DNA of 20,675 nucleotides from a virus: the IMG/VR virus record IMGVR_UViG_3300044641_002037, positions 1 through 20,675 of that record. One strand, written 5' to 3'. The position numbers and the translations under genes were made by a program. A model generated the notes under the pieces. The model saw nothing but the letters and a program-made list of their open reading frames with translations. It ran no database searches and was not told where the DNA came from. This document shows, piece after piece, positions 1 to 20,675 of the stretch (position 1 is the first letter of the stretch; every line of letters starts with the position of its first letter).

Positions 1-8
1 TCAGAAAG

Positions 9-527
9 TCAGTCATTGAGTTGCTCCAGTGCGCGGCGGATGGTGTCGAAACGTTGAGACCACTCCGCTTCCGTTGAACCAAGGTCAGCTTCGGCAAGGG
101 CCTGTAACGCCTGATCCTTCAAGCTCGACGGCTTGGGCCGGCGGGCGGCGCGGAGGTTGTCTGCTGTTTCGATGTCAGTCCAGTCACGAACAAACCACTC
201 ACAGCACGCCTCCAATTCCTGATCGGCGCCGTACTGAGCAGCCAGCTTGGCTAAGCAAATGTCGTCACTACCGACAACTGCACCGGGACCGCCGTGGATC
301 TCATCAGTCCACTGCTGCACCAAGGCAATCGTTACGTCCAGATCGGAACTCCTAATTTGGGGATTATTAGGAGATGATTTGGAGTTCAGCGCCCAGTCGA
401 TGCAGATCTTGGCAAACGTCTTGCAGTAGCCGGGATGACCGCGCTTTTGGCTGTCCTCTCGTGCTTGCTCGGAGAACTTTTTGAGTAGATGCGGGGGCGG
501 CACCTTGGAATAGCCTTCGTTTGTCAT
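9..527 (-). CDS. Hypothetical protein, larger member of a tandem paralogous pair
   Basis: 172-residue protein of unknown function. Its C-terminal half (about residues 92-172) resembles the protein of the gene just upstream on this strand (547-876): both have GADQEL(E/D)ACC followed by W, then an R(R/P)xKPxSLKxQALxALA segment, and both end in DTIRRALEQL. The DNA is also similar: the 17 bases at 31-47 recur at 575-591. The N-terminal half, with a lysine-rich VPPPHLLKKF start, has no counterpart in the paralogue. The gene lies 19 bases after its neighbour and is the last complete gene at the left edge. No enzyme motif, signal peptide or membrane segment is visible. A coding gene is well supported by length and by the paralogue; its function is not known. 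Confidence 0.8.
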   Translation of the reverse strand: MTNEGYSKVPPPHLLKKFSEQAREDSQKRGHPGYCKTFAKICIDWALNSKSSPNNPQIRSSDLDVTIALVQQWTDEIHGGPGAVVGSDDICLAKLAAQYGADQELEACCEWFVRDWTDIETADNLRAARRPKPSSLKDQALQALAEADLGSTEAEWSQRFDTIRRALEQLND

Positions 528-546
528 GGGTGATTAGTGGAAGCGA

Positions 547-876
547 CTACTCGTTGTCGGGAAGTTGTTCAAGAGCGCGGCGGATGGTGTCTGCACCAAG
601 TTGAGTAGAGCTGTTATTAAGAATGTGAGCTAACGCCTCTAACGCCTGCTTCTTCAAGCTTGGTGGCTTGGAGCGGCGATACAGGTGCAGATTTTGGCCA
701 GGTAGCTCGCCAAAGTTTGCAGCAGTCCAAACACAGCACGCATCCAGCTCCTGGTCGGCGCCCCATTGGGCGGCTTCTAGGAGGATGGCAGGTACATCGG
801 CGCCCATGGTCTCGATACGTGCTTGCCACGCGTCCATTTGCCACTGCGCTGGGGTGACGGGATGTTGCTGTGTCAT
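547..876 (-). CDS. Hypothetical protein, smaller member of a tandem paralogous pair
   Basis: 109-residue protein of unknown function. From about residue 34 on it matches the C-terminal half of the protein encoded at 9-527: GADQELDACC, a KPPSLKKQALEALA helix and the ending DTIRRALEQL. The first 30 residues (rich in Q and W) are its own. The start ATG overlaps the stop of the upstream HTH gene as ATGA, so translation is probably coupled. The two conserved adjacent cysteines (CC) in both paralogues could be structural, but no metal site can be claimed. No function is assigned. Confidence 0.8.
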   Translation of the reverse strand: MTQQHPVTPAQWQMDAWQARIETMGADVPAILLEAAQWGADQELDACCVWTAANFGELPGQNLHLYRRSKPPSLKKQALEALAHILNNSSTQLGADTIRRALEQLPDNE

Positions 877-1058
877 TCAAGCCAGCTCCATGCAATGCGT
901 TGGCAGATGCGCCATGCGTGTTTCTTGTCAATGCCGTAGCGTTCTGCCAGTTGTCTGTAGCTGTTGCCAGCAACACGCAACTGGCGCAGTTCACGTACGT
1001 GATCTTCTGTAAGAAACGCGGCGTAGTTTGCCTCGCCGCGCTTAAACGGATCACTCAT
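873..1058 (-). CDS. Small helix-turn-helix DNA-binding protein
   Basis: 61-residue protein made almost wholly of one helix-turn-helix. It starts with a GEANYAAFLTEDHVRELR stretch and has the HTH core SYRQLAERYGIDKKHAWRIC at about residues 33-52. This arrangement (GExNxxAxLTExxVxxIR followed by a resolvase-like HTH) is familiar from the DNA-binding part of HNH homing endonucleases and from free-standing small phage proteins. Here no nuclease domain is attached. It overlaps the end of the DUF3310 gene by 8 bases and its own stop overlaps the next start as ATGA, so it belongs to the leftward operon. It could be a small regulator or a homing-endonuclease remnant; the sequence does not decide. Confidence 0.75.
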   Translation of the reverse strand: MSDPFKRGEANYAAFLTEDHVRELRQLRVAGNSYRQLAERYGIDKKHAWRICQRIAWSWLE

Positions 1059-1269
1059 CTACATGCAACAGCAACGTACGCATGTACCAGTCGGCTTTGC
1101 CGTAATCCTGATCGGCATTGCCCTTGTGCTCAGCGCGCCATAGGTATTTGATGACGTTGCCTTTGCAGTAAGCGCGAAAGCCTTCATCACCGAGTGCTGC
1201 CTTAATGGCTTGGATGCACTCAATGTCGCCGTGCTTGTAATGCGGCGGATGGTTGACGAGATCACTCAT
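1051..1269 (-). CDS. DUF3310 family protein
   Basis: 72-residue protein with the signature of DUF3310 (SaV-like, sometimes annotated as a putative nucleotide kinase): VNHPPHYKHGDIECIQAI near the N-terminus, then GNVIKYLWRAEHKGN and a DYGKADWYM helix. This family is common in phage replication and nucleotide-metabolism clusters, but its biochemical role is not firmly established. The ATG at 1269 is preceded in frame by a GTG at 1272 (giving an extra Met); the ATG is preferred. The start overlaps the end of the small upstream gene and the stop overlaps the HTH gene, so it lies in the same leftward operon. Family assignment is confident; activity is not. Confidence 0.88.
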   Translation of the reverse strand: MSDLVNHPPHYKHGDIECIQAIKAALGDEGFRAYCKGNVIKYLWRAEHKGNADQDYGKADWYMRTLLLHVDE

Positions 1270-1426
1270 CACCTAAAGCCTCTGTCATATTTTGCGTCAG
1301 CTCCAGAAGTTCAAGAATATGCGCGGCAAATGCCACGTGTGTCATCACTGCATGGGTGCCGGGAGGGCGCCCGTAGGACGCCTCCCACCACTCCTTGAAT
1401 GCAATATCAAGTGTGGTTTCGTTCAT
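1262..1426 (-). CDS. Small conserved-looking hypothetical protein (54 aa)
   Basis: A 54-residue reading frame fills the gap between SSB and the DUF3310 gene. Its ATG at 1426 shares one base with the SSB stop (TGATG) and its stop TGA overlaps the start of the DUF3310 gene, the packing seen throughout this operon. The protein is aromatic and alpha-helical in character: FKEWWEASYGRPPGTHAV, then a hydrophobic helix FAAHILELLEL. No known domain is recognised. Support comes from the exact fit between neighbours and from a protein-like composition. It could bind a partner of the replication proteins around it, but that is only position-based inference. Confidence 0.65.
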   Translation of the reverse strand: MNETTLDIAFKEWWEASYGRPPGTHAVMTHVAFAAHILELLELTQNMTEALGDE

Positions 1427-1776
1427 CAGAACACAGGCTCCTCGCTAGTGGTTGCTGCGCCGCGTGGCATGAATTCAAAGCGCTGGATGCTGAGCACATG
1501 CTTGCTGCGCTTTTCACCGGTTTCTTTGTCATTCCACTCTTGCCGGCGTACGGCACCAGTTACAAGGATGCTGTCGCGTTTTTTGAGCTTATCAACGATC
1601 AGCTCAGCAGACTTACCCCAAATCTCGCAGTCGATTGCGTTATTGATCCAGTTGCCATCTTTGTCTTTACCCTCCTGGATACCACCAGCGAAGTTGGCAA
1701 CCATGGTGCCGGATTCAAAGGCACGTAGTTGCGGGTCGGTGATGATGCGAACGATGCCGGTTGCGTAAAGGCTCAT
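1426..1776 (-). CDS. ssb: Single-stranded DNA-binding protein (SSB, OB fold)
   Basis: 116-residue SSB that would coat single-stranded DNA during replication and annealing. It has the OB-fold pattern of bacterial SSBs: a start like SLYATGIVRIITDPQLR, then the strand and turn VANFAGGIQEG, the DCEIWGKSAELI segment and ILVTGAVRRQEW. It is short compared with cellular SSB (about 170-180 residues) because the flexible glycine-rich linker is nearly absent. The tail still ends in acidic-plus-aromatic SEEPVF, recalling the DDDIPF tip that recruits partner proteins. It lies one base after the small HTH gene and downstream of bet, forming a recombination set with bet and the exonuclease. Confidence 0.93.
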   Translation of the reverse strand: MSLYATGIVRIITDPQLRAFESGTMVANFAGGIQEGKDKDGNWINNAIDCEIWGKSAELIVDKLKKRDSILVTGAVRRQEWNDKETGEKRSKHVLSIQRFEFMPRGAATTSEEPVF

Positions 1777-1777
1777 G

Positions 1778-1987
1778 TCAGTTCAGTGGTGTAATGCCAT
1801 TGGCTTCTTCAAAAGCCAAGACTTGTGCGAGGGAATAACGAACACGTGGCGTGCCAGCCGGTAGGCCAATGCGTGGTGCAGTGATGTAAGCAGGGCCAAT
1901 ACCGCGTGCACGTTGGTTCTTGATGGCGGCTGGCTTCAGGCCCCAACGTGCTGCCAGTTCATCAGTGGTTAGGAAGGGTTCAGTCAT
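1778..1987 (-). CDS. Small HTH protein, excisionase/MerR-like (HTH_17 type)
   Basis: 69-residue protein with one winged-helix-like HTH: FLTTDELAARWGLKPAAIKNQRARG at about residues 5-29, followed by a wing region with many glycines and prolines (IGLPAGTPRVRYSLAQVLAFEE). The TTDELAARWGL plus RYxLxxVLAFE layout is typical of the HTH_17/excisionase-like family, which covers phage Xis proteins and small transcription factors. No integrase is visible, so an excisionase role cannot be argued from context. The gene overlaps the bet gene end by 8 bases and ends one base before ssb, so it is co-transcribed with the recombination genes. Confidence 0.78.
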   Translation of the reverse strand: MTEPFLTTDELAARWGLKPAAIKNQRARGIGPAYITAPRIGLPAGTPRVRYSLAQVLAFEEANGITPLN

Positions 1988-2732
1988 CAGCGAAGGGATC
2001 CTCCGATGGCGTGTCGGATAGCACCGCTTCGCGCTCTACGGCAAGGCGCAGCAACTCATCGTTCTGCTCATCGCTGAGGTCAGGCTTGCGCTTATCCATG
2101 CGCGCTACCACCTCCTGCAGCTTGTCCAAGGTGTCGGCCTTGGCAATCGCAGCCTTACCGGCTTGAAACAGCTTGGCGTCGCCTGCGGGTGCAGGTGCAG
2201 CAGTCACCGTGACAGGCTCCACCTCTGCCTGCTGCATCTCATCGGTGCTGTAGACACCAGACATGTCAGCAGGAAACGCCTTACGCAGTGCCAATGCCTC
2301 AGAGCATTTGGCGATCATTGCGGCACCCATCTTGGTCCATAGGCCCTGGCCGGCATTGTAATCTTGGAACCGTGCCACTCCTGTGAATGGATGGCTAGCA
2401 CCTTTGCGCCAGATGGTGGTCTTGGCCGCGGCAGGTGGCTTGCTGCCAAGCCATACATCAGTCCACTGGCCGTCTTCACCGCACCATTCGGTGATGCTGC
2501 CGTCAAGCTGACCGGTGCGCTCGGCAATGGCACGCAAGCCGTCGATGCCGGCTTGAATGGTCATCTTTCCAGCCCGCTTGATGGCGTAGATCTGCTTGCT
2601 GAACGGATCCAGCCCAGTGCGCTGGCAGGCGTAGGCAAACAGGCGCAACTCGTCATTGCTGCAGCCAGGCGCAATGGTGGTTGAGATCAGCTGCGTTTGC
2701 TCTGGTGTCCAGAGGGTGATTGATGTGCTCAT
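1980..2732 (-). CDS. bet: Bet/RecT-type single-strand annealing recombinase
   Basis: 250-residue annealing protein of the lambda Bet (Redbeta) family, which binds single strands made by a partner exonuclease and pairs them with complementary DNA. The family core is visible: ELRLFAYACQRTGLDPFSKQ (about 28-47), then KMTIQAGIDGLRAIAERTGQ, and the KMGAAMIAKCSEALALRKAFP segment that closes the annealing domain. The tail from about residue 180 is alanine-rich and then acidic (ending SEDPFADD), resembling an SSB-interaction or regulatory tail. The start overlaps the HNH gene stop as ATGA. Together with the RecE-like exonuclease upstream and SSB downstream it makes a complete Red-like system, with one HNH gene inserted between exonuclease and annealing protein. 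Confidence 0.93.
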   Translation of the reverse strand: MSTSITLWTPEQTQLISTTIAPGCSNDELRLFAYACQRTGLDPFSKQIYAIKRAGKMTIQAGIDGLRAIAERTGQLDGSITEWCGEDGQWTDVWLGSKPPAAAKTTIWRKGASHPFTGVARFQDYNAGQGLWTKMGAAMIAKCSEALALRKAFPADMSGVYSTDEMQQAEVEPVTVTAAPAPAGDAKLFQAGKAAIAKADTLDKLQEVVARMDKRKPDLSDEQNDELLRLAVEREAVLSDTPSEDPFADD

Positions 2733-3025
2733 TGTGCTTCAGTTAATGCTTTTGCGTCTTGAAATAAAGTGATCGCTTTAGCCAAAAAGATTCTGGTTTC
2801 TCGGCTGAGCTTTGGAAAATCAGCCGAAACTTTGCTAAGCATTGCAGCGTTCCAGTCGTCCAGCTTGATGCGATCCTTCAGTGAATGGCATTCTCGGCAG
2901 CAATCGACAGTATTAATGCCGCCGTGCCGCATCGGAACAGGGAAATGATCGCCAGGGGCGGAGCGGGAAACGCTGTAGACGCAATCGCAATACACACAAA
3001 TGCGGTGCACGCGATGGTTGCTCAT
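2729..3025 (-). CDS. HNH endonuclease-like protein (98 aa)
   Basis: 98-residue protein read from the ATG at 3025, which overlaps the exonuclease stop as TAATG; a longer frame upstream exists but would run deep into the exonuclease gene. It begins with a zinc-type pair (CVYC), then has GDHFPVPMRHGG and VDCCRECHSLKD, which match the beta-beta-alpha HNH layout: the DH of the first strand, then C-x2-C-H-x2-K-D. The rest is a helical tail. The gene splits the exonuclease-bet pair, with one- and four-base overlaps on either side. It is probably a small nicking or homing-type nuclease, though packaging-associated HNH proteins are also this size. Confidence 0.8.
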   Translation of the reverse strand: MSNHRVHRICVYCDCVYSVSRSAPGDHFPVPMRHGGINTVDCCRECHSLKDRIKLDDWNAAMLSKVSADFPKLSRETRIFLAKAITLFQDAKALTEAQ

Positions 3026-3813
3026 TAGAAGTCCTCCGAAGTGATAGCAGACTCGTTGCGCAATGCCCATGAAGGCAGGCTGAGCGCTTGGCACGTGTCG
3101 CCGTAGCCGGGCCACTCCTTGGTGGCTTGGCAGTCGGCAATCACGCGCATGTCACGTTGCCGTAGCTCATCACCAGCAGCCATGGCCGCGGCGTCAAGCT
3201 CGTAGACAGCAACCGCGTACGGAGCAGTCTTTTCAACGGCAATGAACACAAACCGCTCAGCACCGTGCAAGCCGGCTAGGTAGTGGCTCGCTTGCACATG
3301 GTAGCGGAAGGTAGCCACGCTACGGGCAAAGCCGGGGCCGGCATCCGTGGTGGTCTTGAGGTCAACCACCGTCGTGCCGTCATACCAGTCAGGGCGGCAC
3401 TTGCAGCGCAGCCCAGTGGCGGCGTCATCCCACCAGAAGGACTGCTCAGCCTTGCCATGGGCAAGCAGTGCTGCTGCTGCAGGGTGCACGCGGACGCTGA
3501 CAGCCATGCTGAGCGCTAGCGCCATATCGAACTGAGTGACGGCTTCAATGCCATCAGCAGCCATGCGCTCTGCTTGCTCTTTGCCGGCCTTGGTATTGCG
3601 TGGACCGCAGACGCCATAGCGGCTCGCTAGCTCCTCCGGCTCTAGCACTGCGCAATGCACCAGTGATCCAAGCCGCATAGCGGCAGTCGGCTCGGGCGCG
3701 ATGCGCTTGGGGTCGAGGTAGCGGCTCCAGTAGTGATATGGGCTGCGTGCGATGGCGTGCAGGTGCGAAGCGCTGACGGCTGGGTCGGCGTGGTAGTCGG
3801 CGTTGCTGGTCAC
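3025..3813 (-). CDS. RecE/exonuclease VIII-like PD-(D/E)XK nuclease (DUF3799 type)
   Basis: 262-residue nuclease expected to degrade one strand of duplex ends for the Bet partner. The RecB/YqaJ/RecE nuclease motifs are visible in order: SxSxLHxIARSPYHYW near residue 14; GSLVHCAVLEP with the motif-I histidine at about 53; the CRPDW aspartate at 142; DLKTT with D151 and K153; and the QxxxY motif (Q174, Y178). The N-terminal YHADPAVSASHL start is typical of DUF3799 proteins, which correspond to the C-terminal nuclease domain of RecE. Its start overlaps the upstream small gene as ATGA. Context (HNH, Bet, HTH, SSB downstream) makes the recombination role secure. Confidence 0.9.
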   Translation of the reverse strand: MTSNADYHADPAVSASHLHAIARSPYHYWSRYLDPKRIAPEPTAAMRLGSLVHCAVLEPEELASRYGVCGPRNTKAGKEQAERMAADGIEAVTQFDMALALSMAVSVRVHPAAAALLAHGKAEQSFWWDDAATGLRCKCRPDWYDGTTVVDLKTTTDAGPGFARSVATFRYHVQASHYLAGLHGAERFVFIAVEKTAPYAVAVYELDAAAMAAGDELRQRDMRVIADCQATKEWPGYGDTCQALSLPSWALRNESAITSEDF

Positions 3814-4010
3814 GCTGCTGCCCCACTACGCATCTGGCGGTGCATCCGGCTGGCGGTGCCGTAGGTGGCGACCAGCTCGGGAAACGCATCCAGCAGGCGG
3901 CGCTTGTTGCCGGGGTCAGCCTTGAGGCCAGCGTGCGCTAGGGCTTGGAAGAAACCACCGCCGTGCTGGTAGGCGGTGGCAAATGTCCAGTAGATGTCTG
4001 CTTCAGTCAT
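3810..4010 (-). CDS. Small hypothetical phage protein (66 aa)
   Basis: 66-residue protein of unknown function, coupled at both ends by ATGA overlaps to the 41-residue membrane protein upstream and the exonuclease downstream. It has an aromatic and glycine-rich first half (TEADIYWTFATAYQHGGGFF) and a helical second half (NKRRLLDAFPELVATYG). No domain is recognised and no membrane segment is convincing. Placement directly before the exonuclease makes a recombination-related accessory role possible, but only by association. Confidence 0.7.
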   Translation of the reverse strand: MTEADIYWTFATAYQHGGGFFQALAHAGLKADPGNKRRLLDAFPELVATYGTASRMHRQMRSGAAA

Positions 4011-4132
4011 GGCTTGAGCTGCTCTTGGCAGGCGTGATGGCTGTAGGCAGGCTGCTGGCGGCCGGTGTCATAGGCCATTGCCCAGACACCGAAGATGATT
4101 GCCAGCACGGCAAAGCGGTTGAGGTTGTTCAT
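4007..4132 (-). CDS. Very small putative membrane protein (41 aa)
   Basis: A 41-residue frame exactly fills the gap between two genes and overlaps both by four bases (ATGA at each end), which is strong evidence that it is translated. After a short polar start (MNNLNR) it has one hydrophobic stretch, FAVLAIIFGVWAMAY, long enough for a transmembrane helix, followed by a polar tail with histidine and cysteine (YSHHACQEQ). It follows a gene that also encodes a membrane segment, so the two may act together. Candidates include a small inhibitor, a membrane anchor or a holin-like protein, but nothing in the sequence chooses between them. Confidence 0.6.
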   Translation of the reverse strand: MNNLNRFAVLAIIFGVWAMAYDTGRQQPAYSHHACQEQLKP

Positions 4133-4323
4133 GCCATCAGCGCCTTACGGACGCGATAGGTGGACAGATTGAGGCGATCGGCAATGCGCTTCTGGCTCAG
4201 GCCAGTGCGGCGCAGTACGCGGATGCGGCGGTCGTCAGAGGCGGTTAGCCAGTCGATCACGGCGACTACTACCAGCAGTGGCAGTAGCAGCTTCCAGATA
4301 GCTAGCAGTGCGGTTGTAAGCAT
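4129..4323 (-). CDS. Membrane segment fused to helix-turn-helix (64 aa)
   Basis: 64-residue protein with two clear parts. Residues about 3-27 are a long hydrophobic helix (LLAIWKLLLPLLVVVAVIDWL) suited to span the membrane. Residues about 30-64 are a basic HTH: DDRRIRVLRRTGLSQKRIADRLNLSTYRVRKALMA, with the SQKRIADRL recognition pattern of small HTH regulators. By the positive-inside rule the HTH would face the cytoplasm. Such a layout would place a DNA-binding head at the membrane. The stop overlaps the next start as ATGA, and 60 bases without a gene lie upstream. No family name is recognised. Confidence 0.72.
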   Translation of the reverse strand: MLTTALLAIWKLLLPLLVVVAVIDWLTASDDRRIRVLRRTGLSQKRIADRLNLSTYRVRKALMA

Positions 4324-4383
4324 GGTTGGGGTCGCAATGTGTGGTTGCCGGATTGGGAGCGGCTCCGGCGGGCCGCGTGGGGG
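4324..4383 (-). other. 60-base intergenic stretch with GC-rich inverted repeat
   Basis: Non-coding gap between the stop of the 76-residue gene and the start of the membrane-HTH gene. On the minus strand it can fold into a GC-rich stem GCGGC / GCCGC with an 8-base loop. No T-run follows, so it is a poor candidate for an intrinsic terminator. No sigma70-like promoter was found here, so the downstream genes probably depend on the promoter at 4659-4686. Confidence 0.4.
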
Positions 4384-4614
4384 TTAGGCGGCGGTGAATC
4401 CCTTGCTCAGCAGGTTTGCATAAAACTCTTTGGCCTGTTTGACGGTGTAGGCGCCGTCGCCACGCCCCATGGTGCCGCTCCATCCTTGTGATGTGAGATG
4501 CAGCATCGTGACTTCAACCCATTTTTTGCCGGACTCCGAAACGCGCTGCTGAAATGTGCAACGAGCGGCGGGGAGTTGCTGGGTCTCGGTGCGCTCAAGG
4601 GTGTAGACGGTCAT
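4384..4614 (-). CDS. Hypothetical protein (76 aa) with its own promoter
   Basis: 76-residue protein of unknown function, first gene after the promoter at 4659-4686. A longer in-frame ATG at 4686 would lie on top of the promoter -35 element, so the ATG at 4614 is chosen; it has a GAGAG purine stretch just upstream. The N-terminal part is TVYTLERTETQQLPAARC, the middle is rich in beta-type residues (KKWVEVTMLHLTSQGW), and the end is a helix (TVKQAKEFYANLLSKGF). It has no signal peptide or membrane segment and no recognised motif. It probably shares a transcript with the genes to its left. Confidence 0.72.
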   Translation of the reverse strand: MTVYTLERTETQQLPAARCTFQQRVSESGKKWVEVTMLHLTSQGWSGTMGRGDGAYTVKQAKEFYANLLSKGFTAA

Positions 4615-4624
4615 GGCTCTCGGG

Positions 4625-4658
4625 TTGGGGTGCAGGACTGGTTGCCTGCTGTCCCCAA
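4625..4658 (-). other. Leader hairpin after promoter
   Basis: Two-step inverted repeat: outer arms TTGGGG/CCCCAA (6 bp) and inner arms GCAGG/CCTGC (5 bp) with an 8-base loop. The predicted transcription start is near 4652, so the outer left arm would lie just upstream of +1 and only the inner stem would certainly be in the RNA. It may protect the 5' end or serve as an operator at the DNA level. Confidence 0.45.
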
Positions 4659-4686
4659 ATCCTACACCATGTGCCGCCGTGGTCAA
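4659..4686 (-). promoter_or_regulatory. Sigma70-like promoter for the 76-aa gene and leftward operon
   Basis: On the minus strand TTGACC (-35, 4681-4686) is separated by 16 bases from TAGGAT (-10, 4659-4664). It begins six bases after the stop of the RlpA-like gene. Its sequence, including the spacer (GGCGG then CATGG), closely matches the promoter at 5385-5412. Confidence 0.65.
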
Positions 4687-4692
4687 CCCTGC

Positions 4693-5007
4693 CTAGTAAC
4701 GAATCGACACAGTTGCTGTGCCATCTAGCGGCACGCCTAGGCGGTAGGCGGCGCCAGCGCTGAGATCCAACGATCCGCAGTCGCAGCGGTCAGTGACTGG
4801 CACGGTCAGCAGGCGCCCGCGGTGTTGCACCGTGACGCGCGTGCCGCATGGCAGCCATGGATGGGCGGCTGACACGTCCCAGTGGCGGTAGGTGCCGCCG
4901 CAGTACGTGGTGCGCCCGTGATACCAGCCGTCGTAGACGGTGGCAGTTACCTGCCGTGCTTGAGCAGGCGACAGCAGCAGGATCGCTGCAGTGATCAGTG
5001 CACGCAT
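4693..5007 (-). CDS. Exported RlpA-like double-psi beta-barrel protein
   Basis: 104-residue protein with a signal peptide (MRALITAAILLLSPAQA, cleavage likely after the AQA) and a small double-psi beta-barrel of the RlpA/barwin type: TATVYDGWYHGRTTYCGG, then HPWLPCGTRVTVQHRGR, VPVTDRCDCG and the closing DLSAGAAYRLG. The aspartates of TDR and DLS correspond to conserved barrel positions in RlpA. Four cysteines suggest two disulfides, fitting export. RlpA-type proteins act on or bind peptidoglycan. It lies in the leftward replication cluster, downstream of an intrinsic terminator and upstream of the promoter at 4659-4686, so it is nearly isolated. It may aid lysis or modify the cell wall; catalysis is not proven. 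Confidence 0.82.
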   Translation of the reverse strand: MRALITAAILLLSPAQARQVTATVYDGWYHGRTTYCGGTYRHWDVSAAHPWLPCGTRVTVQHRGRLLTVPVTDRCDCGSLDLSAGAAYRLGVPLDGTATVSIRY

Positions 5008-5116
5008 GATGCTTGAGGTGATTGGGTGGAGTGATGGCGGCCTCCGATACGGTTACAGCTGCAGCACCGCGACTGCAGCACCGCGCGCGTCCTTACGGAT
5101 AGCGCCGACCGCTGGG
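5008..5116 (-). promoter_or_regulatory. Non-coding upstream region of the RlpA-like gene
   Basis: About 110 bases between the terminator and the RlpA-like gene. It holds a 13-base direct repeat (5059-5071 and 5073-5085). No convincing -35/-10 pair was found on the minus strand, so either a non-sigma70 promoter or read-through of the terminator would be needed for expression. A GGAGG lies about 36 bases before the chosen ATG, too far to serve it. Confidence 0.4.
5059..5085. repeat. Tandem 13-bp direct repeat
   Basis: CTGCAGCACCGCG occurs at 5059-5071 and again at 5073-5085, one base apart, in the non-coding region upstream of the RlpA-like gene. Each copy contains a PstI-like CTGCAG palindrome. 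The 14-base period places equivalent faces a little over one DNA turn apart, so it might be a repressor or activator site; no further copy was noticed. Confidence 0.7.
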
Positions 5117-5141
5117 TAATAAAAAAGGCCCCGCAGGGCCT
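5117..5141 (-). terminator. Intrinsic (rho-independent) terminator
   Basis: On the minus strand the sequence is AGGCCC-TGCG-GGGCCT followed by TTTTTTATTA: a perfect six-pair, GC-rich stem with a four-base loop and a run of six T. It lies five bases after the stop of the 64-residue acidic protein gene, ending that transcript and possibly the longer transcript from the right. Confidence 0.85.
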
Positions 5142-5146
5142 AGCGC

Positions 5147-5341
5147 TCAGTCTTCGAGATCGCTTTCCAGATCCATGCAGGCAGAGATGAGGGCGTCGAG
5201 CAGCTCGTTGTCGCAGAGCTTGTCCCACTGGGCATCAGTGGTGCCTTCACGCAGTGCCTGCAGGGCAGCCACAACTGATTCGGCGGAGCCGATCACTGTG
5301 GCCATTTGGCTAAGCGCCTCGATGGCGGTGCGGGTATTCAT
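5147..5341 (-). CDS. Small acidic hypothetical protein in its own transcription unit
   Basis: 64-residue protein, read from the ATG at 5341; a longer frame upstream would run over the promoter -10 and -35. It has 13 Asp/Glu against 3 Lys/Arg (net about -10) and ends in a strongly acidic tail (MDLESDLED). It is predicted to be mostly helical (TAIEALSQMATVIGSAESVVAALQAL split by polar residues). It is framed by a sigma70-like promoter with a leader hairpin and by an intrinsic terminator, so it is a one-gene unit inside the leftward cluster. No family is recognised. Small acidic phage proteins often bind and inhibit host enzymes or mimic DNA, but here this is only inference. Confidence 0.72.
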   Translation of the reverse strand: MNTRTAIEALSQMATVIGSAESVVAALQALREGTTDAQWDKLCDNELLDALISACMDLESDLED

Positions 5342-5362
5342 GTTTCTAGGTGCGGTGGATGC

Positions 5363-5376
5363 CGGGATCGCTCCCG
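5363..5376 (-). other. Leader hairpin with GNRA-type loop
   Basis: On the minus strand CGGGA-GCGA-TCCCG forms a five-pair stem with a GCGA tetraloop. It begins about two bases after the predicted transcription start of the promoter at 5385-5412, so it would cap the 5' end of the transcript for the acidic protein. Such hairpins can stabilise phage mRNAs. Confidence 0.55.
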
Positions 5377-5384
5377 ACTCCTTC

Positions 5385-5412
5385 AGTATAGGCCATGCAC
5401 CGCCCTGATCAA
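5385..5412 (-). promoter_or_regulatory. Sigma70-like promoter for the acidic protein gene
   Basis: On the minus strand TTGATC (-35, 5407-5412) is followed after 16 bases by TATACT (-10, 5385-5390), a near-consensus -10. The -35 overlaps the stop codon of the VRR-NUC gene. Across about 33 bases from CAGGGTTGA to the end of the -10, some 24 positions are identical to the promoter at 4659-4686, including much of the spacer. Confidence 0.72.
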
Positions 5413-5762
5413 CCCTGTGCAACATCTCTTAACAATGTCTCCGCATCGCTGACTGAGCGCGCCACGCCGGCAATACCGCCAGCAGCCTGGACTGCATCCA
5501 GCCACTGCTGCTGCTCAAGGCGCAGCCTGCCGGTTGCGGTCTTGACCTCTATAGATAGGAAGACAGCCACGGTGCTGCCAACCATCTCCTCAGTCACCGT
5601 GACGCGCTTCCAACCGATCAAGTCAGCGCTGCCCTTGCATAGGCCGAACTGAACCGGGCGGCCGTTGGCGTCCTTGAGCGTGCCGGTGTTGTTGCGGAAC
5701 AGGCGCGTGTCACCGTTGCTGCAGGCAATGCGGATTTCTTGCTGGATTTGCTGCTCGGTCAC
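5409..5762 (-). CDS. VRR-NUC domain nuclease
   Basis: 117-residue stand-alone VRR-NUC nuclease, a PD-(D/E)XK family often found next to phage helicases and linked to Holliday-junction or flap cleavage. The motifs are visible: an N-terminal EQQIQQEIR helix, then LCKGSADLIG with the catalytic aspartate at about 47, IEVKTATGRL with E72 and K74, and the Q-rich RLEQQQWLDAVQAAGG helix. It starts with GTG at 5762, overlapping the stop of the small basic gene as GTGA. The size fits phage single-domain members. Pairing with the SF2 helicase two genes upstream suggests a shared job in repair or replication-fork processing. Confidence 0.88.
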   Translation of the reverse strand: MTEQQIQQEIRIACSNGDTRLFRNNTGTLKDANGRPVQFGLCKGSADLIGWKRVTVTEEMVGSTVAVFLSIEVKTATGRLRLEQQQWLDAVQAAGGIAGVARSVSDAETLLRDVAQG

Positions 5763-5902
5763 TTGCCAAACTTTGAGTTAGCCATGGATTTGGCTACCTT
5801 CATCGGCACTTTACGCGCTTGCATTAGCCATTTAACAAATGCAACTTTGCGCTTGCCAATCGGCACGGTTTCATCGTTCCAGTCAACATGCTCGTTGCTC
5901 AT
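5759..5902 (-). CDS. Small basic hypothetical protein (47 aa)
   Basis: A 47-residue frame fills the interval between the SF2 helicase and the VRR-NUC gene, with ATGA overlap at its start and GTGA overlap at its end. That fit makes translation likely. It is rich in lysine and arginine after an acidic start (SNEHVDWNDETVPIGKRKV, then FVKWLMQARKVPMKVAKSM). It could bind nucleic acid or connect the helicase and nuclease, but no domain is recognised. Confidence 0.6.
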   Translation of the reverse strand: MSNEHVDWNDETVPIGKRKVAFVKWLMQARKVPMKVAKSMANSKFGK

Positions 5903-7245
5903 AATCCATACCTCTTAGCCAGTCTGGCTTGGTACACCCTCTCGGCCCAACCGCGCTTGTAGCCGCGTTGCTGCGCTAGCTCGCGGAGGGCATCCAAGTC
6001 GCGGGCTGAGGATTGCTCGCGCCGCTTAGCCACTGCCATCTCCACCAACTCCCCATCAACCTGCTGCAGCTCGCGGCGCTCCTGCGGCGCAAACACATGC
6101 CCGCATTCGCGGCACACCTGTACAGCGCTGGCGCTGGTGGCAAAGCACTGCGGGCAGACCTTGACTGATGGCGCTGCCTCGCGGTCGCGCTTTTTGATGC
6201 CGTCTAGCGTCCAGCCTCGTGGTTCTAAATGGTGGCCAAGCCTGAGCGTGTTGCCGACGTGGTCGAGCACCACGGCGCGCTTGCCAGGTTGCGGGCGCAA
6301 GCATCGGCCGATCATCTGCAGGTGCAGCGCCACGCTTGCCGTAGGCCTGAGCAGGATGCAGCCGCCGACTGATGGCACGTCCACGCCTTCACCGATCAGC
6401 GCGCAACTGGTGAGCACTTTGAGCCTTCCGGTGCACAAGTCCTGCAGCAGCTGCCGGCGCTGCGCGCTATCCATGCTGCCGTCAATACTTGCAGCCGGGA
6501 TGCCTGCTGATTGGAAGAGTGCTGCCACTGCCTCCGCGTGCGCCACTGAGCAGCAGAACGCGATTGCCGTCTGGCCTGGCAGGTGTTTGCGGTAGTGACC
6601 AAGGCAGTCGCCCATGATCGTGCCAACGCGTTGCTCAGCCTCCTTAGTGTCAAAGTCACCCATCCGTTTGCGCAACCCGGTGGAGTCAAAACCCGGCGGC
6701 GCCAGCACCTTGGCAGCAGCAAGGAATCCGGCATCTGTGAGCTGCTGCGCTGTTGGGCCTTGCACCATGGATTGATAGTGCTCGCCAAGGCCGCGGCCAT
6801 CTGAGCGGATCGGTGTTGCCGTCACACCCAGCAACTTGGCGGCATGGAAGTGCTGAACCGTCTTGGCCCACGTGCCAGCAGTGGTGTGGTGCGCCTCATC
6901 CACCACTAGGAGCTGGAAGAAATCACGCGGCAGCAGGTGCAGCCGGCGGGCAACGGTTTGCACGCTGGCAATCTGCACGGCATAGCTGAGATCCATGCTG
7001 CGGCCAGCGCTGATACGGCCATGCGGCATGGGCATAGCGCGGCTGGCCTGATCCAGCAGCTCCTGCCGGTGCACCAGCACCAGTACGCGATTGCCTTTGC
7101 GGCTGGCTTGCTCTGCGATGTAGCTAAAGCACACCGTTTTGCCGCCGCCGGTCGGCAGCACTGCTAGGACTGACCGCTTGCCGAGCTGATACTGCAGGCG
7201 GATGTCGTTGATTAGTTGCTGTTGATAAGGGCGGAGGTTCATCAT
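5899..7245 (-). CDS. SF2 DEAH-box helicase with C-terminal zinc finger
   Basis: 448-residue superfamily 2 helicase, expected to unwind or remodel DNA with ATP. Lobe 1 has an N-terminal LRPYQQQLINDIR Q-motif-like start, Walker A PTGGGKT (31-37), VVDEAHH (DEAH at 116-119) and TATP (142-145). Lobe 2 has GEGVDVPSV and motif VI QMIGRCLRP (310-318). A four-cysteine zinc finger follows (C364, C367, C378, C381), then a basic helical tail. The layout matches phage UvsW/RadD-like helicases. The ATG at 7245 overlaps the stop of the HNH gene as ATGA; a second ATG follows at 7242. The VRR-NUC gene downstream suggests a helicase-nuclease pair. Confidence 0.92.
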   Translation of the reverse strand: MMNLRPYQQQLINDIRLQYQLGKRSVLAVLPTGGGKTVCFSYIAEQASRKGNRVLVLVHRQELLDQASRAMPMPHGRISAGRSMDLSYAVQIASVQTVARRLHLLPRDFFQLLVVDEAHHTTAGTWAKTVQHFHAAKLLGVTATPIRSDGRGLGEHYQSMVQGPTAQQLTDAGFLAAAKVLAPPGFDSTGLRKRMGDFDTKEAEQRVGTIMGDCLGHYRKHLPGQTAIAFCCSVAHAEAVAALFQSAGIPAASIDGSMDSAQRRQLLQDLCTGRLKVLTSCALIGEGVDVPSVGGCILLRPTASVALHLQMIGRCLRPQPGKRAVVLDHVGNTLRLGHHLEPRGWTLDGIKKRDREAAPSVKVCPQCFATSASAVQVCRECGHVFAPQERRELQQVDGELVEMAVAKRREQSSARDLDALRELAQQRGYKRGWAERVYQARLAKRYGL

Positions 7246-7832
7246 GAATTTGCACCTTCAACTGCTAGTAAATCTTGCAAATGCAGGGATAATTTAACGC
7301 CACGCCGATGCTTGGACCTAGCTTGATAAAGCTGCCCCTTGATGGCCCAGAGCTCACTGTTTCGACGTTTTCTGTCTTCTAGTTCAGTTGCAAAATCTTG
7401 TGGGCATGGCGTAGTTAACGCTCTTTGCATGTCCCATCCGCGCTTAAGTCTTTCCCATAAGCGCCTGCTTCCAATGTTGTATTCGGCGGCCCAATCCCGA
7501 ATTGATTGAGTTTTGCCGTTCCAAGTAATAAGTCTTGAGCGGCGCGTGTTGTTGTTTTGTTGCTCTTGAGTTTGCCATTCGCAGTTGCTCGGTTCATAAT
7601 TGCCATCATTGTCAATCCTGCCGATAGTGGCGTTTTCAAATGGCGGATCATCCCAAAAGGAATAAAACGCTTGAAAATCCATCCATTCTTGGCAAACGCG
7701 AATACCCCGTGCGCCGTAGTATTCGTAATTATGATCATCTGGCAAATAACAACGCCGCCACATTGAAAGCCATCTGTGCATCATGTTGATCTTTGCTTCT
7801 GAGCAGTTTTGCACCAACGATTGATTGCTCAC
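7242..7832 (-). CDS. HNH-like homing endonuclease
   Basis: 196-residue protein resembling free-standing phage homing endonucleases. The nuclease-like part has MWRRCYLPDDHNYEYYGARG, VCQEWMDFQAFYSFW, then TIGRIDNDGNYEPSNCEW (the GRIDNxGNYxPxNCxW signature). It is followed by a DNA-binding repeat ITWNGKTQSIRDWAAEYNIG with the HTH-like RLWERLKRGWD, and a basic tail. It sits exactly between the two helicase genes, overlapping each by four bases (ATGA). One 60-base line inside it (7561-7620) holds 27 G or C, against 40 in a comparable line of the next gene (8041-8100), which points to a foreign origin. Confidence 0.85.
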   Translation of the reverse strand: MSNQSLVQNCSEAKINMMHRWLSMWRRCYLPDDHNYEYYGARGIRVCQEWMDFQAFYSFWDDPPFENATIGRIDNDGNYEPSNCEWQTQEQQNNNTRRSRLITWNGKTQSIRDWAAEYNIGSRRLWERLKRGWDMQRALTTPCPQDFATELEDRKRRNSELWAIKGQLYQARSKHRRGVKLSLHLQDLLAVEGANS

Positions 7833-10087
7833 ACCAGCACCCCCTGACGATTGCTGGCCACCTCAGTCAGGTTCTTGACCGCGCAGTTGAAATACGAAGG
7901 CTTCAGCTCAAAGCCGACAAACTGGCGCCCAGCTTGGATGCTGCAGTAGCCCTCGCTGCCAATGCCGGCAAACGGCGACAGCACCACGTCGCCTGGGTTG
8001 CTCCACAGCTGCAGGCCGCGGCGGATCACCTCCAGCTGCAGCGGGCAGATGTGGCGCTCATCCTCATTGGCGCGTGCGCTGCGGTATTGCAGCGTGTCGG
8101 ATGGGCTGATGTCCATCCATACAGGGCTGGCGTAACGCTGCCAGATGTTGATTGAATCCTTGATCGGGTCACCGCTCTTGGCTGGCGGATTCTCACCAGC
8201 AAACTCAGTGAATGGGCCAGCCACCGGCTCTGGGTTGTCGCCCAGCTTGCGTACGGTCACGAGGTAGTCAGGGATGCCTTGGCGGCTGAGTGCTGAATCC
8301 TTGCGCACTTGCTTATGCAGCAGGCCGATTGCCTTGGTGCGCTGCATTGCGGTGACTGGATCCTTCCAGATGCACACCTCGCTATGGAATACAAAGCCAG
8401 CAGCTTGGAAGATGCGCAGCATGTCACCGCGGAAGTCCTTTACGCCTATGAATCCATCGCGTTCTTTGCTGCTGGGCAGATTCATGCAGTGGAAGCTGAT
8501 CAGCCTGCTAGGCATCATCACGCGGTGCAGCTCTGTTGCCAGAAATGCAAAGTGATCAAAGAACTCCTGCTCAGTGCGGCTGTTGCCCATATCGCGGTCG
8601 CTGTTGCTGTAGGTGTAGAGCGACGCGAACGGTGGGCTGAAGATGCTGTAGTGGATGGAATTGCTGTCGAGTTGCTTGATGCTTTCTACGCAGTCGCCCA
8701 TATACATGTCCCATCCGTCGCCGGACTTGTGCTCAGTGATGTGCGGCGCGACTTGGCGTTGGATCTTTTTGAGTTGTTCCATTGTTTGTTGCTTCATGAT
8801 TTCAACCATTGATTGAGCCATTTGGATGCTGTCCGCTTCCTTGCGGCGGATGTTGTCGATCACGCGGCCTTCCGCCACGTCGTAGATGATGTGAGCGTTG
8901 ACGGGCTGCTCTTGGCCAAATCGCCAGCATCGACGGATGGCTTGATAGAACGCCTCGTAGCTATGCGACAGTCCAACGAATGCGACGTTGTGGCACCGCT
9001 GAAAGTTCAGGCCAAAGCCAAAGATGCTGGGCTTGCTGACCAGTACGCGGATCTTGCCGTCTTGGAAGTCAATGGCGGCCTGCCGCTTGTGGTCGTCAGA
9101 ATCCGAGCCTGACACCTCAACCGCGCCATTGATAGCCGCAGTCAGCGCCTTGCTCTCATCGTTGAGATCACACCAGATCAACCACTGCTCGGTGTTGCTG
9201 TTGGCCAGCTTGCCGGCAGCGGCTACGCGGAGAGCGAGCGATGCCTTGCGCACCTTGCGTTGGTCGTTGAGCGTGCGAGCCTCCATGGCGAACAGTGCCA
9301 TCTGGCCGTCGTCATTTGCTGTTGCCTCGCGTGGTGTCTCGACCGTGCAGTCTTGGATTTTCAGTGCCGGCAGCACGAAGTTGCCGTCCTCGTAGCCAAG
9401 GTCTGATGGCTTGCGGATGGTCACCGCCCAGCTGCAGACCCATTCCCAGAACTTGCTCCGCGCGTGACCCTTGAGTCGCCACTTAGCAGTGTCGCCGCCG
9501 TCATGCACAAAGAACATGGCCAGCATCTCGGTGCGGGTCATCACGCCGATGAATTCGGCATGGTTGCCGAGTTCCATGTGGTCGTTGGGTGCTGGTGTGG
9601 CTGAGCAGGCCAGGCGGTATGGCGTCAGGCTGAACGACTCGATGATCTGATTGCGGATCTTGCCGGTGTATGCCTTGAGGATGCTGCTCTCATCAAGCAC
9701 CACGCCGTCGAAGGCGGCTGGGTCAAAGTGGCTCAGCTTCTCGTAGTTGGTGATCGTGATGCCGGGCTTGACATCAGCCTGCGTGGCGGCAAAGCTGCAG
9801 CTGATGCCGAATTTGGCACCCTCGCGCACGGTCTGGTGTGCAACGGCAAGCGGTGCCAGTACCAGCACGTTGGCGCCAGTGTGCTGATGCACCTGATGCG
9901 CCCACTCAAGCTGCATGGCGGTTTTGCCCATGCCGCAGTCGGCCCAGATGCAGAACTTGCCAACGCGGCAAGCCATGGTCACGATGTCCCGCTGAAACGG
10001 GAACAGCGGCGCTGTGAACTGCTGCGGGTCAAAGCCGGCAACAGGTGCTGCAGTGGATTTGGAAGCTAGGAAGTCTTGGTAGGTCAT
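7829..10087 (-). CDS. SNF2-like helicase fused to an N4/N6 DNA methyltransferase
   Basis: 752-residue two-domain protein. Residues about 20-430 are an SNF2/SF2 ATPase: Walker A DCGMGKT (50-56), LDESS (131-135) in place of DEAH, SATP (162-165), GFGLNFQRC near 357 and motif VI QAIRRCWRFGQ (382-392). Residues about 455-752 are a beta-class methyltransferase with motif IV FSPPF (483-487) before motif I SPFAGIGSEGY (704-714), then VGFELKPSYF. SPPF favours N4-cytosine over N6-adenine, but this is not decisive. Between the ATPase lobes a polar stretch holds QMALF (262-266), a possible sliding-clamp-binding motif. No nuclease motif is seen, so it is not a complete restriction enzyme. Both ends overlap HNH genes by four bases. 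It probably modifies phage DNA during replication. Confidence 0.9.
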   Translation of the reverse strand: MTYQDFLASKSTAAPVAGFDPQQFTAPLFPFQRDIVTMACRVGKFCIWADCGMGKTAMQLEWAHQVHQHTGANVLVLAPLAVAHQTVREGAKFGISCSFAATQADVKPGITITNYEKLSHFDPAAFDGVVLDESSILKAYTGKIRNQIIESFSLTPYRLACSATPAPNDHMELGNHAEFIGVMTRTEMLAMFFVHDGGDTAKWRLKGHARSKFWEWVCSWAVTIRKPSDLGYEDGNFVLPALKIQDCTVETPREATANDDGQMALFAMEARTLNDQRKVRKASLALRVAAAGKLANSNTEQWLIWCDLNDESKALTAAINGAVEVSGSDSDDHKRQAAIDFQDGKIRVLVSKPSIFGFGLNFQRCHNVAFVGLSHSYEAFYQAIRRCWRFGQEQPVNAHIIYDVAEGRVIDNIRRKEADSIQMAQSMVEIMKQQTMEQLKKIQRQVAPHITEHKSGDGWDMYMGDCVESIKQLDSNSIHYSIFSPPFASLYTYSNSDRDMGNSRTEQEFFDHFAFLATELHRVMMPSRLISFHCMNLPSSKERDGFIGVKDFRGDMLRIFQAAGFVFHSEVCIWKDPVTAMQRTKAIGLLHKQVRKDSALSRQGIPDYLVTVRKLGDNPEPVAGPFTEFAGENPPAKSGDPIKDSINIWQRYASPVWMDISPSDTLQYRSARANEDERHICPLQLEVIRRGLQLWSNPGDVVLSPFAGIGSEGYCSIQAGRQFVGFELKPSYFNCAVKNLTEVASNRQGVLV

Positions 10088-10521
10088 TCGTTGGGTTGAG
10101 TCAGCCGCTTGTGCTGCAACAATGCTTGAAAGTCTGTAATTGAGTCGTAGCGATGCAATTGCTCCCGCGCCCTATGTATAGATGCGTGGCATTCGGAGCA
10201 AAGAATTTGAATGTTGTCTCTGTGATCAATCCCGCCATGCTTTTGCTCAAAAATATGATGAGCCTGTAATGAAACCGATGGCCTAATTGATTTGAGCAAA
10301 TCTCGGTGCCGCAAGCAAGACCAGCAAAAATCTCGCATATCGTCAGGCGCAAATTCAAAAAAGTCTTTGTTGACCTTGCGGCGTGGCGTTTTTAAATCCG
10401 TTGGCTTTGAGATCCACATGTGCCCATGCGTAGGGCAGCGGATCTCGCCGTGATGCTGAGTGTCGGGTCGAAACTTGAACGGTGATTCTTGCCCGCATTT
10501 GGGGCAAGGCATGGTCTCCAT
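10084..10521 (-). CDS. HNH endonuclease-like protein with zinc ribbon
   Basis: About 145 residues. The N-terminus is a zinc ribbon (MPCPKCGQ, then IRCPTHGHMW); a second cysteine pair (CWSCL) precedes the HNH motif LQAHHIFEQKHGGIDHRDNI followed by ILCSECHASIH, which shows the expected HH, central N and CxxCHxxIH. The ATG at 10521 is chosen because the promoter at 10550-10578 would start transcription near 10543, excluding the upstream ATGs at 10554 and 10578; the ATG at 10512 is an alternative. It is the first gene of the leftward cluster and its stop overlaps the helicase-methyltransferase start as ATGA. It is probably an invading homing-type nuclease, though a host-directed nuclease cannot be excluded. 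Confidence 0.82.
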   Translation of the reverse strand: METMPCPKCGQESPFKFRPDTQHHGEIRCPTHGHMWISKPTDLKTPRRKVNKDFFEFAPDDMRDFCWSCLRHRDLLKSIRPSVSLQAHHIFEQKHGGIDHRDNIQILCSECHASIHRAREQLHRYDSITDFQALLQHKRLTQPNE

Positions 10522-10549
10522 GGGCGCGAATGCCGTGAAGTGCCCTGTA

Positions 10550-10578
10550 ACCATAGCGAATCCCGCTAAGCTTGGCAA
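10550..10578 (-). promoter_or_regulatory. Sigma70-like promoter of the leftward cluster
   Basis: On the minus strand TTGCCA (-35, 10573-10578) is followed after a 17-base spacer by TATGGT (-10, 10550-10555). It lies in the divergent region between the HNH gene and the ribbon-helix-helix gene, and is the natural start of the leftward transcript. It overlaps the region just upstream of the rightward RHH gene, so the RHH protein might control it. Confidence 0.6.
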
Positions 10579-10594
10579 GCATCAAACCGAGACC

Positions 10595-10732
10595 GTGCAT
10601 CCCATCTCAGTTTTGTTCACGCCGCAGCAGGTGCAGTGGCTGGATCGGCAACGTGCTGCTGGCCTGTCCCGTAGCGCAGTGATCCGCCTTGTGGTTGAAG
10701 AAGCCATGCGCCGCGCCAAGGAGTCCAAGTGA
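10595..10732 (+). CDS. Ribbon-helix-helix (CopG/Arc-like) DNA-binding protein
   Basis: 45-residue protein read from GTG at 10595. It has one beta strand (PISVLFTPQQVQWLD) and two helices (GLSRSAVIRLVVEEAMRRA), the classic ribbon-helix-helix pattern with SRSAVIRLVVEEA as the second-helix signature. Such proteins act as dimers on operator repeats. A longer in-frame start at 10460 exists, but its extra residues lie over the divergent HNH gene and do not look protein-like. Its stop overlaps the GTG of the primase gene (GTGA). First in the rightward cluster and next to the divergent promoter, it is a good candidate for an autoregulator of the early switch or of origin use. Confidence 0.75.
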   Translation: MHPISVLFTPQQVQWLDRQRAAGLSRSAVIRLVVEEAMRRAKESK

Positions 10733-12786
10733 ATCTGCGCGATGAGCTGAGCCGCCTGCCCGACGACTGGGGTTTTGTCGCCGTGGATGGGCAAAAGCGC
10801 CCGTATCAGCCGGCGTGGCAAGACAACCCACTTAATAAGGATGCGCTGCTGGCCGAACTGAGCAGCGGTCGCGCACGCGCCATTGGTGTGTGCTGCGGCG
10901 TGCCGTCTGGTGGTCTGTTGTTTTTGGATCACGATGGCAAGTCAGCCAGCACGCTCTTGGCCGAGTGGGATCTGCCGCTGTCATCCCTGCCGCGCAGCTG
11001 GGTGGTCAAGTCAGGCCGCGATGGCCGGATGCAAATCATCTACCGCGTACCTGAGCAGTACTGGGATGCGATCGCCACGCGCAAATACAAAACCGGCGTC
11101 ATTGATGACGACGGCAAGGCCGAGCAAGTGGAACTGCGCTGGAACGGCTGCCAGTCCGTCGTAGCCGGTGCGCATCCACAAACCACCGGCTACTACTGGG
11201 TGCCAGGCCATGGGCCAGGTGACCGCGACATAGCAGAAGCGCCGCTTGGACTGATTGAGCGGATGCTCAAGCCGCAGCCGCAGCCGATGCGCACCGAGCT
11301 AGTCCAGATGCCTGAGCCGCAGGGCGATGCAGATCGCGCGCGGTCATATCTCGCCGCATTGGATGCCAGCCGCGCTGATGACTACGACGACTGGCTTGCG
11401 GTTGGCATGTCGCTTCACAGCGTCGGCGATGACAGCCTGCTCGATCAATGGGAGCAGTGGTCGGCGCAGTCCGCCAAGCACAAACCCAGTGACTGCCAGC
11501 GCAAGTGGCGAAGCTTTAAGAAATCCGGCATCACGCTCGGCACCCTTGGCGACATGGCCAAGAAAGACGGATGGCGTAGCGCCAGCCCGGTACGGCGTGA
11601 GGTTGGCGGCCGCACCTCTGACCCGGATCCTGCACGTGCGCCAGTAGGCGGCAAGCCAGAGAAGCTGGAGGCTGCAGAACTATTGGAGTACCTGCGTCGC
11701 AATGCCGGTGACATCAGGCTCAACATCTTTACCCAGCAGATCGAGGTCGATAACCAAGTGATCGAAGGCGTCGACCGCTATTACCTCAAGCTGGCAGAGC
11801 AGGGCTACAAGGTCGGCAAGGAACTGGCCATTGATTGCTTGGTCCAAGTGGCAAGCGAGAAGCCATACGACCCGGTGCGCCTTTACCTAGAGCACTGCGC
11901 CGATCACGTTGCACCGACCTACATCGATCGGCTGGCCACCACCTACCTGCGGCCGTGTGATGCCGCGCTGCCGGAGCCGACCATCTACGACGAGATGCTC
12001 AAGCGCACGCTGATCGGCGCTGTGGCGCGTGCCTTCAACCCTGGCTGCAAGCACGACACCGCCTGCGTATTGATGGGCGATCAAGGTGCCTACAAGTCCA
12101 GCTTTTGGGGTTGCTTAGGTGGTCCGTTCTTCTCAGATGCGTTAGGCGACATCAGCACAAAAGACGACGTAATGGTGCTCCATCGGTCGTGGATGATGGA
12201 ATGGGCGGAACTGGATCACATCACAGGTAGGCGGCACGCGGGACAGGTAAAAGCCTTTCTTTCGCAGGCTATTGATCTCATGCGCGTGCCCTATGGCAAG
12301 GAAGTTGAGTCGTTTCCAAGGCGTGGCATCATTGTTGGCACAACTAACAAAACTACCGGGTTTCTGGTGGATGAAACTGGCAACCGCCGCTTCTGGGTCA
12401 TCCCGACCACTAAGACGCAGCAGGACCAAATTGATACCGCTTCGCTAATGCTTGAACGCGATGCGATTTGGTCCGCCGTTGTACATGCCTACAGGGCAGG
12501 TGAGACTAACCGGCTAGCTGTTGAGATGGAAGTCAAGGTGACCGAAGAGAATGATAACTACGTGATTGACTCGCCATGGCGTAGTGCCATTGAGGAATAT
12601 CTTGCCCGCAGGCGTTCTAGTGATGTGCTCACGATTGAGGACGTTCTTACTCACGGAATCAAAAAACCACTGGAGCGCCAGAACCGATCGGATCAGATGC
12701 AGGTGGCCGCGATTCTCAAGGATCTCGGGTTGGTCCGCAAACGAGAGGCGACAGGCAAGAGACGCTGGCACTACGCCCCGTCCTAA
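10729..12786 (+). CDS. Prim-Pol primase fused to VirE-type helicase
   Basis: 685-residue replication protein starting at GTG. Domains in order: a Prim-Pol N-terminal primase/polymerase domain (about 1-190) with FLDHDG (D67, D69) and ELRWNGCQSVVAGAHP; a PriCT-2 region (about 205-282) with DDWLAVGMSLHSVG and KWRSFKKSGITLGTL; a linker; and a VirE-type P-loop ATPase with Walker A GDQGAYKSS (450-458), acidic EWAELD (491-496), GTTNKTTGFL and NRRFWVI. A C-terminal winged-helix-like tail follows. Walker A has Tyr where Gly is usual before Lys, a variation to note. Such fusions prime and unwind phage or plasmid DNA at the origin. The next 250 bases carry repeats that may be that origin. Confidence 0.92.
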   Translation: MNLRDELSRLPDDWGFVAVDGQKRPYQPAWQDNPLNKDALLAELSSGRARAIGVCCGVPSGGLLFLDHDGKSASTLLAEWDLPLSSLPRSWVVKSGRDGRMQIIYRVPEQYWDAIATRKYKTGVIDDDGKAEQVELRWNGCQSVVAGAHPQTTGYYWVPGHGPGDRDIAEAPLGLIERMLKPQPQPMRTELVQMPEPQGDADRARSYLAALDASRADDYDDWLAVGMSLHSVGDDSLLDQWEQWSAQSAKHKPSDCQRKWRSFKKSGITLGTLGDMAKKDGWRSASPVRREVGGRTSDPDPARAPVGGKPEKLEAAELLEYLRRNAGDIRLNIFTQQIEVDNQVIEGVDRYYLKLAEQGYKVGKELAIDCLVQVASEKPYDPVRLYLEHCADHVAPTYIDRLATTYLRPCDAALPEPTIYDEMLKRTLIGAVARAFNPGCKHDTACVLMGDQGAYKSSFWGCLGGPFFSDALGDISTKDDVMVLHRSWMMEWAELDHITGRRHAGQVKAFLSQAIDLMRVPYGKEVESFPRRGIIVGTTNKTTGFLVDETGNRRFWVIPTTKTQQDQIDTASLMLERDAIWSAVVHAYRAGETNRLAVEMEVKVTEENDNYVIDSPWRSAIEEYLARRRSSDVLTIEDVLTHGIKKPLERQNRSDQMQVAAILKDLGLVRKREATGKRRWHYAPS

Positions 12787-12920
12787 GTGGGTGCGGACGG
12801 CGAGATCCATTGCAGTGACTGGGTTTTGAGCCGTCCTATCCCCGTCTGGTCCTACATAGGGTTTAAGAGTTTCCTAATACCCCTCCTCCTCCCCCTCTTT
12901 ATCCCATTTTATTAAGAGGT

Positions 12921-12942
12921 TAGGACGGTAGGACGGTAGGAC
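12921..12942 (+). repeat. Tandem 8-bp iteron-like repeats TAGGACGG
   Basis: Two perfect copies of TAGGACGG stand head to tail and a third starts with TAGGAC. A perfect inverted copy lies 83 bases to the left, and the left-most GGACGGC (12795-12801) pairs with GCCGTCC (12830-12836). Confidence 0.75.
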
Positions 12943-12988
12943 AAGCCCAGTTGCCGCAAGGCGTCTCACCGTCCGAACCCCGCAAACT

Positions 12989-13008
12989 GCGTTAGGACGC
13001 CGCTTTTT
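12989..13008 (+). terminator. Possible terminator after the primase gene
   Basis: GCGT-TAGG-ACGC forms a short stem followed by CGC and five T; a wider GGCGTC/GACGCC pairing (12960-12965 with 12996-13001) could strengthen it. The stem is short and overlaps a TAGGACG repeat, so the call is tentative. Confidence 0.4.
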
Positions 13009-13039
13009 GCCTATGCTCCGCCTCGATTGGAACCACTGA

Positions 13040-13321
13040 ATGCCCGAAATCAAGATCAATGTCACCGCTGACGACCTGGCGCGGCTGAACGCCGAAGCAG
13101 CGGCGCATGGGATGCCGCGTGCGCATCTGATCCGGCAGCGTGCTTTGAGCGGTGGGGTTGTTGCAGGATTGACCACGGCGGCTTACCATGCGCTGGTGGC
13201 GGACGCCTGCGCCTTCATGCGTGGTGACCTGAACCGCCGACACGTTGAAACTCTCGTTGCATATGTCATCGCTCATTCACATTCCAGCCAAGCAGCAGCC
13301 GGTGATCAATCGGCTGCATGA
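13040..13321 (+). CDS. Ribbon-helix-helix-like small protein (93 aa)
   Basis: 93-residue protein whose first 35 residues fit a ribbon-helix-helix: strand PEIKINVTADDLARLN, then helix AEAAAHGMPRAHLIRQRAL. The rest is alanine-rich and helical (TAAYHALVADACAFM). Its last twenty residues overlap the next gene in another frame and look less protein-like, with fewer G/C third codon positions. It is the first gene after the repeat region, so it could bind the TAGGACGG elements. A TATGCT at 13012-13017 could act as a -10 element, but no good -35 was found. Confidence 0.68.
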   Translation: MPEIKINVTADDLARLNAEAAAHGMPRAHLIRQRALSGGVVAGLTTAAYHALVADACAFMRGDLNRRHVETLVAYVIAHSHSSQAAAGDQSAA

Positions 13322-13472
13322 GACCATGACCCAGGCAGTGGCGTACGCCGCAGCCATTGCCGACAACGCCATTGATGACGGCGTACCGCTACCCATGGAT
13401 CTTGTGGATAGCTTCGCCGCTGATTACGAACGCATCATCACCAGCCTCGTCACTGCCGCCACCGTCAAATGA
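13263..13472 (+). CDS. Small hypothetical protein (69 aa) before the sliding clamp
   Basis: 69 residues if started at ATG 13263; ATG 13326 (49 residues) is an alternative. The longer form is preferred because its codons between 13263 and 13321 have mostly G or C in third position, unlike the competing frame. It carries helical segments TQAVAYAAAIADNAI and MDLVDSFAADYERIITSLV. No domain is recognised. Its stop overlaps the clamp gene start as ATGA, so the two are probably translated together; it may be a small clamp partner, but that is positional inference only. Confidence 0.6.
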   Translation: MSSLIHIPAKQQPVINRLHETMTQAVAYAAAIADNAIDDGVPLPMDLVDSFAADYERIITSLVTAATVK

Positions 13473-14509
13473 AAGCCGTCACCTGCCAAGCCGATCTCGA
13501 TCACGCGCTGCGCACCATCGCGCCAGCCGTTGGTCATCGCAGCAGCCACCCGATCCTTGATTGCTGCCTGATCCAAGCCGCTGGTGGTGTCATGACCATC
13601 ACCGGCTTCAACCTTGAACTTGGCATCACCGTCACCATTCCAGCCGCAGTGGACACCGATGGCGCTGTAGCGCTGCCGTATCGGCTGCTGGCTGGCCTTG
13701 TGAGCCGCTTTGACGGTGATGAGGCTCTGACCCTCGCAGATGGCGCTCTGACCGCTTCTGCGGGCTCCTACGGGCTTGCGGCGGCTGATGCGGCGGATTA
13801 CCCCGCGCTGCCGGTTGTGGACGCTGCTACGAGCGAGCTGCACCTATCCGCCGGCATCCGCGCCTGCATGGCAGCTGCCAGCACCGACGCCAGCAAGCAG
13901 ATGCTCCAAGGCATCCACATCGGCAGCGGCCACATGGAAGCCACTGACGGGCATCGCTTGATGCGTTACGCCATTGACCTGCCAGATGGCCTAGACCTCG
14001 TGCTGCCAGCCAGCACCATGCGCCTGCTGCAAGATCGCGTGGTGACCATTGCCGTTGCCAAAGGGCAAGCCGTGATTGATGCAGGTGACGGCATCACCAT
14101 CTACAGCCGCATCATGGATGGCACCTACCCAGACGTGGCCAAGCTGGTACCCGCTGAGTTCAAAAGCACCATCACCGCCGATCGTCGCCGCCTGACCCGC
14201 GCCTTGGAGCGTGTCGCCATCATTGCCGATGCGCACAACTCCGTGGTGAAGCTGGAAGCTGTAGGTGGCACCATTGCCATCACTGCCGAATCGGACGCCA
14301 ACAACGGCAAAGAGCTGCTCAAGGTGGAAGGCGCCGCCAATGGCGCATGGGCGTTCAACGTCCACTACCTGCTAGACGGCATCAAGGCGTTCAAGCCTGC
14401 AGAAGCCATCACGCTGCACGCCAATACGGCAACCACACCCGTCGTGTTGACACCTAGTGGCGTGGACGGTGTAACTTATCTTGTAATGCCTGTGCAAGTC
14501 CGCAACTAA
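13469..14509 (+). CDS. dnaN: DNA polymerase III beta subunit-like sliding clamp
   Basis: 346-residue bacterial-type sliding clamp, a ring that holds polymerases and other proteins on DNA. Recognisable features are the N-terminal SHPILDCCLIQAAGGVMTIT strand pair, the second domain with LQGIHIGSGHMEATDGHRLM (the ATDGHRL signature), the FKSTITADRRRLTRALERVA segment starting domain 3, and the C-terminal VTYLVMPVQVRN, which corresponds to the MPMRL ending of DnaN. It is a little shorter than cellular DnaN (about 365-390). Most tailed phages with a clamp use the T4 gp45 type or borrow the host's, so a DnaN homologue is notable. No polymerase gene is seen in the window. Confidence 0.92.
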   Translation: MKAVTCQADLDHALRTIAPAVGHRSSHPILDCCLIQAAGGVMTITGFNLELGITVTIPAAVDTDGAVALPYRLLAGLVSRFDGDEALTLADGALTASAGSYGLAAADAADYPALPVVDAATSELHLSAGIRACMAAASTDASKQMLQGIHIGSGHMEATDGHRLMRYAIDLPDGLDLVLPASTMRLLQDRVVTIAVAKGQAVIDAGDGITIYSRIMDGTYPDVAKLVPAEFKSTITADRRRLTRALERVAIIADAHNSVVKLEAVGGTIAITAESDANNGKELLKVEGAANGAWAFNVHYLLDGIKAFKPAEAITLHANTATTPVVLTPSGVDGVTYLVMPVQVRN

Positions 14510-14512
14510 TAC

Positions 14513-14836
14513 GTGGCAAAGAAGAGCACCAACGTCGAGATTGATGAGCGGGTAAACACCGTTTACGATCTCCTGTTGCGTGCTCACAGCAGGACGCAAA
14601 TCCTGCGATACGCGGCGGAGACATGGGGATGCGGCGAGCGCACCGCAGAGACTTACATGTCTCGCGCTCGCCAGCTCATGGCGTTGGATGCAGAGCTAGA
14701 GCGGCCGCAGTGGCTTGCTGCTGCTGTCGCTCGCTTGCAGGATTACGAGCGTGAAGCACGCGCTAAAGGCAACCTCAGCATTGCAATCAAAGCGCTAGAG
14801 GATCAGGCCAAGCTGTTGCGGTTTGAGATGTCATGA
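14513..14836 (+). CDS. terS: Putative small terminase subunit
   Basis: 107-residue protein from GTG at 14513, three bases after the clamp gene. The N-terminal part has an HTH (SRTQILRYAAETWGCGERT then AETYMSRARQLM) and the rest is a long helix pair (LERPQWLAAAVARLQDYERE, NLSIAIKALEDQAKLLRF), the usual make-up of small terminases, which recognise packaging sites and form a ring. Its stop overlaps the large terminase start as ATGA, which supports the call. The DNA-binding site is not known. Confidence 0.78.
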   Translation: MAKKSTNVEIDERVNTVYDLLLRAHSRTQILRYAAETWGCGERTAETYMSRARQLMALDAELERPQWLAAAVARLQDYEREARAKGNLSIAIKALEDQAKLLRFEMS

Positions 14837-16182
14837 GCTTGCTTGCTGGCATCTGCCAACCCGGCAGCCTGCTTGGGTTTATGGATGTCGCCACGCAAGA
14901 GGACACGGGCGATCTGCTGCAACGCATCCGCGCTGACCTGCACCCTGGGCAGCTTGCGTTTGTGGATGATAGCGATACGCAGATCATCGGCATCTCAGCT
15001 GGTTATGGCGCCGGTAAGACCCGTGCGCTGTGCGCTAAGGCGGTGATGCTGGCCGCGGCCAATCAAGGCTTCATCGGTGCAGTGATGGAGCCGACTGGCC
15101 CGCTGATCCGCGACATCTGGCAGAACGACTTCGAGAACTTCCTAGAAACGTATGAAATCCCCTACACCTTTAGGGCAAGCCCGCTGCCTGAATACATGTT
15201 GCACCTGCCAGGCGGTGACACCAAGATCCTGTGCCGCAGTTTTGAGAACTGGAGCCGCATCATCGGCTTGAACCTTGCCTGGGTGCTCGCGGATGAGATT
15301 GACACCGTGACGCCCAGCATTGCCAACAAGGCATTCCCCAAGATCCTTGGCCGCTTGCGCTCCGGCAACGTGCGGCAATTTGGCGCTGCATCCACGCCAG
15401 AAGGCTTCCGCTGGATGTGGAACACCTTTGGCAGTGAGGATGCCAAAGGACGCGCCGATCGCAAGCTGATCAAGATGCGGTCAGCAGATAACCCGCACTT
15501 ACCGCCGGACTTTATTGAGCGGCTAGAGGCCAACTACGACCCAAACCTGCTGCGGGCCTACTTGGATGGAGAGTTCGTCAACCTCACCACAGGAACCATC
15601 TACGACCGCTTCAGCCGCGACAAGCACGTAGTGGTTGAGCTGCCAGACCTAGACCGCGAGCCGTTGCGTATTGGCGTTGATTTCAACGTTGGCAACATGT
15701 CTGCCGTGATCGGCATCCGCACCGGCAGCAGCCTGCTAGTGATTGATGAGATCAGCGGCGCCCATGACACCGACGCATTGGCGCAAGAGATCCAAGCGCG
15801 TTACCCGCAGCGGCGTATCTACATCTACCCGGATGCCAGCGGCGGTAACCGCAGCACCAACGCAAGCCAGACCGATATCCAAATCCTGGAGTCCTACGGC
15901 ATGTCCAACCAGTCACCACGGGCGAATCCTCCCGTCCGTGATCGCGTGGCTGCTGTTCAAGCTTTGCTGGAAAACGGCAAGGGTCAGGTCAGGCTCACCA
16001 TCCACCAGCGCTGCAAGCGACTGATCGAATGCCTAGAACTGCAGTGCTACACCGACAAGGGCGACCCGGACAAGGATGCTGGCCATGACCACATGAACGA
16101 CGCGCTGGGCTACCTGGTCTGGCGTGAGTTCAACCCATTGCACGCAGGTGCTGGGCGATCTACAGGCATCAGGCTATATTGA
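14833..16182 (+). CDS. terL: Terminase large subunit
   Basis: 449-residue packaging motor and nuclease. ATPase part: Walker A GYGAGKT (57-63), Walker B WVLADEID (D154, E155), and the coupling motif in GAASTPEGF near 184-192. Nuclease part (RNase H-like): GVDFNVGNM with D283, YIYPDASGG with D334, and GHDHMNDALGY with D423. Length and motif order match phage large terminases. It starts directly in the small terminase stop and ends 24 bases before an AbrB-type gene, an unusual insertion before HNH and portal. The protein acts in prohead filling and cuts concatemeric DNA. Confidence 0.95.
   Translation: MSLLAGICQPGSLLGFMDVATQEDTGDLLQRIRADLHPGQLAFVDDSDTQIIGISAGYGAGKTRALCAKAVMLAAANQGFIGAVMEPTGPLIRDIWQNDFENFLETYEIPYTFRASPLPEYMLHLPGGDTKILCRSFENWSRIIGLNLAWVLADEIDTVTPSIANKAFPKILGRLRSGNVRQFGAASTPEGFRWMWNTFGSEDAKGRADRKLIKMRSADNPHLPPDFIERLEANYDPNLLRAYLDGEFVNLTTGTIYDRFSRDKHVVVELPDLDREPLRIGVDFNVGNMSAVIGIRTGSSLLVIDEISGAHDTDALAQEIQARYPQRRIYIYPDASGGNRSTNASQTDIQILESYGMSNQSPRANPPVRDRVAAVQALLENGKGQVRLTIHQRCKRLIECLELQCYTDKGDPDKDAGHDHMNDALGYLVWREFNPLHAGAGRSTGIRLY
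16175..16180 (+). promoter_or_regulatory. Possible -10 element before the AbrB-like gene
   Basis: TATATT lies in the last codons of terL, 27 bases before the AbrB-like start. No good -35 is found, so this would be a -10-only promoter at best. It would let the regulator be made separately from late genes. Confidence 0.25.
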
Positions 16183-16206
16183 TTCCGCCAATCATTAACT
16201 CTACCC

Positions 16207-16527
16207 ATGCTCAAGGGCGTCGAACTACTCGCCAAGGTCAAAGAACTGGGCAATGCTCCTAAGTCCGAACTGGTGCGCGCTTGTGGTTACGTGATCAAGG
16301 ATCGCGTGGCATTCACGCAGTTCTATGAAGCGCTGCTGGAAGCCAAAGGCGTTGATCTAGGCAGCAAGACAGCAAAGCGCGGCCGCGGCCTGACCTACAA
16401 GGCCAAGGTGCAATTCAACGGCAAGCTGCAAATCGGTGATGGCTACCTGCGCGAGATGGGATACGAGCCCGGCGCTGAGTTTGACATCAAGATTGGCCGC
16501 AATAGCATCACGCTGACTGCTGCCTGA
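16207..16527 (+). CDS. Cyanobacterial AbrB (cyAbrB)-family regulator
   Basis: 106-residue protein that resembles the cyAbrB family, transcription regulators found almost only in cyanobacteria, where they affect carbon, nitrogen and redox genes. The conserved N-terminal part is visible: LKGVELLAKVKELGNAPKSE, LVRACGYVIKD and FTQFYEALLEAKGVDLG. A basic linker (SKTAKRGRGLTYKAK) precedes an AbrB-like swapped-hairpin segment QFNGKLQIGDGYLREMGYEP ending in FDIKIGRNSITLTAA. Cellular members are about 120-130 residues, so this is a slightly short copy. It lies between terL and an HNH gene before the portal. It could be host-derived and used to change host transcription; DNA binding is inferred from the family. 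Confidence 0.85.
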   Translation: MLKGVELLAKVKELGNAPKSELVRACGYVIKDRVAFTQFYEALLEAKGVDLGSKTAKRGRGLTYKAKVQFNGKLQIGDGYLREMGYEPGAEFDIKIGRNSITLTAA

Positions 16528-16535
16528 TCTAATAT

Positions 16536-16575
16536 GGTGGCGCGGCGAGACGGCAATCTCCCGCGCCCGGCCACC
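16536..16575 (+). other. Strong 40-base hairpin between AbrB-like and HNH genes
   Basis: The sequence can fold as GGTG/CACC, then GCGCGG/CCGCGC, then GAGA/TCTC around a CGGCAA loop, with a bulge of five bases on the 3' side. No T-run follows, so it is not a standard terminator. It fills most of the 64-base gap and may protect an mRNA end or control the HNH gene. Confidence 0.6.
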
Positions 16576-16591
16576 TGCATCACCAAGCGGC

Positions 16592-17233
16592 ATGACCATT
16601 CTTACACAGCTTGATCTGTTTACGGCTGAAGCTCCCCGTTTGATTTACGGGCCATTCGTAAGCAGGCAGCAAGCAAAAGAAAAGCGCACGCCGTATTACT
16701 ATCCCGGCACCACATGTCGCCACGGTCATGTCGGTATACGGTATGCATCAACGGGGCAATGCTGTGAATGCATGTCAAACAGATCTAAGACAGACATCGA
16801 AAGAGAAAAACAGCAAAAAAGATCAAAGGCAAGAGTTTACACCGAAGAGCTGAAGGCGTATCACAGGGCTCGGTATAGGCGCAATAATCCAGTACCTAGA
16901 GTTTTCCATGCATCCGAGCATTCCGCTCGTATTGCTAGAAACTTGAGAAACAGAATGAATCTGGCCTTGAGTGGCACCAACAAAGTGGCATCAACGGAGG
17001 AATTGCTGGGATGTTCGTTTGATGTTTTCGTTGGGCATTTGCAGTCTCAATTCAAAGACGGGATGTCATGGGACAATCGTGGCCGCACCGGATGGCACAT
17101 AGATCACATCCGACCATGCGCTAGCTTTGACCTATCAGACCCAGATCAGCAGCGCCAATGCTTCCATTACACAAACATGCAACCTCTCTGGGCTGCTGAT
17201 AACCTAAGCAAAGGATCCAAGGCGCCGCTGTAA
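16592..17233 (+). CDS. HNH endonuclease with N-terminal clamp-binding-like motif
   Basis: 213-residue HNH protein. It has a cysteine-rich module (CRHGHVGIRYASTGQCCEC, about 44-62), a basic central part (EREKQQKRSKARVYTEELKA), a middle domain with LGCSFDVFVGHLQSQF, and the nuclease motif WHIDHIRPCASFDLSD followed by FHYTNMQPLWAADNLSKG, the layout of phage HNH nucleases with central N. At residues 6-10 it carries QLDLF, an exact match to the bacterial sliding-clamp-binding consensus QL(S/D)LF. The stop overlaps the portal start by one base (TAATG). A line inside it (16861-16920) has 30 of 60 G or C against 39 of 60 in a portal line, hinting at a foreign origin. Confidence 0.88.
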   Translation: MTILTQLDLFTAEAPRLIYGPFVSRQQAKEKRTPYYYPGTTCRHGHVGIRYASTGQCCECMSNRSKTDIEREKQQKRSKARVYTEELKAYHRARYRRNNPVPRVFHASEHSARIARNLRNRMNLALSGTNKVASTEELLGCSFDVFVGHLQSQFKDGMSWDNRGRTGWHIDHIRPCASFDLSDPDQQRQCFHYTNMQPLWAADNLSKGSKAPL

Positions 17234-18681
17234 TGGTCTATTCCGGCTTCAATAACTACGACCGGCCGATTGCGCAGCGCCGCGTTACTCGCGTACAGGA
17301 TGCCAACTCATCGTGGTACGCGATGGAGCAGCATTGGATCCTGATCGAGGATCTACTGCAAGGCACCTATGGGATGCGCCGCAAGCATCGCCGTTACCTG
17401 CCGCAGGAGCCGCGTGAGCTGGATGAGTCCTACGACAACCGCCTAGCTCGCAGCGTATGCCCGCCGTTTTACCAACGCCTTGAACGGATGCTGGCCGGCA
17501 TGTTGACGCGCAAACCAGTGCGGCTTGATGACACAGCAGATGTGATCAGCGAGCAGTTGTTTGATGTTGACCTACAAGGCAATGACCTTAACGTCTGGAC
17601 CTACGAAACCACTCGCAAAATGGTCCGTTATGGCCACGTTGGTGTACTGGTGGATGCACCTGCTAATGGGGGTCGACCCTACTGGGTGACGTACACACCA
17701 CGGCAGATTCTTGGCTGGCGTGCTGAGCAGCAGGAAGGCCGGCAGGTGTTGACGCAACTGCGACTTGCCGAGACTGTCACCGTGCCTGATGGCGAGTTTG
17801 GCGAAAAGGCAGTGGAGCAAATTCGTGTGCTGACGCCAGGTGAATTTCAACTGCACCAGAAGCAGGACGACGGCGACTTCAAGGTTGTCGACAAGGGCCG
17901 CACAAGCCTTTCTGAGATTCCTTTTTCAGTTGCTTATGCGCAGCGGCATGGCTTCATGGAGTCACGGCCACCGCTGGAAGACATCGCCGAGCTGAACCTC
18001 AAGGCATATCAGATCCAGAGCGACCTCGATAACCAGCTCCACATCAGCGCTGTGCCAATGCTGGCGTTTTATGGCTTCCCATCTGCAGCAGAGGAGGTTA
18101 GCGCTGGACCAGGCGAGGCGATTGCATTCCCTGCTGATGGCCGCGCTGAATACATCGAACCCGCTGGCCGCAGCTTTGATTATCAGTTCCGCAGGCTTGA
18201 GCAGCTTGCACTGCAGATCAATGAGCTAGGTCTGTCGGCGGTGCTGGGCCAGAAGCTATCTGCTGAAACTGCTGAGGCAAAGCGCATTGATCGCAGCCAA
18301 GGCGACAGCACCATGATGGTCATTGCACAGAACGTGCAGGATATGATCGACAACTGCTTGCAATTTCATGCGCAGTACATCGGCAACAACACATCTCCTG
18401 GCAGCAGCTACGTCAACCGTGACTTCCTCGGCACACGTCTTGAGCCGCAGGAAATCCAAGCGCTGCTGCAGCTTTACACCGCAGGCACCATCACGCAGGA
18501 AACGCTGCTGCGTGAACTTGCTGAAGGCGATGTGCTAGGTGACGACTTTAACGTGGATGAGGAGCTTGAAGCTACGGCCAATGCGGGGCTTGATCTACAA
18601 CCTGCTGGACTGGGTGACCGACCGCTTAGTGGACCTGATGATCTGGATGGAACCGAAGAAACCGAGGAGGCAAGAGCTTGA
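17233..18681 (+). CDS. Portal protein (DUF4055 type)
   Basis: 482-residue portal-type protein that would form the ring at the capsid vertex through which DNA enters. The DUF4055 pattern is seen: an N-terminal NSSWYAMEQHWILIEDLLQG, RLARSVCPPFYQRLERMLAG, then RYGHVGVLVDAP, a beta-rich middle (PRQILGWRAEQQEG, IPFSVAYAQRHG), LNLKAYQIQSDLDNQLH, and LSAETAEAKRIDRSQGDS, a conserved helix. The C-terminus is acidic and glycine-rich. Position between terminase and Mu F-like protein confirms the role. Its last hundred bases overlap the next gene in another frame. Confidence 0.9.
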   Translation: MVYSGFNNYDRPIAQRRVTRVQDANSSWYAMEQHWILIEDLLQGTYGMRRKHRRYLPQEPRELDESYDNRLARSVCPPFYQRLERMLAGMLTRKPVRLDDTADVISEQLFDVDLQGNDLNVWTYETTRKMVRYGHVGVLVDAPANGGRPYWVTYTPRQILGWRAEQQEGRQVLTQLRLAETVTVPDGEFGEKAVEQIRVLTPGEFQLHQKQDDGDFKVVDKGRTSLSEIPFSVAYAQRHGFMESRPPLEDIAELNLKAYQIQSDLDNQLHISAVPMLAFYGFPSAAEEVSAGPGEAIAFPADGRAEYIEPAGRSFDYQFRRLEQLALQINELGLSAVLGQKLSAETAEAKRIDRSQGDSTMMVIAQNVQDMIDNCLQFHAQYIGNNTSPGSSYVNRDFLGTRLEPQEIQALLQLYTAGTITQETLLRELAEGDVLGDDFNVDEELEATANAGLDLQPAGLGDRPLSGPDDLDGTEETEEARA

Positions 18682-18901
18682 TTATCACGTCAGCGCCCTG
18701 CCGGAACAGGTCTTAGCCATCGTGCGCATCAGCTGGTACAAGGAAGGCAAACCAGATGAAATTGACGAAACAATCCTCTATGAAGACGGCCAAAACGGTT
18801 ACGACGCATTTGCTGCATTGGTCACCACGGCATTGAACCGTGGCGCTAATGTCAGCATCCGCAGCGGCTATGCACCGGAAGATCTTGGCATTGAACGATG
18901 A
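18581..18901 (+). CDS. Hypothetical protein between portal and head protein
   Basis: 106 residues if started at ATG 18581; other in-frame ATGs are at 18539, 18638 and 18647. The first segment (RGLIYNLLDWVTDRLVDLMIWM) is an amphipathic or membrane-seeking helix, read in a different frame inside the portal gene; the rest (LDYHVSALPEQVLAIVRISW, ILYEDGQNGYDAFAALVTTALN) looks like a compact alpha/beta domain. The stop overlaps the Mu F-like gene start as ATGA. The 18581 start is favoured because the helix is protein-like while the portal tail in that stretch is low complexity, but 18638 cannot be ruled out. Function is unknown; position suggests a head accessory. Confidence 0.62.
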   Translation: MRGLIYNLLDWVTDRLVDLMIWMEPKKPRRQELDYHVSALPEQVLAIVRISWYKEGKPDEIDETILYEDGQNGYDAFAALVTTALNRGANVSIRSGYAPEDLGIER

Positions 18902-20112
18902 GCACCCCAGAATCGCTATACCGCAATGCAATAGATCTGAACCGCTACAGCAATAGCGTTGCACGGCGTGTGATCAATGCTTACAACGACATCATCATTG
19001 ATGCGGTCAATCAACTGCGCACCATTGATGAGCTGTCGGCGCCAGTCAAGGCAGCACGGCTGCGGGCGATCCTTGCTCAGTTAAAAGACAGCCTGGCAAC
19101 ATGGGCAGGTGATGCAACTGAGCTGACAGCATTAGAGCTGCAAGGCATTGCAGAGCTGCAATCTGAGTTTGTGACCGATCAACTGCGGCGTGCATTGCCA
19201 GCAGGTGCACGTGATGCAGTGCGCACCGTAGAGATCAGCCCGCAATTTGCGCAGTCAGTAGTGACCACTGATCCAACGCAGATCAATGTGGTGGCGTTGT
19301 CGGACGACCTGTTCAAGTCTGTTTATGGCGCGGAAGCCCTAGCGCAACAGGCTGGCACCGGCACGTTCAGCCTCACCGCTGCCAAAGGCGCCACAATCAC
19401 ACTGCCAAATGGTGAAGTGGTCACCAAAGCATTTCGCGGCATTGCCGTGGATCAGGCTGAGCGGTTCTCGCAAGTCGTGCGGCAAGGCTTGCTGACTGGT
19501 GAGCCAACGCCAGCCATTGCTAAGCGGCTGATCGGAAACCTTGAATTTGGCGAAGAAGCCAAAACCGTGAAGCAGCTAGTTGCAGCAGGCGGCCAAGCAA
19601 CAGCGGTTGCCGACAATCAGATCATTAGCCTTGTGCGCACCAGTATCAACCAAGTAGCCAATGCAGCTAGTCAACAGGTATATGAAGCCAATCAAGACAT
19701 CACTAAGAAGTATCGTTATGTGGCAACACTGGATACCCGCACCAGCAGCATTTGCCGTGCACTGGATGGTCGAGAGTTTGAATACGGCAAAGGCCCGACT
19801 CCGCCGCAGCATTTCAACTGCCGCAGCACGACAGTGCCGGTAATCGACTACGACGAACTGGGATTCACACCACCGCCGCCGGCAAAGCGTGCATCAGCAG
19901 GTGGTCAGGTGCCAGCAGATCAAACCTATGGGCAGTGGCTGGCAAAGCAAGATCTTGAAACCAAGGCCAAGGCATTGGGCGCTAACAAGGTGCCGTATTT
20001 CAACCGGCTTGCTGATAAATATGGCCCGACTGACGCCATCGCCAAGTTAGTCCGCGATGATGGCTCAGAGCTAACCTTAGATGAGCTTCGCGCACAATAT
20101 GAACCTGCCTAG
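18898..20112 (+). CDS. Mu F-like minor head (head morphogenesis) protein
   Basis: 404-residue minor head protein of the Mu gpF/SPP1 gp7 group, which joins portal and capsid and may enter the host with DNA. The N-terminal 250 residues are mostly helical. The signature lies near residues 280-315: VATLDTRTSSICRALDGREF followed by GPTPPQHFNCRSTTVPV, with the CRALDG and HFNCRS cysteine/histidine pattern typical of this domain. A proline-rich linker (FTPPPPAKRAS) leads to a C-terminal helical tail with QTYGQWLAKQ. The start overlaps the upstream gene as ATGA. Its place after the portal is the normal order. Confidence 0.92.
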   Translation: MSTPESLYRNAIDLNRYSNSVARRVINAYNDIIIDAVNQLRTIDELSAPVKAARLRAILAQLKDSLATWAGDATELTALELQGIAELQSEFVTDQLRRALPAGARDAVRTVEISPQFAQSVVTTDPTQINVVALSDDLFKSVYGAEALAQQAGTGTFSLTAAKGATITLPNGEVVTKAFRGIAVDQAERFSQVVRQGLLTGEPTPAIAKRLIGNLEFGEEAKTVKQLVAAGGQATAVADNQIISLVRTSINQVANAASQQVYEANQDITKKYRYVATLDTRTSSICRALDGREFEYGKGPTPPQHFNCRSTTVPVIDYDELGFTPPPPAKRASAGGQVPADQTYGQWLAKQDLETKAKALGANKVPYFNRLADKYGPTDAIAKLVRDDGSELTLDELRAQYEPA

Positions 20113-20398
20113 CCTCCGTCATTTTGAGAATCGCGGCATCTTTTTTGTTAGCTCTGATCCAGTTGAAGCCCTGCATGGCGAGGCATGGGTGCCAGCTATC
20201 TACACCGACAAGGGCTGGGCAACAGCAGACGGCTCTACACTGCTGACAGGTATTGAGGAATGGCGCGATGCCACTGAAACGGGGCAAGTCGCAGGCTGCA
20301 GTATCAGCCAACATCAAAACCGAGATGAAAAAAGGCAAGCCGCAAAAGCAAGCGGTGGCAATCGCGCTCGCAAAAGCCGGCAAGTCACGCAAGGGTAA
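20099..20398 (+). CDS. Hypothetical protein (99 aa) overlapping the next gene
   Basis: 99 residues from ATG 20099, inside the last 14 bases of the Mu F-like gene. The first part (NLPSLRHFENRGIFFVSSDP then EAWVPAIYTDKGWATADGST and LLTGIEEWRDA) looks like a small beta-rich domain. From 20268 the same DNA also encodes the small basic protein in another frame, and there this frame becomes low-complexity (QNRDEKRQAAKASGG). No family is recognised. The domain part is probably real; whether the tail is under selection is unclear. Confidence 0.6.
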   Translation: MNLPSLRHFENRGIFFVSSDPVEALHGEAWVPAIYTDKGWATADGSTLLTGIEEWRDATETGQVAGCSISQHQNRDEKRQAAKASGGNRARKSRQVTQG

Positions 20399-20405
20399 GA
20401 AGTGA
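20268..20405 (+). CDS. Small lysine-rich phage protein (DUF6496-like)
   Basis: 45-residue, very basic protein: PLKRGKSQAAVSANIKTEMK, then GKPQKQAVAIALAKAGKSRK. The K(R)GKS..(V)SxNIKxEMKxGKPQKQAVAIALxKAG pattern is a widely seen small phage protein of the structural region (DUF6496-type by recall). It starts within the previous gene in another frame and its stop overlaps the next start (TGATG). The charge suggests nucleic acid binding. Function is unknown. Confidence 0.78.
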   Translation: MPLKRGKSQAAVSANIKTEMKKGKPQKQAVAIALAKAGKSRKGKK

Positions 20406-20566
20406 TGGCTAAGAAGCCTGGCCTATACGCCAACATTGCCGCCAAGCGCAAGCGCATCGCAGCCGGCAGCAAGGAGCGCATGGCACGCAAAGGTGAAGAG
20501 GGCAGGCCTACTGCTGCTGCGTTCAAGGCGGCTGCTAAGACTGCTAAAAAACGCAAGCGTAAGTGA
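20405..20566 (+). CDS. Small lysine/arginine-rich phage protein (53 aa)
   Basis: 53-residue, highly basic protein starting AKKPGLYANIAAKRKRIAAG, then SKERMARKGEEGRPTAAAF and a lysine-rich end. The KKPGLxANIxAKRxRIAxGS opening with a PTAAxFKxAAKTAKK ending is a recurrent small protein near phage head genes. The ATG shares one base with the stop of the previous basic gene. Two such basic proteins in a row could bind packaged DNA or RNA, though no activity is established. Confidence 0.75.
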   Translation: MAKKPGLYANIAAKRKRIAAGSKERMARKGEEGRPTAAAFKAAAKTAKKRKRK

Positions 20567-20583
20567 TAGCCTTAGGGCGTAAT

Positions 20584-20598
20584 TAAGCCTGCGGCTTA
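20584..20598 (+). other. Small hairpin before the last gene
   Basis: TAAGCC-TGC-GGCTTA is a perfect six-pair inverted repeat with a three-base loop, three bases before the start of the last gene. No T-run follows, so it is not an intrinsic terminator; it could mark an RNA processing site or affect start-site access. Confidence 0.4.
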
Positions 20599-20601
20599 TC
20601 C

Positions 20602-20675
20602 ATGTCTGATGAACAACAAACCCAAGAGTCTGCGACTACTGGGGTTGAAGCTGAAGCGTTGCAGCGCAGCGTAGA
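20602..20675 (+). CDS. Start of an acidic protein, possibly the scaffolding protein (partial)
   Basis: Only 24 codons are present, cut by the window edge. The visible N-terminus (SDEQQTQESATTGVEAEALQ) is acidic and rich in Gln and Thr. Scaffolding proteins of tailed phages often begin like this and follow the minor head protein, preceding the major capsid gene. Neither motif nor length can confirm it. Confidence 0.5.
   Translation, partial: MSDEQQTQESATTGVEAEALQRSV

Follow-up and report, generated by a model that had tools for sequence, protein, structure and literature searches.

The HNH endonuclease gene of this uncultured phage is preceded by a short, conserved hairpin that probably (we put the chance at about 60%) forms the centre of a 5′ leader acting in cis, which belongs to a mobile HNH cassette and regulates nuclease expression through the mRNA. 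The same core hairpin recurs in 35 contigs of the IMG/VR collection (counted by hand from the listings, the window included), which represent 27 distinct leaders. By the window we mean the whole stretch of DNA that was analyzed, a virus record of 20,675 bases. Judged from these sequences, the family of leaders sits before mobile HNH genes of uncultured phages, most of which are related to cyanophages.

Genomic setting

The record carries terminase, AbrB-like, HNH, portal and head genes. Its packaging-head region is ∼71% identical to the Synechococcus phages S-H1 and KBS-S-2A, and a cyanobacterial host is therefore likely. The genes that surround the hairpin are as follows.

14833..16182, plus strand: terminase large subunit gene (PHROG 2, E = 2.2e-42); most leaders of the family sit 3′ of a terminase gene
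16207..16527, plus strand: AbrB-like gene, 5′ of the hairpin (Pfam PF14250, E = 3.5e-21, which we take to be the cyanobacterial AbrB family)
16592..17233, plus strand: HNH-type endonuclease gene, 213 aa (PHROG 1035, “endonuclease VII”, E = 1.2e-16)
17233..18681, plus strand: portal protein gene, 3′ of the HNH gene (PHROG 145, E = 2.3e-116), the start of which overlaps the HNH stop codon (TAATG)

Two more HNH genes were observed in the window, at 7242-7832 and 10084-10578 on the minus strand (PHROG 3377; PF01844). The former has no room for such a leader, since its start lies inside the end of its upstream neighbour.

Extent and stability of the hairpin

The first-pass annotation had described a 40-base hairpin at 16536-16575, and both its sequence and its coordinates were correct. 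The two inner parts of the proposed three-part stem, together with the six-base loop, proved to be real and conserved, but the outer part did not: only 71–73% of its cells pair among the leaders, no pair covaries, and it was rejected as part of the conserved stem.

16539..16567, plus strand: conserved core hairpin (7 bp, a bulged C, 4 bp and a 6-nt loop), supported by covariation
16536..16538, plus strand: outer arm as first described, pairing with 16570-16575; not conserved

In the core, positions 16539-16545 pair with 16561-16567 and positions 16547-16550 with 16557-16560, leaving C16546 bulged and 16551-16556 as the loop. Because the outer part is not conserved, the conserved stem ends 24 bases before the ATG at 16592, and not 16 bases as had been counted.

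The 40 bases fold at −23.5 kcal/mol, a value equalled by 3 of 200 shuffles (z = −2.54), while a longer stretch around the hairpin gave a z of only −1.15. Among 10,319 segments of 40 nt sampled on the plus strand, seven, at five places, were equally stable. By energy alone the hairpin is thus unusual, not unique, and since a few other places in the window fold equally well, energy alone is insufficient for the claim. The absence of a T-run, already pointed out, was borne out, and no terminator was called at the hairpin on the plus strand; a reading as terminator was rejected on these grounds.

A family of leaders before HNH genes

A scan with one arm of the hairpin returned 109 stretches, mostly chance matches; it also showed that HNH genes at a second site, in the interval separating terminase from AbrB, are preceded by this hairpin. 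Further family members were among the matches listed by a scan with the region of the 3′ arm. When the 5′ arm was left free, 29 stretches were obtained, 24 of which belong to the leader family; the other five (L513-L517) have neither a stem nor an HNH start. Two further retrieval patterns were free of stem bases. The start-codon pattern CATGNNCATCATTACAC gave 57 stretches, including 20 with a leader and an HNH ORF and one (L472) with an HNH-like start and no hairpin, and the spacer pattern CGGCYACCTGN{4,8}CAGGCRACATG gave 28 stretches, all of them with both the stem and an HNH ORF. A covariance model, run against 252 sources, brought in L040/L223 and L084. The latter contig is from a phage that resembles the window in neither terminase nor portal, and the lower stem of its leader is wholly different (GGGGTGG/CCACCCC); its neighbouring genes, judged by eye, resemble tail genes.

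At the gathering cut-off, no Rfam family was detected in the window, L454, L028 or L084, a lax E-value produced only noise, and a known RNA family was for this reason rejected as the identity of the leader. Structured RNAs beside HNH genes include the HEARO and OMEGA RNAs, which are much larger and belong to RNA-guided nucleases; unlike them, the window leader has no Rfam match. The collection of cultured phages, as searched, gave no convincing match to the leader. Hits in Mycobacterium phage Tonenili (E = 0.05) and in Synechococcus phages Yong-L2-223 and Ssp-JY38 (E = 0.8) were treated as chance, that in Yong-L2-223 lying inside a coding gene. In the Tonenili stretch (L451; NC_031080.1, 9807-9838) a hairpin is followed by CCAGCCACCTGCATCACGCGGCGGCATGACC, close to the spacer and start codon of the window, probably by chance. 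No description of the leader was found in the open-licence literature as searched, which included PMC10448857, PMC12724721, PMC2864571, PMC6083498 and PMC11855218.

Position relative to the genes and the ribosome site

The distance from the end of the stem to the HNH start codon is exactly 24 nt in all 27 leaders. In contrast, the distance from the upstream stop codon to the start of the stem varies from 1 to 20 nt among the 26 leaders in which it is measurable, the upstream gene being terminase in 22 cases, AbrB-like in four and another gene in L084. Since only the distance to the HNH start is fixed, the leader is tied to that start, and not to the end of the upstream transcript.

These distances bear on a proposal, raised in the first-pass annotation for the AbrB-like gene, that the hairpin protects the upstream mRNA at its 3′ end. 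Extended to AbrB-like and terminase transcripts alike, such protection would render the insertion harmless, and a stem that begins so soon after the upstream stop codon would suit it. We nevertheless consider it very unlikely, given that the constant distance is the one to the HNH start, that a T-run is lacking, and that in phages lacking the HNH gene AbrB is not followed by the hairpin. For the AbrB-like gene in particular, the proposal is further disfavoured by the predominance of leaders that follow terminase.

Two further elements flank the core hairpin.

16568..16591, plus strand: conserved spacer, CGGCCACCTG..., 24 nt long in 27 of 27 leaders
16530..16535, plus strand: −10-like hexamer TAATAT, followed by G; the pattern TANNNTG is present in all leaders

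The earlier caution that the stem does not cover the ribosome site was right. An SD-like AGG lies outside the core hairpin, on its 3′ side, in 24 of the 27 leaders (the window and two near relatives have no SD-like AGG), and sequestration of the ribosome site in the core stem was accordingly not found. The predicted accessibility of the site was not greatly changed by the hairpin, in a comparison of full with shortened transcripts that included no control. A possible second helix of 4 bp, between CCTG (16574-16577) and the CAGG of most members, would cover the SD-like AGG; this helix is unproven because it is nearly invariant and hence gives no covariation signal, and in the window it is broken, CAAG (16584-16587) replacing CAGG. 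One fold suggested long-range pairing of the TANNNTG box with codons 2-5; this was dismissed as unsupported, since cognate partners did not outperform permuted partners (p = 0.11, 22 distinct pairs). In most leaders the HNH frame contains no stop codon, and no upstream ATG is common to the leaders. An upstream peptide or N-terminal extension was rejected in view of stop codons in the HNH frame of three of the 27 leaders (L027, L028 and L507).

Each of the 27 leaders has a TANNNTG box 2–4 nt upstream of its stem. The T, A, T and G of the box are invariant, and the three middle bases vary, mostly between A and T. As a −10 promoter box it is suggestive only; if it is one, transcripts would start a few bases inside the 5′ arm. 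A −35 box was not enriched, the best matches scoring 3.1 of 6 versus 2.75 in shuffles. Part of the conservation may come from the insertion site, because the TATATT form, seen in eight of the 27 boxes, is also present at empty terminase ends; the remaining boxes come with the cassette.

Covariation and conserved bases

Covariation was analyzed in 22 distinct aligned rows, comprising 238 stem cells, of which 97.5% are paired. Compensatory changes between homologous loci, on which the first-pass annotation had made its hairpin depend in part, were found on both sides in 8 of the 11 core pairs, a number reached in none of 500 shuffles, and no core pair was changed on one side only. Control versions in which the pairing was slid gave 0–1 compensatory pairs, and an earlier alignment of 19 sequences had given 5 of 11. 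In L040, L454 and L487, one base of the upper stem is missing from both arms together. Such a pattern of paired substitutions shows a structure that is real, under selection and not a product of chance. A GC-rich chance structure, or a functionless leftover of the insertion, would be in keeping with single-sequence folding that is only moderately unusual; it is hardly credible, being refuted by the covariation and by the paired change in arm length, provided that the alignment is correct.

Several positions are nearly invariant: the bulged C, the GAG/CTC of the upper stem, the CGGCYACCTG that follows and, in most leaders, the downstream CAGGCRACATG. A GCAA loop is present in 25 of the 27 leaders. 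The bulge, loop and CGGCYACCTG beside a freely varying stem resemble a protein- or RNA-binding element, such that a host or phage factor, for instance an antitermination factor, a ribosomal protein or another protein that binds RNA, might bind the hairpin and allow transcription to continue through it or switch the cassette. We regard this as distinctly unlikely, as neither a factor nor an Rfam family was found.

No G-U pairs were found among the 238 stem cells, and four of the six mismatched cells are A-C or C-A. This combination would be unusual for an RNA read on the plus strand, and the absence of G-U is the one result that fits an RNA role poorly. It keeps alive a role as DNA, in which a cruciform or single-stranded hairpin would serve the spread of the cassette, or would be bound or cut by the encoded nuclease; the imbalance of four events versus none amounts to only p ∼0.06. 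The stem sequence, however, is not conserved, contrary to the need of a base-reading protein, and the fixed spacing of 24 nt to the start codon, with the conserved bases around that start, points to gene expression. A DNA role is unlikely on this evidence and on that of the cassette and the protein, given below.

The leader and the HNH gene as a mobile cassette

16528..17229, plus strand: inserted cassette of leader and HNH gene, between the AbrB-like and portal genes; its ends are approximate to a few bases

At the AbrB-portal junction of loci that have both genes, usually 23–26 bases separate the AbrB stop codon TAA from the start of the portal gene, and hairpin and HNH gene are absent. Both are present at this junction in the window, L054, L082/L180 and L083; in the window, the inserted sequence runs from the AbrB stop codon into the final codons ahead of the portal gene. 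The junction is empty in most relatives, as is the case for free-standing phage HNH homing-endonuclease cassettes, and comparison of these junctions shows leader and HNH gene to be an insertion. Leader and HNH gene together are 94–100% identical between the window and L083, whereas terminase, AbrB and portal are 63–83% identical; hairpin and gene thus moved together. In L272 and L297, 73 of 74 bases agree from the hairpin to codon 6, while the gene bodies are only 46–69% identical and the contexts differ, one being 3′ of AbrB and the other 3′ of terminase; the HNH gene of L272 is truncated (129 aa) behind an intact leader. Taken at the level of sequence, these comparisons show that the leader moves with the gene and is common to quite different HNH genes.

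That leaders recombine between cassettes would also suit a DNA role, against which stands the lack of a matching structure at the 3′ end of the cassette, where none was seen by eye. A more far-reaching idea is that the leader is itself the mobile module, swapped among unlike HNH nucleases, with its shape, as RNA or single-stranded DNA, recognized by the nuclease or by the phage replication machinery. We hold this to be quite improbable; if it were true, one portable hairpin would control or spread a whole class of selfish genes.

Other inserts were observed at the AbrB-portal junction in L042, L160/L036, L166, L170, L171, L201 and L203. That of L042 contains a 266-aa ORF of PAPS-reductase type, judged by eye, and those of L160, L166, L170, L171, L201 and L203 measure 1.5–1.75 kb. 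Empty junctions (e.g., L023 and L165) contain an ORF of five codons, MTAAL; its stop codon overlaps the start of the portal gene, like that of the window HNH gene. Directly behind the terminase stop of L050, L060, L062, L065 and L072, which have neither HNH nor AbrB, a promoter-like TTGACC-N16/17-TATCTT or TATAGT is located, less clear in L050 and L072. A promoter-like sequence of this kind marks the precise end of the HNH cassette in L347, L383 and L450, the stop codon TGA of the cassette lying inside TTGACC.

The HNH protein

The window HNH protein contains an N-terminal CxxGH...CxxC and a C-terminal HIDH...N...N motif, in which the elements of an HNH catalytic motif (H, central N, H/N) are present; D171, H172, N195 and N204 are invariant in 28 aligned sequences. 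Its profile matches are PHROG 1035 (endonuclease VII) and small N-terminal families, and no model of Pfam or NCBIfam matched it. For the predicted fold (pLDDT 81, pTM 0.48), comparison with the PDB gave nothing informative and no match below E = 0.001. The consensus of the Endo VII / DHHRN group, as set out in PMC6083498, is DHDH with flanking CX2-4C and CX2C. The window protein departs from it in having HIDH and no catalytic CX2C, and the conserved HxDH...N...N is as expected for an HNH nuclease and does not agree with the DHDH pattern that Endo VII and F-CphI show. The PHROG label would favour the DNA role of the hairpin discussed above, and the motif, an HNH pattern with central N instead of the DHDH of Endo VII, speaks against it.

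A general rule of hairpins before Endo VII-like HNH genes was rejected: at z < −2, hairpins precede 7 of 44 such loci (picked from 74 in L086-L159) versus 28 of 300 control ORFs (p = 0.18), and at z < −3, a cut-off looked at second, p was 0.047. A second, unrelated HNH leader was observed in L107 (3660-3740), L108, L111 (3915-3995) and L132 (3642-3722). Two downstream copies, which change together with its 5′ arm (TTGAACA or TTTATCA), are alternative pairing partners of that arm; the last copy touches an SD-like AAGG, and the leader may be bistable.

Proposed action and relation to known systems

As the core of an mRNA leader, the hairpin would govern the timing or the amount of nuclease synthesis; this action in the mRNA is the step that we infer. 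In the likeliest version, read-through transcripts from the terminase or AbrB-like gene would carry the whole hairpin directly before the initiation region, and those initiated at the −10-like box would have their 5′ end at the 5′ arm or a few bases within it. Leaders of T4 homing endonucleases and of lysozyme are laid out in this way, except that the ribosome site here lies 3′ of the hairpin and not within it. One possible effect is that the hairpin limits the access of ribosomes arriving from the upstream stop codon. Alternatively, it could stabilize the 5′ end of the nuclease mRNA, and the present data fit both steps alike.

Hairpins of the T4 type hide the ribosome site of I-TevI to I-TevIII, segB and mobE, and transcripts from late promoters are without the hairpin, according to PMC2988022; the lysozyme gene e is a further case of a hairpin leader, as covered in PMC3014915. 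The window shares with these systems a conserved hairpin directly before the gene. The first-pass annotation had drawn this analogy, which holds insofar as a covarying hairpin travels with an inserted HNH gene at a fixed distance, and breaks down at the ribosome site, which is uncovered here. The leaders of I-TevI, I-TevII, I-TevIII, segB and Aeh1 mobE, as described in PMC2988022 and PMC3014915, likewise precede homing endonucleases, with a promoter at or near the 5′ arm (putative in the window), but their hairpins, unlike ours, sequester the ribosome site. An exception in PMC2988022 is seg43(25) of Aeromonas phage 25, in which the hairpin is upstream of the ribosome site and its effect is left open. 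There, as in the window, a very stable hairpin lies just upstream of the ribosome site of a free-standing endonuclease gene without covering it; that gene is segD-like, segD being described as of GIY-YIG type, whereas here a covarying family precedes HNH genes in relatives of cyanophages. F-CphI / DHHRN of cyanophage S-PM2 (PMC6083498) is similarly a free-standing nuclease of a cyanophage with a similar PHROG label; the window protein differs in its HNH pattern with central N, and in the lack of DHDH and of the catalytic CX2C. Neither “hairpin” nor “secondary structure” appears in the main text of PMC6083498.

Homing endonucleases controlled by hairpins are known chiefly from phages of the T4 type, in which the ribosome site is hidden. 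The leaders described here add a covariation-supported hairpin family that leaves the ribosome site free, a layout for which seg43(25) is the one precedent, and that is borne by many HNH cassettes of uncultured, mostly cyanophage-related phages. Its 27 natural variants provide material for testing both the function of the hairpin and the exchange of leaders independently of the nuclease.
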